Shown here: positions 1 to 54,760 of the stretch, piece by piece
How positions within the stretch are numbered: the first letter of the stretch is position 1
Layout: each line of letters begins with the position of its first letter
Assembly: GCA_947474705.1 (NCBI GenBank)
Contig: CANJJS010000026.1
Span: forward strand, 1-54,760
Direction of reading: 5' to 3'
DNA: 54,760 nt
DNA from: Acetobacteraceae bacterium
Lineage (GTDB): Bacteria; Pseudomonadota; Alphaproteobacteria; Acetobacterales; Acetobacteraceae
Notes under the pieces: generated by a model
Told to the model about the DNA's origin: nothing
Seen by the model: the letters and a program-made list of their open reading frames with translations, nothing else
Databases searched by the model: none
Made by a program: the position numbers and the translations under genes

Positions 1-588
1 CAGCCAGCGGGCGGGCCGGCGCACCGCATCGGCCAACTGGGCCTTATAGAGGCTTCGCGGGATTTCCCGGGCCCCGAACTGGGTCAGATGCGCGGTCACG
101 AACTGTGTGTCCAAAAGCCGGAAACCCCCAAGACGCAGACGGGCGATCAAATGCACCAGCGCGACCTTGGAGGCATCGGTGACGAAGCTGAACATGCTCT
201 CGCCGAAAAAGGCACTGCCAAGCGCGACACCGTAAAGACCGCCGACCAACTCGCCATCCAGCCGGCATTCGATCGAATGGGCGTGGCCCAGACGATGGAG
301 TTCGGTGAACAGGCGCTCGATCTGCACGTTGATCCAGGTGTCGTCCCGGCCCTCCATCGGCGTGGCACAACCAACGATCGTGGCCGGGAAATCGCGATCG
401 GCATCGACCTCGAACCGGCCCGACAGGGTGGTGCGGGCGAGGCGTTTGGGCAGATGAAACCGGTCCAATGGCAAAATTCCCCGGCGTTCCGGGTCCAGCC
501 AATGCAGCTTCGCGCCATCGCGGGTTTCCGCCATCGGGAACATGCCGATGCTGTAGGCGCGCAGCAACAGGTCCGCGGTCAGTTCCAT
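1..588 (-). CDS. aat: Leucyl/phenylalanyl-tRNA--protein transferase, C-terminus cut by window edge
   Basis: Cytoplasmic enzyme that moves Leu or Phe from aminoacyl-tRNA onto proteins with N-terminal Lys or Arg, marking them for ClpAP (N-degron pathway). The reading frame begins MELTADLLLRAYSIGMFPMA, and the AYxxGxFPM stretch with a following WLDPERRG segment is the family's N-terminal signature. Further in are TWINVQIERLFTELHRLGHA, HSIECRLDGELVGGLYGVALG, FFGESMFS and, near the edge, LGAREIP-like FGAREIPRSLY. These match the family in order. 196 codons are present with no stop, so the last residues lie to the left of the window. The ATG at 588 is chosen because homologues start just before the AYxxGxFP motif. 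The gene is divergent from the VOC gene, 78 bp away. Confidence 0.95.
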   Translation of the reverse strand, partial: MELTADLLLRAYSIGMFPMAETRDGAKLHWLDPERRGILPLDRFHLPKRLARTTLSGRFEVDADRDFPATIVGCATPMEGRDDTWINVQIERLFTELHRLGHAHSIECRLDGELVGGLYGVALGSAFFGESMFSFVTDASKVALVHLIARLRLGGFRLLDTQFVTAHLTQFGAREIPRSLYKAQLADAVRRPARWL

Positions 589-666
589 TGGAGGCGCGCG
601 GGCTTGCCGGAACGGACGGCGAGTGGACTAATGACACATCCTCCAGACACGGAAAGGGAAGACGTC

Positions 667-1050
667 ATGGCAAAATTCACCTGGGAACATGTTCACCTCC
701 GCTCGCCCAACCCCGAGGCGACCGCCCAATGGTATCACGATAAACTGGGCGCCGACGTGATTCGCACGAAGATGGCCGATGGCTCAACCCGGATCGACCT
801 AAATCTCAGCGGGCAGAAAGTGTTCATCGCGCATGCCGACCCGGCGAAAGCGGGAGCCGCGCCGTCCTCGCCCTATCTGGGCCTGGATCATTTTGGGCTT
901 TGCACCGACAATCTGGACGCCGCCGTAGCCGATCTGAAAGCAAAGGGCGTCGAATTCACGATGGAGCCGAAGCAGATCCGTCCCGGCACCAAGATCGCGT
1001 TCATCGTCGCGCCAGAAAACGTATCGATCGAACTGCTGCAGCGGGATTGA
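667..1050 (+). CDS. VOC (glyoxalase/bleomycin-resistance fold) family protein
   Basis: A 127-residue single VOC domain protein, substrate unknown. It has paired beta-alpha-beta-beta-beta modules: EHVHLRSPNPEATAQWYHDK near the N-terminus and LDHFGLCTDNLDAAVADLKAKG in the second half. Candidate metal ligands are H8 or H10, H75 and E122 (VSIELLQ), the usual positions in glyoxalase I-like enzymes. The frame is open far upstream, but ATG 667 is preceded by an AAGGGAAG ribosome-binding stretch and fits the domain start; the upstream part is the antisense of aat. It lies 110 bp before the PrpD-family gene in the same direction, with a hairpin between. Could be a lactoylglutathione-lyase-like or small-molecule lyase/isomerase; the sequence does not decide. 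Confidence 0.85.
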   Translation: MAKFTWEHVHLRSPNPEATAQWYHDKLGADVIRTKMADGSTRIDLNLSGQKVFIAHADPAKAGAAPSSPYLGLDHFGLCTDNLDAAVADLKAKGVEFTMEPKQIRPGTKIAFIVAPENVSIELLQRD

Positions 1051-1057
1051 TCGGCGG

Positions 1058-1077
1058 GGGCGGCCACTCCGCCGCCC
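1058..1077 (+). terminator. Weak intrinsic terminator-like hairpin after VOC gene
   Basis: GGGCGGC at 1058-1064 pairs with GCCGCCC at 1071-1077 around a 6-base loop, followed by TTTCCCCTT. It sits 8 bases after the VOC stop. The U tract is short, so termination may be partial. Confidence 0.4.
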
Positions 1078-1160
1078 TTTCCCCTTCGTCCCCGGACCAT
1101 CCCGAAAACGGCGGAGCCAGGGGCCGCGTCCCACCCGCCTGACAAACACCGAGGACCACC

Positions 1161-2522
1161 ATGACCGAAGACCCCTCCTTCGCCTTGGCCCGCCACGTCG
1201 TGGCGACCGGGTACGAGGCCTTGCCCGCGGCCACCGTCGCAGCCACCAAACGCGACATCCTCGACACGTTCGGCTGCGTGCTGGGCGGCAGCGGCGCGCC
1301 GGGCATCGACGATATTTTCGCGCTCGCGGACCATTGGGGCGGGCGGGAAGAAAGCACGGTCGTGCTGCGCGAACGAAAACTTCCCGCGCCGCAAACGGCG
1401 CTGTTGAACGCCAGCATGGGGCACGCGCTGGATTTCGACGACACGCACGATACGGCGGGATCGATCCACCCCGGAATTTCGGTGCTGGCCGCCAGCCTGG
1501 CGGTCGCGGACACGCTGGGCGCGGTGGACGGCAAGACGTTCATCCGGGCGGTGGCACTGGGGTTGGACATATCCTGCCGGATCGCGCTGGCCTCCACGGT
1601 GGATCGGGGCTGGCATCGCACGGCTTGTATCGGAGTATTCGGCGCGGCCGCGGCTTCCGGTGTGCTGTTGGGATTGAACGCGGAGCTGATGCGGCATGCG
1701 TTGGGAATTGCCTACAGCCACGCCGCCGGCAACCGGCAATGCATTCTGGACGCGGCCTTAAGCAAACGCTTGCAGGCGGGCCAGGCGGCCAGCGCGGGCG
1801 TGTTCTCCGCCTACCTGGCGCGCAAGGATTTTTCCGGCGCCCATAATATCTTCAACGGCCGTTACGGTTTCCTGGAGTTGTACCAACCGGGCGGCGCCGA
1901 CGCGGCGCTGCTGCTAAAGGATCTGGGCGTGGCGTTCCGGGGCGATGGGCTGAGCTTCAAACCCTACCCGTGCGGGCGGCCGCTACACGCGGCGATCGAC
2001 GCCGCGCTGGCGGTCCGGGCCCAAATGGGCAACGCGAGCCTCGCGAAAGCGACGATCGGTCTCGACCGAGGCGCCTACGCCGACCAGTTCGAGAGCGGAC
2101 CGGTGCCACGACGGCCAACACAGGTAGTGGAGGCACAGTTCGCGCTGCCGTTCCTGGTCGCGACGGCGTTGACGCACGGACGCGTCGGGATCGGCGACGT
2201 CGCGGGCCTCGGCGACGCGGCGACGCTGGCATTATCGGACCGAATCGAGGGGCAGGCGCTGGACGCGGGGGCCAGACCCAGAGGTTGGGTCAGCATTCGG
2301 GCCGAGCTGACGGATGGTCGGACGGTGACGGTCGATGCGACCGATCCGATCGGCTCGCCGGAAAAGCCGCTGTCGGCCGAGCTGCTTCGGGCGAAATTCC
2401 GGGACAACGCGGGGAACGCGCGGCGCCCGATCGCCACGGCGGATGTGGACGCGGCGCTGGCGGCGTTGGAGGGGTTGGAGGATGTCGCGGACGTCGGGAC
2501 GCTGACACGGCGTTTCGGATGA
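1161..2522 (+). CDS. MmgE/PrpD family protein
   Basis: 453 residues, the normal length for the MmgE/PrpD family (2-methylcitrate dehydratase, cis-aconitate decarboxylase, iminodisuccinate epimerase and relatives). Visible landmarks are the N-terminal helical region with KRDILDTFGCVLGGS, the HALDFDDTHD motif near residue 95, GWHRTACIGVFGAAAASGVL in the middle, and FKPYPCGRPLHAAIDA at about residue 270, corresponding to the conserved KPYPxC region. The specific reaction cannot be read from sequence; there is no methylcitrate synthase or prpB nearby, so a role in propionate breakdown is not supported by context. The start at 1161 has GAGGA 7 bases upstream. It ends 25 bp from the convergent substrate-binding protein gene. 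Confidence 0.9.
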   Translation: MTEDPSFALARHVVATGYEALPAATVAATKRDILDTFGCVLGGSGAPGIDDIFALADHWGGREESTVVLRERKLPAPQTALLNASMGHALDFDDTHDTAGSIHPGISVLAASLAVADTLGAVDGKTFIRAVALGLDISCRIALASTVDRGWHRTACIGVFGAAAASGVLLGLNAELMRHALGIAYSHAAGNRQCILDAALSKRLQAGQAASAGVFSAYLARKDFSGAHNIFNGRYGFLELYQPGGADAALLLKDLGVAFRGDGLSFKPYPCGRPLHAAIDAALAVRAQMGNASLAKATIGLDRGAYADQFESGPVPRRPTQVVEAQFALPFLVATALTHGRVGIGDVAGLGDAATLALSDRIEGQALDAGARPRGWVSIRAELTDGRTVTVDATDPIGSPEKPLSAELLRAKFRDNAGNARRPIATADVDAALAALEGLEDVADVGTLTRRFG

Positions 2523-2547
2523 ACAGGACGACCCGTGGCGGCCTGGT

Positions 2548-4110
2548 TCACCTGCACCCGGCCGCCACGCGCGTATCGTTGATCCGGTCGCTCCCGGTCG
2601 GCGCATACCCCGTCAAATTCAACACGCACCCGGGACGGTACGCATAAAGATTGGCCCGGGTCATGAGTGTGAAATGCGACACATGCTCCGTGGTCAGCCG
2701 CGCCAGGCGCGTCAGTATTTCCAGCCGCCGCGGATTCGATGCTTCCAGCACCCGGCCCTCCGCGAGCAATGCGTCGATGTCCGGCACGACCGCCCCACCC
2801 GCGTTGACCGAGCCGCCGGTGCCGCCGACTTCCTGAAAGGTTTGCAACGGATCGCCCCGGCCGCCCCAGCGTCCCATGAAAATATCGCCGCGGCCCGGCG
2901 GCTTGCGGAACTGGGTATATTGCGACACGGCGACGATATCGAATTTGATGCGGATCCCAACCTCGGCGGCCAGAGCCTGCACCGCCTGGCCGATCAGTTG
3001 GTATTCGCTGGTATTCAGTAACAGCCAGGAAATATCCACGCCATTCGGATACCCCGCCTCCGCCAGCAACGCCCGTGCTTTCGCGGGGTCGTAGGGATAA
3101 AGCTCGTCCAGAGCCTTATCGTAATAAGGCGATGACGCCGTGAAGAGTTGCGCCGTCGGCGCGGCGACGCCGAAACCCAAAGCCTCCGCGATCGCCGGAC
3201 GGTCCAACGCGTGCATGAAGGCCCGCCGGACCTTCGAGTTGTTCAATGGTGGACGTCCGGTGTTCGGGTATATCGTCCACATGCTGCTCTTTTCGTTCAC
3301 CTGCACGGTCAGACCCGCCGCTTTGGCGTCCGCGATTTGCCGCGGCTCAATCAGCGCCAGATCGATCTGACCGGAACGCAGCGCGTTCAGCCGCGCCGAT
3401 GCGTCGGGCACGGAATGATGTTCCACGCCCGCCGGTCGGCCTTCCGTGCCACCCCAATACCCGTCGAATCGCTCCATGACCGTGCGCTGCGCCGCGTCGA
3501 ACCGCCGGACCTTGAAGGGCCCGGTGCCCACCGGTTTTAAGGTGGCGCCGAACGCGCCCTCCGTCAGCGACGATGGCGCGATCGCCATCCCGCCCTGCGC
3601 CGCCAGCAACCATGGCATCTGCCCGTTTGGCTCCGTCAACCGAAGCCGTACGGTCAACGGGTCGACAAACTCCACCGCCGCGATCCGGCTGACCGTGTCC
3701 ACGATCGACGAGCCCGCGCGTAACCCGAGATCTTTCGAGCGCGCGAGATTCGCGGCCACGGCGGCGGCGTCGAATTTGGTGCCATCGTGGAATGTCACGC
3801 CGTCGCGGAGCCGCATCGTGAATGTCGTCATATCCGCATTGGAAGACCAGGACACCGCGAGACGGGGAATGAGATTGCCCGCATCGTCCTGACCGATCAG
3901 CGAATCGTACAGCGCGATCAGTACCATTTGTGCGAGCCCGCTGGTGCTTTGCGGTTCCGCCGGGTCCAGGGACTGGTTGGCGGAGGTATCGTAAAAAATC
4001 AGCGTCGCCCTGGGGTTCGCCGGCCGCTCCGCGCAAGCGCGCGGCGGCGCGAACAATGGCGCGAGCAGCATCGACGCGACGGCCAGCAGCGGGCGGGTCC
4101 AGACTCGCAT
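2548..4110 (-). CDS. ABC transporter substrate-binding protein, family 5 (peptide/nickel type)
   Basis: 520-residue periplasmic solute-binding protein of the SBP_bac_5 family. A signal peptide is clear: MRVWTRPLLAVASMLLAPLF followed by an Ala-rich cleavage region around residue 25. The family signature follows: LIPRLAVSW, then TFTMRLRDGVTFHDGTKFDA (about residue 95) and later KVRRAFMHALDRPAIAEAL and PYDPAKARALLAEAGYPNG. The ATG at 4110 is chosen because it opens the signal peptide and has AGGA 8 bases upstream, although the frame is open for another 400 bases. No permease or ATPase genes adjoin it, so it is an orphan that must share a transporter. Ligand unknown; peptides, glutathione, opines or nickel are possible for the family. 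Confidence 0.92.
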   Translation of the reverse strand: MRVWTRPLLAVASMLLAPLFAPPRACAERPANPRATLIFYDTSANQSLDPAEPQSTSGLAQMVLIALYDSLIGQDDAGNLIPRLAVSWSSNADMTTFTMRLRDGVTFHDGTKFDAAAVAANLARSKDLGLRAGSSIVDTVSRIAAVEFVDPLTVRLRLTEPNGQMPWLLAAQGGMAIAPSSLTEGAFGATLKPVGTGPFKVRRFDAAQRTVMERFDGYWGGTEGRPAGVEHHSVPDASARLNALRSGQIDLALIEPRQIADAKAAGLTVQVNEKSSMWTIYPNTGRPPLNNSKVRRAFMHALDRPAIAEALGFGVAAPTAQLFTASSPYYDKALDELYPYDPAKARALLAEAGYPNGVDISWLLLNTSEYQLIGQAVQALAAEVGIRIKFDIVAVSQYTQFRKPPGRGDIFMGRWGGRGDPLQTFQEVGGTGGSVNAGGAVVPDIDALLAEGRVLEASNPRRLEILTRLARLTTEHVSHFTLMTRANLYAYRPGCVLNLTGYAPTGSDRINDTRVAAGCR

Positions 4111-4490
4111 GGGACGGTTCCTGTGCTTTTGTTGGCCCCAAACGCCGTTGTTCGGGACCCCCATAAGATAGCAGCCAGATAACCTTTGGCGAATGGGCCG
4201 CGATGGGGCGTCATACCAACTGACGGAACCTTTGGCTCTCCGGCGGCGATAACCGTCATGGTGGGCGGAGGCCGGCCATTCACGAATTTCGCGCTGAAAC
4301 AAGGTCATGGATGGCGCGCCCGCGCGCACCACGACGCGGTACGTCCGCCGGCGTGACGGCCGAAGGTTCCGGCAGTTGGTATCGGAGGCTGGCGGGCATG
4401 CGCGGCCGGTGACACCGCCACGCTTTTTTCCACAGCCGTCGATCGACCGGGTCCGGCCGGGACGATGGACTTGCGGTGTCCGGAGAAATG
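4111..4490. other. Intergenic region with no supported gene
   Basis: About 380 bases between the divergent substrate-binding protein and the cupredoxin gene. Open frames exist on both strands but have no recognisable product or start signal. Apart from the ribosome-binding site of the gene at 4110 and the Fur-like operator at its right end, I see no structured element. Confidence 0.5.
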
Positions 4491-4515
4491 TGCGATTGCA
4501 AGTCATTCTCAACTG
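4491..4515 (+). promoter_or_regulatory. Fur-box-like operator upstream of cupredoxin-FTR1
   Basis: The stretch contains GATTGCAAGTCATTCTCAA (4494-4512). It resembles the Fur consensus GATAATGATAATCATTATC and closely resembles the stronger site at 5996-6019. It lies 15 bases before the start codon of an iron-uptake gene pair, the place expected for iron repression. Confidence 0.6.
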
Positions 4516-4529
4516 ACCGGTGACAAGCC

Positions 4530-4862
4530 ATGCGCACCCGCCTCGCTCTGCTCCTGCTCCCGTTTCTGGCCGCCGTCGCGGCCCCCGCTTTCGCCGCCGA
4601 TCCGCCAGAGGTCGCGCTCGCGTTTCTCGGCGACCGTTTCGAACCCGCGGAGATCCAGGTCCCCGCGAATACCAAGGTGACCTTGAAGATCGAAAACCGC
4701 TCCAGCGGCGCCATGGAATTCGAAAGCAAATCCATGCACCGCGAAAAAGTCGTTCCCGCCGGCGGTAAAGCCACGGTGTCCATCGGCCCGCTCAAGCCTG
4801 GGCGTTACGACTTCTTCGACGATTTCCACCCGAAAATCGGTGGCGTGGTGGTCGCGCGCTGA
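4530..4862 (+). CDS. Periplasmic cupredoxin-domain protein of an FTR1 iron-uptake system
   Basis: 110-residue exported protein. Residues 1-22 are a signal peptide (MRTRLALLLLPFLAAVAAPA); the rest is one cupredoxin domain of the EfeO/FtrB type. The family pattern is visible: FEPAEIQVPANTKVTLKIEN, EFESKSMHREKV, IGPLKPGRYDFFDDFH. These acidic and His residues, rather than the classical Cys/Met copper site, are typical of iron-system cupredoxins. Family knowledge suggests it binds or oxidises Fe(II) and hands Fe(III) to the permease. The stop TGA overlaps the ATG of the FTR1 gene by one base, so the two are translationally coupled. A Fur-like operator is just upstream. No P19 protein or polyferredoxin partner gene is next to it. 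Confidence 0.88.
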   Translation: MRTRLALLLLPFLAAVAAPAFAADPPEVALAFLGDRFEPAEIQVPANTKVTLKIENRSSGAMEFESKSMHREKVVPAGGKATVSIGPLKPGRYDFFDDFHPKIGGVVVAR

Positions 4863-5776
4863 TGTTCGCCGTCGCCCTGATCGTCCTGCGCGAAACTCTG
4901 GAAGCGGCGCTGATCGTCAGCATCGTTCTCGCCGCCTCGATCGGCATCGCCGGGCGCGGCAGGTGGATCGCGGGCGGCGTTCTGGGCGGCGTGGCTGGCT
5001 CTCTGACCGTCGCGGTGTTCGCGGCCGCGATCGCCGAGTCCTTCGCGGGCAATGGCCAGGAAATTCTGAACGCCGGGGTCCTCGGCCTCGCCGTCTGTAT
5101 GCTCGCATGGCACAATATTTGGATGGCGTCGCACGCCCGCGAGATGAAAAGAGACGCCAACGCGCTTGGCCAGGCGGTTGCTTCCGGCGCGCGGCCACTG
5201 GTGGCGCTGACCTTGATCACCGGCGCCGCCGTCCTCCGGGAAGGGTCGGAGACGGTCCTGTTCCTGTTTGGCGTGACCGCCACATCGCAGGAACCCGCCA
5301 GCGCACTGATCCTTGGCGGTTTCCTGGGGTTGGCCGGCGGGGGTCTCCTCGGGGCCGCCCTTTATTTCGGCTTGCTGCGGATTCCGGTTCGCCGCTTGTT
5401 CTCGGTGATGGGGGTGCTGGTCCTCTTCCTCGCCGCGGGCCTCGCGGCCCAAAGCGTATCCTTTCTTGTGCAGGCCGACCTGCTGCCGTCCTTGGGCGAG
5501 ACGCTTTGGGACACGTCGTTCATCCTGGACGAGGCGACATTGCCGGGGAAAATCTTCCACACCCTGCTCGGATATGTGGCCCGGCCCAGCGGCATGCAAC
5601 TATTGGCCTGGGTTGGCACCGTCGTGGCGATCGCCGTACCCACGCATCTGATTGGACGGCGTCCATTGGCCATCGCGGCCGTCGCGGCCGCCGGCCTCCT
5701 CTGTATCGCCAGCCCCTCTCAGGCCGCGGATGCGCCCGCCACCCCCCAGACCTTCGCCGGACGCACGTCACGCTGA
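4862..5776 (+). CDS. FTR1 family high-affinity iron permease
   Basis: 304-residue inner-membrane permease with about seven hydrophobic segments. Both diagnostic REXXE iron-binding motifs are present: RETLE at residues 10-14 in the first membrane helix and REGSE at 126-130 (AVLREGSETVLFLFG) in the fourth. The role is import of ferric iron delivered by the coupled cupredoxin, as in EfeUO and FtrABC systems. The C-terminus ends with a further hydrophobic helix and a short Ala/Pro-rich tail. It overlaps the upstream gene by one base and is expected to be iron-repressed with it. The next gene downstream, 258 bp away, has its own Fur-like box. Confidence 0.95.
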   Translation: MFAVALIVLRETLEAALIVSIVLAASIGIAGRGRWIAGGVLGGVAGSLTVAVFAAAIAESFAGNGQEILNAGVLGLAVCMLAWHNIWMASHAREMKRDANALGQAVASGARPLVALTLITGAAVLREGSETVLFLFGVTATSQEPASALILGGFLGLAGGGLLGAALYFGLLRIPVRRLFSVMGVLVLFLAAGLAAQSVSFLVQADLLPSLGETLWDTSFILDEATLPGKIFHTLLGYVARPSGMQLLAWVGTVVAIAVPTHLIGRRPLAIAAVAAAGLLCIASPSQAADAPATPQTFAGRTSR

Positions 5777-5995
5777 AGTCCAGGTAGCGGCGACAAAAGA
5801 GCATCCGCCGTCACGGCGGCGACGGTCCAACCGCCCAATCCCTCGATCGGCGCCCTCCGGCCCGCGCCGCCCCATTACAACCCGCGCGACGCACGATCCC
5901 ACACGGATCCAGCCCCCGACGGTTGCCGACACACCTCGCCAGAAACGAAATTTCCCCATGTATGCACATGCTCTCTTGCGCGGCGGCGTCCAATA

Positions 5996-6019
5996 TGCAA
6001 TTGAGAATCATTCGCAATT
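5996..6019 (+). promoter_or_regulatory. Fur box upstream of outer-membrane protein gene
   Basis: The core TTGAGAATCATTCGCAA (6001-6017) within TGCAATTG...CGCAATT is a good match to proteobacterial Fur sites of the type TGCGAATGATTCTCAnnTGCA. It lies 16 bases before the GTG start at 6035 and resembles the site at 4491, suggesting a small iron-responsive regulon. Confidence 0.72.
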
Positions 6020-6034
6020 AAAGGCCGCATCGCC

Positions 6035-6793
6035 GTGAAACCTCTTGTTCCCATCCTCCTCGCCACCACCCTCCTTCCGTTATCGCCACCGGCCTGGGCC
6101 GATCTCAAAGTCCGCCTCCCCTACGTGGAATTTGGCGAACTGGAATTCGAACACAACGGTCTCGTCACCTTCGGCCCGAAAGGCTCGGCCAACGACCGCG
6201 CGGGCAGCTTCACGCATTCCGTCGGTTACGGCGTGACACCTTGGTTGAAAATCGAATTAGAGGCCGAAACAGCGACCGCCCCCGGCCGCTCCGCCACCTG
6301 GAACGCGGTGACGCTGGAAAATACGTTTCAGCTCACGGAGACCGGCAAATATATCTTCGATGCCGGCCTGTTCCTGGAATATTCCCGCGCGACCGGCAAA
6401 GGCGCCGACAGCATCGCCTTCGGCCCGATTTTATCTCGCGAACAACAGGGCCCTTTCGGCCTCGCTACACTGCATACGCTGAACGTCCTCGTTTCGCGCG
6501 AGGTTGGACCCAATGCGTCAAGAACCAGCGGCCTGCAATTCGCATGGCAATCCATCGCGCGGCTCCATCCACTCTTCGCCCCTGGGTTCGAATATTACGG
6601 GCGGATCGACGACGTCGCCCGCGCCGGCACCTACAACCAACAGCAACATTTCGTCGGCCCGGTCATCACAGGCACACAAAGCTTCTCGCCCTATGGGAAG
6701 TTAAAATATCAGGTCGGATATCTGTTTGGGACAACGACGGCGACACCGAAAAGCGCGATTCGCTGGAAACTGGAATACGAAATTCATTTCTGA
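6035..6793 (+). CDS. Probable outer-membrane beta-barrel protein, iron-regulated, function unknown
   Basis: 252 residues. The N-terminus (MKPLVPILLATTLLPLSPPA) is a signal peptide. The mature part consists of alternating polar/hydrophobic strands rich in aromatic residues and ends in Phe (KLEYEIHF), the usual C-terminal signature of outer-membrane barrels. I do not recognise a named family. GTG 6035 is preceded by AAAGG and immediately by a Fur box, so iron-repressed expression is likely. Its position after a cupredoxin-FTR1 pair suggests a role in iron or metal passage across the outer membrane, or in sensing iron stress; this is inference from context. It could also be a transporter-like or MetA-pathway-type barrel. 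Confidence 0.75.
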   Translation: MKPLVPILLATTLLPLSPPAWADLKVRLPYVEFGELEFEHNGLVTFGPKGSANDRAGSFTHSVGYGVTPWLKIELEAETATAPGRSATWNAVTLENTFQLTETGKYIFDAGLFLEYSRATGKGADSIAFGPILSREQQGPFGLATLHTLNVLVSREVGPNASRTSGLQFAWQSIARLHPLFAPGFEYYGRIDDVARAGTYNQQQHFVGPVITGTQSFSPYGKLKYQVGYLFGTTTATPKSAIRWKLEYEIHF

Positions 6794-6805
6794 CCGCGGC
6801 GGGTA

Positions 6806-8518
6806 TCACGGCAGTTCCTCGGGAATGGCCGCCAGCTTCCGGGCGCGCAGCCACAAACCCAGCGACGGATGCGCGGTGAAGACACAAAACGGAATCGCCA
6901 GCACCAGCCCAAGCGCGAAAGGGAGAGCCCAAACAACTGGCGTCCAGCCACGGCCCGCGAAGCATGCGAACGTGCCCATGCCGAGCAGCGTATGCGGCCA
7001 GAACTGCCGCGCCGCTTCACTCCAGGGAACGCCGCGATCCCCACGGGTCTGCGGCACCCAGGCGCCTTTGAAACCGATGGCGATGCGGATGGTTTCCATT
7101 GTTTTGGAGAGCGTGTTGATCGCGTCCATCAGCAAGGTGAACACCGTTTCCAACACAATGCCCGTCAGCAATCGAGCCGTGCCGCCGTAGCGCGCGCGTT
7201 TGGCACCGGAAACCAACAATTCCAGATACGCCAGGAGCTTCGGCGCATAGACCGCGCCCATCCACACCACGCTCGCCGTCAACGCCCAGCCGAACGGAAA
7301 GGGCGAGGTCCGGTCGGTCGCGGCGATCCAGGCGGCCGACAGGAGCAGCGCCAGATGGAACGGCGCGCTGCCGAACAACAGAATGGCCTGGATCAACTGC
7401 CACCGCCCCATCGGCCGCAGCCCAGGCATACGCAGAAAATGCCGGTATTCCAGGTTCCCGGCAAGCCAGCGCAGTTCCCGCCGGGTGAACTCGGGAAGCG
7501 CGGGAGGGTTGGCCTCGTACGACCCATCCTCTTCCGCCAGCAGCCGGATGCCCCATCCCGCGCCGCGCAACATCGCTGCCTCGATCTGATCGTGCGACAG
7601 AATATGCCCGCCGTCCGGCAACAAGGGCAGGCGGCAATACGTCCGGAAGGGCGCGATGCGGATGATCGCGTTGTGGCCCCAGTAAACGCAGGAATCGTCC
7701 TGCCACCAGGCCAGCGCGGCCGCCCAGGTGCGCATGCCCGCGCGCATGCCGAATTGAAACAACCGGGGGAAGGCCGAGGCCGCGGGCAGCCCCACGGTCA
7801 GATGCTGGACAATTCCCAGCGACGGATCGTCCCGCATCGCCAGCACGAGGTGTTGCACCGCGTCCGGTGTCATCAGTGAATCCGCGTCCAGCACGAGCAC
7901 GAGTTCGAACCCTTCGGCGTGCCGGTCCATGAAATCCATGATGTTGCCGGCTTTGAAGCCGCTGTTCTCCGTCCGGCGCCGGTAACGGACCCTCCCCGCG
8001 TTTTCCCGTGCCTGGAACACCGCGACGGCGGCTTCCTCCGCGCGTGCCGCCGCCCCATCGCCGGTATCGGACAGCACGAACACGGCGAAAGCCTCCCCAA
8101 CGCCCGCCGCGTCGAGTCCGCGCAGAAGCGACTGTATGGGCGGCAACACCATCGCCATGTCCTCGTTCCGCACCGCGACGGCGATCGCGGTGGGCGGTAA
8201 CACGCCCTGAAACGAAACCGGCGGCCGCGTGGCGGGCCGGAACAGCCGGATCGCGAAGCCAATCGATCCATTGGCGGCGCAAAACCCGATCCAGGGGGCG
8301 GAAATCAGGCCACTGACGAACATCGCCACCTTCGCGGCGGTCCAGCCTCCCGGCGCCAGGGCATGGACCAAAGACCAGCCGAGCAACGCGGTGACGGCGG
8401 CGACAATCAGGATCACGGTCAGGCGGCGTAGCAACATGCGGCGGGCACTCTCGAAGGGCCGCCGGGTTATGGCTCGGCCTGGTCCGGGGCGGTATAGGGC
8501 GCGGACATCCGTCGCCAT
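6806..8518 (-). CDS. opgH: Glucans biosynthesis glucosyltransferase (OpgH/MdoH-like)
   Basis: 570-residue GT2 membrane glucosyltransferase that builds the beta-1,2 backbone of osmoregulated periplasmic glucans from UDP-glucose. The catalytic features are the D-x-D motif in LVLDADSLM (D211, D213), [10 protein letters not shown] at about 307, AEEDGSYE at 328-335, and RRELRW at 346-351, in the place of the (Q/R)xxRW motif. Hydrophobic segments lie at about 33-50, 60-85 and several between 365 and 540. ATG 8518 is chosen because it gives a normal N-terminus before the first membrane helix; ATG 8437 is an alternative. No opgG partner adjoins it. It is divergent from hisS over a 156-bp intergenic stretch and converges with the barrel gene. 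Confidence 0.9.
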
Positions 8519-8674
8519 GCGCGTCCGTTTCCCGCGGGTTCGAGCCGTCACCGGTCTCTTGTCCGCCCCCAGTCGCGAGACGATCGAAACCGCCTGGCGA
8601 AGCGGCGAACCCGTGATATATCTCTTGTCCGAACACCTGCTCCGTCTGACGCCCCATTTTCGACAAGGCTTCCC

Positions 8675-9910
8675 GTGACCGATCTTCAACCCGCCCGCGG
8701 CACCCATGACCTGATTGGCGAGGACCAGCGCCGCCACCATCATGTCGCCGAAACCGCACGGCGAATCGCCGCGTCCTATGGCTTCGACGAATGGATCACG
8801 CCGATCTTCGAGGACACGCGCGTCTTCTCCCGCACGCTTGGCGAGACGTCCGACGTCGTGACCAAGGAAATGTATACGTTCGAAGACCGCGGCGGCGACT
8901 CCGTGACCTTACGTCCAGAGGGCACGGCGGGCGTTTGCCGCGCTTTGGTCACCAACGGCCTGACGCAATCCTTGCCGAAGAAGGTGTTCTACGCGGGCCC
9001 GATGTTTCGCTACGAACGCCCGCAGAAAGGGCGTTATCGCCAGTTCCATCAGATCGGCATGGAGTTGATCGGACCGGCCGAGCCCTTGGCCGACGCCGAG
9101 GTGATCGCCTGCGGTTGGGACATTCTGAAGGCGTTGAACGTTCACGCCGATACCATTTTGGAATTGAACACGCTTGGCGAACTGGAAAGCCGCGCGGCCT
9201 ATCGGGAGGCGCTGGTCGCGTATTTCACCGCGCATAAGGACAGTCTTTCGCAAGACAGTCTGACGCGGCTGGAACGCAATCCGATGCGCATTCTGGACAG
9301 CAAGGACGAGCGCGACCGTAAAATCGTCGCGGACGCGCCTACGATCGAGGCGCATCTGACCGAGGCCGCGGCCACATTTTACGCCAAGGTCAAGGAGCTT
9401 CTCGCGCGTTTCGGGGTTCCGTTCCGGGAAAACCCGCGCATTGTGCGGGGCCTCGATTATTACGGGCATACGGCATTCGAGTTCGTGACGACGAAGCTCG
9501 GCTCCCAGGGCACGGTAATGGCGGGCGGGCGGTACGACGGCCTCGTTGCCGAAATGGGAGGGCCACAGACTCCGGCCGTCGGTTGGGCCGCGGGCATCGA
9601 GCGGCTGGGTATGTTGCTCGACGCCGCGCCGGCCGCGCCGGTGCCTGTCGCGGTCGTGCCGATCGGTGACGAAGCGGAGGCCGCCGCGATCGGCGTTCTG
9701 CAATCGCTCCGCGCCGCCGGAATTCGCGCGGAAATGTCCTACCGCGGCAATTTGCGGCGGCGGATGGAACGCGCCAACCGGATCGAGGCACGGACCGCCG
9801 TGATCCTTGGCGCCGACGACCTCGCCAAGGGCGTCGCGCAGGTGAAGGATTTGAAAACCGGGGCGCAGGAGGCGGTCTCCCTACCGGACATCGCCGCGTT
9901 CCTGGCATGA
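8675..9910 (+). CDS. hisS: Histidyl-tRNA synthetase
   Basis: 411-residue class II synthetase that charges tRNA-His. The N-terminal [10 protein letters not shown] is the family hallmark, followed by motif 1 and the [10 protein letters not shown] loop, motif 2 in [24 protein letters not shown], and the histidine-binding [13 protein letters not shown]. The C-terminal anticodon-binding domain (from about residue 325) contains [20 protein letters not shown]. The GTG at 8675 is preceded by AAGG and gives the conserved N-terminus. It is first gene of a tightly coupled operon: its stop overlaps the prfA start (ATGA). Confidence 0.97.
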
Positions 9911-10962
9911 TTCTCGCGCTGAAACTCGACCGGATCGCGGCGCGCGCGGACGAACTGCGCGCACTGCTGTCCGACGGCATAACTGGCGAGGCTTATGTCA
10001 AAGCCTCCAAGGAACTTTCCGACATTGAACCGGTCGTGGCGCGGATTGACGATCTGCGAAGCGCGGAACGGGCCCGGGACGATGCCAGCGCGTTGCTGGC
10101 CGACCCTGAGATGAAGGAACTGGCCGAGGCGGAATTGTTCGAGCTGAAGAACAAAATCCCCGCCCTGGAGCATGAGATTCAACTGGCGCTGCTGCCGAAG
10201 GACGAGGCGGACGCGCGCTCCGCGATTTTGGAAATTCGGCCCGCGGCGGGCGGAGACGAAGCGGGTCTGTTCGCGGCGGAACTTTTCGCCATGTACCAGA
10301 AATACGCCGAGGGACGCGGTTGGAAGTTCGAAATTCTGGAGTATAGCGACACGGGCCTGGGCGGGTTGAAGGAAGCCTCGGCCGAGGTCAACGGACGCAA
10401 CGTATTCGCGCGGTTGAAATACGAATCGGGCGTGCATCGGGTGCAGCGCGTGCCCGCGACGGAAAGCCAGGGTCGCATCCATACCTCGACCGTGACGGTC
10501 GCGGTGTTGCCGGAAGCGGAGGAAGTCGATGTCCAGATCGACGAGGGCGATCTGCGGATCGACGTTTACCGGGCCTCCGGCGCCGGCGGGCAGCACGTGA
10601 ACAAGACGGAAAGCGCTGTGCGGATCACGCATCTTCCGACGGGCATCGTCGTGGCGATGCAGGAGGAAAAAAGCCAGCACAAGAACCGCGCCAAGGCGAT
10701 GAAAATTCTGCGGGCGCGGATGTACGAACAGCAACGAGCGTCGCTGCACGCGACCCGCGCCGCCGACCGAAAGTCTCAGGTTGGGACGGGCGATCGCAGC
10801 GAACGCATCAGAACCTATAACTTTCCGCAGGGCCGCGTGACCGATCACCGGATCAATCTGACACTCTATAAAATCGACCGCGTCATGGTAGGCGATCTGG
10901 ACGAATTCATCGACGCGCTGACCGCCGAGGACCAGTCGGCGCGGCTGGCGGCGCAGGAATGA
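9907..10962 (+). CDS. prfA: Peptide chain release factor 1
   Basis: 351-residue RF1, which reads UAA and UAG stop codons and triggers peptide release. The GGQ loop is seen in [21 protein letters not shown] at about residue 227. The codon-recognition PxT-type segment lies in the middle domain ([13 protein letters not shown]). The C-terminal end has [20 protein letters not shown]. The start overlaps the hisS stop by four bases (ATGA), and its own stop overlaps the metW start in the same way. PrmC, which methylates this GGQ and usually follows prfA, is not the next gene here. Confidence 0.97.
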
Positions 10963-11597
10963 GCCCCTTGGACACCGTGCGCTTCGTCGCGAAAAACATG
11001 CGCCTCGACCTGGCGCTGATCGCCGGCATGATCCAGCCGGGATCGCGCGTGCTGGACATTGGCTGCGGCGACGGCACGTTGATCGAGCGTCTCTATCAGG
11101 AAAAAGGCTGCGATGCCCGCGGCATCGAGATCGATATGGTGGAGGTGACTCAGGCGGTCGCGCACGGGCTGCCGGTAATGCATGGCGACGCGGACACCGA
11201 CCTCGCGCATTATCCCGATGGCGCCTTCGATTACGTGGTGCTGTCGCGGACCTTGCAGGCGGTGGAGCGGCCGCGGATGGTGCTGGCGCAAATGTTGCGC
11301 ATTGGGACCCGCGCGGTGGTGAGTTTCCCGAATTTCGGCCATTGGCGTTTGCGCTGGCAGTTGCTGGCGACGGGCCGGATGCCGATGACCCCGACCTGGT
11401 CCCGGCCGTGGTACGAGACCCCGAATATCCATCCGTGCACCATTCGGGACTTTTTCGCTCTGTGCGAGGAGGAAAATTATGTCGTGGAACAATGGCTCGC
11501 CGTCGACGACGAGGGCCGCCGCGCGCCATGGCGGCGGTTTCCACGGCTGGCCAACCTGTTCGGCGAGCAGGGATTGTTCGTGCTGCGGCGCGGGTGA
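10959..11597 (+). CDS. metW: MetW-like methyltransferase-fold protein
   Basis: 212 residues with an N-terminal S-adenosylmethionine-binding fold: [15 protein letters not shown] at 31-45 is motif I. The sequence ...[32 protein letters not shown] and [16 protein letters not shown] match the MetW family, which partners MetX (homoserine O-acetyltransferase/O-succinyltransferase) in methionine synthesis. There is no NPPY motif, so this is not PrmC despite following prfA. The start overlaps the prfA stop (ATGA), coupling it to hisS-prfA; metX is not next to it, unlike the common metX-metW arrangement. The downstream palindromic repeat at 11634 may act as a transcript end. Confidence 0.92.
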
Positions 11598-11633
11598 GAC
11601 GGTGTGGGGCCGCACTGCCCGTCCAAATCCCCC

Positions 11634-11669
11634 GTCATCCCCGGGCTTGTCCCGGGGACCGGGAGCGGC
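11634..11669 (+). repeat. REP-like palindromic repeat, left copy
   Basis: 36-base element beginning GTCATCCCCGGGCTTGTC, containing the dyad CCCCGGG-CTTGT-CCCGGGG and ending GGGAGCGGC. An inverted copy with one mismatch is at 12066-12101. The pair frames the GIY-YIG gene. The palindrome could also end the hisS-prfA-metW transcript. Confidence 0.85.
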
Positions 11670-11697
11670 GATGCGTCACCCATCAGGCACGCCGCTC

Positions 11698-11988
11698 TTA
11701 TGCGTTCAGCGACAAGAACAGGTCCTCCCAATGGGGATTGAGCCCTTCGATAAGGTTCAACTTCCACGCCCGAGGCCAGTGCTTCATCGCCTTTTCGCGC
11801 CGTATCGCCACGACGATATCGTCGTGGCGTTCAAGATAGACCAAACGCGTCAAACGGTATCGCGTGGTGAAGGACGATCCTCGGCCCTCGCGATGCTCCA
11901 GCGCCCGGCGCGCGATATCGTTCGTAACCCCAACGTAAAGGGGCCCGAACGGCCGGCTTGTCATGAGATAGACCCAGGCGTCGCACAT
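11698..11988 (-). CDS. Small GIY-YIG nuclease-domain protein
   Basis: 96 residues forming just one GIY-YIG catalytic domain of the YhbQ/UPF0213-like size class. The two motif halves are WVYLMTS (for GIY) and LYVGVTND (for YIG), followed by the catalytic Arg region DIARRALEHREG, and the C-terminal Glu region RREKAMKHWPRAWKLNLIE. The family cuts DNA with a single divalent metal; for these stand-alone proteins the biological role is poorly known. The gene is monocistronic, lies opposite to both neighbours, and is bracketed by inverted copies of a palindromic repeat, which suggests repeat and gene have travelled or are maintained together. ATG 11988 follows no strong ribosome-binding site. Confidence 0.9.
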   Translation of the reverse strand: MCDAWVYLMTSRPFGPLYVGVTNDIARRALEHREGRGSSFTTRYRLTRLVYLERHDDIVVAIRREKAMKHWPRAWKLNLIEGLNPHWEDLFLSLNA

Positions 11989-12065
11989 ACGGAAGGCATG
12001 CCATGTGTGGCGTTAAGATTTCATGAACGGAAAAGAATTTTTCCGCGCGGCCTGGCGCGCGCCGT

Positions 12066-12101
12066 GCCGCTTCCGGTCCCCGGGACAAGCCCGGGGATGA
12101 C
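12066..12101 (-). repeat. REP-like palindromic repeat, right copy (inverted)
   Basis: The reverse complement matches the left copy at 11634-11669 in 35 of 36 positions. It lies 74 bases before the Rieske oxygenase start. A diverged pair of the same family lies at 51522-51609. Confidence 0.85.
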
Positions 12102-12175
12102 GAGGGAGCAGAAACGGCACGCAAGTCCCACGGTCCGGATAACGGCTTTCAGCCCCCTGGAACCGGAGCGCGCGA

Positions 12176-13408
12176 ATGCCGCATGACACCCCCGTTCTCC
12201 CGTCCTGGACCAGCGAAACCACGCGCGTGCCCTTCTGGATTTACAAAGACGCCGCCGCTCTCGAAACGGAACAAAAACGCCTCTTCGAAGGACCGGTTTG
12301 GAACTACCTGTGTCTGGAATGCGAAATCCCGGAAACCGGCGACTGGCGCGCGACATATCTCGGCGAAATGCCGGTCGTTGTCGCGCGAGACCATGACGGG
12401 ACCATCGCCGCCTTCGAAAACCGCTGCGCCCATCGCGGCGCGTTGATCTGTCTGGACGATGGGGGCAACGCCAAGGAGTTTCATTGCATCTATCATGCTT
12501 GGCGCTACAACCTGCGCGGCGATCTTCAGTCGATCGCGTTTCAGCGTGGCGTCAATGGCAAAGGCGGCATGCCGCCGGACTTCAAGATGTCCGGGCATGG
12601 GCCGCGTAAGCTTCGTGTGACCACGCTGTTCGGCATCGTATTCGGCACACTGTCCTTCGACACACCGGATATTGAGACATTCATCGGGCCGGACGTGCTC
12701 CGCCGCCTGGGCGTGGCCGCCGGCGGCAAAAAACTGGAAATCATTGGCCGCTGCACGGAAGTCCTGCCCAACAACTGGAAGATGTACGCGGAAAACGTCC
12801 GCGACACTTACCACGCCAGCCTGCTGCATCTGTTTTTCGCCACCTTCAAACTCAACCGGCTCAGCCAGGGCGGCGGGACCGAAATCAACGAGGACGGGAG
12901 CTGCCATGTCTCCACCACGCTCGCGCCAGAACAGGAGGAGGACCGCGCCTACGACGGTCTCCGCTCCGTCGACGACGATTTCCGGCTGAACGATCCCAGC
13001 CTGCTCGACGCGGTGGACGAGCATGGCGACCGCGTCCGCCAGCAAATCATGTCGGTGTTTCCCACTTTCGTCATGCAACGCACTCAGAACGTCATGGCTG
13101 TCAGGCATTTTCTGCCGCGCGGGCCGGACAAGACCGATCTGCACTGGATTTTTCTCGGCTACGCCGACGATACGCCGGACCTTCGAACCCGCCGCCTGCG
13201 CCAGATCAACCTCTCGGGACCCGCCGGTTACGTGTCCCTGGAAGACGGCTGCATCGGCGGCTTCGTGGAACGCGGCGCGGCGGCGGCGCGCGACAAAACC
13301 AGCATCGTCGAAATGGGCGGCCTCGGCATCGAAAGTCAGGACACGCGCGCGACCGAGGCCGCGATCCGCGGATTCTGGCGGGTCTGGCGCGGGTTGACCG
13401 GCATTTGA
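12176..13408 (+). CDS. Rieske 2Fe-2S ring-hydroxylating oxygenase, alpha subunit type
   Basis: 410 residues. The N-terminal Rieske domain has the cluster motif C-x-H at CAHRG (about residues 84-88) and C-x2-H at CIYHAW (104-109). The C-terminal catalytic domain has the mononuclear iron site NNWKMYAENVRDTYHASLLH (about 201-220), whose D-x-YH-x4-H pattern carries the two His ligands and bridging Asp. The family hydroxylates or demethylates aromatic and other rigid substrates using electrons from a separate reductase; no reductase or ferredoxin gene is adjacent. GGAG precedes the ATG. The stop overlaps the apparent TTG start of the TPR protein, so the two are probably coupled. Substrate unknown. 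Confidence 0.93.
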   Translation: MPHDTPVLPSWTSETTRVPFWIYKDAAALETEQKRLFEGPVWNYLCLECEIPETGDWRATYLGEMPVVVARDHDGTIAAFENRCAHRGALICLDDGGNAKEFHCIYHAWRYNLRGDLQSIAFQRGVNGKGGMPPDFKMSGHGPRKLRVTTLFGIVFGTLSFDTPDIETFIGPDVLRRLGVAAGGKKLEIIGRCTEVLPNNWKMYAENVRDTYHASLLHLFFATFKLNRLSQGGGTEINEDGSCHVSTTLAPEQEEDRAYDGLRSVDDDFRLNDPSLLDAVDEHGDRVRQQIMSVFPTFVMQRTQNVMAVRHFLPRGPDKTDLHWIFLGYADDTPDLRTRRLRQINLSGPAGYVSLEDGCIGGFVERGAAAARDKTSIVEMGGLGIESQDTRATEAAIRGFWRVWRGLTGI

Positions 13409-16400
13409 ACGAGGCCGCCGTTTGGCTGGAACGAGGGCGCGCGCATCTCGCGTCAAGTCAGGCATCGGAGGCGCATGCGTGTCTGGCACGGGCGGCGGCG
13501 CTGACGCCGTCCGATCCCGGCATTCTCGCCGGCCTCGGGAAGGCCTTGTATCTGTTGGGCCGCGCGGACGAGGCGCTCCCGATTTATCGCGCGCTCCTTC
13601 GCCACGCGCCTCGCGACCCCGCGATGTTGGTCGATCTCGGCCGGGCGCTGCGCGCGGCGGGGGAATTCCAGGACGCCCTGTCGACCTACGAACAGGCACT
13701 GACGATCCTGCCGCGAGAGCCGGCAATTCTGAACAATATCGGCAACTGCCTGCTGGCCATGGGCCGGGCGGACGCCGCGATCGCGCGGTTCGAACAAGCC
13801 ATCGCGTCGAATCCGGATTACACGGAAGCGCGCCATAATCTCGGCCTGGCGCTGCTAACCGCCGGCCGGATGAAGGAAGGCTGGCGTGAATATCGCTGGC
13901 GCCTGCACACCGCCTCGCATCTCGTGGACGGCAAACCGCTGGCGGAATGGGACGGCGTCCCCATGCCCGGAAAAATATTGCTGGTGCGCGCCGAGCAGGG
14001 ACTTGGCGATACCATTCAATTCGCGAGATATTTACCCATCGCCGCCCGCCGCGCGGTGGTCGCCGCCATCGTCCCGCCCGCGCTTCGCCGCCTACTGGCC
14101 GGTCTGCCCGGCGTCGCCCATGTCCTGACACACGGCGATGCCATGCCGGTTTTCGCGGCCCAGTGCGCGCTGGTGAGTCTGCCCCGCCTGTTGGCCCGGC
14201 CCGAACCGGAGGACGCCGGACCCGTCCCCTATCTTCAACCCGATCCCGTCGCCGTCGCGCGGTGGCGCGCCCGTCTCGACACGCTTCCTTCCCCCAAAAT
14301 CGGACTCGTCTGGGCCGGTAATCCGGGCCTTGGCACCACCGCCCGTCTCGACCACCGCCGGTCGTTGCCGCTGGCGGCGTTCGCACCGCTCGCCGGTCCG
14401 ACATTCGTTTCCCTGCAAAAAGGACCGGCCGCGGTTCAGGCCCGCACCCCGCCCACCGGGATGGCGTTGATCGACTGGACGGAAGAACTCTCGGATTTCG
14501 CCGATACCGCCGCCCTGATCGCGGCGCTGGACATGGTCGTGTCCGTCGATACCGCCGTCGCGCATCTGGCTGGCGCTCTGGCGAAGCCGGTTTGGATGCC
14601 GAACCGGACCGATACCGACTGGCGCTGGGGCCTCACCGGAGACACCACACCCTGGTATCCCAGCATGCGGATTTTCCGCCAAACCACGGCCGGAGACTGG
14701 ACCGCGCCGATCGCGGCCATGGCCGAAGCGTTGAAAAATCCGCCCATGGCGCGCCACTTGCTGACTTACGCCCGCGCCAGCCTCGCCGCCGGAGACACCA
14801 CGCGAGCCGAGAACGACGCCCGCCAGGCGATCGCCACCGAACCGGACAACCCCGAGGCCCATGAAACCCGCGGCCTCGCGCTGTTCGCCGCGGGCCATTG
14901 GTCCGATGCCTGGCCGGAGATAACCTGGCGCCTCGCCCGTTCCGGGCCGGTTTGGAACGGCGAGGCCATGGACCGCCAGACCCTGCTGCTACAGGCGGAC
15001 ACGGTGGAAGATGTTCTGCTCCACGGGCGCTTCGTGGCGGAGGCCGCGCGACGGTCGGGCGCCCGCGTCGTGCTGTCGGTGCCACCGGACGCGCAACGCC
15101 TGATGAGCGGGATGCACGGCGTCTCGATTGCCACCTCCGCCAATCCGCCGCACCATCGGCGATGCCCGCTGGCCCTGCTGCCCGCTTTGTTCCGGGTTCG
15201 TCCACGCGATATTCCCGACACCGGTCTCTGCCCGCACGCGCCGCCACCGGTCGTCGAGGCATGGTCGCGAAAGGTCGCGCATTTACAGCGCCCCCGGGTT
15301 GGCGTCGCGTTCGACGACCCCGGCCTCCACGCCGCGCTCGCCCAGATCGACGGCATCGACCTCGTGCCGCTGTCCCACGACATCCCCGCGAACGAAAACA
15401 CATGGCGCGCGGCCATCGACGATTTGACGGAGATGGCCGGATTGCTGCCGCATCTGGATCTGGTCGTCGCGACCGGAAACAGAGTGGCGCATCTGGCCGC
15501 GGCGCTGGAACGCCCGGTCTGGCTGCTCCGCCCCAACGCCCGCGCCTGGCCCTGGCTCCCTGGGGGGGAGGACAACCCCTGGTATCCCACCGTCCGCCAA
15601 TTCGCCGAGGGAACCGAAATGTCCCTCGTCGCCGAACTCTCCGCCATGGCGGCCACGACACCGGCCGAAGCGATGTTCGCGTTCGCCAACGATCGTTACC
15701 GCCAGAAAGATTATGCGGCCGCCGCGATGGGGTTTCGCCAAACCCTGGCGCTTCAATCCCAGCACCCCGGCGCACTGGGCAATCTGGCGATGACACTGCT
15801 CATTCTCGGACGACCTGACAGCGCCACCTGTTACGCGGAACAAGCCATCCTCGCCGTACCCAACTCTCACCCGCTCCGCTTCCGCCTGGGCCTCGCGCTT
15901 CACGCGTCGGGCCGATTCGACGCCGCCGCCGTCCGGCTGCGGGAGGCATTGGCGATGGCCCCGGACCACGCGGACACACTCACCGCGCTTGGCAACGCGG
16001 TTGGCGCCGCCGGAGATATCGGAACGGCCGTGGCACTGCATCGCGCCGCCGTGGCTGTCCGGCCAAATGGCGCGGGTTATCGCACGAACCTCGCATATAC
16101 GTTGCTGCGCCAGGGACAATGGACCGAAGGCTGGCGCGAACACGAACATCGCCCCACCCGCCCGGCGATCGCCGATCTCTGGGACGGCCAGACGCTGAAC
16201 GGCCGCCCTCTGGTTCTGCGGCACGAACAGGGCCTTGGCGATGTCATCCAGTTTTGCCGCTACGCGCCGATGGCCGCGGCACGAGTCGCCGGTCAGGTCG
16301 TTCTGACGGTGCCGCCCACGCTCCAACCTTTATTGAACACGCTGCCGGGCGTGACAGTGCAGTCCGCTGACGCGCCAATCCCCGGCAACGCGGTGCAATA

Positions 16401-17001
16401 CCCGTTGCTGTCGTTGCCATTGCTGTTCGGCACCGCACCGGACACCATTCCGGCCGATGTCCCCTACCTCTGTACCGATCCTGGCCGTCTGGCCCGATGG
16501 CGCGCGCGTCTCGCCCCTCTTCACGGCCACCGCGTCGGTCTTGTCTGGGCAGGCAACCCGAGGCTGGGCACCGCTTCCCTTGGCGCCACCGATCGCCGCC
16601 GATCCTTGCCCGAGAACGCGTTCTCGGCATTTACCGGGTCCCGCCCTGTCAGCTTCGTGTCCCTTCAAATCGGGGACGCGCCCTCCGCCGGCGTGCCGCT
16701 CCACGATTGGACCGCCGATCTCACCGACTTCGCGGAAACCGCCGCGCTGATCGAGGCACTGGACCTCGTGATCTCCGTCGATACCTCCGTGGCGCATCTG
16801 GCCGGCGCCCTGGGAAAACCCGTCTGGCTGCTGAACCGGTTCGATACCGATTGGCGCTGGGGCGACGGCGAACGGACGCCCTGGTATCCCTCCATGCGAA
16901 TTTTCCGGCAGAAAACCCCCGGGGACTGGCCAGAGGTTCTGCGACGGGCCGCGTCCGAACTCGACGCCACAGTCGGCGCGCATCGTACCGCGGACCGGTA
17001 A
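13405..17001 (+). CDS. Large TPR protein with three glycosyltransferase-like modules
   Basis: 1198 residues organised as TPR (1-165), glycosyltransferase-like module 1 (175-440), short TPR (445-505), module 2 (515-750), TPR (755-915) and module 3 (920-1190). Modules 1 and 3 share WAGNP (303-307; 1048-1052), D[HR]RRS (316-320; 1063-1067), SVDT[AS]VAHLAGAL (380-392; 1124-1136), DTDWRWG and WYPSMRIFRQ, the pattern of TPR-linked GT9/heptosyltransferase-like domains. Module 2 keeps the outline (RVAHLAAAL, WYPTVRQF) but has lost WAGNP, the RRS motif and the SVDT core. Likely role: sugar transfer to protein or surface polymer, with the TPRs choosing the acceptor; this is inferred from the family. 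TTG 13405 overlaps the upstream stop; the real start could be slightly further in. Confidence 0.85.
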   Translation: MNEAAVWLERGRAHLASSQASEAHACLARAAALTPSDPGILAGLGKALYLLGRADEALPIYRALLRHAPRDPAMLVDLGRALRAAGEFQDALSTYEQALTILPREPAILNNIGNCLLAMGRADAAIARFEQAIASNPDYTEARHNLGLALLTAGRMKEGWREYRWRLHTASHLVDGKPLAEWDGVPMPGKILLVRAEQGLGDTIQFARYLPIAARRAVVAAIVPPALRRLLAGLPGVAHVLTHGDAMPVFAAQCALVSLPRLLARPEPEDAGPVPYLQPDPVAVARWRARLDTLPSPKIGLVWAGNPGLGTTARLDHRRSLPLAAFAPLAGPTFVSLQKGPAAVQARTPPTGMALIDWTEELSDFADTAALIAALDMVVSVDTAVAHLAGALAKPVWMPNRTDTDWRWGLTGDTTPWYPSMRIFRQTTAGDWTAPIAAMAEALKNPPMARHLLTYARASLAAGDTTRAENDARQAIATEPDNPEAHETRGLALFAAGHWSDAWPEITWRLARSGPVWNGEAMDRQTLLLQADTVEDVLLHGRFVAEAARRSGARVVLSVPPDAQRLMSGMHGVSIATSANPPHHRRCPLALLPALFRVRPRDIPDTGLCPHAPPPVVEAWSRKVAHLQRPRVGVAFDDPGLHAALAQIDGIDLVPLSHDIPANENTWRAAIDDLTEMAGLLPHLDLVVATGNRVAHLAAALERPVWLLRPNARAWPWLPGGEDNPWYPTVRQFAEGTEMSLVAELSAMAATTPAEAMFAFANDRYRQKDYAAAAMGFRQTLALQSQHPGALGNLAMTLLILGRPDSATCYAEQAILAVPNSHPLRFRLGLALHASGRFDAAAVRLREALAMAPDHADTLTALGNAVGAAGDIGTAVALHRAAVAVRPNGAGYRTNLAYTLLRQGQWTEGWREHEHRPTRPAIADLWDGQTLNGRPLVLRHEQGLGDVIQFCRYAPMAAARVAGQVVLTVPPTLQPLLNTLPGVTVQSADAPIPGNAVQYPLLSLPLLFGTAPDTIPADVPYLCTDPGRLARWRARLAPLHGHRVGLVWAGNPRLGTASLGATDRRRSLPENAFSAFTGSRPVSFVSLQIGDAPSAGVPLHDWTADLTDFAETAALIEALDLVISVDTSVAHLAGALGKPVWLLNRFDTDWRWGDGERTPWYPSMRIFRQKTPGDWPEVLRRAASELDATVGAHRTADR

Positions 17002-17038
17002 GCCCGCGCTTCGCCAGATTCCCCCGCCAAGGCGGGTC

Positions 17039-17947
17039 CTATCGCGCCAGGCCCCGCGCGATATCCATCGCCATCCGCAGCAGCTTGTCGCTTGCCTCCG
17101 GCGTTCGGAACGCGCTGTGCGCCGAAAGCGTGACATTCGGCAGAGTGGTCAGCACATGCCCCTCCGGCAGCGGCTCGATCTCGAACACATCCAGACCGGC
17201 ATGCCGCAGGTGCCCGCTCCGAAGCGCCGCGATCATCGCCGCCTCGTCCACCACCGCGGCCCGCGCGGTGTTCACGAACAGGGCGCCCGGTTTGATCCGC
17301 GCGATCCGCTCCGCCGTCAAAAACCCCCGCGTTTCGTCGTTCAACAAAAGATGGACCGACACCGCGTCGCTGGACGCGAGCACCGTGTCCAGATCGCCGA
17401 AGGTCACGTTGGCCGCTGTTCGAGGCGTCCGGTTCCAGGCCATCACGCGCATCCCGGAGCCATGCGCGATCCGCGCCACCTCCGCCGCGATGCCGCCAAA
17501 ACCGATCAGCCCCAAGGTCTTGCCGGTCAGTTCCATGCCTTCGGTCCGCGGCCACTGCCCGGAACGCATGCCCCGATCCATGCCCGCGAGCCCCCGCGCC
17601 GCCGCCCACAGCAGCGCGATCGCGTGCTCCGCCACGGCCGTGTCGCCGTAACCCTTGATGATGTGGACCTGGATCCCGATGCCGGCGAGTTCCTCCGGGT
17701 TCATATAGCTTCGTGCCCCGGTGCCCAAAAAAATCACGTGCTTCAAACCGGCGCACCGACGCATCGCGTCCGTCGGCATCGATGTGTGGTCGTTCAGGAC
17801 GAACTCGTACCCGGCCAGAAGCGCGGGTAACGCCCCGGGTGGGATATCGCCCTGTTCGTTAACATCGACGGGCGGGTCGTCCGGACGGGCGACCCGGTGG
17901 AATACCGATGCCAAATCGTCGACGGCGTCCAGAAACAGGCCTTTCAT
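17039..17947 (-). CDS. D-isomer specific 2-hydroxyacid dehydrogenase family protein
   Basis: 302 residues, similar in length to other 2-hydroxyacid dehydrogenases. The NAD-binding region is GKTLGLIGFGGIAAEVARIA (GxGxxA variant GFGGIA). The catalytic residues fit NTARAAVVDEAAMIAAL (Arg), a Glu in FEIEPLPEGH, and His in LSAHSAFRT, where homologues have H(I/V)A. It most resembles the phosphoglycerate dehydrogenase/glyoxylate reductase group; substrate unknown. The frame is open to 18085, but ATG 17947 has a near-perfect AAGGAGG five bases upstream and is clearly the start. It is divergent from the PBP gene. A GC-rich dyad (CCCGCC-AA-GGCGGG) separates it from the convergent TPR gene. Confidence 0.9.
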   Translation of the reverse strand: MKGLFLDAVDDLASVFHRVARPDDPPVDVNEQGDIPPGALPALLAGYEFVLNDHTSMPTDAMRRCAGLKHVIFLGTGARSYMNPEELAGIGIQVHIIKGYGDTAVAEHAIALLWAAARGLAGMDRGMRSGQWPRTEGMELTGKTLGLIGFGGIAAEVARIAHGSGMRVMAWNRTPRTAANVTFGDLDTVLASSDAVSVHLLLNDETRGFLTAERIARIKPGALFVNTARAAVVDEAAMIAALRSGHLRHAGLDVFEIEPLPEGHVLTTLPNVTLSAHSAFRTPEASDKLLRMAMDIARGLAR

Positions 17948-18054
17948 CCAATCCTCCTTGGGCGATACCAGGACTGTGCCGGGCACGGCCCCACGGAGCA
18001 ACCGCGCGGACCGGCGAATCGTGGTAATACCGCGCACCGATTCCCGGATGTTCC

Positions 18055-19866
18055 ATGCCGCGTCTTTCTTCGCCCCAAGGCCCACGACGCCCGTCGAAAC
18101 CGCCGCCCGCCAGGGCCGACGGAGAAGCGCGGCGCGCGCCCGCCCGTTCGTGGGGCCGGACGCTGTCGCGCGCGATCGCCCGTCTCTTCATCTGGCTCTC
18201 CGTTCTGGGCCTGATCGCGGCCACGGCGGTCGTCGTTTGGGCCGCCTACGACCTACCGCGCCCTGAATCCGCCATGGACGCCACGCGGCGCCCGGCGCTG
18301 GTGGTGCAGGACCGCATGGGGCAGACGATCGCCACCTATGGCGATTTGGTCGGCGAACCCCTGCGCCTGGCCGATATGCCGCCGGAGTTACCGGCCGCGC
18401 TGGTCGCGGTGGAGGACCGGCGGTTCTGGTCCCATTGGGGCATCGACATCGTGGGGGTCACCCGCGCGATCTGGGTCGATGTGACCGTGGGGCGGCTGGC
18501 CCAAGGCGGGTCGTCGATCACGCAACAGGTCGCCAAGACGCTGTTTCTGACCAACGAGCGGACGTTCCGCCGAAAAATCCGGGAATTCCTGTTAACGATC
18601 TGGCTGGAACGCACCTTCTCCAAGAACGAAATTCTCGAAATCTACCTGAACCGGGTCTATCTCGGCGCCGGGACCTGGGGAGTGGACGCGGCGGCCCGCA
18701 TGTATTTCGGCGTCTCGGCGCGCAAGGTGAATCTCTGGCAAGCGGCGGTTCTGGCCGGGCTGCCACGGGCTCCGTCGCGGTTCAATCCCAGGACCAACCC
18801 CTCCGCCGCGGCGGCCCGCGCCAAGGAAGTTCTAACGGCGATGGCGGAAACCGGGGCGATCGCGCCGGAACGCGCCAAAACCGAGGCGGCGAAAATCGCC
18901 TTCCCCAACAGCGCCCGCCAGGCCGGCGCCTGGTTCGCCGACTGGGCCGCCGAACAGATCCAGGCCATCGTGCCGCCCGACCGGGACGCGGTCATTCGAA
19001 CAACCCTGGACCTGCGTCTGCAATTCGCGGTCGAAGCGGCGCTGAACAACATGCTCGACGGACCGGGCGCCGCCGCGCGGGCGGAACAGGGCGCGGTGGT
19101 GGTGCTTGACGCCGCGACCGGCGCGGTCCGGGCCATGGCCGGCGGGCGCGACTACCGCGAGAGCAACTTCAACCGCGCGGTCAACGCGCATCGCCAACCC
19201 GGTTCGGCGTTCAAGCCGTTCGTCTGGCTGACCGCCCTCGAAAATGGCATGACGCCCGCCGATACAATCGTCGACGCGCCGATCCGGATCGGCGATTGGC
19301 GACCTGAAAACTTCGAGCGCGATTATCGTGGCGAAATCACGCTGGACGAGGCGCTCGCGCATTCCGTCAACACGGTTTCGGTGCGGCTGATGCAGCGATT
19401 TGGCGGGCCACGGCCGGTCGCGGCAACCGCGGCGAGGTTGGGGATCTCCAGTCAGCTCCCGAAAGACGCGTCGCTGGCGCTGGGCACCGGGGAAGTCGGA
19501 CTTTTGGAGCTGACCGCGGCCTTCGCGCCGTTTTTTAACGGCGGATACCGGGTCGCGCCGTTCGCGGTTGGCCCGCGCGAACCACCCGAACAGGCGATCC
19601 GCCCAGAGCACGCGGCGATGATGCTGGATATGATGACCTCGGTCGTGTCGCGCGGAACCGGTAAAGCGGCCGCTGTCGCCGGGATCGCGGCCGCCGGCAA
19701 GACCGGCACGACGTCGGATTACCGGGACGCCTGGTTCGTCGGAGGCGCGAATGGCGCGATGATCGGCGTATGGATGGGCAATGACGGCAATACCCCGATG
19801 AAAAACGTCACCGGCGGAGGCCTCCCGGCGCGGTTATTCCGGGATATCGCGGCGGCCATGCGTTAA
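18055..19866 (+). CDS. Class A penicillin-binding protein (bifunctional transglycosylase/transpeptidase)
   Basis: 603 residues. A basic, Pro-rich cytoplasmic tail (1-42) is followed by a membrane anchor (43-65). The GT51 transglycosylase domain has VAVEDRRFWSHWGID (catalytic Glu120), GGSSITQQVAKTLFL and RKIREFLLTIWLER with EILEIYLNRVYLG. The transpeptidase domain has the active-site SxxK in QPGSAFKPF (S384, K387), SVN at 437-439, and KTGTTSDY near residue 560. It polymerises lipid II and crosslinks peptidoglycan on the outer face of the inner membrane. At about 600 residues it is a compact PBP1A/Pbp1b-like protein without the OB-fold or long C-terminal tail. Start at 18055 is divergent from the dehydrogenase gene, with 107 bp between. 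Confidence 0.95.
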   Translation: MPRLSSPQGPRRPSKPPPARADGEARRAPARSWGRTLSRAIARLFIWLSVLGLIAATAVVVWAAYDLPRPESAMDATRRPALVVQDRMGQTIATYGDLVGEPLRLADMPPELPAALVAVEDRRFWSHWGIDIVGVTRAIWVDVTVGRLAQGGSSITQQVAKTLFLTNERTFRRKIREFLLTIWLERTFSKNEILEIYLNRVYLGAGTWGVDAAARMYFGVSARKVNLWQAAVLAGLPRAPSRFNPRTNPSAAAARAKEVLTAMAETGAIAPERAKTEAAKIAFPNSARQAGAWFADWAAEQIQAIVPPDRDAVIRTTLDLRLQFAVEAALNNMLDGPGAAARAEQGAVVVLDAATGAVRAMAGGRDYRESNFNRAVNAHRQPGSAFKPFVWLTALENGMTPADTIVDAPIRIGDWRPENFERDYRGEITLDEALAHSVNTVSVRLMQRFGGPRPVAATAARLGISSQLPKDASLALGTGEVGLLELTAAFAPFFNGGYRVAPFAVGPREPPEQAIRPEHAAMMLDMMTSVVSRGTGKAAAVAGIAAAGKTGTTSDYRDAWFVGGANGAMIGVWMGNDGNTPMKNVTGGGLPARLFRDIAAAMR

Positions 19867-19946
19867 ACTGTGCCGGAACAGCGTTGAACTGGCCGGTCGA
19901 ATAAATCATATTCCCCCCAGATTTTTAAAGTTCCCTCTTCAGCGCG

Positions 19947-22385
19947 ATGACCCAACCGGACAGATACAAGGAATTGACACACGGCAACCGGCACCGCCCA
20001 GCATTTGGGGCGCTGTTGCTGGCGGTTGTCGCGATTCTGACGGCTCTGGGGTTCGCGCGCGTCCCGGCGGCGGCGAGAGTGGCCGAAGCCATGCCCCCGC
20101 AGGTGACTGTGACGGTTCACGACGGGATGCGGACCGCGACGTTCCTGGAAACCATCGACGACGCGGCGTTACGCGCGGCGATCCCCGACCTGATCGCGCG
20201 TGGCGTCGAAGCGGTCGTGTTACGGAAAGCGCCCATTCGCGACGTTCAGCCGCTCGCGAACATGGCAACGCTGCGGTCGCTGAACCTCAGCGGCACGCAG
20301 GTGCGCGATCTCGGCCCGCTCGCGGGGCTCACGGAACTACGAACTCTCAACCTCCAGTTTATCCCCGCGAGTAACTTCGCGCCGCTGACGGGGCTGATCA
20401 ATCTGCGGGTTCTTAACGCCGACGGAACCGAGCTTCAGGACCTTTCGCCGCTGGCGAGCATGACCGGCCTGAGGGATCTGTCGCTCTCGGTCACCAAGGT
20501 ACGGAGCCTGTCGCCTCTGGCCGCGTTGCGGGGGCTTGAGTCGCTGAATATCAACAGCACGCGCGTATCCGACCTCCGGCCGCTCGCGGGACTGGACGCG
20601 CTCCGAAGCGTGAGTTTGAACGGCACGAGCGTGGACGATCTGCAACCTTTGGCCGGGGCGATCTCCATGCGCCGGATCGACGCCGGGGGTACCAACGTCA
20701 GCGATGTCCGGCCGCTCGCGAAGATGCGGTCCCTCCAGTTCCTGAATCTGGAAGGCACGAAAGTGGCCGACGTGTCCGCGCTGGCGGGCCTGGCGGAGTT
20801 ACGGACCCTGGCACTGGCCGGCTCCCTGGTGGCGGTTCCCCCGCCGCCAAAAACCGGTGCCGTGGCGGAACCGCGCGTCACCCGGCCCGCGTCTGAGGCG
20901 GCCGATCCGGTTTTGTATTGGATCGATCAAACCAACCGTTCGATTCAGGCGGTCTCGGCCAGCCCGTTTCACGCCTCGCGCGCGCTCGCGCTGGAAAGCA
21001 TCGCGGTGCTGGACACAATTCGATCCATCAACGGTGCCCCGGCCTTCCTGGTGCGGCTACCCGCGCCGCGCGGCGGCCCGGCGGCGGCCGCGATTTCCGG
21101 TGCCGCGCACGCAGTTCTGACACGCGCTTTTCCGGAGCGTCGCGCCGAGCTGGATGCCGCGCTTGCCAGCATCCTGACGGGAACACCGAACGACACCGGC
21201 CGGGAAAATGCCGTCGCGTTCGGTAAGGCGGTGGGCGACAGCGTGTTCGCCGCCCGCGAGAACGACACTGGCGCCCAACGTCAGCCCAGCTTTGTCCGCG
21301 GCGCCGGCGGCACGCCGGGACGTTGGACACCAACCCCACCGGACTATCTCGCCCCCGCCGAGACCTCCTGGGCCACGCTCCGGCCGTTCGCGTTGATATC
21401 CCAAAACCAATTCCGTCCCCCCGGCCCGCCGCCTGTGGACTCCGCCGCATTCCGCGAAGCAAAGGCCTCGGTCCAGGCCCTGGGCGCCAAACGATCCACC
21501 GCCCGTACCGACGAACAAACGCAAATCGCGCTGTTCTGGGCCGACGGCCAGGGCACGTTCACACCGCCTGGACACTGGAACGCGATCGCCGCGGCCATGA
21601 TCGGACCATTGCGCCGCGGCGTCACCACGGAAGCGGAGGTTTTCAGGGAATTGAACATCGCCCTCGCCGATACCGCGATCGCCATCGCGGACGCCAAATA
21701 TACCTACGGGATGTGGCGCCCGGTCACCGCGATCCGGGCGGGCGACACCATCGACCGGCCGGTTCCGGATTGGACGCCATTGATCGAGACACCCAACCAT
21801 CCGAGCTATGTGTCCGGTCACGCGGCATTCAGTGCCGCCGCCGCCACCGTGCTCAGCGCCTGGTTTGGCACCCAGGCATTTGAATCGAGCAGCGCGGTTC
21901 CTGGCGGAGGCCCCCGAAATTTCACCAGCCTGCAACACGCCGCGGACGAAGCGGCGCGGAGCCGTCTTTACGGCGGCATCCATTTCGCCTTCGACAACAC
22001 CGATGGTTTGGCGCTTGGCCGCTCCGTCGGCGGTTGGGCCATGACGGCGTTCCGCCGGACTGTCGAAGAACGTGGGCCCACCATCATGCTCGATCCACCG
22101 GTCGTCGCGGGGGGCGCCCCCGCCTCGGCCGTTACCGGTTGCGCGCTGAATAATGTCGCGCCGTTAACCGCGTTAACGGTGCAGGTTCAGGATGGTGTCG
22201 CGTTCAGCGTGCCCGTCGACCATCGCGGCACGTTCGCGATACCGGCGACCGCGCTCAGCCCCCCCGGCAAACATCTGATCACCTTATCCGCCACCAGCAC
22301 CACGGGCCGTACCGGCGTGCTGCGCATGGAGGTCGAAACAAATAAGTCCGGCGACACGGTAGGGCCACCCGCCGTGGTGCATTGA
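19947..22385 (+). CDS. Leucine-rich-repeat / vanadium-dependent haloperoxidase-like fusion protein
   Basis: 812 residues, one uninterrupted frame. Residues 19-38 form a signal anchor or signal peptide. Residues 86-295 hold about nine 22-residue leucine-rich repeats of the SDS22/internalin type (LRSLNLSGTQVRDLGPLAGL and similar). Residues 320-705 are an all-helical PAP2/vanadium-haloperoxidase domain with all expected vanadate-pocket residues: K584 and R591 in KYTYGMWRP, S623-G624-H625 in PSYVSGHAAF, and R673 and H679 in SRLYGGIHFAFD. Residues 725-797 form a beta-rich tail. Family knowledge suggests oxidation of halide with hydrogen peroxide, or acid phosphatase activity; which one cannot be told. 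Export would put it in the periplasm or outside. The fusion of these two domains is unusual. Confidence 0.88.
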   Translation: MTQPDRYKELTHGNRHRPAFGALLLAVVAILTALGFARVPAAARVAEAMPPQVTVTVHDGMRTATFLETIDDAALRAAIPDLIARGVEAVVLRKAPIRDVQPLANMATLRSLNLSGTQVRDLGPLAGLTELRTLNLQFIPASNFAPLTGLINLRVLNADGTELQDLSPLASMTGLRDLSLSVTKVRSLSPLAALRGLESLNINSTRVSDLRPLAGLDALRSVSLNGTSVDDLQPLAGAISMRRIDAGGTNVSDVRPLAKMRSLQFLNLEGTKVADVSALAGLAELRTLALAGSLVAVPPPPKTGAVAEPRVTRPASEAADPVLYWIDQTNRSIQAVSASPFHASRALALESIAVLDTIRSINGAPAFLVRLPAPRGGPAAAAISGAAHAVLTRAFPERRAELDAALASILTGTPNDTGRENAVAFGKAVGDSVFAARENDTGAQRQPSFVRGAGGTPGRWTPTPPDYLAPAETSWATLRPFALISQNQFRPPGPPPVDSAAFREAKASVQALGAKRSTARTDEQTQIALFWADGQGTFTPPGHWNAIAAAMIGPLRRGVTTEAEVFRELNIALADTAIAIADAKYTYGMWRPVTAIRAGDTIDRPVPDWTPLIETPNHPSYVSGHAAFSAAAATVLSAWFGTQAFESSSAVPGGGPRNFTSLQHAADEAARSRLYGGIHFAFDNTDGLALGRSVGGWAMTAFRRTVEERGPTIMLDPPVVAGGAPASAVTGCALNNVAPLTALTVQVQDGVAFSVPVDHRGTFAIPATALSPPGKHLITLSATSTTGRTGVLRMEVETNKSGDTVGPPAVVH

Positions 22386-22421
22386 CCACGGCGTGGCGCG
22401 CGTCGCGCCGGCTGAACGGGA

Positions 22422-23204
22422 TCAGAACATCGGCCCCCGGTTCGCCGCGCCGCCATCAATCGTGATAATGGTACCGGTCGTGTAAGCCGAGATATCGGAC
22501 GCCAGAAACGCGACCATGACGCCGATTTCCTCCGGCGTGCCCGCGCGCCCCATTGGCAGCGGCTTCATCAGTTCTTCCCACCGGTTCTCGTCGCCCAAAC
22601 GGTCTTGCGCCCGTGTCTTCATGATCGTGACCAGGCGGTCCGTGGCGATCGCGCCGGGATTGATACCGACGACCCGCAGCCCATCGTCCCCGGCCGACCC
22701 ACCGAGGGCTTTCGTGAAGGCCATCAACGCGGCGTTACCGGTGGTTCCCGCGATGTAGGTCCGGTCCATCTTCTCCCCGGCCACGCCAAGCACATTGACG
22801 ATAACGCCGCGTTTGCGCGTCTTCATCTCCGCGTAGAAGCGGCGGCACATATTGATGTAGCCGAACACTTTCAGGTCCCACGCCTGCCGCCACCGGTCCT
22901 CCGCGATCGCCTGAAGATCGCCGGCGGGAATGGCACCGGCGTTGTTCACGAGGATGTCGATGTCCGGATGCTCGGCGGCCAGTTTGTCGACATTGGCGGA
23001 GTTGGACAGATCGTAATCGTGAACCCGAACGTTGACGTTCCAGCGGCTCATGATTTTCGCGCGCGCGGCTTCCAGATCGGCGGCGGTGCGCGAGACCAGG
23101 ATCAGGTTCACGCCTTCGGATGCCAGCGCTTCGGCGGCGGCAAGGCCGATACCTTTCGACGCGCCGGAGATCAACGCCGTGCGTCCGCGAAGGTTGAGTT
23201 CCAT
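22422..23204 (-). CDS. SDR family protein lacking the canonical Ser-Tyr-Lys triad
   Basis: 260-residue Rossmann-fold short-chain dehydrogenase/reductase. The cofactor motif GASKGIG is at 14-20, NNAG at 87-90, and the C-terminal NPG/EIG and ITIDGGAA features of classical SDRs are intact. The active site is changed: where YxxxK is expected (before AALMAFTKAL) the sequence is GTTGN (153-157), and the catalytic Ser position falls on VLGVAG. Y150 is nearby but out of register. It probably still binds NAD(P) but may have a different chemistry or a non-catalytic role. AGGAGATATCCC precedes the ATG. Neighbours are a haloperoxidase fusion (convergent) and the cupin gene downstream of its start; no pathway is evident. 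Confidence 0.9.
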   Translation of the reverse strand: MELNLRGRTALISGASKGIGLAAAEALASEGVNLILVSRTAADLEAARAKIMSRWNVNVRVHDYDLSNSANVDKLAAEHPDIDILVNNAGAIPAGDLQAIAEDRWRQAWDLKVFGYINMCRRFYAEMKTRKRGVIVNVLGVAGEKMDRTYIAGTTGNAALMAFTKALGGSAGDDGLRVVGINPGAIATDRLVTIMKTRAQDRLGDENRWEELMKPLPMGRAGTPEEIGVMVAFLASDISAYTTGTIITIDGGAANRGPMF

Positions 23205-23442
23205 GGGATATCTCCTGTGTCAGAATGTCGGATGGCGGTCGCGACCGGCTTGTGTTCCGCGCGACATCGGTTCGGGCGCGCCAGGCGCGGCGGTCCCTGG
23301 CTGGCCGCGCGAAGGCGGGGCCGCAGCGAGTCGATCACCCCGCACCCGCCAGCCCGGCCGCCCCCGAGGGAAAGCGGAGGCGTGGCGAGGGACAAGACAA
23401 ACGGGCCTCGAGTCGCCAGAACGGGCCGGCCGGGGTCTTCGG

Positions 23443-24183
23443 TCAGGTCAGTTCGACGGTCTTGAAATCGGCGGGCAGAACGATTTCCAGCAACTCCACG
23501 TCTGGTGAGTAATCGAGAACAGTGTGCTCCACGCCTGAGGGTTGAATCCAGCAGGACCCGGTCGACATCATCTGCACACCGTGACCCTCGAACTCGTTCT
23601 TGATCCAGCCTTTCAGCACATAGATCATTTGCAGTTCGACCTCATGCAGATGGCGTTTGCGAACTTCGTCGGTGCAGGGAGACAGAAGGCGGAGAACATG
23701 GGCCTGGCACAACCCGCCGGTCGCGGCGGCGACGCCCAGATCGCGATACAGGGCATAGGCGCGCAGTCCATCCGCCTTGAAGTCCGCTTCGTTCAGATGG
23801 CTGACCGTGAAGGATTGCGGGGTCCCGGCCTTGGTCTTTGGTGTCGCCGCTTTCCGGCTGGCTGGCACCGCGGGCCGGACCCGGAGCGCGGGCGGACGGC
23901 GGATAACCGGAACTCGCGCCGCGGCCTTTTTGGGCGTGGCGGCTTTCGCCACGGACGCACGTCCCGCGGCGGTGGATGTTTTCGTGCCGGCCTTCTTGGC
24001 CGGTGCCTTCCCGGATGCGGATATCGCGGCCGCCGCCCGTTTCTCGGCGGCTTTCTTGGCCGCGGCTCCTCCGGAGGGCGCCGCGGCATTTTTCTTCGCC
24101 ACGGCCGTCGCGGCTTTCTTCACACCGGTTTTGCTCGTGGCTTTTTGCGCGGCGCTTTTTTTGCCACTCACGGCTCTGGCCAT
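23443..24183 (-). CDS. Cupin-domain protein with histone-H1-like Lys/Ala-rich N-terminal tail
   Basis: 246 residues. The first 115 or so are a low-complexity basic tail with repeated KKAA, AKKAA and PKKAA units plus Arg/Pro-rich RVPVIRRPPALRVRP, like eukaryotic H1 tails and the bacterial AlgP/Hc1 type. The remainder (about 125-246) is a single cupin barrel: RKRHLHEVELQMIYVLKGWIK, then MSTGSCWIQPSGVEHTVLDYS and VELLEIVLP, giving the two cupin motifs with His and Glu metal-ligand candidates. The function is unknown. The tail suggests nucleic-acid or polyanion binding, while the cupin may sense or bind a small molecule. ATG 24183 is preceded by AGGGAGACCCGAAA. The gene has its own upstream region of 225 bp. 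Confidence 0.85.
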   Translation of the reverse strand: MARAVSGKKSAAQKATSKTGVKKAATAVAKKNAAAPSGGAAAKKAAEKRAAAAISASGKAPAKKAGTKTSTAAGRASVAKAATPKKAAARVPVIRRPPALRVRPAVPASRKAATPKTKAGTPQSFTVSHLNEADFKADGLRAYALYRDLGVAAATGGLCQAHVLRLLSPCTDEVRKRHLHEVELQMIYVLKGWIKNEFEGHGVQMMSTGSCWIQPSGVEHTVLDYSPDVELLEIVLPADFKTVELT

Positions 24184-24408
24184 TTTCGGGTCTCCCTTCG
24201 GATCGCTGGGGTCAGCGCGGTTTTGGATTATCCACGCAACGCGGCACTGCCTTCAAGAGGTGGAAACAAATGCGAGGGCGGACGGAAGCCAGCCATGCCG
24301 CGCCATGCATTTTCCGAGAGCGGCATGAAAAATCGCGTACCCGGGCCGGGCGCCGTCTGTTCAAAGGCGGGTCAACCCGGGGAACCGATGCGGCGGCGCG
24401 GTGGCCGT

Positions 24409-25362
24409 TCAGCGCGGCTTGCTGGCCGCGTCGATCTGCTGAATGGCCGCCGCGTCCAATTGGATATCCGCGGATTTCAATAATTCCGCGAGTTGTTCCC
24501 CGTTCGTCGCGCTGGCGATCGGCGCCGTCACGCTGGGCCTGGCCATCAACCACGCCATCGCGATCTGCCCAGGCTTCGCGTTGTAGCGTTTCGCCACATC
24601 GTCCAGCGCCGCGATCACGCCGAAACCGTAATCGTTGATGTATTTCTCGACGCGCGGTCCGCGGGTCCGCCCTTCCATGTCGGCTTTCGAACGGTACTTG
24701 CCCGTCAAGAAGCCACTGGCCAGCGAGTAGAAGCCGATCACGCCGACTTTTTCCTTCAGGCAGACATCTTCCAACGCGCCCTCGAACTCCTGGCGTTCCA
24801 CCAGGCTGTAGAGCGGTTGCAGGCTCTGATACCGCGGCAAGCCCTTTTCGGCGCTGAGCTTCAAAGCCTCGGCCAGACGCGGTGCGGAGTAGTTGGAAGC
24901 GCCGATCTCCCGCACCTTGCCCGCCTTGATCAGGTCGGCATAGGCGGACAACGTCTCCTCCAGCGGCGTTTCCGGATCGTCGCGATGCGACTGATAGAGG
25001 TCGATGTAATCCGTCTTCAACCGGCGCAGGGAGGCCTCCACCGCCTCCATCATATATTTCCGGGACAGGCCCTTCATGCCCGGCCCCATGTCCATGCCGA
25101 GCTTGGTGGCGATCACCACCTTGTCGCGCCCGCCACGCGCCTTTAGCCAGTTGCCGATGATCTCCTCGGACTCGCCACCCTTGTTGCCGGGATGCCAGCG
25201 CGAATACACGTCGGCCGAATCAATGAAATTAAACCCCGCCCCGACGAACCCATCCAACAGCTTGAACGAGGCGGCCTCATTGGCCGTCCAGCCGAAGACG
25301 TTGCCGCCAAACGTGATGGGATAAACATGCAGCGAGGATTGGCCGAGCTGGCGCTTTTCCAT
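24409..25362 (-). CDS. Aldo/keto reductase family oxidoreductase
   Basis: 317-residue TIM-barrel NADPH-dependent oxidoreductase. The catalytic tetrad is present: D48 and Y53 in FIDSADVYS, K87 in IATKLGMD, and H126 in LYQSHRDD. The TDYIDLYQSH and KVREIGASNYS segments and the C-terminal PGQIAMAWLMARPSVTAPIASA cofactor-binding region are typical of the AKR11/AKR12-like bacterial group. It reduces carbonyls of small aldehydes, sugars or similar; substrate not determinable. Start at 25362 opens directly with the conserved MEKRQLGQSSLHV and is preceded by GGAGAGCCAC. It stands alone, 226 bp from the cupin gene. Confidence 0.93.
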   Translation of the reverse strand: MEKRQLGQSSLHVYPITFGGNVFGWTANEAASFKLLDGFVGAGFNFIDSADVYSRWHPGNKGGESEEIIGNWLKARGGRDKVVIATKLGMDMGPGMKGLSRKYMMEAVEASLRRLKTDYIDLYQSHRDDPETPLEETLSAYADLIKAGKVREIGASNYSAPRLAEALKLSAEKGLPRYQSLQPLYSLVERQEFEGALEDVCLKEKVGVIGFYSLASGFLTGKYRSKADMEGRTRGPRVEKYINDYGFGVIAALDDVAKRYNAKPGQIAMAWLMARPSVTAPIASATNGEQLAELLKSADIQLDAAAIQQIDAASKPR

Positions 25363-25469
25363 GTGGCTCTCCGGTACGGTTCGAAAAAGCGGGGCCCAAC
25401 GGAGGCCCCGGACATCGGCTTCCTACCAGTGCGCGTCCATTGGAGCCAGATGCCGCCAGTGCCCGCGCG

Positions 25470-26396
25470 TCAGTCCGCCCGGCGCCGGCGATAGTAAGCG
25501 AGACCGAAGAACGCCGCGGCCAGAAGGGTCATCGATGCCTGTTCCGGGATACCCTCCGGCACCGGGTCGGGATTGAACGGGTCGCCGATCCGTCCGATTG
25601 CATAGTTATTGCACGGCACGGGCTCGCCCGGACCGCTTCCGACTGTGCCGACTCCGCCCCCGACGGCACCCCCATTTCCCGCGTCTCCACCGTTTCCCCC
25701 TCCAGGAAAGAAGCACAGGCCCGCGCTCAACATCGTGCCGGTGGCGTAAGACGAGATCGTGTAAAGAAAGCTCAACTGGCTGCCTGGATTCAGCACGACA
25801 CTGACGACGTCGTTATAAGCCGTCCAGTCATAACCGCCGTTCAGCACGCCCGCTGCCGACGCCGACGCCGACGCCGACGCCGGAAGCGGCGCGCCGCCGA
25901 TCGCCGGCCCAGTCAACCCAAAGGTCCGCGTCGAGCTGCCCGCGCCATTGGAGACCAAAGTCATGTCCGCTTTGAAGTCGAACGCCGTCACCGGCACCCC
26001 ACCATTGACCGTCAGCTCGATCCGCGCCTCCACCCCCACAGTTTGCATCCCAATCGCCGTGCTGGCCATGATCGTTCCGACCTGACCATGCGTGATCTCG
26101 AACGGCACCGTGACTGTCGCCGCGATCCCCGCGTCGTTGGTGAAAAATTGCTGATAGGTCGAATACCCGGCGATCGCGAACGTATTGACGCCCGACGAAC
26201 AGCTGCCGTTCGTTCCAACAGGGTATGTGTAAGTGTGACCAAAGAATGAGTTTGGCGCGACCGCCAGATTCGGGAGAACATCGGCCACAGAGGAGTCGCT
26301 GTAAGTGGTGGCCGCGCCGCCACCGGTCGATGCGGTCTGCGTCGCGAACACCGACGGCAAGACCGTCGCCGCCAAGGTGAAACACGCTGTCAACAC
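25470..26396 (-). CDS. PEP-CTERM-like exported protein
   Basis: 308 residues, Ser/Thr/Gly/Ala-rich with little charge. The C-terminus has the sorting pattern of PEP-CTERM proteins: VPEGIPEQAS, then a hydrophobic helix (MTLLAAAFFGLAYY) and a basic end RRRRAD. Such proteins are cut by an exosortase and delivered to the cell surface or biofilm matrix. Also visible are an ASASASASA run encoded by a 6-base tandem repeat around 25856-25880 and a Gly-rich linker. The start is uncertain: GTG 26396 is the only start codon after an in-frame stop, gives a hydrophobic leader lacking the usual basic residues, and has no clear ribosome-binding site. No exosortase gene is in the window. Confidence 0.72.
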   Translation of the reverse strand: MLTACFTLAATVLPSVFATQTASTGGGAATTYSDSSVADVLPNLAVAPNSFFGHTYTYPVGTNGSCSSGVNTFAIAGYSTYQQFFTNDAGIAATVTVPFEITHGQVGTIMASTAIGMQTVGVEARIELTVNGGVPVTAFDFKADMTLVSNGAGSSTRTFGLTGPAIGGAPLPASASASASAAGVLNGGYDWTAYNDVVSVVLNPGSQLSFLYTISSYATGTMLSAGLCFFPGGGNGGDAGNGGAVGGGVGTVGSGPGEPVPCNNYAIGRIGDPFNPDPVPEGIPEQASMTLLAAAFFGLAYYRRRRAD

Positions 26397-26575
26397 CGAT
26401 GTCAGGACGTAGCCCAGAAGGATCGTGGTCGTGACGATATCCCCACCAAATTGGCGAAAGTGTACCGTCCAGGCACCCGAGGGACAATCTTAATTTCGAC
26501 TCAATATTCTGAAAATGATTGGCGAACGACAATTTTCATACGGCAGGCCATGGGGACGATCGCCCCAGAAACGAA

Positions 26576-26607
26576 ACACGGCGCCTCGCATAAGCGAAGC
26601 GCCGTGT
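26576..26607 (-). terminator. Intrinsic terminator after D-aminoacylase gene
   Basis: ACACGGCGC and GCGCCGTGT (26576-26584 and 26599-26607) form a long stem extended by TCGC/GCGA with one mismatch. Read on the minus strand it is followed by TTTCGTTTC. It lies 24 bases after the stop of the gene at 26631. Confidence 0.75.
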
Positions 26608-26630
26608 AAAACCGTTTCTTCAGCCGCTGT

Positions 26631-28343
26631 TTACCGTGCGCGGACCAACCGGCCCGCCGTGGCGCCGGTGTAGTTGCCGTCCTCGAACGTCGAAACGCCT
26701 GCGACGAAGGTGTTTTTATACCCATCGACCCGTTGCACCAGCCGCCGCCCGTTCATCGGCAGGTCGTAGCGAACCTCGGGCACATGCAGTTGCAGGCGAT
26801 TGTAGTCGATGACGTTGACGTCCGCCTTCATGCCTTCCTTAAGCAGCCCACGATCATGGAAGCCGAAGAACCTCGCCGTGTCGTGCGTCTGCCGTTTCAC
26901 CAGCCGTTCCAACGCGATCTTCGGCCCGCGGCTGCGGTCGCGCGCCCAATGGATCAGCATCCAGCTCGGGACGGAGGCATCGACGATCGACGAGCAATGC
27001 GCGCCTCCGTCGGAAAGACCCAGCAGCGTCGTCTCATCCGTCAACATGGTATGAATGACGTCGAGATTGTCCTCGTTGTACCCAACGATCGGGAAGAACA
27101 GGAACCGGTCGGCGCCGCCCGCGAGATAATCGTAAGCCACTTCGTCCGGCGAATGATTGGACCGCGCGGCGATGGCGGCGATGCTGTCTTTTTCCTCCGG
27201 CTCATAGTTCGGGGGATTTGCCATCGGGAACATGCGGTTCCACCGGCGGACGATGTGCTGGCGGAACTGCGTCAACCGGCCCAACAGCTCCTCCGATGGG
27301 GCCTCGCTCAGCACCTGTGCCCGGAATGCCGGGTCCTGCATGCGCTGGATCCGCTCAGCCACCGGCAGTTTGAGGAGCGCCTGGTAGCTGGGACGGATCG
27401 AGAACGGGTTCAGCGCGGTGTCGATCCCCAGCATGACGCCGACCGGGCGGCCGGCGATCTGCGCGGTGACGCTGGCGCCCTCGGTGCGCGCCTGGTGGAC
27501 GCCGGCCATCAGCCGCTGCCAACGGGTCAGGTCGGTCGGACGATCGGTCAACAGGAACCAAACGGGACGCCCGCTCTCCTTGCCGAACTTCGTCATCCAT
27601 TTCAGCTCTTCGGCCTCGTTGTCGAAGTCGCTGTTCACACCGAAAGCACCGTGGTTAAGCCCATTGAACGCGGTGCCAATGCCCAGCAGTTCCTCGACCT
27701 CGGAATACCGGCCGGGGACCATGTCGCCTTCCGGGGTCTTGTGCGAGTTGGTGCGCGACGTCGTGAATCCGAAGGCGCCCGCTTTCAAACCGGCGCGGAC
27801 CGCGTCGCGCATCTGCTGGATGTCGTCGGCGGTGGCCTTTTCGCGGCGCACCGCGCGCTCGCCCATCGTGTAAACGCGCAGCGGATGATGCGGGATCTGC
27901 GCCGCGATGTCGATCGCGCGAGGTTTCTGTTCCAGCGCGTCGAGATATTCCGGAAACGTCTCCCAGTTCCATTTCAGGCCATCGGCGAGCGCGATGCCCG
28001 GGATTTCCTCGATGGATTCCATCATGCCGATCAGCGCGGCATGGTCCTTCTTACGGACCGGCGCGAAGCCGACGCCGCAATTGCCGAACAGCACCGTGCT
28101 GACGCCATGCCAGGAGGACGGCGCGAGTTCGGAATCCCAGGTCGCCTGACCATCGTAATGGGTGTGAACATCGACCCAGCCCGGCGTGACCAGCAAGCCG
28201 TTGGCATCGACTTCCCGCGTTCCGGGACCGGCCTTGCCGCCGGCCTGAACGATCTTGCCGTCCTTGATCGCGACGTCGCCGGTATATCCGGCGGCGCCAG
28301 AGCCATCGACAATGGTGCCGCCTCTGATCACGGTATCGTGCAT
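26631..28343 (-). CDS. N-acyl-D-amino-acid deacylase / D-aminoacylase family amidohydrolase
   Basis: 570 residues of the D-aminoacylase branch of the amidohydrolase superfamily. It begins with the small beta-sandwich MHDTVIRGGTIVDGSG and the metal motif PGWVDVHTHYDGQATWD (His pair at about 60-62). Further conserved pieces are GNCGVGFAPV (metal Cys region), GAFGFTTSRTNSHKTPEG and LSDGGAHCSSIVD (the late Asp). It hydrolyses N-acyl-D-amino acids or related amides with one or two zinc ions. Start: AAGGAG seven bases upstream. It lies 64 bp after the TauD-like gene in the same direction, so the two may be co-transcribed, and is followed by an intrinsic terminator. Confidence 0.92.
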   Translation of the reverse strand: MHDTVIRGGTIVDGSGAAGYTGDVAIKDGKIVQAGGKAGPGTREVDANGLLVTPGWVDVHTHYDGQATWDSELAPSSWHGVSTVLFGNCGVGFAPVRKKDHAALIGMMESIEEIPGIALADGLKWNWETFPEYLDALEQKPRAIDIAAQIPHHPLRVYTMGERAVRREKATADDIQQMRDAVRAGLKAGAFGFTTSRTNSHKTPEGDMVPGRYSEVEELLGIGTAFNGLNHGAFGVNSDFDNEAEELKWMTKFGKESGRPVWFLLTDRPTDLTRWQRLMAGVHQARTEGASVTAQIAGRPVGVMLGIDTALNPFSIRPSYQALLKLPVAERIQRMQDPAFRAQVLSEAPSEELLGRLTQFRQHIVRRWNRMFPMANPPNYEPEEKDSIAAIAARSNHSPDEVAYDYLAGGADRFLFFPIVGYNEDNLDVIHTMLTDETTLLGLSDGGAHCSSIVDASVPSWMLIHWARDRSRGPKIALERLVKRQTHDTARFFGFHDRGLLKEGMKADVNVIDYNRLQLHVPEVRYDLPMNGRRLVQRVDGYKNTFVAGVSTFEDGNYTGATAGRLVRAR

Positions 28344-28407
28344 TGGTTTACTCCTTGGACTTCAACGTTGAGCGTATGTCGAACTTTCCCCGGCGCCTCG
28401 TCAAGTT

Positions 28408-29259
28408 TCACGCGGGCGCGTGGCCGCGCAGGCAGGTCCGGTGCAGCACCCGAGGATATTTCCTCGCGTCGAAATTCGGATTGGCGCGGTGCAGAAGGCA
28501 ACGGTTGTCCCACATCAACATGTCGCCCTGGCGCCATTTGTGCCGGTAGACGAAACGTTCCTCCACCGCGTGCGCGGTCAACGCCAGCAGGCGTTGGTGC
28601 CCTTCGTCCTCCGGCTGTCCTTCGAAATACGCCGCGTGCTCGCCCATGAACAACGCCTTACGGCCGGTTTCCGGGATCGCGCGGACAAGCGGATGCACCA
28701 TCGGTGGTGCGTCGGCCAGTTCTTCCGGCGTCGCGACAATGCCCATCCGCGCCCGTGAAATTTTCCAGCTGTGCACGACCTTGACGCCATCGAGTTCCGC
28801 GCGCTCCACCGTCGGCAACGCCTCATACGCGGCGATCATATCGGCGAAACAGGTTTCTCCACCCTCCGGCGGCATTACCTGCGCGTGCAGAATGGTCGCC
28901 AAGGACGGTTTCGGACGAAAGGACTTGTCGGAATGCCAGCCAGTGGACGCGACCTTTCCCGTCGGATTTCCGTCCTTGTCGAGATTCGTTACGATATGCA
29001 CAAGAGGATTGCGCGTCCCCGTGTTGCTCGCCATATGCCGTTCCAGCTCGCCGAACTGCTCGGTGAAGGCGATTTGCTGGTCTTCGTCCAAATGTTGATC
29101 GCGGAAGCAGAGCACGTGGTATCTAACAAAGGCGTCGTAGACCGCGCGTTTCGTTGCCTCTGGCAAAGGCCGCCGCAGATCGAGGCCGGACACCGCCGCG
29201 CCCAGTACCGGCGACAGAGGTTCCAACGTGAATACCGGCGCATCGAGAGTCATCGACAT
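28408..29259 (-). CDS. TauD/TfdA family Fe(II)/2-oxoglutarate-dependent dioxygenase
   Basis: 283 residues, the usual length of the family. The iron facial triad is WHSDKS (His and Asp at about 107-109) and the distal His in CLLHRANPNF, followed by the 2-oxoglutarate-binding Arg in PRVLHRTCLRG. The N-terminal GAAVSGLDLRRPL is typical of taurine/2,4-D dioxygenase relatives. It would hydroxylate a small organic acid, sulfonate or similar while decarboxylating 2-oxoglutarate; the substrate is unknown. The start MSMTLDAP is preceded by CAGGAG at a spacing of ten. It is upstream of the D-aminoacylase gene on the same strand. Confidence 0.94.
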   Translation of the reverse strand: MSMTLDAPVFTLEPLSPVLGAAVSGLDLRRPLPEATKRAVYDAFVRYHVLCFRDQHLDEDQQIAFTEQFGELERHMASNTGTRNPLVHIVTNLDKDGNPTGKVASTGWHSDKSFRPKPSLATILHAQVMPPEGGETCFADMIAAYEALPTVERAELDGVKVVHSWKISRARMGIVATPEELADAPPMVHPLVRAIPETGRKALFMGEHAAYFEGQPEDEGHQRLLALTAHAVEERFVYRHKWRQGDMLMWDNRCLLHRANPNFDARKYPRVLHRTCLRGHAPA

Positions 29260-29330
29260 GAACGTTCGCTCCTGGTCTTCAACTTCTTTCTGGCGAGTTT
29301 ACGCGCCTGGTTCCAGAACACCAGTCCCAA

Positions 29331-29840
29331 TCAGGGTGTGCCGCGGAGATGGGCGACCAACGCGGCCAGTACGCGGACGGCCTCAATGCGCGCGGCCAGG
29401 CTGCTGACCTCCCAGGTCGTTTCCATAAGCACGCGCGGGCGCGGGCCAGCGGGCACGACCCAGGCCTTTTGTCCCCCACGGAGAGAGCGGTATTTGACTT
29501 CGTGCACGTACTGAAAGACGAGGTCCGCGCCCTCGATTTCGGGCGTCCATAGGCCCTGTTTCTCGCGTACCCGCCAATAGCGGTCGATCTCCGGCATGCG
29601 CGCGAAAGCCTCGGCGAAAGCGGCCTCCGCGTCCGGCCAGCCGTCCGGGTGGAGCCAGAATCGCGCCGTAACGCCCGAGGCGCAGCGGTATGTCCATATG
29701 CCGCCCAGCCGATCGAGGCTGTTTTGGTCCGTGGCCAGTTCGCATCCGGGCAAGGCGCCGGGGGGCGCGTCGGACGCGGAACCCGGCGTTGCGACCGCCA
29801 AAGCCACAAGCGTCAGAACCAGGCCCCATGCCCGCGCCAA
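29331..29840 (-). CDS. Exported protein of unknown function
   Basis: 169 residues from a TTG start with GGAGCGGGAT directly upstream. A signal peptide is visible (ARAWGLVLTLVALAVATPGS). The mature part has two Cys (PGCEL, WTYRCASG) that could pair in the periplasm, and many aromatic residues (ARFWLHPDGWPDAE, VFQYVHEVKYRSL). I do not recognise a family. It is the last gene of a three-gene unit (30960-29331) with spacings of under 15 bases, following an uncharacterised protein and a lipocalin-like protein. Confidence 0.65.
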   Translation of the reverse strand: MARAWGLVLTLVALAVATPGSASDAPPGALPGCELATDQNSLDRLGGIWTYRCASGVTARFWLHPDGWPDAEAAFAEAFARMPEIDRYWRVREKQGLWTPEIEGADLVFQYVHEVKYRSLRGGQKAWVVPAGPRPRVLMETTWEVSSLAARIEAVRVLAALVAHLRGTP

Positions 29841-29852
29841 ATCCCGCTCCGT

Positions 29853-30467
29853 TCAGACCATGCAGGCGATCGCCAGATCGCCACGCGCGGCCGCCGCGCC
29901 GCAAAATGTTCGCAGTGAGGCGTATCGCGCCGCGACCGCCTCGCACCATTCCGGCTGTTCCGTTGCTTTGTAAACACCGGCCGCCGTCATGGCGCATACG
30001 TCGAGATGCGCGCTGAGGGAAGCAGATGGCCGCGCCGCCAGGCACCGCGCGATGTCCGCCATGCGATCCAGCGGCAACAGTCGCACGGGAATGCCCTGCG
30101 TGGACACAGCATCGGGCGCCACCGCTTCGCCGCCACCAAACAACAGAGACAGCGACGCCTCGTCAGGCCCTTCCGGCTCGGCGCGCCAGGAGGGGCAGAG
30201 CAAAAAGCGCAGCGCACCCCAATAAACACCCAGATCGCAGCCGCGCGCACCCAAACCGGCGTGGCGTCCGGCGAGCGCGCAGCACCAGTCCCAGGCCGGA
30301 TCGGTGGCGCCCTGACGTTTCTCGCCGATTCGCGCGGGCGCCGGTGAATCGTATGCGAACCAATGCGGCAAAAACTGAACGCTTTCCGCGAACAGCGGAT
30401 CGCGCCGCGCTTTTCCGGCGATGCCGCAATCGGCGGGCAACGCCTGCAACGACAACGCGAGACTCAT
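29853..30467 (-). CDS. Protein of unknown function
   Basis: 204 residues, starting at ATG 30467 (MSLALSLQALPADCGIAGKA), four bases after the stop of the lipocalin-like gene, so probably coupled to it. There is no signal peptide or membrane helix. It is rich in Ala, Trp and Cys (for example AWDWCCALAGRH, FLLCPSWRAEPEG, QPEWCEAVAARYASLRTFCG). No family is recognised. It may be a cytoplasmic partner of the two exported neighbours, but the sequence does not show this. Confidence 0.65.
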   Translation of the reverse strand: MSLALSLQALPADCGIAGKARRDPLFAESVQFLPHWFAYDSPAPARIGEKRQGATDPAWDWCCALAGRHAGLGARGCDLGVYWGALRFLLCPSWRAEPEGPDEASLSLLFGGGEAVAPDAVSTQGIPVRLLPLDRMADIARCLAARPSASLSAHLDVCAMTAAGVYKATEQPEWCEAVAARYASLRTFCGAAAARGDLAIACMV

Positions 30468-30471
30468 GCCG

Positions 30472-30960
30472 TCAGGCCGGGATCGGACTGATACGCTCCC
30501 AGAAGATCTCCCGGTGCACCATGCCGCCATTGACGGCCAAGGGCGGCGGAATCAGCACAAGCCGCTTGCCATCGAACCGCACCTTACGCACCTGATCGCC
30601 GCCGATCGCGATACGCGGGATCGAGGACGCGTCGACCCGGGTGACCAGTGTCTGCCCGTCGAACGTGTAGTTGCCGCAGTACGACGCGTATTCCCGCGCG
30701 GTGCCATCGGGCAACGCGCCGCGCCCGTCGCACAGCACCGCCATCATCCGCCCATCCGCGTTCAGCGTGACGAGCCCCATTCCCTTGGGTCCGTACGGCT
30801 TCGGCAGCGCCTTGCCGTCGGCGTCGCGCGCGGTCGCATCCACCATTTTCCAAGTGCCGACGATCGCGGCCTTTCCAGGCGCCTTGTCGGCGGCCCGCGC
30901 GCCCATCGCCGCCATCAACGTGGCCGCCATCGCCGTCAGTCCGCGTCGTGAAAATACCAT
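30472..30960 (-). CDS. Exported lipocalin-like domain protein
   Basis: 162 residues. The N-terminus MVFSRRGLTAMAATLMAAMG has a twin-Arg-containing leader and a cleavage region at about 23. The mature protein is one lipocalin-like (Lipocalin_5 type) domain: AIVGTWKMVDATARDADGK, then GLVTLNADGRMMAVLCDGRG, YCGNYTFDGQTLVTRVDAS and the closing VRKVRFDGKRLVLIPPP. Such domains bind small hydrophobic molecules in the periplasm; the ligand is unknown. AGGAGGGAAAG precedes the ATG. It heads a three-gene unit with two uncharacterised proteins. Confidence 0.82.
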   Translation of the reverse strand: MVFSRRGLTAMAATLMAAMGARAADKAPGKAAIVGTWKMVDATARDADGKALPKPYGPKGMGLVTLNADGRMMAVLCDGRGALPDGTAREYASYCGNYTFDGQTLVTRVDASSIPRIAIGGDQVRKVRFDGKRLVLIPPPLAVNGGMVHREIFWERISPIPA

Positions 30961-31028
30961 CTTCTTTCCCTCCTGGGCGTATCGCGTCCGCGGCCCCCAA
31001 TATAGTTTCGTCTCGTCGAGACCAGACT

Positions 31029-31158
31029 CCTAAGGCGGCGCGCAACAATAACTGTTTCGTTTGGCGCACTGTCGGCACATCCCGTCATGGGCCGCGAAGG
31101 CGGGCCATGACATCCAGAGCAGGCGGACGCCTCTGTTATCGTTGCGCGCCGCCTAAGG
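31029..31158. repeat. 130-bp inverted-repeat element with inner palindrome (MITE-like)
   Basis: Terminal arms of 24 bases at 31029-31052 and 31135-31158 match as inverted repeats at 22 of 24 positions (core GGCGGCGCGCAAC). Inside, 31084-31111 is a second palindrome starting GTCATGG and ending CCATGAC around a GCGAAGG loop. The right arm contains the stop codon of the substrate-binding protein gene at 31153, so on the minus strand the element would fold just after that gene. Confidence 0.7.
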
Positions 31159-32682
31159 TTTCCGCATCCGCACGTCTTCCAGCGGCGCGGACCACGGATA
31201 GAACGCAATCCGGCGTAACGACGGGTCCTCCATCCGCGGGCCAAGGCCGCTGGCCCAAACATAATCGAATATCGGAGCGAAACGGCGCTTTTCATGCAGA
31301 ATGCGTTGGATATCATGCAGCATCGCCTGACGCTTCGCCGGATCCAGTTCAATCGCCTGACGCGCGTACAACTCTTCCGTTTCCGGAAACGCGCCATACG
31401 CATAGACACCGCTCTTCGGCACTGTCTCCGCGATTCGCGACGAGGCATTGCCGAACACCGCGTTGACGCAAACGCAAAGCCCCTTCAGCTTTTTCGAAGC
31501 CAGAGCGGAATAGAACGCCGCGCGCTCCATCGTGCGCAGTTTCGTCTTGATCCCGATCGCCCCGAGATACCCGCCCACCGCCTCGCCAGCGGTGAAGTAC
31601 GGCGGCCACGGGTATATTTCGCCGGCGTCGAACCCGTTCGGATACCCCGCTTCCGCCAACAATTGTTTCGCGCGCGCGGGATCGTAAGGATCGGCCTCGA
31701 TCGGGAGCGCGTATTCCATGTCCGGCGGAACGATATTGCCGGCGGGCGGCGAGGCGCCAAGCGATTCCGCGTCGCTGATCGCGCGCCGGTCGATCGCGAG
31801 ACTGGCCGCGAGGCGCACGCGCGGATCGGCCCAAGGCGATTTGGGATCCCACATTTCCAGAAAATCGAGATAAAGATTGCCAATTCCGCCGGTGAACGCC
31901 AGCTTCAGTTTCGGATCCTTCTTAACCACCTGCGCGAGCGAACTGTCCAACAGATAGGCGACATCGACCTCGCCATTGATCAACGCCGCGAGCCGGGTTG
32001 TCGCTTCCGGAACACCCTTGAAAACAATGCGCTTCACCGACGGAACTTTCCGCCAATACCCCTCGTAAGCCTCCATCACCAGGTCCACGCCGGGCGTGCT
32101 GCTGACGAATTTATACGGGCCGAGCCCAACCGGTTTGCGTTTGAACGCCTCGGGTCCAACCTTTTCCATATATTGTTTCGGAACGATCCAGCCCGCGGCG
32201 CTGACCAGCGTTCCGTAAAATGTCATGAAATCCGGCCACGGCTCGTGCAGCACGAAGCGGACATGGAGATCGTCGACGATCTCCACATCCTTCACTTTTT
32301 GATGAATCAACGAGCCCTTGGCGCGCATGAAGCTGAAACGAACGTCCTCCGCCGTGAAGGGATCGCCGTTGTGGAATTTCAAACCCGGCCGCAGGGCGAA
32401 TGAATAAACCCGTTGATCTTCGCTGACCGTCCAGGATTCCGCCAGGCTTGGCGCCATGCGCTGACCGGGCATCGGCTTCACCATGGCATCGTGCAGCGCG
32501 TACAGGATCCAAAACGGCGTCAAAATGCCCGGCGCGGATTCACCGGGATCGAACCATGCCGGAGCGATGGTGACATACAACGCCCAGCGAAGTTCGCCTT
32601 CGGGTTTGGTCTGGGCGGAGGCCGGCAACGCGGCGGCGATGGCCAGAATGGCCGCGGCCGCCAAATGCTTCAGGCGTTTCAT
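31153..32682 (-). CDS. ABC transporter substrate-binding protein, family 5
   Basis: 509-residue periplasmic binding protein. It has a signal peptide (MKRLKHLAAAAILAIAAALP, cleavage after ASA at about 23) and SBP_bac_5 landmarks: PSLAESWTVSEDQRVYSFAL, GLKFHNGDPFTAEDVRFSF, VRLAASLAIDRRAI and YDPARAKQLLAEAGYPNGF. The start at 32682 opens the signal peptide and has CGGAG nine bases upstream. As with the homologue at 2548, no permease or ATPase genes are adjacent. The stop codon lies inside the right arm of the 130-bp inverted repeat. Ligand unknown. Confidence 0.93.
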   Translation of the reverse strand: MKRLKHLAAAAILAIAAALPASAQTKPEGELRWALYVTIAPAWFDPGESAPGILTPFWILYALHDAMVKPMPGQRMAPSLAESWTVSEDQRVYSFALRPGLKFHNGDPFTAEDVRFSFMRAKGSLIHQKVKDVEIVDDLHVRFVLHEPWPDFMTFYGTLVSAAGWIVPKQYMEKVGPEAFKRKPVGLGPYKFVSSTPGVDLVMEAYEGYWRKVPSVKRIVFKGVPEATTRLAALINGEVDVAYLLDSSLAQVVKKDPKLKLAFTGGIGNLYLDFLEMWDPKSPWADPRVRLAASLAIDRRAISDAESLGASPPAGNIVPPDMEYALPIEADPYDPARAKQLLAEAGYPNGFDAGEIYPWPPYFTAGEAVGGYLGAIGIKTKLRTMERAAFYSALASKKLKGLCVCVNAVFGNASSRIAETVPKSGVYAYGAFPETEELYARQAIELDPAKRQAMLHDIQRILHEKRRFAPIFDYVWASGLGPRMEDPSLRRIAFYPWSAPLEDVRMRKP

Positions 32683-32967
32683 GCGCGTTTTCTCCGTGTG
32701 CCGGTCATTCGCGGAAAGGACGCACCTGTCCGCCGCCAGCTTTGGCCGCAGCGTAGCACGAACCGGCGGACACGCCAGAGCGCTCTGTACCTGGAAGGCG
32801 GCGCGTATCGGGAAACAGGCCTGTCCGACCGGCCTCAGGCTGAAGCGGCCATATCCGGCGCGAGTCACCATGCCACCGGACATACGTTCCGCGTTACGGC
32901 TCGCGCCGTATTAAGACCAGCGCGATTTTGGGGGCCATTCCGCCTGCGATCTCAAGGGAAAAACAGT

Positions 32968-33053
32968 TGGTGGAGGGGGTTGGATTCGAACCAACGTAGG
33001 CGCAAGCCAAGGGATTTACAGTCCCTCCCCTTTAGCCACTCGGGCACCCCTCC
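32968..33053 (-). tRNA. tRNA-Tyr (anticodon GTA)
   Basis: On the minus strand the 86 bases begin GGAGGGGTGCCCGAGTGG and end CCCCTCCACCA. Acceptor strands GGAGGGG/CCCCTCC pair fully. The anticodon loop CTGTAAA gives GTA at 33017-33019. There is a long variable arm of class II type, a T loop TTCGAAT, and encoded CCA. All fit tRNA-Tyr. Confidence 0.97.
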
Positions 33054-33092
33054 ATCCGAGGCGCGCGAGATACCGCCAATTCACCCCCCACG

Positions 33093-34226
33093 TCAATCGT
33101 CTCTCTCGATCCGTCGCAACAACGGCAGCAGAAACAGCGAAAACCCCGCGAAAACCGCCATCGCCAGAAACGCGAATCCCTCGTAACGGGCGTAGAGGAA
33201 CCCGGTAAGCAGCATCATCAGCCCGTTCGGCACCCCCTGCCCCAAGGCCGAATGCAACGCCTGCGCCGTCGTTGCCCGCTCCGGCGGGACGAACCGGCTG
33301 AGAATCATCATCGCCGACAGATGCTGCATCGCGAAGGTTGCCGCGTGCAGCAACTGCAACACGGCCAGCACCGCCAAGGGCGGCGCGAAGGCCGTACCCG
33401 TCCACCGGACCACCGCCGCCAGCGCCGCGCAGGCCGTCAGCCCCGTGAACCCCAGCCGCGCCACCAGGCGCCGCCCCCGCAGGAACAACGCGACCTCGGC
33501 GATGATCCCTTCGGCGAACAACAACCCGATCGTGTCGTCGCCATAGCCCAGGGAACGCCAGTACAGCGCGGCGAACCCGTAATACGCCGCGTGCGACCCC
33601 TGGATCAGCGCCGTGCATGCCACGACGACCCGGAACGGCGTCAACCGAAACAGCGCCCACCCGCCCAGAAACCGAGGCCCCGACGGCGGCACCCGTGCCT
33701 CCGGCAAAAACCGCGTGAACACCGCCGCCAGGCCGTACCCAAACGCCTGCAACCACGGCACCACGGCCGCGCCCGCGAAGGCCAGCACCTGCCCCGCGGC
33801 GGCCGTGACGACCATGTAGGAAACAGACCCCGCCGCGCGCACGGGTCCGTATTCCATCTTCCCTTCCCGCGCCAAAGCCAGCGCCAACGAATCCGACAAC
33901 GGCCCCAACGCCGAGGCCGCCACGCCCAGCAGCGCCGCCACGATCAGGATCGGCACGAACCCATCCAGTGGCAAATAAGCCAGGCTGAGACAGGTCGTCG
34001 CGCAGGCCGCGGCCGTCATCACCGGACGCCGCATCCCCACCCGATCCGCGAAGGTCCCCCAGCCCGGCCCCGCCATGACCCGGAACAACGACGCGAGGCC
34101 CAATATCTGGCCGATCGCGTCGGGGCCGAGGCCGCGGCCCGAGAACCACAGCGGCATGAACGCGTTGACCGCCGTCACCGCGAACAACGCCGCCATAAAC
34201 AAACCAACCCTGAACCCTGGGCTCAT
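33093..34226 (-). CDS. MFS transporter (MFS_1-like, phenylpropionate-permease-like)
   Basis: 377 residues with about twelve hydrophobic helices. The loop after helix 2 is GTFADRVGMRRPVM, the MFS motif A. The segment GLGPDAIGQILG in the first loop and the YGPVRAAGSVSY stretch resemble the HcaT/LacY-like MFS_1_like group. It probably imports or exports a small organic compound by proton coupling; the substrate is not determinable. The ATG is two bases from the sufE stop, so they are co-transcribed, but no functional link to Fe-S assembly is obvious. Its 3' end is next to tRNA-Tyr. Confidence 0.88.
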   Translation of the reverse strand: MSPGFRVGLFMAALFAVTAVNAFMPLWFSGRGLGPDAIGQILGLASLFRVMAGPGWGTFADRVGMRRPVMTAAACATTCLSLAYLPLDGFVPILIVAALLGVAASALGPLSDSLALALAREGKMEYGPVRAAGSVSYMVVTAAAGQVLAFAGAAVVPWLQAFGYGLAAVFTRFLPEARVPPSGPRFLGGWALFRLTPFRVVVACTALIQGSHAAYYGFAALYWRSLGYGDDTIGLLFAEGIIAEVALFLRGRRLVARLGFTGLTACAALAAVVRWTGTAFAPPLAVLAVLQLLHAATFAMQHLSAMMILSRFVPPERATTAQALHSALGQGVPNGLMMLLTGFLYARYEGFAFLAMAVFAGFSLFLLPLLRRIERDD

Positions 34227-34227
34227 C

Positions 34228-34677
34228 TCACGCGCCGCGGTGACGCGCGGCGACCTCCCGCACTTTGCGCGCCATGGCGGCGATGCCGTTGCCGCGATTG
34301 GTGGACAGAGCTTCCAGCAAACCCAGATCCTTCAAAAAGACAGGGTCGGTGGCGAGGATTTCCTCGGGCGTCCGGCCGGAATAGACCCGCAGCAGCAACG
34401 CGATCAGACCGGACACGATGGCGGCATCGGAGATGCCCGCGAAGAACAGCCTCCCGTCGCGATGCACCGCCTCCATCCAGACGCGGCTCTGACAGCCGGG
34501 GACCCGGTGGGCATCGTCGGCCCAGGTCTCTGGGAAGGCGGGGAGCTTGCGGCCCATTTCGATGATGAACTGGTATCGGTCCATCCAGTCGTCGAACAGG
34601 TCCAGGTCCTCGCCAATCGCGGCGACGGCGGCGGCGGCGGAGGTTTCCTCCGGCTGCAAAAACGGATCGTCGGTCAT
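34228..34677 (-). CDS. sufE: SufE family cysteine desulfurase activator
   Basis: 149 residues. SufE takes persulfide sulfur from the cysteine desulfurase SufS for Fe-S cluster assembly. The acceptor Cys is C62 in RVPGCQSRVWM, a diagnostic motif, preceded by FEL-like region DLFDDWMDRYQFIIEMGRKLP and followed by IVSGLIALLLRVYSGRTPEEI. The C-terminal LEALSTNRGNGIAAMARKVRE is also conserved. Length fits the family (about 140-150). It is not in a suf operon here; the next gene is an MFS transporter and the preceding one is an amidohydrolase remnant whose stop abuts its ATG. Confidence 0.95.
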   Translation of the reverse strand: MTDDPFLQPEETSAAAAVAAIGEDLDLFDDWMDRYQFIIEMGRKLPAFPETWADDAHRVPGCQSRVWMEAVHRDGRLFFAGISDAAIVSGLIALLLRVYSGRTPEEILATDPVFLKDLGLLEALSTNRGNGIAAMARKVREVAARHRGA

Positions 34678-34803
34678 TCAGAGTTTCAACAATCTCTTCG
34701 CGTTGGCGGGGGCATTGTTGGCGTCAATCGGGCCATACAGCGCGCCGGGCTCCGGGTTCTGGAAGTGTTCTTCCAGCGCGACGACATAGGGGCGTTCGAC
34801 CAT
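34678..34803 (-). pseudogene. Internally deleted amidohydrolase remnant
   Basis: An open frame of 41 codons starting MVERPYVVALEEHF and ending NAPANAKRLLKL. The start has the VALEEHF strand typical of the N-terminus of amidohydrolase_2 (ACMSD-like) proteins, while the end resembles the closing NAxRLLKL helix of the same family. Together they look like both ends of an approximately 300-residue enzyme joined by a large deletion. The stop is directly followed by the sufE ATG. It might be expressed as a leader peptide of sufE; the remnant reading is inference. Confidence 0.5.
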
Positions 34804-34929
34804 GTGCGAGGACTCCCGGTTGCGGACATGGATTGTGGCACGCGGCGCCGGCGGCTGTCACCGTTGGGGCGGGTCAAGACCGTACGGGAGAAAAAGGCGT
34901 CCACGCGGCGCCCCCTTCCCCAGGCTCCC

Positions 34930-35820
34930 TCACCGCGCCAGGCGCTTCGCGATCGCCGCCGCCCGATTAAGAACCGTCCGCGCCCGGTTCACCACGGGCA
35001 CATCGATCATCGCCCCTTCGAACTGTACCGCCCCCAGCCCTTGGGCGTAGGCCGCGTCGTAGGCCGCCACCATCCGCTCGGCCCGCTCCACCTCCTTCGG
35101 ATCGGGCGAGAACTCCTCGTTCAGCACCTGAATCTGCAACGGGTGAATCGCGCTCGCGCCGACAAAGCCCAACCGCCGGGACCGTTTCACGATCGCCCGG
35201 AACGCCTCCTGGTCGCGGAAATCGGCGATGGAGCCCACGAACCCCATCGGCATGATCCCCGCCGCCCGCGCCGCGAACAGCATCTGTTGCTTCGGGTAAA
35301 ACAGCCCCTCCGGCTCCGACTGCATCCCCGCGTCGGCGGCGAAATCCTCCGACCCCAGGCTCATCCCGACGATCCGCGAATGCGCCTTCGCGATGTCCGG
35401 CATCCGGAAGAACCCCTGAGTCGTTTCGACGAGGACATAAAGTTTCACGGTGCCGTGCGCGATCCCGCGTTCGGCCTCCAGTTCGTCGACCATTTCCGCG
35501 ACGGCCAGCACATGTTCGGGACTGTCGACCTTCGTCAGAACCAGCGCCGCGATGCCGGGGATCACCGCCGCCTCGATATCCTTCACCATCATCCGCCAGG
35601 GCCGGTTCACCCGCACCAGCACATCGGCGCCGTTACGGGACACATGCGGGATCGCCGCCTCGATCATCGTCCGCGCCACGTCTTTTTGCGAGGGCGCGAC
35701 GGCGTCCTCCAAATCCAGAATGATCCCATCGGCGCCGCGATCGGCGCCGGTTTTCACGAATTTCTCGACATTCACCGGAACGAACATCAGGGAACGCCAA
35801 ACGGGAAGATCGTCGCGCAT
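34930..35820 (-). CDS. HpcH/HpaI (CitE-like) CoA-ester lyase
   Basis: 296-residue TIM-barrel protein of the HpcH/HpaI aldolase/citrate lyase beta family. It shows RSLMFVPVNVEKFVKTGADRG at the start, ILDLEDAVAPSQK (metal-proximal acidic residues), VLVRVNRP (substrate Arg), VKLYVLVETTQGFF (metal Glu) and LGSEDFAADAG (metal Asp). The C-terminal FVGASAIHPLQIQVLNEEFSP is typical of malyl-CoA/citramalyl-CoA lyases, supporting cleavage of a 3-hydroxy-dicarboxyl-CoA to acetyl-CoA or propionyl-CoA and a 2-oxoacid. It begins three bases after the CaiB-type CoA-transferase stop, so the pair likely activates a dicarboxylic acid to its CoA ester and then splits it. Confidence 0.92.
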   Translation of the reverse strand: MRDDLPVWRSLMFVPVNVEKFVKTGADRGADGIILDLEDAVAPSQKDVARTMIEAAIPHVSRNGADVLVRVNRPWRMMVKDIEAAVIPGIAALVLTKVDSPEHVLAVAEMVDELEAERGIAHGTVKLYVLVETTQGFFRMPDIAKAHSRIVGMSLGSEDFAADAGMQSEPEGLFYPKQQMLFAARAAGIMPMGFVGSIADFRDQEAFRAIVKRSRRLGFVGASAIHPLQIQVLNEEFSPDPKEVERAERMVAAYDAAYAQGLGAVQFEGAMIDVPVVNRARTVLNRAAAIAKRLAR

Positions 35821-35823
35821 GGT

Positions 35824-37044
35824 TCAAGCCTCCTTGATCGTGCCATCGGCGGCCAGCGCGTCGATTTTCGCGGGGTCCATGCCGAGGGATTGCAATATCG
35901 CGCGGGTGTCCTGGCCCAAAGTGGGTGCGGGCAGGCGGAACTGACCAGGCGTGTCGGACAGACGAGGAATGATGTTGTGCATCGGCACCGTTCCCATTTC
36001 CTCGTCCGGCGCGTCGACCAGCACGCCGCGTCCCTGGACATGCGGATCGTCCACCAACTGGTCGATCTCGTAGACGGGATTGGCGGTGACCTCCGCCGCC
36101 TCGAAAATCGCCATATTCTCGGCCAAAGTGCGCGCCGCGATGAAATCGGCGACGATCTGGTCGCATTCGTCGATATTACGAACCCGATCCGTGTTGGTGC
36201 GGAACTTAGGGTCCGTGATCATATCGGGACGCCCGATCGCGTGAAACACCCGCTCCGCCATCGCCTGGATCGAAGCGGACATCGCGATGAACCGGTGGTC
36301 GCTCGTTTCGTACACATTCCGCGGCGAGGTCGTCAGCGACCGGCTGCCCGTCCGCCGCGGTTTCTCCCCGCTGACCTTGTAAATCGCGGCATCGGGTCCC
36401 AGCACGGAAATCATGGGTTCCAACAGCGGCAGATCGATGATCTGACCCTTCCCGCCGCGTTCCACCACCCGAAGCGCCACCATGATCGCGTAGGCGCCAT
36501 AAAGTCCGGATATCATGTCGGCCATCGCCAGCGGCGGCAGCACGGGGGCGCGGTCGTCGAACCCGTTCTTCGCCGCGAAGCCGGACATCGCTTCGACCAG
36601 CGTGCCGAAGCCGGGCCGGTCGCGGTACGGGCCGGTCTGTCCGAAGCCCGTGATGCGGACAATGATCAAACCGGGGTTGCGGGCGTGCAGCGACTCCGGC
36701 GACAGGCCCATCTCCTCCAGCGTGCCAGGCCGGAAATTCTCGATCAGCACATGCGATGTCGCCAGCAGATCGCGCAGCACGTCCTTGCCCGCTTCCGGCC
36801 GCATGTTCAGCGCGAGACTCTTCTTGTTCCGCGCGTACACCTTCCAGTGCAGCGACATGCCTTTGGCCCGCCAGGCCCGGAGCGGATCGCCGACCTTCGG
36901 GTCCTCGATCTTGATGACCTCGGCGCCCTGGTCCGCCAGTTGCAGGCTGACCATGTTGCCCGCGACCAGCCGGGACATATCGACGACGCGGATGCCGGCC
37001 AGCGGCACCGGCGCGTCGGGGTTGAATTCAATCCTTGGGATCAT
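35824..37044 (-). CDS. CaiB/BaiF family CoA-transferase
   Basis: 406-residue class III CoA-transferase, which moves CoA between carboxylic acids. Landmarks: PLAGIRVVDMSRLVAGNMVSLQLADQG, AEVIKIEDPKVGDPLR, HWKVYARNKKSLALNM, ENFRPGTLEEMGL, ARNPGLIIVRITGFGQTGPY and MADMISGLYGAYAIM, containing the catalytic Asp. The frame is open beyond 37044 only through the riboswitch region; ATG 37044 gives the standard N-terminus. The HpcH-type lyase follows three bases after its stop, suggesting a two-step CoA-activation and cleavage route. The gene is divergent from the B12 riboswitch and btuB. Confidence 0.93.
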   Translation of the reverse strand: MIPRIEFNPDAPVPLAGIRVVDMSRLVAGNMVSLQLADQGAEVIKIEDPKVGDPLRAWRAKGMSLHWKVYARNKKSLALNMRPEAGKDVLRDLLATSHVLIENFRPGTLEEMGLSPESLHARNPGLIIVRITGFGQTGPYRDRPGFGTLVEAMSGFAAKNGFDDRAPVLPPLAMADMISGLYGAYAIMVALRVVERGGKGQIIDLPLLEPMISVLGPDAAIYKVSGEKPRRTGSRSLTTSPRNVYETSDHRFIAMSASIQAMAERVFHAIGRPDMITDPKFRTNTDRVRNIDECDQIVADFIAARTLAENMAIFEAAEVTANPVYEIDQLVDDPHVQGRGVLVDAPDEEMGTVPMHNIIPRLSDTPGQFRLPAPTLGQDTRAILQSLGMDPAKIDALAADGTIKEA

Positions 37045-37079
37045 CTTGCAAGCTCTCTCAGACCCGCTATCAGTGCGGC

Positions 37080-37260
37080 AGACACAGGTGGCCCGCAAGG
37101 GCTGAAACGGGAATTGCCCAGGGGAAACCCTCAGGGCGGCCGCCCCCGCGACTGTAGCGACGAGTCCAGCCCATGACGCCATTGCCCAAGGGGATAAAAC
37201 CCCCGGTGAGAAGGCGGGCCCGGACACTGACTCGCGAGCCAGGAGACCGGCCTGTGTCGA
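37080..37260 (+). ncRNA. Cobalamin (B12) riboswitch
   Basis: The sequence has the class landmarks in order: CACAGGTGGCCCGC at the 5' end, GCTGAAACGGGAA, the B12-box core CCCCCGCGACTGTAGCGACG, a GAAGGCGGGCC segment, then GAGCCAGGAGACCGGCCTGT, which closes helix P1 with the start. It lies 94 bases before btuB. By family knowledge, bound adenosylcobalamin reduces expression of the transporter. Confidence 0.93.
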
Positions 37261-37353
37261 GATCGCGCGCGTGCCGAAGGGGCGGGGTGCACCCACGGCG
37301 CCGGGGAGAAACCCGGATGCGAGAGATCGGCCTATGACCGATGGAGGACCTGC

Positions 37354-39345
37354 ATGCGCCAAAAAACCGCGCTGCTGGCAACGCTTTTGTTCGCCCATAC
37401 CGCCACCGCCGCCGCCGCCGAGACGGTGGTGGTGCTACCCGACACCGTCGTCACCGCGACAAGAACGCCCCGGCCCGTGACCGGCATCCCCGCGGGAATC
37501 ACCGTCATCGATCGCCAAACGATCGACGCCAGCGGCGCCACCACGCTCGGAGACATCCTCGCCACCGTACCCGGCCTCCGCGTCAGCCCCTCCGGCGGAG
37601 CGGGCGGACAATCCAGCGTGTTCATGCGCGGCACCAATTCCAGCCATGTACTGGTGCTGCGCGACGGCATGCCAATCAACGACCCCGCCGAGGCCACCGG
37701 CGCCTTCAACTTCGGCGTCTCCACCTTGTCCGACATCGAGCGGATTGAGATCGTACGCGGCCCAATGGCCGCCGTATACGGCTCCGGCGCGTTGGGCGGC
37801 GTGATCAACCTGATTTCCCGCCGCGGCGCGGAGGGCGCGCCACGCCTCGAACTCGACCTGTCCGGCGGATATCCGGCGGCCGTGGTGGGCTCCGCTTTGG
37901 CCAGCGGCGTCGTGGGGGCCTTCGATTACGCCGTCGTGGCGGAAAGCCAGTCCCGCCGAGGCTTCGACACGACGCCACAGCGCATGTCCGCCATCAACAC
38001 CAACACCCCCCAAGGCTTCCGCGACCGCATCTTCACCGCCAACCTGGGCTTTACCCCCGTGGACGGCACCCGCCTGTCGCTGTTCCTCCGCGGCAGCCAA
38101 ACTTATTTCGGCTTCAATTCCCTGGGGTCGCCCACCTTCGATACCGCGAATTCGTCGGGCACCGTCGGCTCGCTGTTGGGCCGGATCGGCGCCACCTCCA
38201 AACTCTTTGGCGGCACCTACGAAACCAGCCTGTTTCTTGGCCGCCTGCAGGAAAACCGGAAATACTTCGAGGCACTGGACCCGCGCGATCCAAACCTGAC
38301 GGCACAGGACAACCGGTACCACGCGTATCGCACCGATCTGCAATGGAACAACACGGTCCATCTGAACGACCTGGTGCCTTCCTCGGTCCTGACCGCCACG
38401 GACCTGACCTTAGGGTACCAACACACGGTCGATACGATCAACGTCAAGGTCAACGACTCCTTCGGCGGCTTTCCGTTCAGCCAGGCCGCGAAAGCCACCA
38501 GCACCGCCGACGCCGGGTATGCCGGCGTGACCACGACCGCATGGCAACACCTCACCGTCACCGGCCAGGTCCGGCAGGACTGGATCGGCGTCAACACCCC
38601 CACGACCTGGCGCCTTGGCGCGGTGCTGGAGGTCCCGCCGCTGCACACCGCGTTCAAGGCGGCCTATGGCACGTCGTTCCGCGCGCCCTCCTTGTTCCAG
38701 CGCTTCGGCATCGACTCCTTCGGCACCGTGGGCAACCCCAACCTGCGGCCCGAAAGCGCCGAGGGCTGGGAAATCGGCTTCACCACCAAACTCCCGCTGT
38801 TCGAGCGGGAAGACGCCCTGACCTTCGGCGCCACGCTGTTCAACCAGCAGGTGCGTGACCTGATCGTCGGCGTGTTCCGGCCGGTCGCGACGTCGCTGAA
38901 CGTCAATTCGGCGCGCATCCAGGGCATCGAAGCGGAATTTTCGTTACGGCCCGCCACCTGGCTGACTCTGCGCGGCAGCTATACCTTCACCGATGCCACC
39001 GCGACCGGCCAATCCGCCGCGACAGGCACGGCGCTGTTGCGGCGGCCGCGTCACGCCGCCTCGGGCGAGGCAACCGTGACCCCGATGGAAGGCCTGCGGG
39101 TGACGGCGCAACTGATTTACACGGGACCGTCGCACGACTTTCTTTATGCGAACTCGGGCAACTCCGCGGGTTTCGGCGTCGGCCAACAGGGCCTGATCGC
39201 GAACATGACCGCGGCTTACGACGTCACGCCGAAGGTGCGACTGCATGTGGCCGGCACGAACCTGTTCAATTCGCGCTTCGAACCGGTGAACGGCTTCCAG
39301 ATGCCGGGCACGACGGTTCTGGCGGGGGTGCGTTTGCGCTGGTGA
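37354..39345 (+). CDS. btuB: TonB-dependent vitamin B12 receptor
   Basis: 663-residue outer-membrane receptor for cobalamins. A signal peptide (about 1-23) is followed by a TonB-box-like VVVLPDTVVTATRTPRP, then the plug domain with TLGDILATVPGLRVSPSGG, RGTNSSHVLVLRDGMPIND and IERIEIVRGPMAAVYGSGALGGVINLISRRG. The rest is a 22-strand barrel ending in GTTVLAGVRLRW with the usual C-terminal aromatic residue. Start ATG 37354 has GGAGG at eight bases. The upstream cobalamin riboswitch makes the ligand assignment firm. No btuCDF genes follow in this window. Confidence 0.95.
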   Translation: MRQKTALLATLLFAHTATAAAAETVVVLPDTVVTATRTPRPVTGIPAGITVIDRQTIDASGATTLGDILATVPGLRVSPSGGAGGQSSVFMRGTNSSHVLVLRDGMPINDPAEATGAFNFGVSTLSDIERIEIVRGPMAAVYGSGALGGVINLISRRGAEGAPRLELDLSGGYPAAVVGSALASGVVGAFDYAVVAESQSRRGFDTTPQRMSAINTNTPQGFRDRIFTANLGFTPVDGTRLSLFLRGSQTYFGFNSLGSPTFDTANSSGTVGSLLGRIGATSKLFGGTYETSLFLGRLQENRKYFEALDPRDPNLTAQDNRYHAYRTDLQWNNTVHLNDLVPSSVLTATDLTLGYQHTVDTINVKVNDSFGGFPFSQAAKATSTADAGYAGVTTTAWQHLTVTGQVRQDWIGVNTPTTWRLGAVLEVPPLHTAFKAAYGTSFRAPSLFQRFGIDSFGTVGNPNLRPESAEGWEIGFTTKLPLFEREDALTFGATLFNQQVRDLIVGVFRPVATSLNVNSARIQGIEAEFSLRPATWLTLRGSYTFTDATATGQSAATGTALLRRPRHAASGEATVTPMEGLRVTAQLIYTGPSHDFLYANSGNSAGFGVGQQGLIANMTAAYDVTPKVRLHVAGTNLFNSRFEPVNGFQMPGTTVLAGVRLRW

Positions 39346-39364
39346 TCGCGGGGGTTTGCGTGTT

Positions 39365-39386
39365 GGGCCGGCGCGAAGGCCGGCCC
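39365..39386. terminator. GC-rich hairpin after btuB
   Basis: GGGCCGGC (39365-39372) and GCCGGCCC (39379-39386) pair around GCGAAG. There is no U tract on either strand. It sits between the convergent btuB and mrp genes and could be a REP-like palindrome or a processed transcript end. Confidence 0.4.
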
Positions 39387-39518
39387 GCCCTCCATGGCGG
39401 CGGATGTTGATGAATGCTCCGTCGCGCGGAAATCGACGTTTGTCTTGAGGCCCACGCACCCAACACGACGAAATATCGCGCCGCACGCCCAGGCGGAGCG
39501 GTTATCGCCCCGCGCCGC

Positions 39519-40718
39519 CTATTCGATCGAAATCCGCGGGCCCGCCGCCGCCGGCTTCGACACCTTCCGCCACACCTGTTTCGCCAGAGCGTCGTAGGCT
39601 TTCGCCCCCTCGCTGTCCGGCGCGCTGGCCGCGATCGGGGTGCCCGCGTCGGCGGCGGTGCGGATGTCCAGCAGCAGGGGGATTTCGCCAAGGAACTCGA
39701 TGTCGAGTTTGGCCGCTTCCGCCCGGGCGCCACCGTGCCCGAAAATCTCGGTCCGATGGCCGCAATTCGGGCAGCAGAAGAAGCTCATGTTCTCCACCAG
39801 ACCGAGCACCGGCACCCGGGTCTTTTCGAACATCTTCACACCACGACGAGCGTCCAGCAGCGCGATATCCTGCGGCGTCGAGACGATGACCGCCCCTGTC
39901 AGGGACACCCGTTGCGCCATCGTCAGTTGCGCGTCGCCGGTGCCGGGCGGCATGTCCACGACCAGCACGTCCAGCGCGCCCCAGCTCACCTGGCCCATCA
40001 TCTGTTCCAGCGCGCCCATGACCATCGGGCCGCGCCAGATCATCGGGGTTTCCTCGTCGACCAGGAAGCCGATGGACATGCAGGACAGACCCCAGGCCTG
40101 GATCGGGATCATTTTTTCGTTCCGCACCTCGGGCTTGCGATGCACGCCCAACATGCGGGGGAGACTGGGACCGTAGATGTCCGCGTCGAGAAGCCCGACC
40201 TTCAGCCCCTGCCGCGCCAGCGACACCGCCAGGTTCACCGCGACCGTGGATTTCCCGACGCCGCCCTTTCCGGACGCGACGGCGACGATCGCCTTCACCT
40301 CCGGTAGCAACAGCGGGGCTTTGCCACCCGGCGTACCCGCCCCACCCGCCGGCCCATGCGCGTGACCGTGGCCATGCCCGCCGGGGCCATGCCCGCCGGG
40401 GCCATGCCCGCCGGGTTGCGGTGCCTGGTTGCCCTGCCGGCCCGCGGGCATCGAGGCGGGCGAGGGCCCCTTATGCGCCGTCAGCACCGCCGTCGCGTTC
40501 GTCACGCCGGGCTGACGGGCCAACAGCGCCTCAGCCGCGCGGCGCACCGGTTCCATGGCCGCGGCATGAGCCCGGTCGGTCAATATCGAGACATGGACCA
40601 GCCCATCGCGGGCCTGAATGCCTTCCACGAGGCCCGCGGACACGATGTCCCGGCCCGATGCGGGGTCCTTGATCTCGCGCAGAGCCGCGCGCAACGCGTC
40701 CGTGGACGGAGTCGGCAT
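39519..40718 (-). CDS. Mrp/NBP35 family Fe-S cluster carrier ATPase
   Basis: 399-residue P-loop ATPase that carries and transfers Fe-S clusters (ApbC/Mrp). The N-terminal MIP18-type domain spans about 1-85, then a Gly/His/Pro-rich linker with GGHGPGGHGPGGHGHGHAHG at 103-122. The ATPase part has the deviant Walker A ASGKGGVGKST (about 148-158), LLDADIYGPSLPRML, VVDMPPGTGDAQLT and the cluster-binding CxxC in FFCCPNCGHRTEIFG. ATG 40718 is chosen because it starts the MIP18-like domain; the open frame upstream is antisense of hflK. It is divergent from hflK with 120 bp between. Confidence 0.95.
   Translation of the reverse strand: MPTPSTDALRAALREIKDPASGRDIVSAGLVEGIQARDGLVHVSILTDRAHAAAMEPVRRAAEALLARQPGVTNATAVLTAHKGPSPASMPAGRQGNQAPQPGGHGPGGHGPGGHGHGHAHGPAGGAGTPGGKAPLLLPEVKAIVAVASGKGGVGKSTVAVNLAVSLARQGLKVGLLDADIYGPSLPRMLGVHRKPEVRNEKMIPIQAWGLSCMSIGFLVDEETPMIWRGPMVMGALEQMMGQVSWGALDVLVVDMPPGTGDAQLTMAQRVSLTGAVIVSTPQDIALLDARRGVKMFEKTRVPVLGLVENMSFFCCPNCGHRTEIFGHGGARAEAAKLDIEFLGEIPLLLDIRTAADAGTPIAASAPDSEGAKAYDALAKQVWRKVSKPAAAGPRISIE
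40371..40415. repeat. Three tandem 15-bp repeats inside mrp
   Basis: Three perfect copies of GCCATGCCCGCCGGG in a row. In the mrp frame they encode repeated Pro-Gly-Gly-His-Gly units of the linker, so copy number changes would alter linker length in steps of five residues without breaking the frame. Confidence 0.9.
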
Positions 40719-40838
40719 GTGCCTGGTAACCTTTTCTTGTCGATCGCCGGTCACCATCTGGTGTACCGGACGCGGATATGGCGTATGACTCGCGGGACGC
40801 CAATGGTCGGCTCGCCCCTCTGGAGTACCAATAAAAAG

Positions 40839-42194
40839 ATGCCCTGGAACAACAATGGTCCTGGCCCCAGCGGTCCCTCCCCATGGGGGAACCCCGGTGG
40901 AAACAAAGGCGAAGGCTCTTCGGGGGGCCCCAAGGGAGACACCGCGAACACCGGCGGCGACGGACAACAGCCGCCGCCCAAGGGCCCCTGGGGCAACACG
41001 GGCGGCGACGGCGGGCGCGACAATACCGGCGGCGGGCGGCGTGGCGGCAGCAATGGCGGCGGCAATGGCGGCGGCGGCGGCCCCTTCGGCAACGGTCCTT
41101 TCGGACCGAACGGGCCGGTCCCCGACATCGACGCGCTGCTCCGCCAGGCCCAGGCATTTCTGGGTGGGCTGTTGCCGGGCGGCCGAGGCGTCGGAGTCGG
41201 CGGCCTGACGATTCTCGCCGCCGCCGTGGTGGCGATCTGGTTCGGCAGCGGCTTCTACCGCGTGCAGCCGGACGAGCAGGGCATCGTCCTCCGCTTCGGC
41301 GCCTATAAATACTGGACCCCGCCCGGCCTGCACTGGCACGTGCCCTGGCCCGTGGAACGCGTGGAACGGCCCGCCGTCACCCGCATCAACCGCACCGAGA
41401 TCGGCTTCCGCTCCGCCGCGGGCGCGTCCGGCCGCATCGAATCCGGCAACGACGCCGCCGGCCGCGATGTCCTCGCCGAAAGCCTGATGCTCACCGGCGA
41501 CGAGAACATCATCGACATCGACGTCGCCGTGTTCTGGCGCATCCGCGACAACGAGGCTTCGCGCTTCCTGTTCAACGCCCGCCAGCCGCGCGAACTGGTC
41601 CGCGGTGTCGCCGAAAGCTCGATGCGAGAGGTCATCGGCCGCACGCCGATCCAACCCGCTTTGACCCAGTTGCGCGCCCAGATCGAAGCCGATGTGCTGC
41701 GCCAGACGCAGGAAATCCTCGACCGCTACAAGGTCGGGATCGAGATAACCCAGGTGCAGCTCCAGAAGGTCGATCCGCCGGCGGCGGTGATCGAGAGTTT
41801 CCGGGACGTACAGCGCGCCAACACCGACGCGGAGCGGATGCGGAACGAGGCTGAGTCCTATCGCAACGACATCGTGCCGCGGGCGCGAGGCGACGCGGCG
41901 CGGCTGCTGGCGGAATCGCAAGGTGTCCGCCAGGCGACGATCGCCGAAGCGACCGGCCAGTCGCAACGCTTCGAAGTCGTGCTCGCGGCCTATAAACAGG
42001 CGAAGGACATCACGTTGCGGCGGATGTATCTGGACGCGATGCAATCGGTCCTGACCCATGCCCGCACGCTGGTCGTCGACGACAAGCTGAAGGGCCTGGT
42101 ACCGTTCCTGCCGTTGAACGTCCCCACCGACAGCATGCCCCCACAACCGCCGCGGCCAGCGGCTCCGGCCCCAACGGGAGCGCCCGCGCGATGA
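40839..42194 (+). CDS. hflK: HflK, membrane protease modulator (SPFH/prohibitin family)
   Basis: 451 residues. With HflC it forms a large inner-membrane cage that encloses and restrains the FtsH protease. The N-terminal 85 or so residues are Gly/Asn/Pro-rich low complexity (MPWNNNGPGPSGPSPWG), as in other HflK proteins, followed by a membrane helix (VGVGGLTILAAAVVAIWFGS), then the SPFH domain FYRVQPDEQGIVLRFG, PPGLHWHVPWPVERV, DENIIDIDVAVFWRI, and a long helical AERMRNEAESYRNDIVPRARG stretch. ATG 40839 starts the typical MPWN sequence; the upstream open frame is the antisense of mrp. Its stop overlaps the hflC ATG. Confidence 0.95.
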   Translation: MPWNNNGPGPSGPSPWGNPGGNKGEGSSGGPKGDTANTGGDGQQPPPKGPWGNTGGDGGRDNTGGGRRGGSNGGGNGGGGGPFGNGPFGPNGPVPDIDALLRQAQAFLGGLLPGGRGVGVGGLTILAAAVVAIWFGSGFYRVQPDEQGIVLRFGAYKYWTPPGLHWHVPWPVERVERPAVTRINRTEIGFRSAAGASGRIESGNDAAGRDVLAESLMLTGDENIIDIDVAVFWRIRDNEASRFLFNARQPRELVRGVAESSMREVIGRTPIQPALTQLRAQIEADVLRQTQEILDRYKVGIEITQVQLQKVDPPAAVIESFRDVQRANTDAERMRNEAESYRNDIVPRARGDAARLLAESQGVRQATIAEATGQSQRFEVVLAAYKQAKDITLRRMYLDAMQSVLTHARTLVVDDKLKGLVPFLPLNVPTDSMPPQPPRPAAPAPTGAPAR

Positions 42195-43069
42195 ACCGTT
42201 TCGCACTACCCGTCATCGGGCTCGTCGCCGCTGGTCTCTGGCTACTCCAGGCCAGCCTGTTCACGGTCGAACAGACCGAGCGTGTGCTTGTCGTCCAGTT
42301 CGGCGAGGTGGTCCGCCCCATCGACGAACCCGGCCTTTATATGAAAGTGCCGTTGATCCAGTCGGTCATCAGCTTCGACAACCGGTTGTTGTCGGTCGAA
42401 CTGCCGGGCGAAGAGGTCATCCTTGGCGACCAGCGACGCCTGATCGTCGACAGTTTCACCGTCTTCCGTATCTCCAACCCGCTGCGCTTCTATCAGGCGA
42501 TCGGGCCGGTGCCGGACGGGATCCGCGGCCGGCTGAACTCGATCGTCACGGCGTCCCTGCGCCGGGTCCTTGGCCGCAACACCCTGCTCGACGTCCTGTC
42601 GGCGGATCGCGAGCGGATCATGGCGGGCATCAAGGAGTTGGTGAATGTCGAAATGCGGGATTTCGGCGTTGCCATCGAGGATGTCCGGATCCGCCGCGCC
42701 GATCTGCCGGCCGAGAACACCCAGGCGATTCTGTCCCGGATGCAGTCGGAACGTCAGCGCGTCGCCGCGCAGTTGCGCGCGGAAGGCGCCGAGGGCGCGG
42801 CCAAACTGAAGGCCGAAGCCGATCGGGAACGCACCGTCTTGCTGGCCGACGCCAAGGCCGCCGCCGAGAAAATCCGCGGCGACGGCGAAGCCGAGGCCAC
42901 CCGGATCTTCGCCAAGGCGTTCGGCCAGGACACCGAATTCTTCACGATCTGGCGCACCCTGCAAGGCTATCGCGAGGTCTTCGACACCGGCAACGCGCGC
43001 CTTGTTCTGACCCCCGACAACGACTACCTGCGCTTTCTGCACGCCCCTCCGGTCCCCGCGGAACGCTGA
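42191..43069 (+). CDS. hflC: HflC, membrane protease modulator
   Basis: 292-residue SPFH-domain partner of HflK. It has an N-terminal membrane anchor (PVIGLVAAGLWLLQASLFTV), then VEQTERVLVVQFGEVVRPIDEPGLYMKVPLIQ, RRLIVDSFTVFRISNPLRFYQ, and the C-terminal coiled region RMQSERQRVAAQLRAEGAEGAAKLKAEADRER split across the assembly helix. It ends VLTPDNDYLRFL, typical of the family. The ATG overlaps the hflK stop by four bases, ensuring matched synthesis. degP follows 44 bases later, giving the hflK-hflC-degP order common in this lineage. Confidence 0.96.
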   Translation: MNRFALPVIGLVAAGLWLLQASLFTVEQTERVLVVQFGEVVRPIDEPGLYMKVPLIQSVISFDNRLLSVELPGEEVILGDQRRLIVDSFTVFRISNPLRFYQAIGPVPDGIRGRLNSIVTASLRRVLGRNTLLDVLSADRERIMAGIKELVNVEMRDFGVAIEDVRIRRADLPAENTQAILSRMQSERQRVAAQLRAEGAEGAAKLKAEADRERTVLLADAKAAAEKIRGDGEAEATRIFAKAFGQDTEFFTIWRTLQGYREVFDTGNARLVLTPDNDYLRFLHAPPVPAER

Positions 43070-43113
43070 CACCTTTTCCTTCAAGCCGAGCCCTCGTCAG
43101 GAACACATCGACC

Positions 43114-44676
43114 ATGCGCTTCCCATCGCTCATAGCCCGCCGCGCCGCCACGATCGGCCTCTGCCTGACGCTCGCCGTGCCGATGAGCGTGTCCATCCGG
43201 CCCGAACCGGCGATCGCCCGTGGCGCGCCGGACAGTTTCGCCGATCTGGCGGCGAAACTGCTGCCGGCGGTGGTCAACATCTCCTCCTCGCAGAGCGCCC
43301 AGACCACGCAGCGCCCGCCGCGGGAAAGCGGGCCGGAGATGCCGTCCTTCCCGCCCGGTTCGCCCTTCGAGCAGTTTTTCCGCGACTTTCTCAATCGCCA
43401 ACGGCCACCGGGTCAGCGCGGCGAGGGGCCGCAACGGCCCGAGCGGCAAGAACGGCCGGAGCGGCGGGCGCAGAGTCTGGGGTCGGGCTTCATCATCGAC
43501 GCCTCCGGTCTGGTCGTGACCAACAATCACGTCATCGAGGGCGCCGACGAAATCTCCGTCATTCTCCAGGACAACACGACCCTGCGGGCCGAGGTGGTGG
43601 GCCGCGACGAAACCGGCGACATCGCGTTGCTGCGGGTGAAGTCGGACAAGCCGCTGCCCGTGGTGGAGTTCGGCGATTCCAATGCCTCCCGCGTCGGCGA
43701 CTGGGTTTTGGCGATCGGCAATCCCTTCGGCCTTGGCGGCACGGTGACGGCGGGCATCGTCTCCGCCCGCGGCCGCGACATCCGCCAGGGGCCCTACGAC
43801 GACTTCATCCAGACGGATGCCTCGATCAACCGCGGCAATTCGGGCGGGCCGCTGTTCAACATGGACGGCAAGGTGATCGGGATTAACACCGCGATCTTCT
43901 CGCCGTCCGGCGGCTCGATCGGGATCGGTTTCTCGATCCCGTCGAACATGGCGAAATCCATTGTCGCGCAGTTGAAGGATTTCGGGCATCCCCGCCGCGG
44001 CTGGCTGGGCGTGCGCATCCAGCAGGTCACGCCGGAACTGGCGGAGAGCGTCGGGTTGAAAGACACCTCCGGCGCGATGGTCGCGGGCACCACCGATGGC
44101 GGGCCGGCCGAGAAAGCGAAGATCAAAGGCGGCGACATCATCCTGAAATTCGATGGCCAGGACGTGAAGGACATGCACGCGCTGCCGCGCATCGTCGCGG
44201 AGACCGAGGTCGGCAAGCAGGTGAAGGTCGTGCTGTGGCGCGACGGGAAGGAAATCACTGTCACGGCGACGTTGGATGAAAAGCCCAGCGATACGAAACA
44301 GGCGTCGACGGAACCGGGGAAAAAACCAGCGGTGGCGCCGTCCGCTTCCCGCGACCTCGCCGGTCTGGGCATGAAAATCTCGCCGCTGACCGCCGAACTG
44401 AAGGACAAGTTCCAGATCGGGCCCGACCAAAAAGGCGTCCTGATCACCGACGTGTTCCAAGGAGGGGTCGCGGCCGATCGTGGCCTGAAACCCGGAGATG
44501 TGATCGTCGAAGTGCAGCAGGCCGAGGTCGGCTCGCCCGAGGACGTGATCAAGAGAGTGGAAGCGCAACGGTCGCAGGACCGCAAATCGGTATTGATGCT
44601 GATCCAGGGCCAGGATGGCGTGCGCTACGTGCCGCTGCCGTTGAGCAAGCCTGGCAAGGACAGCAAACCAGGCTGA
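43114..44676 (+). CDS. Do-family periplasmic serine endoprotease (DegP/DegQ-like)
   Basis: 520 residues. A signal peptide spans about 1-36. The trypsin-like domain has the triad H139 (VVTNNHVIEGA), D169 (ETGDIALL) and S243 (GNSGGPLF), with a Pro/Arg/Gln-rich LA-loop region at about 90-120. Two PDZ domains follow: LGVRIQQVTPELAES (about 290-385) and the C-terminal GVLITDVFQGGVAADRGLKPGD (about 430-510). It degrades or refolds misfolded envelope proteins. It lies 44 bases after hflC, so probably in the same operon, linking membrane and periplasmic proteolysis. A GC-rich dyad separates it from convergent serB. Confidence 0.96.
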   Translation: MRFPSLIARRAATIGLCLTLAVPMSVSIRPEPAIARGAPDSFADLAAKLLPAVVNISSSQSAQTTQRPPRESGPEMPSFPPGSPFEQFFRDFLNRQRPPGQRGEGPQRPERQERPERRAQSLGSGFIIDASGLVVTNNHVIEGADEISVILQDNTTLRAEVVGRDETGDIALLRVKSDKPLPVVEFGDSNASRVGDWVLAIGNPFGLGGTVTAGIVSARGRDIRQGPYDDFIQTDASINRGNSGGPLFNMDGKVIGINTAIFSPSGGSIGIGFSIPSNMAKSIVAQLKDFGHPRRGWLGVRIQQVTPELAESVGLKDTSGAMVAGTTDGGPAEKAKIKGGDIILKFDGQDVKDMHALPRIVAETEVGKQVKVVLWRDGKEITVTATLDEKPSDTKQASTEPGKKPAVAPSASRDLAGLGMKISPLTAELKDKFQIGPDQKGVLITDVFQGGVAADRGLKPGDVIVEVQQAEVGSPEDVIKRVEAQRSQDRKSVLMLIQGQDGVRYVPLPLSKPGKDSKPG

Positions 44677-44680
44677 TCAT

Positions 44681-44710
44681 GGAGGGGCCCTGGCGGCGCC
44701 AGGCCCCTCC
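44681..44710. terminator. Hairpin between convergent degP and serB
   Basis: GGAGGGGCC(C)TGGC pairs with GCCAGGCCCCTCC across a GGC loop with one bulged base. It starts five bases after the degP stop and ends three bases before the serB stop. There is no U tract, so bidirectional termination is plausible but not certain. Confidence 0.45.
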
Positions 44711-44712
44711 CG

Positions 44713-45591
44713 CTACCCGCCTGAAACAAACGCGCTCGCCGGATACCCTTGGGCGAACAACAACGCGCGTAAATCCACATGATCGACCTTCGCCCGCGCC
44801 GCCGCGGCCACGGCAGGTTTGCCGTGGAACGCGATCCCCAGACCGGCGGCCTGAAGCATGTCGAGATCGTTGGCGCCGTCCCCGACCGCCAGGACATCGT
44901 CGTCAGTCAAACCACGAGTCGCCACGAGTTCGCGCAATGTCACGAGCTTCGCGGAACGATCCAGAATCGGCTCGGCGACCCGGCCCAACAACTGGCGGCC
45001 ATCGTCGAGCAATTCGTTCGAGCGATGCATGTCGAATCCGACTCGCGCCATGACCCGACTGGTAAACCAGGTAAATCCGCCGGACACGAGCGCGGTATAG
45101 GCCCCATGCGCCCGCATGGTCGCCACAAGCTCCATCGCCCCGGGCGTAAGCTGGAGTGCGGCCCAGGTCTTTTCCAGCGCGGCGACAGGCAGGCCTTTGA
45201 GCATACCCACCCGTTCTCGGAGCGCCTCCTTGAAGTCCAACTCGCCATTCATCGCACGCGTGGTGATGGCGGCGATCTTCTCGCCAAGACCCGCGTAAGC
45301 CGCCAGATCGTCCAGCGTCTCGCTGGTAATGATGGTGCTGTCCATATCGGCGATCAGTAAACGTTTGCGGCGATTCGCGGCCGTGGTGGCGATGGCGTCG
45401 ATCGGCGCGCCTTCAAGCGCCGCCCGGACCTGGACGAGATCGGGCGCGGCGGCGCAGGTCAGATCGACCGCCTCACCGGGCGCGAGAACCGCCGGCGTGC
45501 CACCGCCAATCGCGTCGCGCGCGCGGCCGATCGCGGAAGCGGTGAGAACGGTTGAGTCTCGCGCGGCGATCAGGGTCAGAACATGGGTCAT
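44713..45591 (-). CDS. serB: Phosphoserine phosphatase
   Basis: 292-residue HAD-superfamily enzyme catalysing the last step of serine synthesis. An N-terminal regulatory-like region (1-70) precedes the HAD core: motif I IADMDSTII (nucleophile D82, D84), ETLDDLAAYAGLGEKIAAIT, motif II ALVSGGFTWF, and motif III/IV DDVLAVGDGANDLDMLQAAGLGIAF. The sequence MNGELDFKEALRERVGML is a SerB hallmark. ATG 45591 is the natural N-terminus. It converges with degP and is upstream-adjacent to a small uncharacterised gene. Confidence 0.96.
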   Translation of the reverse strand: MTHVLTLIAARDSTVLTASAIGRARDAIGGGTPAVLAPGEAVDLTCAAAPDLVQVRAALEGAPIDAIATTAANRRKRLLIADMDSTIITSETLDDLAAYAGLGEKIAAITTRAMNGELDFKEALRERVGMLKGLPVAALEKTWAALQLTPGAMELVATMRAHGAYTALVSGGFTWFTSRVMARVGFDMHRSNELLDDGRQLLGRVAEPILDRSAKLVTLRELVATRGLTDDDVLAVGDGANDLDMLQAAGLGIAFHGKPAVAAAARAKVDHVDLRALLFAQGYPASAFVSGG

Positions 45592-45639
45592 GGACGCTGG
45601 TAACCGGCGGCGGGGGGGGCGGCAACCCGACGCGAGCGA

Positions 45640-45924
45640 TCAGATAAACTTCCCGTGCAGGAACCCCAGCGCCGGCAACGGCCGCCACGACCGCGGCAAC
45701 TCCGCCCGCTTGATCGGCCGGATCGTGTAATTCGGCATCGGCTGCCGCGCCGTCTTCAGGAACCCCGCGTAGGCCCGGACCTGCTGTTCGCGCCAGTCCT
45801 TATCGGCTTGCGCCGCGACACGGCTGGGGAAAATCTCCGCCACGCGCGTCGTGCGCCCCATATTGGCGACCACCGCCCAAAGCGTGTCGTCGCGAACGGC
45901 GTTCAGACTGACCGGTTCGACCAT
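45640..45924 (-). CDS. Small protein of unknown function
   Basis: 94 residues from ATG 45924 (MVEPVSLNAVRDDTLWAVVA), or 107 from GTG 45963, which would add VLDFGGEPGQHFP; neither has a strong ribosome-binding site. No signal peptide or membrane helix is visible. The composition is basic and aromatic (QADKDWREQQVRAYAGFLKT; ELPRSWRPLPALGFLHGKFI). No family is recognised. A strong intrinsic terminator reading in the same direction sits just upstream (45975-46014), so expression either starts after it or depends on read-through. Confidence 0.55.
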   Translation of the reverse strand: MVEPVSLNAVRDDTLWAVVANMGRTTRVAEIFPSRVAAQADKDWREQQVRAYAGFLKTARQPMPNYTIRPIKRAELPRSWRPLPALGFLHGKFI

Positions 45925-45974
45925 CGGAAAATGCTGACCGGGTTCGCCGCCAAAATCAAGCACCTTGACCAGAG

Positions 45975-46108
45975 AAAAAAAGGGCGGTGCGGCCGGGGGA
46001 GGGCCGCACCGCCCAGAGGGGGCCACGTTGTCAGGAACGTGGCATCGGGGAGGAAACAGGACACCGGAAGAACCGGCTCCGTGATTCGGAAGATAATCGG
46101 AGCCCCCT
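45975..46108 (-). ncRNA. Candidate small RNA with three hairpins and intrinsic terminator
   Basis: On the minus strand, hairpin 1 is GGCTCC(46104-46099)/GGAGCC with inner GATT/AATC pairing. Then comes a single-stranded stretch containing TTTCCTCCCC, an anti-Shine-Dalgarno-like sequence. Hairpin 2 is GCCACGTT/AACGTGGC (46043-46036 with 46029-46022). The terminator is a perfect 13-bp stem GGGCGGTGCGGCC/GGCCGCACCGCCC (46014-46002 with 45994-45982) with a pyrimidine-rich loop, followed by seven T. A terminator of this strength with no gene before it implies a short non-coding transcript or an attenuated leader for the gene at 45924. I cannot place the promoter. Confidence 0.6.
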
Positions 46109-46126
46109 AACAAACCGTTAAAAAAT

Positions 46127-46176
46127 CCAATAAAATTGGCGAATTCGAAAATATTTTCGGGTCCCATCGCGGACCC
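46127..46176. promoter_or_regulatory. Three consecutive dyads in the divergent control region upstream of CaiB gene
   Basis: CCAAT-AAA-ATTGG (46127-46139), the perfect 14-bp palindrome CGAAAATATTTTCG (46146-46159) and GGGTCC-CATCGC-GGACCC (46159-46176) follow each other in the only AT-rich stretch nearby. They lie between the candidate small RNA (minus) and the CaiB gene (plus). The first two look like protein-binding sites; the third is a hairpin just before the ribosome-binding site. Confidence 0.5.
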
Positions 46177-46192
46177 CCAAAGGAGCGCGCGC

Positions 46193-47395
46193 ATGGCCCC
46201 GAAACGCCTGGGACCTTTAACCGGATTGAAAGTGGTGGAGCTGGGACACTACATCGCCGCCCCGTTTTGCACGCGAATCCTGGCCGATCTGGGCGCCGAG
46301 GTCATCAAGGTCGAGCCCCCCGGCGGCGATCCCTTCCGTGGCTGGGGCGAGGCCAAGGACGGAAATTCCGTTTGGTTCAGCATACACGGGCGTAACAAGC
46401 TGTCGGTCGAGCTGGATTTAAAAAAAGACCGCGACACATTGCTGAAAATCGCCGCCCGCGCCGACGTGCTGGTGGAGAACATGCGCGCCGGCCAGCTCGA
46501 GCGTTTGCGAATCGGCCCGGCCGAACTCCACGCCGTGAACCCCCGCCTGGTCATCGCGCGCATCTCCGGTTACGGCCAGGACGGGCCTTATCGCGACAAA
46601 CCGGCGTTTGGCGCCATTGGCGAGGCGATGGGGGGCTTGCGGCACCTTACCGGCCACCCGGCGGGCGCTTCCGATCTGCCGCCGCCGCGCTGCGGGATTT
46701 CCATCAGCGACGACCTCGCCGGTCTCTATGCCTGCATCGGCCTCCTGTCCGCCGTCTGGGAGAGGGACGCCCAAGGCGGCGGCAAGGGCCGCGTCATCGA
46801 TGTGAACCTGGTGGATTCGGTGTTCAGTCTGATGGAAGGCATGCTGCCGGAATACGCCCTCGACGGACGAGTGCGGCAACCGGCGGGGGCGGCGCTTCCC
46901 ACGGCCTCGCCCACCAACACCTACCCCTGCGCGGACGGCAAATGGCTGTGCATCGCGGGCAATTCCGACCTGATTTTCGCCCGCCTGATGGCGGCGATCG
47001 GCCGCGCGGAACTGGCCGCCGACCCTGCCTATGCCACCAACGGGCTGCGTTGCCAGAACCGGGCGCCACTCGACGAAGCCATCGGCGCCTGGACCGCGAC
47101 GTTATCGGCGAAAGACGCCGAAGAGATCCTGGAAGGCGCCGAGGTCCCTTGCTCGCGATTGTTCGACATCGCCGATTGCGCCAGCGATCCGCATTTCCTG
47201 GCGCGCGAGGCCGTGCAAACCATCGACGACCCTCTGATCGGGCGCACCTTGCACCCGGGTCCGGCGATCCGGCTCGATGGCGAGGCGCCAGGGGACGTCG
47301 TGCGCTGGCCAGGCCCCGCGCGCGGTGCCCACAACGATCACGTGCTACACACCTTGCTCGGCCTGCCACGCGCGGGAATGCCGGGCTCCGCCTGA
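46193..47395 (+). CDS. CaiB/BaiF family CoA-transferase
   Basis: 400-residue class III CoA-transferase. It has PLTGLKVVELGHYIAAPFCTRILADLGAEVIKVEPP, NKLSVELDLKKDRD, VLVENMRAGQLERLRIG, ISGYGQDGPYRDKPAFGAIGEAMGG and GISISDDLAGLYACIGLL with the catalytic Asp. ATG 46193 is preceded by AAAGGAG eight bases upstream; the frame extends further back without another good start. It is a paralogue of the gene at 35824 but stands alone, with an unusual palindrome-rich upstream region. Acyl substrate unknown. Confidence 0.93.
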   Translation: MAPKRLGPLTGLKVVELGHYIAAPFCTRILADLGAEVIKVEPPGGDPFRGWGEAKDGNSVWFSIHGRNKLSVELDLKKDRDTLLKIAARADVLVENMRAGQLERLRIGPAELHAVNPRLVIARISGYGQDGPYRDKPAFGAIGEAMGGLRHLTGHPAGASDLPPPRCGISISDDLAGLYACIGLLSAVWERDAQGGGKGRVIDVNLVDSVFSLMEGMLPEYALDGRVRQPAGAALPTASPTNTYPCADGKWLCIAGNSDLIFARLMAAIGRAELAADPAYATNGLRCQNRAPLDEAIGAWTATLSAKDAEEILEGAEVPCSRLFDIADCASDPHFLAREAVQTIDDPLIGRTLHPGPAIRLDGEAPGDVVRWPGPARGAHNDHVLHTLLGLPRAGMPGSA

Positions 47396-47468
47396 TCGCC
47401 GCGGTTTCGACTTGTTTTCGCCACCGCATCGGGCCAGGGTCCCTCGTGTCCCGATCCAAGGAGGGCCC

Positions 47469-47996
47469 ATGCGCCGAATCCTGCGTTTCCCATCCCTTTT
47501 GCTGGTCCTCGCGCTCGCCGCCTGCGGAAGTCCTGGGCATCGCACCACGGCCATCAAGGCGCCCCTGGAATGCGTGCCTTTCGCGCGGGCCCTGAGCGGC
47601 ATCGACATAAGAGGCAATGCCTCCGAATGGTGGTACCGGGCCGATGGCCGCTATGCCAGGGGCACAAATCCCGATGTCGGGGCGGTCATGGTGTTCGCCC
47701 GCTCCTCCCGGCTGCCGCTGGGGCATGTGGGCGTGGTGTCGAAGGTGCTGTCGCGGCGGGAAGTCATGCTAACCCAGGCGAACTGGCTGCGGCATCATGT
47801 GACGACGGACCAGTTGGCGGTGGATGTGTCGCCCTATGGCGACTGGTCCCGGGTACGGGTCTGGTGGCCACCCACGAACGCGCTGGGCTCGGCGGTCTAT
47901 CCGGTTCACGGCTTCATCTATTCCGGATATTCGAACAACCACGAGCACATCGCGAGGTCCGTGCCGCGCGCGGTTCAGGTGGCGTTGCGAAATTAG
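47469..47996 (+). CDS. CHAP-domain lipoprotein, probable peptidoglycan amidase/endopeptidase
   Basis: 175 residues. The N-terminus MRRILRFPSLLLVLALAACG ends in a lipobox (LAAC) with lipidated C19. The CHAP domain follows, with catalytic Cys at C35 (LECVPFARALSGI) and His at H86 (LGHVGVVSKVLSRREVMLTQ), the usual spacing. Such proteins cleave peptidoglycan stem peptides or crossbridges at the outer or inner membrane surface. AAGGAGGG precedes the ATG by three to four bases, so translation is likely strong. It lies 73 bp after the CaiB gene, same strand, with no evident link. Confidence 0.88.
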   Translation: MRRILRFPSLLLVLALAACGSPGHRTTAIKAPLECVPFARALSGIDIRGNASEWWYRADGRYARGTNPDVGAVMVFARSSRLPLGHVGVVSKVLSRREVMLTQANWLRHHVTTDQLAVDVSPYGDWSRVRVWWPPTNALGSAVYPVHGFIYSGYSNNHEHIARSVPRAVQVALRN

Positions 47997-48138
47997 CGGC
48001 ACGCGCGGTTCCGCGCAGCGATCGGCCGATATGGCGCCGTCCTGGCGCGCGAAGACGGATCAATCGCGACCCAAAGCGCCGGGCTGGCAAAGGACATGGC
48101 TGGTCCGCCCGCGCGGACCATGACAGGAGAGCGGCGCC

Positions 48139-48612
48139 TCAGCCGTCGGCGGGCGGCACCCAGGGGAGGCTTTGCACCTCGATCCCTTCCTCGGCCAGTG
48201 CTTCGGCTTCGTCCGGAGTGGTTTCGCCGTAGATGCCGTGCGCCTCGACCTCGCCGTAATGGATCTTGCGGGCTTCTTCGGCGAAGGACGGACCGACATA
48301 ATCGCAGTTTTTTTCAACCTCGGCGCGCATGCGTTGCAGCAGGGCCACCAACTGCGCGGGCATCGGCGGGCCGCTCGGTTTGGGCTCCGGTGGTAGGACC
48401 TGCTGGGTGGGGACCGGCGGTTGCGGCGGCGGAGGCAGACTATTCTTCTTCTTTGTCACCGCGGGCGCCATCAGCGCGCGCGCGACCTTCGTCCCGCCGC
48501 AGGTCGGGCACTCGATCAGGCCGCGTTTGGCCTGCTTTTCAAATCCGGCGCTGTCGTTGAACCAACCGTCGAACTCATGGTCCTCGCCGCAGCGGAGCTG
48601 GTAATGGATCAT
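48139..48612 (-). CDS. DUF1178 family protein
   Basis: 157 residues matching the DUF1178 family. The start MIHYQLRCGEDHEFDGWFN with C8 and the later CPTCGG (C35, C38) suggests a zinc-ribbon-like knuckle. A Pro-rich linker (SLPPPPQPPVPTQQ) separates it from the C-terminal helix part NCDYVGPSFAEEARKIHYGE and GETTPDEAEALAEEGIEVQSLPW, which is the conserved end of the family. ATG 48612 is chosen by similarity to the family start. Function unknown. A CIRCE-type HrcA operator 62 bases upstream suggests heat-shock or protein-stress control; grxC precedes it on the same strand. Confidence 0.92.
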   Translation of the reverse strand: MIHYQLRCGEDHEFDGWFNDSAGFEKQAKRGLIECPTCGGTKVARALMAPAVTKKKNSLPPPPQPPVPTQQVLPPEPKPSGPPMPAQLVALLQRMRAEVEKNCDYVGPSFAEEARKIHYGEVEAHGIYGETTPDEAEALAEEGIEVQSLPWVPPADG

Positions 48613-48673
48613 CCTGGTTCCGGTCCGATCCGGCGGCACCGCGCCGCCGGTCATCCTGTCAAATTGGGGTATC

Positions 48674-48700
48674 CTGGCACTCCATGCAAGAGAGTGCCAA
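48674..48700 (-). promoter_or_regulatory. CIRCE element (HrcA operator)
   Basis: The sequence is CTGGCACTC-N9-GAGTGCCAA (plus strand), against the consensus TTAGCACTC-N9-GAGTGCTAA. The 8-bp arms and exact 9-base spacer fit. It lies between grxC and the DUF1178 gene and would act on the latter. By family knowledge, HrcA represses until heat or misfolded protein draws off GroEL. Confidence 0.8.
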
Positions 48701-48706
48701 CGCGCC

Positions 48707-48967
48707 TCAGCCCGCGTTCAGCATCGGGTCAAGTTTCCCGGCCCGATCCAGCGCCACCAGATCGTCGCAGCCGCCAATATGCTGACCGCCGATGAAAATC
48801 TGCGGCATCGTCGTCCGCCCGCCAGAGCGCTGTTTCGCCTCGTCCCGCCGCGGCGAGCCATGCGGCGCGTCGATTTCCTCGAACTCGGCTTTCTTGGTGG
48901 TCAGGATGTGAACGGCGCGCTCGCAATACGGGCACCAGGGCTGGGTGTAGATTTCGATCTTCGGCAT
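48707..48967 (-). CDS. grxC: Glutaredoxin 3
   Basis: 86-residue thioredoxin-fold protein that reduces disulfides and mixed disulfides with glutathione. The dithiol active site is CPYC (C12, C15) in IYTQPWCPYCERAV. The cis-Pro and GSH-binding motifs TTMPQIFIGGQHIGGCDDL are present. AGAGGTGA seven bases before ATG 48967 supports the start. Length is standard. The DUF1178 gene follows with a CIRCE site in between, so the two may be separately controlled. Confidence 0.96.
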   Translation of the reverse strand: MPKIEIYTQPWCPYCERAVHILTTKKAEFEEIDAPHGSPRRDEAKQRSGGRTTMPQIFIGGQHIGGCDDLVALDRAGKLDPMLNAG

Positions 48968-49098
48968 ATGGGTCACCTCTGCCGCCGAATGTCGGATCAA
49001 ACGCGCCCGATCGCAAGAGTGGCGGCCATTCGGGGTTGATCCTGCCCCGCATCTGTCCCACGGTCGGGCCGACGGAAGAAAAGCCCAGGAGCGTTCCC

Positions 49099-50424
49099 AT
49101 GACCGAGCATTACGACCTGATTATACGTAACGGGACCTGCGTCCTGCCCTGGGGCCAGGAAATCGCCGATGTCGGCACCCGCAACGGCCGCATCGCCGCT
49201 TTGGGCGTGCCCGGTTCCGCCACCGCCACGACCACAATCGACGCCAAAGGCCTGCACGTCCTGCCCGGCCTGATCGATCCGCACGTCCATTTCCGCGATC
49301 CCGGCGACGCCACGGTCGAGTCGATCCCGATGGGCTCCAAAGGTGCCGTGCTCGGCGGCCTCGCGGCTGTGTTCGACATGCCGAACACCAGCCCTTCCGT
49401 CGTCGATTCGAAAATGGTCGGCTGGAAGCAGGAATATGTCGAGAAAAATTCCTGGTGCGACATGGGCATCTACATCGGCGGCACCAAGACGAACATTCCG
49501 GAACTCAGCGACCTGGAACTCGATCGCGGCGTCTGCGGGATCAAAATCTTCGCCGGTTCCTCCACCGGCGATCTGATGGTCGAGGACGACGAGCATCTGG
49601 AAAAGGTCATGCGTTCCGGCCGCCGCCGCATCGCTTATCATTCCGAGGACGAATACCGCCTCCAGGCCCGCAAATCCCGCTTCAAATCGGGCGACCCCTA
49701 TGCCTCCCACATGGAATGGCGCGACGAGGAATGCGCCTGCCTGGGCACCCGCCGGCTGATGAGCCTCGCACGGAAAACCGGCCGTCAGGCGCATATCCTG
49801 CACGTGTCCACCGAGCAGGAGATGGAATACCTGAAGAATTACCGGGACATCTGCACATGCGAGGTCCTGGTCAATCACCTGACGCAGGTCGCGCCGGATT
49901 GTTACGAACGGCTGAAGGGCTACGCGGTGATGAACCCGCCGATCCGCGGCGTCCGGCACATGGAAGCCGCCTGGAAAGCGGTGAACGAGGGCCTGGTGGA
50001 CACGATCGGCTCCGACCACGCGCCGCATTCCAAGGAGAAAAAGGAACTACCCTGGCCCGACTGCGCCTCGGGCCTGACCGGCGTGCAAACGATGGTGCCC
50101 ATTATGCTGAACCACGTAAACCAGGGACGCCTGTCGCTGAATCGCATGGTCGATCTGATGTGCGCGGGTCCGGCGCGGGTTTATGGCGCCGTCGGCAAAG
50201 GCCGGCTGGCGTCAGGCTACGATGCCGACTTCACGATCGTGGACATGAAACACCGCCGCACCATCGAGAACTCCTGGATCGTCTCTCCCTGCGGCTGGAC
50301 GCCGTTTGAGGGCATGGCCATCGAGGGCTGGCCGGTCGCGACGATCGTGCGCGGCAATGTCGTCATGCGCGACGACACCGTCCTCGGGGAGCCCCTGGGC
50401 AAGCTGGTGAAGTTCATGGGGTAA
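49099..50424 (+). CDS. Dihydroorotase (class I, PyrC/allantoinase-like)
   Basis: 441-residue cyclic amidohydrolase. The metal motif is GLIDPHVHFRDPG (H-x-H), the carbamylated Lys lies in GIKIFAGSST, further metal His are in IAYHSEDE and AHILHVST, and the catalytic Asp is in TIGSDHAPHS. The C-terminal VRGNVVMRDD closes the beta-sandwich. It probably cyclises carbamoyl aspartate to dihydroorotate in pyrimidine synthesis; relatives with this layout also act as allantoinase or hydantoinase, and no other pyr genes are adjacent. ATG 49099 has AGGAG eight bases upstream. Its 3' end abuts the group II intron remnant. Confidence 0.9.
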   Translation: MTEHYDLIIRNGTCVLPWGQEIADVGTRNGRIAALGVPGSATATTTIDAKGLHVLPGLIDPHVHFRDPGDATVESIPMGSKGAVLGGLAAVFDMPNTSPSVVDSKMVGWKQEYVEKNSWCDMGIYIGGTKTNIPELSDLELDRGVCGIKIFAGSSTGDLMVEDDEHLEKVMRSGRRRIAYHSEDEYRLQARKSRFKSGDPYASHMEWRDEECACLGTRRLMSLARKTGRQAHILHVSTEQEMEYLKNYRDICTCEVLVNHLTQVAPDCYERLKGYAVMNPPIRGVRHMEAAWKAVNEGLVDTIGSDHAPHSKEKKELPWPDCASGLTGVQTMVPIMLNHVNQGRLSLNRMVDLMCAGPARVYGAVGKGRLASGYDADFTIVDMKHRRTIENSWIVSPCGWTPFEGMAIEGWPVATIVRGNVVMRDDTVLGEPLGKLVKFMG

Positions 50425-50490
50425 CCGCGCCACCCCTCGTCGCTCTCCCTCGATAGGGGTCGGGAAGGCTGTTACCGCTCCCCTCCCTCC

Positions 50491-50523
50491 GAACCGTGCG
50501 GGCGGTTCTCCCGCACACGGCTC
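50491..50523 (-). ncRNA. Group II intron domain V
   Basis: The minus strand reads GAGCCGTGTGCGGG-AGAAC-CGCCCGCACGGTTC in outline, the two-stem hairpin that forms the catalytic core. It lies 18 bases after the maturase remnant's stop, as in intact introns, and looks undamaged. Confidence 0.85.
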
Positions 50524-50540
50524 TCCAGTCGCTGGTTTCC

Positions 50541-51028
50541 TCATCGGGAGCGTCTCGCGTCCGCATGGACTGTTTGTGGAGTAAACAACTCCTGCCTGAG
50601 GAAGAAGGCGTTGGCCCATCGCGCACGATCGGCCACACACCAGCCACGGCCTGGACGCTTCTCCTGCTTACGCGGGATGGCGCGCAACCGCCGCCGGATC
50701 AGGCCGTCAAGCCTTCGGAACAGACGCGGTCTCGCGCGCTTGAAGTACACGAACCACCCCCTTAGCATCGGGTTAATATCCGCCAGGATCCGCTCGATGC
50801 CATCGCCCCGGCCACGGATCGTTCTCACTCTCCGCTTGTCTTGGAAAGATTTCAGGCTTTTGTCGCGAACGAAGCGCATGCCTGTCTCGAACCGGTATCC
50901 CAGAAAGTCGAAGTCCTGCCGGGCTGTCGGCGGTCACCCACTTTTGTCTTATCGGAGTGCGGAGTCAGTCCGTTCGCGGTCACCCACGCGGATACTACGC
51001 GCAGGGCCGCCTCACCCAGACCGCCAGG
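50541..51028 (-). pseudogene. Group II intron reverse transcriptase/maturase remnant, frameshifted
   Basis: Only the C-terminal part of the protein remains. One frame (51028 to about 50918) reads LGEAALRVVSAWVTANGLTP then HSDKTKVGDRRQPG, the end of the reverse-transcriptase domain. A single-base frameshift near 50918 moves it to QDFDFLGYRFETGMRF and on through LADINPMLRGWFVYFKRA, the maturase X domain, to RGRGWCVADRARWANAFFLR of the HNH-like end. The catalytic YADD region and the N-terminal half are missing, so it cannot be active. Confidence 0.85.
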
Positions 51029-51322
51029 TCTCCCCGCTTACTTCGCTCGGCCTTCCCAACATTCCGTCCTCAACCACGCGATCCGCCCGACGGCCGCTTT
51101 ATCCGTCGTAACAGCGCCGCCGGTGATGCCAGGCTTCGCCATCCATGAGCAGGCTCGCCGCGCAATCCCGCCGAAACAGGTTCGCCATCCAACGGACTGA
51201 AGGTACACCTCCGGTTGCTCCCCACGCCATCGCGCGATGACACGGCGTCCTTCGATTTCCGGGCTTCGACACACTCGGGCACGGACTTGCACCGTGCTGA
51301 CAAAGCGTCCTCGCGGACGCAC

Positions 51323-51521
51323 TCACGGCCCGCGTAGGCGGACCAGCCACGATTTGCGAGGCTGGATTGGCGAAAGACGTGGATCGTGCACCTCCGCCGA
51401 CGATGACGATGACGATGACGGTGTGTGGCGGCGCAGGCCTCGAACGGAGCGGTCATTTTCTGGCCGTCGGCTTACTCCTCCCGCGCGGCAGCGCTCATTT
51501 TGACTTCGGACCTCGCTTATC
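51323..51521. other. Intergenic stretch with short GACGAT tandem repeat
   Basis: No gene is supported. The only feature seen is a (GACGAT)3.5 microsatellite at 51399-51419. The region lies between the 5' end of the intron remnant and the palindromic repeat pair. Confidence 0.6.
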
Positions 51522-51609
51522 GGCATCCCCGGGCTCGTCCGGGGACCTGAAGTGCCGGAAGAGCGGTTTCGTGCCGCTCCCGGTCTTCGGAACAAGCCCG
51601 GAGATCGCC
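51522..51609. repeat. Facing pair of REP-like palindromic repeats
   Basis: Left arm 51522-51550 (GGCATCCCCGGGCTCGTCC...) and right arm 51581-51609, inverted, belong to the same family as the repeats at 11634 and 12066 but are more diverged. They face each other across 30 bases that themselves contain GCCGGAAGAGCGG and its partial inverse CCGCTCC. There is no gene between them, in contrast to the pair at 11.6-12.1 kb. Confidence 0.75.
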
Positions 51610-51733
51610 AGGCGGAAACAATCCACGTCAGACTGACGCGCATTCGCACGCAATTCGTGGTATTTTCTTCTCGTACTCAACCCTATAAGGGGCACGAACA
51701 GAAAACACTCCCCCGGATTGGAGCGCCACCACC

Positions 51734-52198
51734 ATGGCCGCCGACAAAGATCTCGACCGGCTCGACCGCGAAATTCTCCGGCTGATCGCAGCCGACGCCT
51801 CGCTTTCCCTCGCGGATATCGCGGAACGAGTGGGTCTGACCCCGACGCCCTGCTGGAAGCGCATCCGGCGGATGGAACAGGACGGCGTCATCGTGAAACG
51901 CGTCGCCGTCCTCGACCCCGCCAAGGTCGGGCTCCCGGTGTCCGTGTTCGTGGCGATCGAAACCGCCGACCACTCCGCCGACTGGCTGGCCCGCTTCGCC
52001 GCGGTCATCGAGCAAACCCCGGAAATCGTCGATGCCTGGCGCATGTCGGGCGACGTCGATTACCTCCTGCACGTCGTGGTGCCGGATATCGCCTCTTACG
52101 ACTCGTTCTACCGCAAACTCATCGCCGCTTTGCCGCTGCGCAATGTCAGCAGCCGTTTCAGCATGGAACGGATGAAAGCCGCCGCCCTGCCGGTCTGA
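51734..52198 (+). CDS. Lrp/AsnC family transcriptional regulator
   Basis: 154 residues. The N-terminal winged helix-turn-helix is LDREILRLIAADASLSLADIAERVGLTPTPCWKRIRRMEQDGVI in pieces at residues 8-50. The C-terminal RAM ligand-binding and oligomerisation domain contains VFVAIETADH, EIVDAWRMSGDVDYLLHVVV and NVSSRFSMERMK. Members bind DNA as octamers and respond to amino acids. The usual autoregulation cannot be shown here. The gene stands 125 bp after the repeat pair. The next gene, a ribbon-helix-helix protein, is 111 bp downstream. Confidence 0.95.
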   Translation: MAADKDLDRLDREILRLIAADASLSLADIAERVGLTPTPCWKRIRRMEQDGVIVKRVAVLDPAKVGLPVSVFVAIETADHSADWLARFAAVIEQTPEIVDAWRMSGDVDYLLHVVVPDIASYDSFYRKLIAALPLRNVSSRFSMERMKAAALPV

Positions 52199-52309
52199 GC
52201 GCGGCGAGTACACCCGTACCACCAAGTTATTGAAATTCCGCCGGAAAATTAGGCCTTCATTAAGAATACTCTGGTCCAATGCCCCCGCTTTCAACCGGAG
52301 GTTCCACCA

Positions 52310-52609
52310 GTGACGATCAGCCGACTGATCAACCGAAACGTTGTCGCCGAACGCGGCCGGACCAGCATGCGGCTGGAGCCGGAGTTGTGGGAGGCACTCC
52401 TCGAAATCTGCGAACGCGAAGGCCAGGACATGAGTTCCCTGGTCCGCAACGTGGAACAACGCGGACACCAGGGCGGCCGCACCAGCGCGGTGCGCGTCTT
52501 CGTCCTGTCCTATTTCCGCGACGCATCGACCGAGACCGGCCATACCAATGCCGGGCACGGAAAACTGTCGCTGAACCGGCATATCGAACCCGAGCGAAAC
52601 GCCGCATGA
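52310..52609 (+). CDS. Ribbon-helix-helix domain protein
   Basis: 99 residues, mostly one RHH_4-type domain. The strand is RTSMRLEPELWEALLEICER, followed by two helices including DMSSLVRNVEQRG and the hydrophobic AVRVFVLSYFRDA. Such small dimeric proteins are DNA-binding or, in some alphaproteobacteria, of unknown partner function. The GTG start at 52310 has CGGAGG eight bases upstream. It is not paired with a toxin gene. Target unknown. Confidence 0.85.
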   Translation: MTISRLINRNVVAERGRTSMRLEPELWEALLEICEREGQDMSSLVRNVEQRGHQGGRTSAVRVFVLSYFRDASTETGHTNAGHGKLSLNRHIEPERNAA

Positions 52610-52627
52610 CCCGCGGCCTCCACTCCG

Positions 52628-53242
52628 TCACTCCGCCTGGGCCGGCTCCTTGGCCAGATGCGGCCACCGCCGCTTCACCAGGGGGCCCGTATCGGCGTAG
52701 GCGAGACAGGTGTTCAGGATTTTGGGCGCACCGCCCATTTTCTCCGTGATCCGCGCATCCACCTTGTCGCTGCCAGGCGCCTCGTCCTTGCCTTCGGCCC
52801 GCATCTCCTGGCGGACCTTTGCCGGGTTGATCGTCTGGAACGCCGTGGTCGCCATTTGCTGGAGCAACTCCCGCAAATGCGTGCAGCCAACGGCACCGCC
52901 CACAAGGTGATTGGCCTCCCGCAAAAAGCCGGCCTTGATCTTCAGTCCCGCGAGGCGCGAAAAATTCGGCGCCGCCGTCGGGCACATCACATAAGGTGTC
53001 TTATCGCTGACCGCCTCGGCCGCGACGATGGTCATCGTGCCGTCGATGGTCAGGCGCAGCCACATGTCGTGGATCGGCTCGCCGGCCGGAATAAAACCGC
53101 GGTCGAAATTCGTCTGCCCGAACGATTTGGTATCCGCGAGATGGGCCTCGATGTCGTACAGCCCATCGGCACGGCGATAGCCGTTAATCTCGATCGCGCG
53201 TTTATGGATCGCCTCGCGCGGCTGAGGCGGGGTCAACGGCAT
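52628..53242 (-). CDS. DUF2889 family protein
   Basis: 204 residues of the DUF2889 family. Conserved pieces are the opening HKRAIEINGYRRADGLYDIEAHLADTK (in two parts), GEPIHDMWLRLTIDGTMTI, and GGAVGCTHLRELLQQMATTAFQ, the family's G-C-T-H-L signature around residue 118. The C-terminus has KILNTCLAYADTGPLVKRRWPHL. The family is associated with aromatic or steroid-type degradation loci in some bacteria, but its activity is unknown. It converges with the ribbon-helix-helix gene and is divergent from hemA. Confidence 0.9.
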   Translation of the reverse strand: MPLTPPQPREAIHKRAIEINGYRRADGLYDIEAHLADTKSFGQTNFDRGFIPAGEPIHDMWLRLTIDGTMTIVAAEAVSDKTPYVMCPTAAPNFSRLAGLKIKAGFLREANHLVGGAVGCTHLRELLQQMATTAFQTINPAKVRQEMRAEGKDEAPGSDKVDARITEKMGGAPKILNTCLAYADTGPLVKRRWPHLAKEPAQAE

Positions 53243-53422
53243 GCTGGACTCCTGTTATATCGCATCGCACAATGAAGCCCGAAAGACGTCAATGCAACGG
53301 CGGCGAGGGAATATCTGGCCCGCGGCGGCCGTCATACAGGAAACCGGCTCGCCTCTGGCCCGGACGGGCACGAAGGTGTAACAGCATTGGCATCCCCCGG
53401 CCCGCCCAAGGCCACGCATCGA

Positions 53423-53436
53423 TTGATGTCGATCAA
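53423..53436 (+). promoter_or_regulatory. FNR/FixK-type operator upstream of hemA
   Basis: TTGATGTCGATCAA is a perfect match to the TTGAT-N4-ATCAA consensus of the FNR/FnrL/FixK family. It lies 63 bases before the hemA start codon. In other alphaproteobacteria FnrL-type regulators control hemA with oxygen. Confidence 0.88.
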
Positions 53437-53499
53437 TGACCTGAGCAGGCCGGTTCCACGAATGGGTTCTCCCACCCGCCGCGAAAAGGCGCCCGCCGC

Positions 53500-54717
53500 A
53501 TGAACGCTTTTCACGCTTATTGCCAAAAGGCCCTGGACAACATCCGGGCGCAGGGGCGGTATCGCGTCTTCACTCCGTTGCAAAAGCGCGCGGCGGATTT
53601 CCCCTGGTATCTTCGCCCCGACGGCTCTCGCGTGTTGGTCTGGTCGGCGAACGATTACCTCGCCATGGGCGGACACCCGGTGCTGGTCGAAGCGGCGTGC
53701 GAAGCCGCGCGCACCATGGGCGCGGGCTCGGGCGGCACCCGCAACATCTCCGGCACAAGCCCGGTCCACGACGACCTGGAAGCGGAACTGGCCTCGCTGC
53801 ACGGCAAACAGGCGGGGCTTCTCTTCACCTCGGGCTTCGTCTCTAACCAGGCGGCGCTGTCCACCATCCTCAACACTTTTCCCGATGGCCCGGACGAGCG
53901 ATGGCACGTCTTTTCCGACGCCAAGAACCACGCCTCCATGATCGCCGGGATCAAAGGCTCCCGCGCCACGGTGAACATCTTCCGCCATAACGACATGGCG
54001 CATCTGGAATCTCTGCTGCGCGCCGCGCCCGCGGCCGCGCCGAAACTGATCGCCTTCGAATCCGTCTATTCCATGGACGCCGACATCGCGCCGATCGGAG
54101 CGATCTGCGACCTCGCGGCCCGCTACGGCGCCATGACCTACCTCGACGAGGTCCACGCGGTCGGCATGTATGGCCCCAACGGCGGCGGAGTCAGCGAACG
54201 CGACGGGGTGGCGCACCGGGTCGATATCATCGAAGGCACGCTCGCCAAGGCGTTCGGCTGCCACGGCGGTTACATTACCGGCGACGCCGATGTGATCGAC
54301 TTCATTCGCTCCACCGCGCCCGGCTTCATCTTCACGACCTCCCTGCCCCCGATGACCGCCGCCGCCGCGCTCGCCAGTGTCCGCCACGTCCGCCAGGATC
54401 ACGCCCGCCGCGCCAAATTGTTCGAACGCGCCGACGCGCTGAAACAACGCTTCGACCGCGCCGGCCTGCCACGCATCGAGTCCAACAGCCACATCGTCCC
54501 GCTCCACGTCGGCGAGGCCACGCTCTGCACCGAACTCAGCCAGCGTCTGCTGACCGAATTCTCGATGTACGCCACCCCCATCAACTACCCGACCGTACCC
54601 CGCGGCGAGGAACGCCTCCGCTTCACGCCCGGCCCACTCCACACCGACGAGATGATGGACTCCCTGACTGCGGCCCTACTCCAGATCGTCCCCCAAAAAC
54701 ACCGCCGCGCCGCCTGA
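53500..54717 (+). CDS. hemA: 5-aminolevulinate synthase
   Basis: 405-residue PLP enzyme condensing glycine and succinyl-CoA, the first step of haem and chlorophyll-type tetrapyrrole synthesis in alphaproteobacteria. It starts [24 protein letters not shown]. Landmarks: [65 protein letters not shown] and the PLP Lys K250 in [14 protein letters not shown]. The C-terminal SHIVPLHVG and [19 protein letters not shown] complete the family pattern. AAAAGG precedes the ATG. An FNR-type box upstream indicates oxygen control. The gene ends 43 bases from the window edge. Confidence 0.97.
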
Positions 54718-54760
54718 GCGAGCGAGGTGCCTGGAGTGATCGGGTGAGGATGGGGATGCC

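Follow-up and report, generated by a model that had tools for sequence, protein, structure and literature searches.

An open reading frame from an Acetobacteraceae bacterium joins leucine-rich repeats (LRRs) to a vanadium-haloperoxidase (VHPO) domain. The same two parts are encoded in related bacteria by genes that lie side by side, and LRR and enzyme therefore very probably work as one unit.

The frame lies at 19947-22385 (+) of the window (the whole stretch of DNA that was analysed, 54,760 nucleotides) and is, as the initial annotation had it, open throughout for 812 residues. The joining of LRRs to a PAP2/vanadium-haloperoxidase domain is borne out by Pfam (LRR_4 at 2e-27; PAP2 at 7.4e-12, residues 574-704); VCPO_2nd scores 21.6 bits, under its 27-bit cut-off. 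The AlphaFold2 model has a mean pLDDT of 85.2 and a pTM of 0.64. That mean and 56 further fused clusters rule out a chance or artefactual reading frame. A promoter and terminator scan of 19600-22600 yielded no more than it did in shuffles.

The suggestion that no family of this architecture has been described has held up: the fusion was not found described in a search of full-text literature whose scope leaves out most subscription journals. The sole co-mention there of vanadium haloperoxidase and leucine-rich repeat is work on the Plasmodium phosphatome; papers found under broader wording concern no such protein, judged by title and the opening of the abstract. The same literature has no mention of a Rhodopila haloperoxidase, nor of a vanadium-dependent chloroperoxidase together with leucine-rich repeats, and the main text of a 2026 halogenase-mining preprint contains neither "leucine" nor "fusion". 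JGI names some members automatically "Leucine-rich repeat (LRR) protein/membrane-associated phospholipid phosphatase": the architecture has been met by machine annotation and is apparently undescribed.

Features of the LRR-VHPO gene and its product (window coordinates)
Feature	Coordinates	Strand	Basis
LRR-VHPO fusion ORF, 812 aa	19947..22385	+	open frame; Pfam; fused homologues
N-terminal hydrophobic segment, residues ~20-38, candidate export signal or signal anchor	20004..20060	+	hydropathy script
LRR N-terminal cap, residues 53-106	20103..20264	+	modelled strands/helices; many nearly invariant columns
Eight full and one partial 22-residue LRRs, residues 109-294	20271..20828	+	Pfam, model, repeat alignment
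Q137-F138, family-specific rim, repeat 2	20355..20360	+	Q 68/71, F 71/71; neither in paralogues (4/4)
V182, family-specific, repeat 4	20490..20492	+	71/71; G in 4/4 paralogues
N225-G226, repeat 6	20619..20624	+	both 71/71; of these only N225 family-specific
E269, family-specific, repeat 8	20751..20753	+	71/71; R in 4/4 paralogues
Low-confidence linker, residues 292-317	20820..20897	+	pLDDT <50 in AlphaFold2 model
Vanadium-haloperoxidase domain, residues ~318-705	20898..22061	+	
A581, three before vanadate Lys	21687..21689	+	W in nearly all non-LRR relatives examined
K584, vanadate-binding Lys	21696..21698	+	57/57 fused rows
R591, vanadate-binding Arg	21717..21719	+	57/57 fused rows
H618, aligned with F397 of CiVCPO and F of 4cit	21798..21800	+	H 56/57 fused
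S623-G624-H625, vanadate loop and acid-base His	21813..21821	+	S, G 57/57; H 56/57
R673	21963..21965	+	57/57 fused rows
H679, His expected to bind vanadium	21981..21983	+	57/57 fused rows; role via VHPO alignment
C-terminal beta domain, residues 725-798, possibly Ig-like	22119..22340	+	model; weak Foldseek matches

The repeats, their rim and a candidate export signal

The initial estimate of about nine repeats between residues 86 and 295 resolves into eight full 22-residue repeats and a partial ninth, from residue 109 to ~293, preceded by capping elements; tandem repeats of this length, laid out as an LRR solenoid, are of the SDS22 type. Likeness to the internalins InlA and InlF, to the Chlorobium Roco LRR and to SDS22 is limited to this part of the protein, and the named internalin NCBIfam families stay far under their cut-offs (20-103 bits against 1050-1600; best, 103 against 1600).

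Across 67 LRR domains, repeat positions 1, 4 to 9, 11, 13, 16 and 17 are mostly conserved, and positions 2, 3, 10, 12, 15, 18, 19, 21 and 22 are variable; the side chains that presumably face outward were assigned from the repeat pattern. F138, V182, N225, G226, E269 and T271 are invariant in all 71 LRRs compared, the split and second-genus LRRs included. In four further LRR proteins of the genus, residue 137 is R or K, 138 is L and 225 is A or S; T271 is shared by all four and G226 by two. This comparison with paralogues is softer than the 71/71 count, because the repeats may align out of register.

That the enzyme is secreted, as had been proposed, is supported by a strongly hydrophobic segment within the first 70 residues of 53 of the 57 fused proteins. 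In the window protein the best 15-residue hydropathy mean (2.72) starts at residue 20, and residues 23-33 are helical in the model. Where the two parts are separate (eight pairs), most of the LRR and most of the VHPO proteins have a hydrophobic segment at the front (the front of the G015 enzyme, as taken in this set, is no real start); two LRRs of a second genus, g130, fall under the 1.6 hydropathy threshold and have a twin-arginine-like stretch at the start. With leaders on both parts when they are separate, it is strongly suggested that both are exported.

Fused and side-by-side forms

A protein search returned 271 relatives. Among the best 120 of these, 57 (P0001-P0057) are fused, with Pfam matches to LRR and PAP2; at least 56 other full-length fused clusters, some of them near duplicates, have 47-59% identity to the window protein. 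A further 16 of the best 120 (P0058, P0059, P0061-P0074) are VHPOs of this clade without the fusion, although P0058 is a fused protein cut at the front and P0070 starts inside the VHPO domain. Nine records of Rhodopila (three) and Acetobacteraceae MAGs (six; L024-L032) coincide in length and score with loci of the window's genus, and the window's group would accordingly bear the name Rhodopila.

Within this genus 12 of 33 genomes carry the LRR-linked enzyme (G000, G001, G003, G004, G008, G009, G011, G015, G021, G022, G027, G028): five as an intact fusion, one (G027) as a fusion broken in frame and six as two genes. The LRR gene of all six split genomes is directly upstream of the VHPO gene on the same strand, at spacings, counted to the first possible start codon and thus perhaps smaller than the true gaps, of -4 (G004), 13 (G028), 29 (G008), 73 (G001) and 76 nt (G003); the enzyme start of G015 could not be fixed. 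In genus g130 three genomes (G161, G298, G328) have linked LRR and VHPO genes, each pair overlapping by 4 nt (ATGA in two, GTGA in one), so that four of the eight measurable split pairs overlap in this way. All told, LRR and enzyme are fused or adjacent in 15 of 15 genomes that have the enzyme clade, in two genera. (The broken copy, in a Baikal MAG, is an observation in its own right: L031 28-2266 and L114 8893-11131 hold two open frames overlapping by 50 nt, of which P0060 is the first part; the break is real or an assembly error.)

No further linked pairs beyond the genus and g130 were found among 299 genomes of the family (E 1e-40, three candidates per genome), and none besides the window in 385 genomes of the class (E 1e-25, two candidates per genome), limits on E and on candidates scored that could hide some cases; in 72,556 plasmid records (E 1e-20) no place covered 80% of the query. 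A fourth g130 genome listed, G221, has a distant VHPO only. In G298 there is also a second gene for an LRR of this family (G298:C472; L153 3677-4576), and tblastn found no VHPO in the 9 kb around it: such an LRR can occur alone. Nor is the pair a core function, since 21 of the 33 genus genomes, some of them incomplete, are without the enzyme.

Have the two halves travelled together? Distances in the LRR and VHPO trees correlate over 67 pairs (r 0.86, reached by 0 of 999 permutations; median distance ratio 1.0), which argues that the domains have not been swapped; 61 of these pairs are fused rows, where good correlation is expected anyway. In the VHPO tree, rooted on the outgroup, the split rows form one clade inside the fused rows (SH-aLRT 98), and split rows and second genus form one clade (SH-aLRT 97); support for the deep branches is weak, and some rows sit on long branches. 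One branch of the LRR tree parts split from fused rows with support of 91, and a root on the second genus would give two changes to the fused state. The alternatives are a fusion that came first and then underwent fission, or several fusions.

The neighbourhood offers no clue to a partner: over 12 loci (the window and 11 others, several ending early at contig ends; LRR, VHPO and overlying frames excluded) no conserved neighbour occurs in more than four. The most shared, an SDR-family cluster, is found in four at varying distance, others in two or three; the window and G027 both have SDR and cupin genes downstream. A gene for a PBP1-type transglycosylase/transpeptidase (18055-19866, +) ends 80 nt upstream of the LRR-VHPO gene on the same strand; being absent from the shared clusters, this penicillin-binding protein is no demonstrated partner. 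Farther upstream, a frame of 1198 aa (13405-17001, +) combines TPRs (residues ~4-157, 745-909) with heptosyltransferase-like stretches (near 366-395, 1105-1143) and resembles a pair of TPR-glycosyltransferase units within a single chain.

The enzyme, its pocket and its tail

The vanadate pocket, claimed to be conserved as a whole, is so: K584, R591, S623-G624-H625, R673 and H679 are all present in the window protein. Aligned fused proteins keep K, R, S, G, R and H in 57 of 57 rows and H625 in 56, the exception (P0012) having R in place of the acid-base His; in an unfused homologue (P0069), E replaces G624 and Q replaces R673. The PAP2 phosphatase signature, which we take to be K-x6-RP ... SGH ... 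SR-x5-H-x3-D, is found at K584-R591-P592, S623-H625, S672-R673, H679 and D683; it is common to VHPOs, and the pocket residues alone thus do not discriminate between haloperoxidase and phosphatase. The predicted fold favours the haloperoxidase: fold comparison matches the model to the all-helical VHPO fold over the whole enzyme domain, and the closest solved relative by sequence and by fold is a Zobellia-type iodoperoxidase.

The likeness to that relative has its limits. The vanadium iodoperoxidase of Zobellia galactanivorans (PDB 4cit, 4usz) is a 458-residue chain without LRRs or a comparable tail (the profile match stops near its C terminus), and has W three residues before the vanadate Lys (i-3) and F at the halide position, where the window protein has A581 and H618. 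The more distant chloroperoxidase of Curvularia inaequalis (CiVCPO; 1vnc, 1idq and others; ~23% identity) likewise has Trp at i-3, by the account in PMC11871015, and F at the H618 position; this residue, F397, is a suspected halide binder in the account of PMC10427571.

The LRR-linked clade has a residue of its own at twelve enzyme positions, out of at most 399. Such a residue had to be present in no fewer than 90% of 90 clade rows, a set that contains duplicates and 16 unfused rows (gene neighbours mostly unseen), and in no more than 10% of 149 non-LRR rows, mostly from Bacteroidota and Cyanobacteria. The window protein departs from its clade at two of the twelve, 461 and 530. Residue 581 separates the groups most sharply: the clade has A 83, S 4, T 2 and V 1, all 149 non-LRR rows have W, and 17 further non-LRR loci (two of which are one gene) have W 16, F 1. 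At 618, H is found in 87 of 90 clade rows and F in 147 of 149 non-LRR relatives. H618 had nevertheless to be dropped as a marker of the LRR link, for H also occurs in non-LRR alphaproteobacterial VHPOs, namely the giant Ig-like proteins and the second VHPO type described below; within the sequences examined, only the small i-3 residue stays clade-specific. In AmVHPO, where R425 lies three before the Lys, replacement by Ser strongly raised chlorination, Ala and Thr did so less, and Ala lowered bromination, according to the mutant data in PMC11871015. The residues that set halide choice in VHPOs are described in PMC13198595 as largely unknown, and A581 consequently predicts no halide.

The beta-rich tail (noted at 725-797) is beta in the AlphaFold2 model as well. 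It has no Pfam match at E 1 and no Foldseek match below E 0.001 (best, and weak, E 0.028); BLASTP against P0075 gave a weak match (E 0.04) on another stretch than expected. A stretch matching the tail is found in Rhizobium proteins annotated as Ig-like. Giant alphaproteobacterial proteins (Rhizobium phaseoli plasmid pRphaR744a; genus g74; G648) resemble the window protein in the VHPO domain and the beta tail that follows it (37-40% identity, residues ~300-800), a match that leaves out the LRR part. The open frames in which g74 and G648 embed the VHPO run from 1778 to 6837 aa, and the Rhizobium CDS measures ~3,700 aa; those checked or annotated have Ig-like domains, and those read have W at i-3. 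(Loci with a VHPO inside such giants include L161 2481-14000, L171 2635-13506 and L162; a Rhizobium plasmid is among the sources.)

A second type of VHPO, with A-G-H for S-G-H and W at i-3, is found in the window's genus (G000:C4; L138, L154 6374-8407; and 11 other genomes). Most copies end in a PEP-CTERM-like C terminus (Pfam PEP-CTERM in one of two tested); the motif script missed the G008 copy, and the tail was missing at the end of the G015 frame. All 12 genomes that carry the LRR-linked enzyme matched this second type, as did two of the 21 others (G016, G032), an association that a Fisher test overstates because the genomes are related. A different VHPO again, similar in its tail, is found in G010 and G026. 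At L155, L156, L157 and L158 the second type adjoins a protein of ~800 aa (a hybrid histidine kinase by Pfam, L155 alone checked) and, in three of these four loci, an EamA-like protein of ~300 aa (Pfam, L155 alone); neither neighbour was seen at the window genome's own copy (L154). Outside the Rhodopila group, 33 of 71 loci (L033-L103, VHPO frame >60 bits) have two VHPO genes, typically ~441 and 515 aa in Bacteroidota; a 317-aa gene between the two in L042 has no Pfam match.

What the repeats may hold

We give an even chance to the proposal that this is an exported haloperoxidase, of the Zobellia-iodoperoxidase fold, whose LRR keeps it on a fixed partner. Beyond the inner membrane and supplied with H2O2 and vanadate, the enzyme would oxidise bromide or iodide and perhaps chloride; the LRR rim would provide the hold, and short-lived hypohalous acid would arise beside the partner. 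With split genes, the scheme demands that LRR protein and enzyme also bind each other. Counting against it are the lone LRR gene of G298, a model that predicts no fixed LRR-enzyme interface, the 21 genus genomes that do without the enzyme, the altered pocket residues of P0012 and P0069, and the different chemistry of NapH3 (below). A narrower version, in which the changed pocket (small i-3 residue, His at the halide position) and attachment to one specific partner, by fusion or as a two-protein complex, make a guided halogenase, is put forward tentatively. (These estimates and those for the rival readings overlap and need not sum to one.) The docking surface originally proposed fits the invariant family-specific rim, whose ligand could be the enzyme itself.

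That is the chief rival, a shade less probable than the guided halogenase: the LRR would be a dedicated subunit that binds the enzyme and aids vanadate loading, solubility or an off-state until activity is needed. The analogy is to SDS22, an LRR protein that binds protein phosphatase 1 and whose effect on it is the model here; the fold matches include SDS22 and SDS22-PP1 complexes, by their PDB titles. The split form needs contact between LRR and enzyme if both work together, the 4-nt overlaps hint at one-to-one synthesis, and the rim signature is identical in fused and split forms, as expected with the enzyme as ligand. Against this, the model shows no confident packing of LRR on enzyme (the linker and the pTM together predict no fixed interface), only 12 of the enzyme positions mark the clade, and relatives of the same fold occur in loci without an LRR of this family.

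Is the enzyme a haloperoxidase at all? It is rather improbable that it is instead a phosphatase or another enzyme built on a vanadate/phosphate site, the fold match pointing the other way. Such a reading draws on the match to the PAP2 superfamily, on the JGI naming of several members as membrane-associated phospholipid phosphatase and on a pocket shell unlike that of characterised VHPOs. There are precedents as well, as far as PDB titles tell: NapH3, a homologue with the VHPO fold, catalyses a rearrangement, and apo-VCPO a dephosphorylation.

Least probable, and indeed unlikely, is neutral association of two co-transcribed exported proteins with separate jobs, fused or split by chance: neighbouring genes do undergo fusion and fission, and the lone LRR copy of G298 would agree, but linkage persists in all 15 genomes found with the enzyme clade while the wider gene order mostly differs, the LRR and VHPO trees match, and the LRR rim is invariant.

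Most known vanadium haloperoxidases, in the words of one source (PMC11871015), release short-lived hypohalites and exercise little choice of target in halogenation. If the exported haloperoxidase is indeed held by its LRR on a partner, a binding domain coupled to the enzyme would illustrate a way in which bacteria may direct hypohalite chemistry. The natural fused and split forms provide a direct means of telling an LRR that binds the enzyme from one that binds a third partner; and the i-3 position, at which engineering changes halide use, has a small residue by nature here and can serve directly for comparison on the question of halide specificity.
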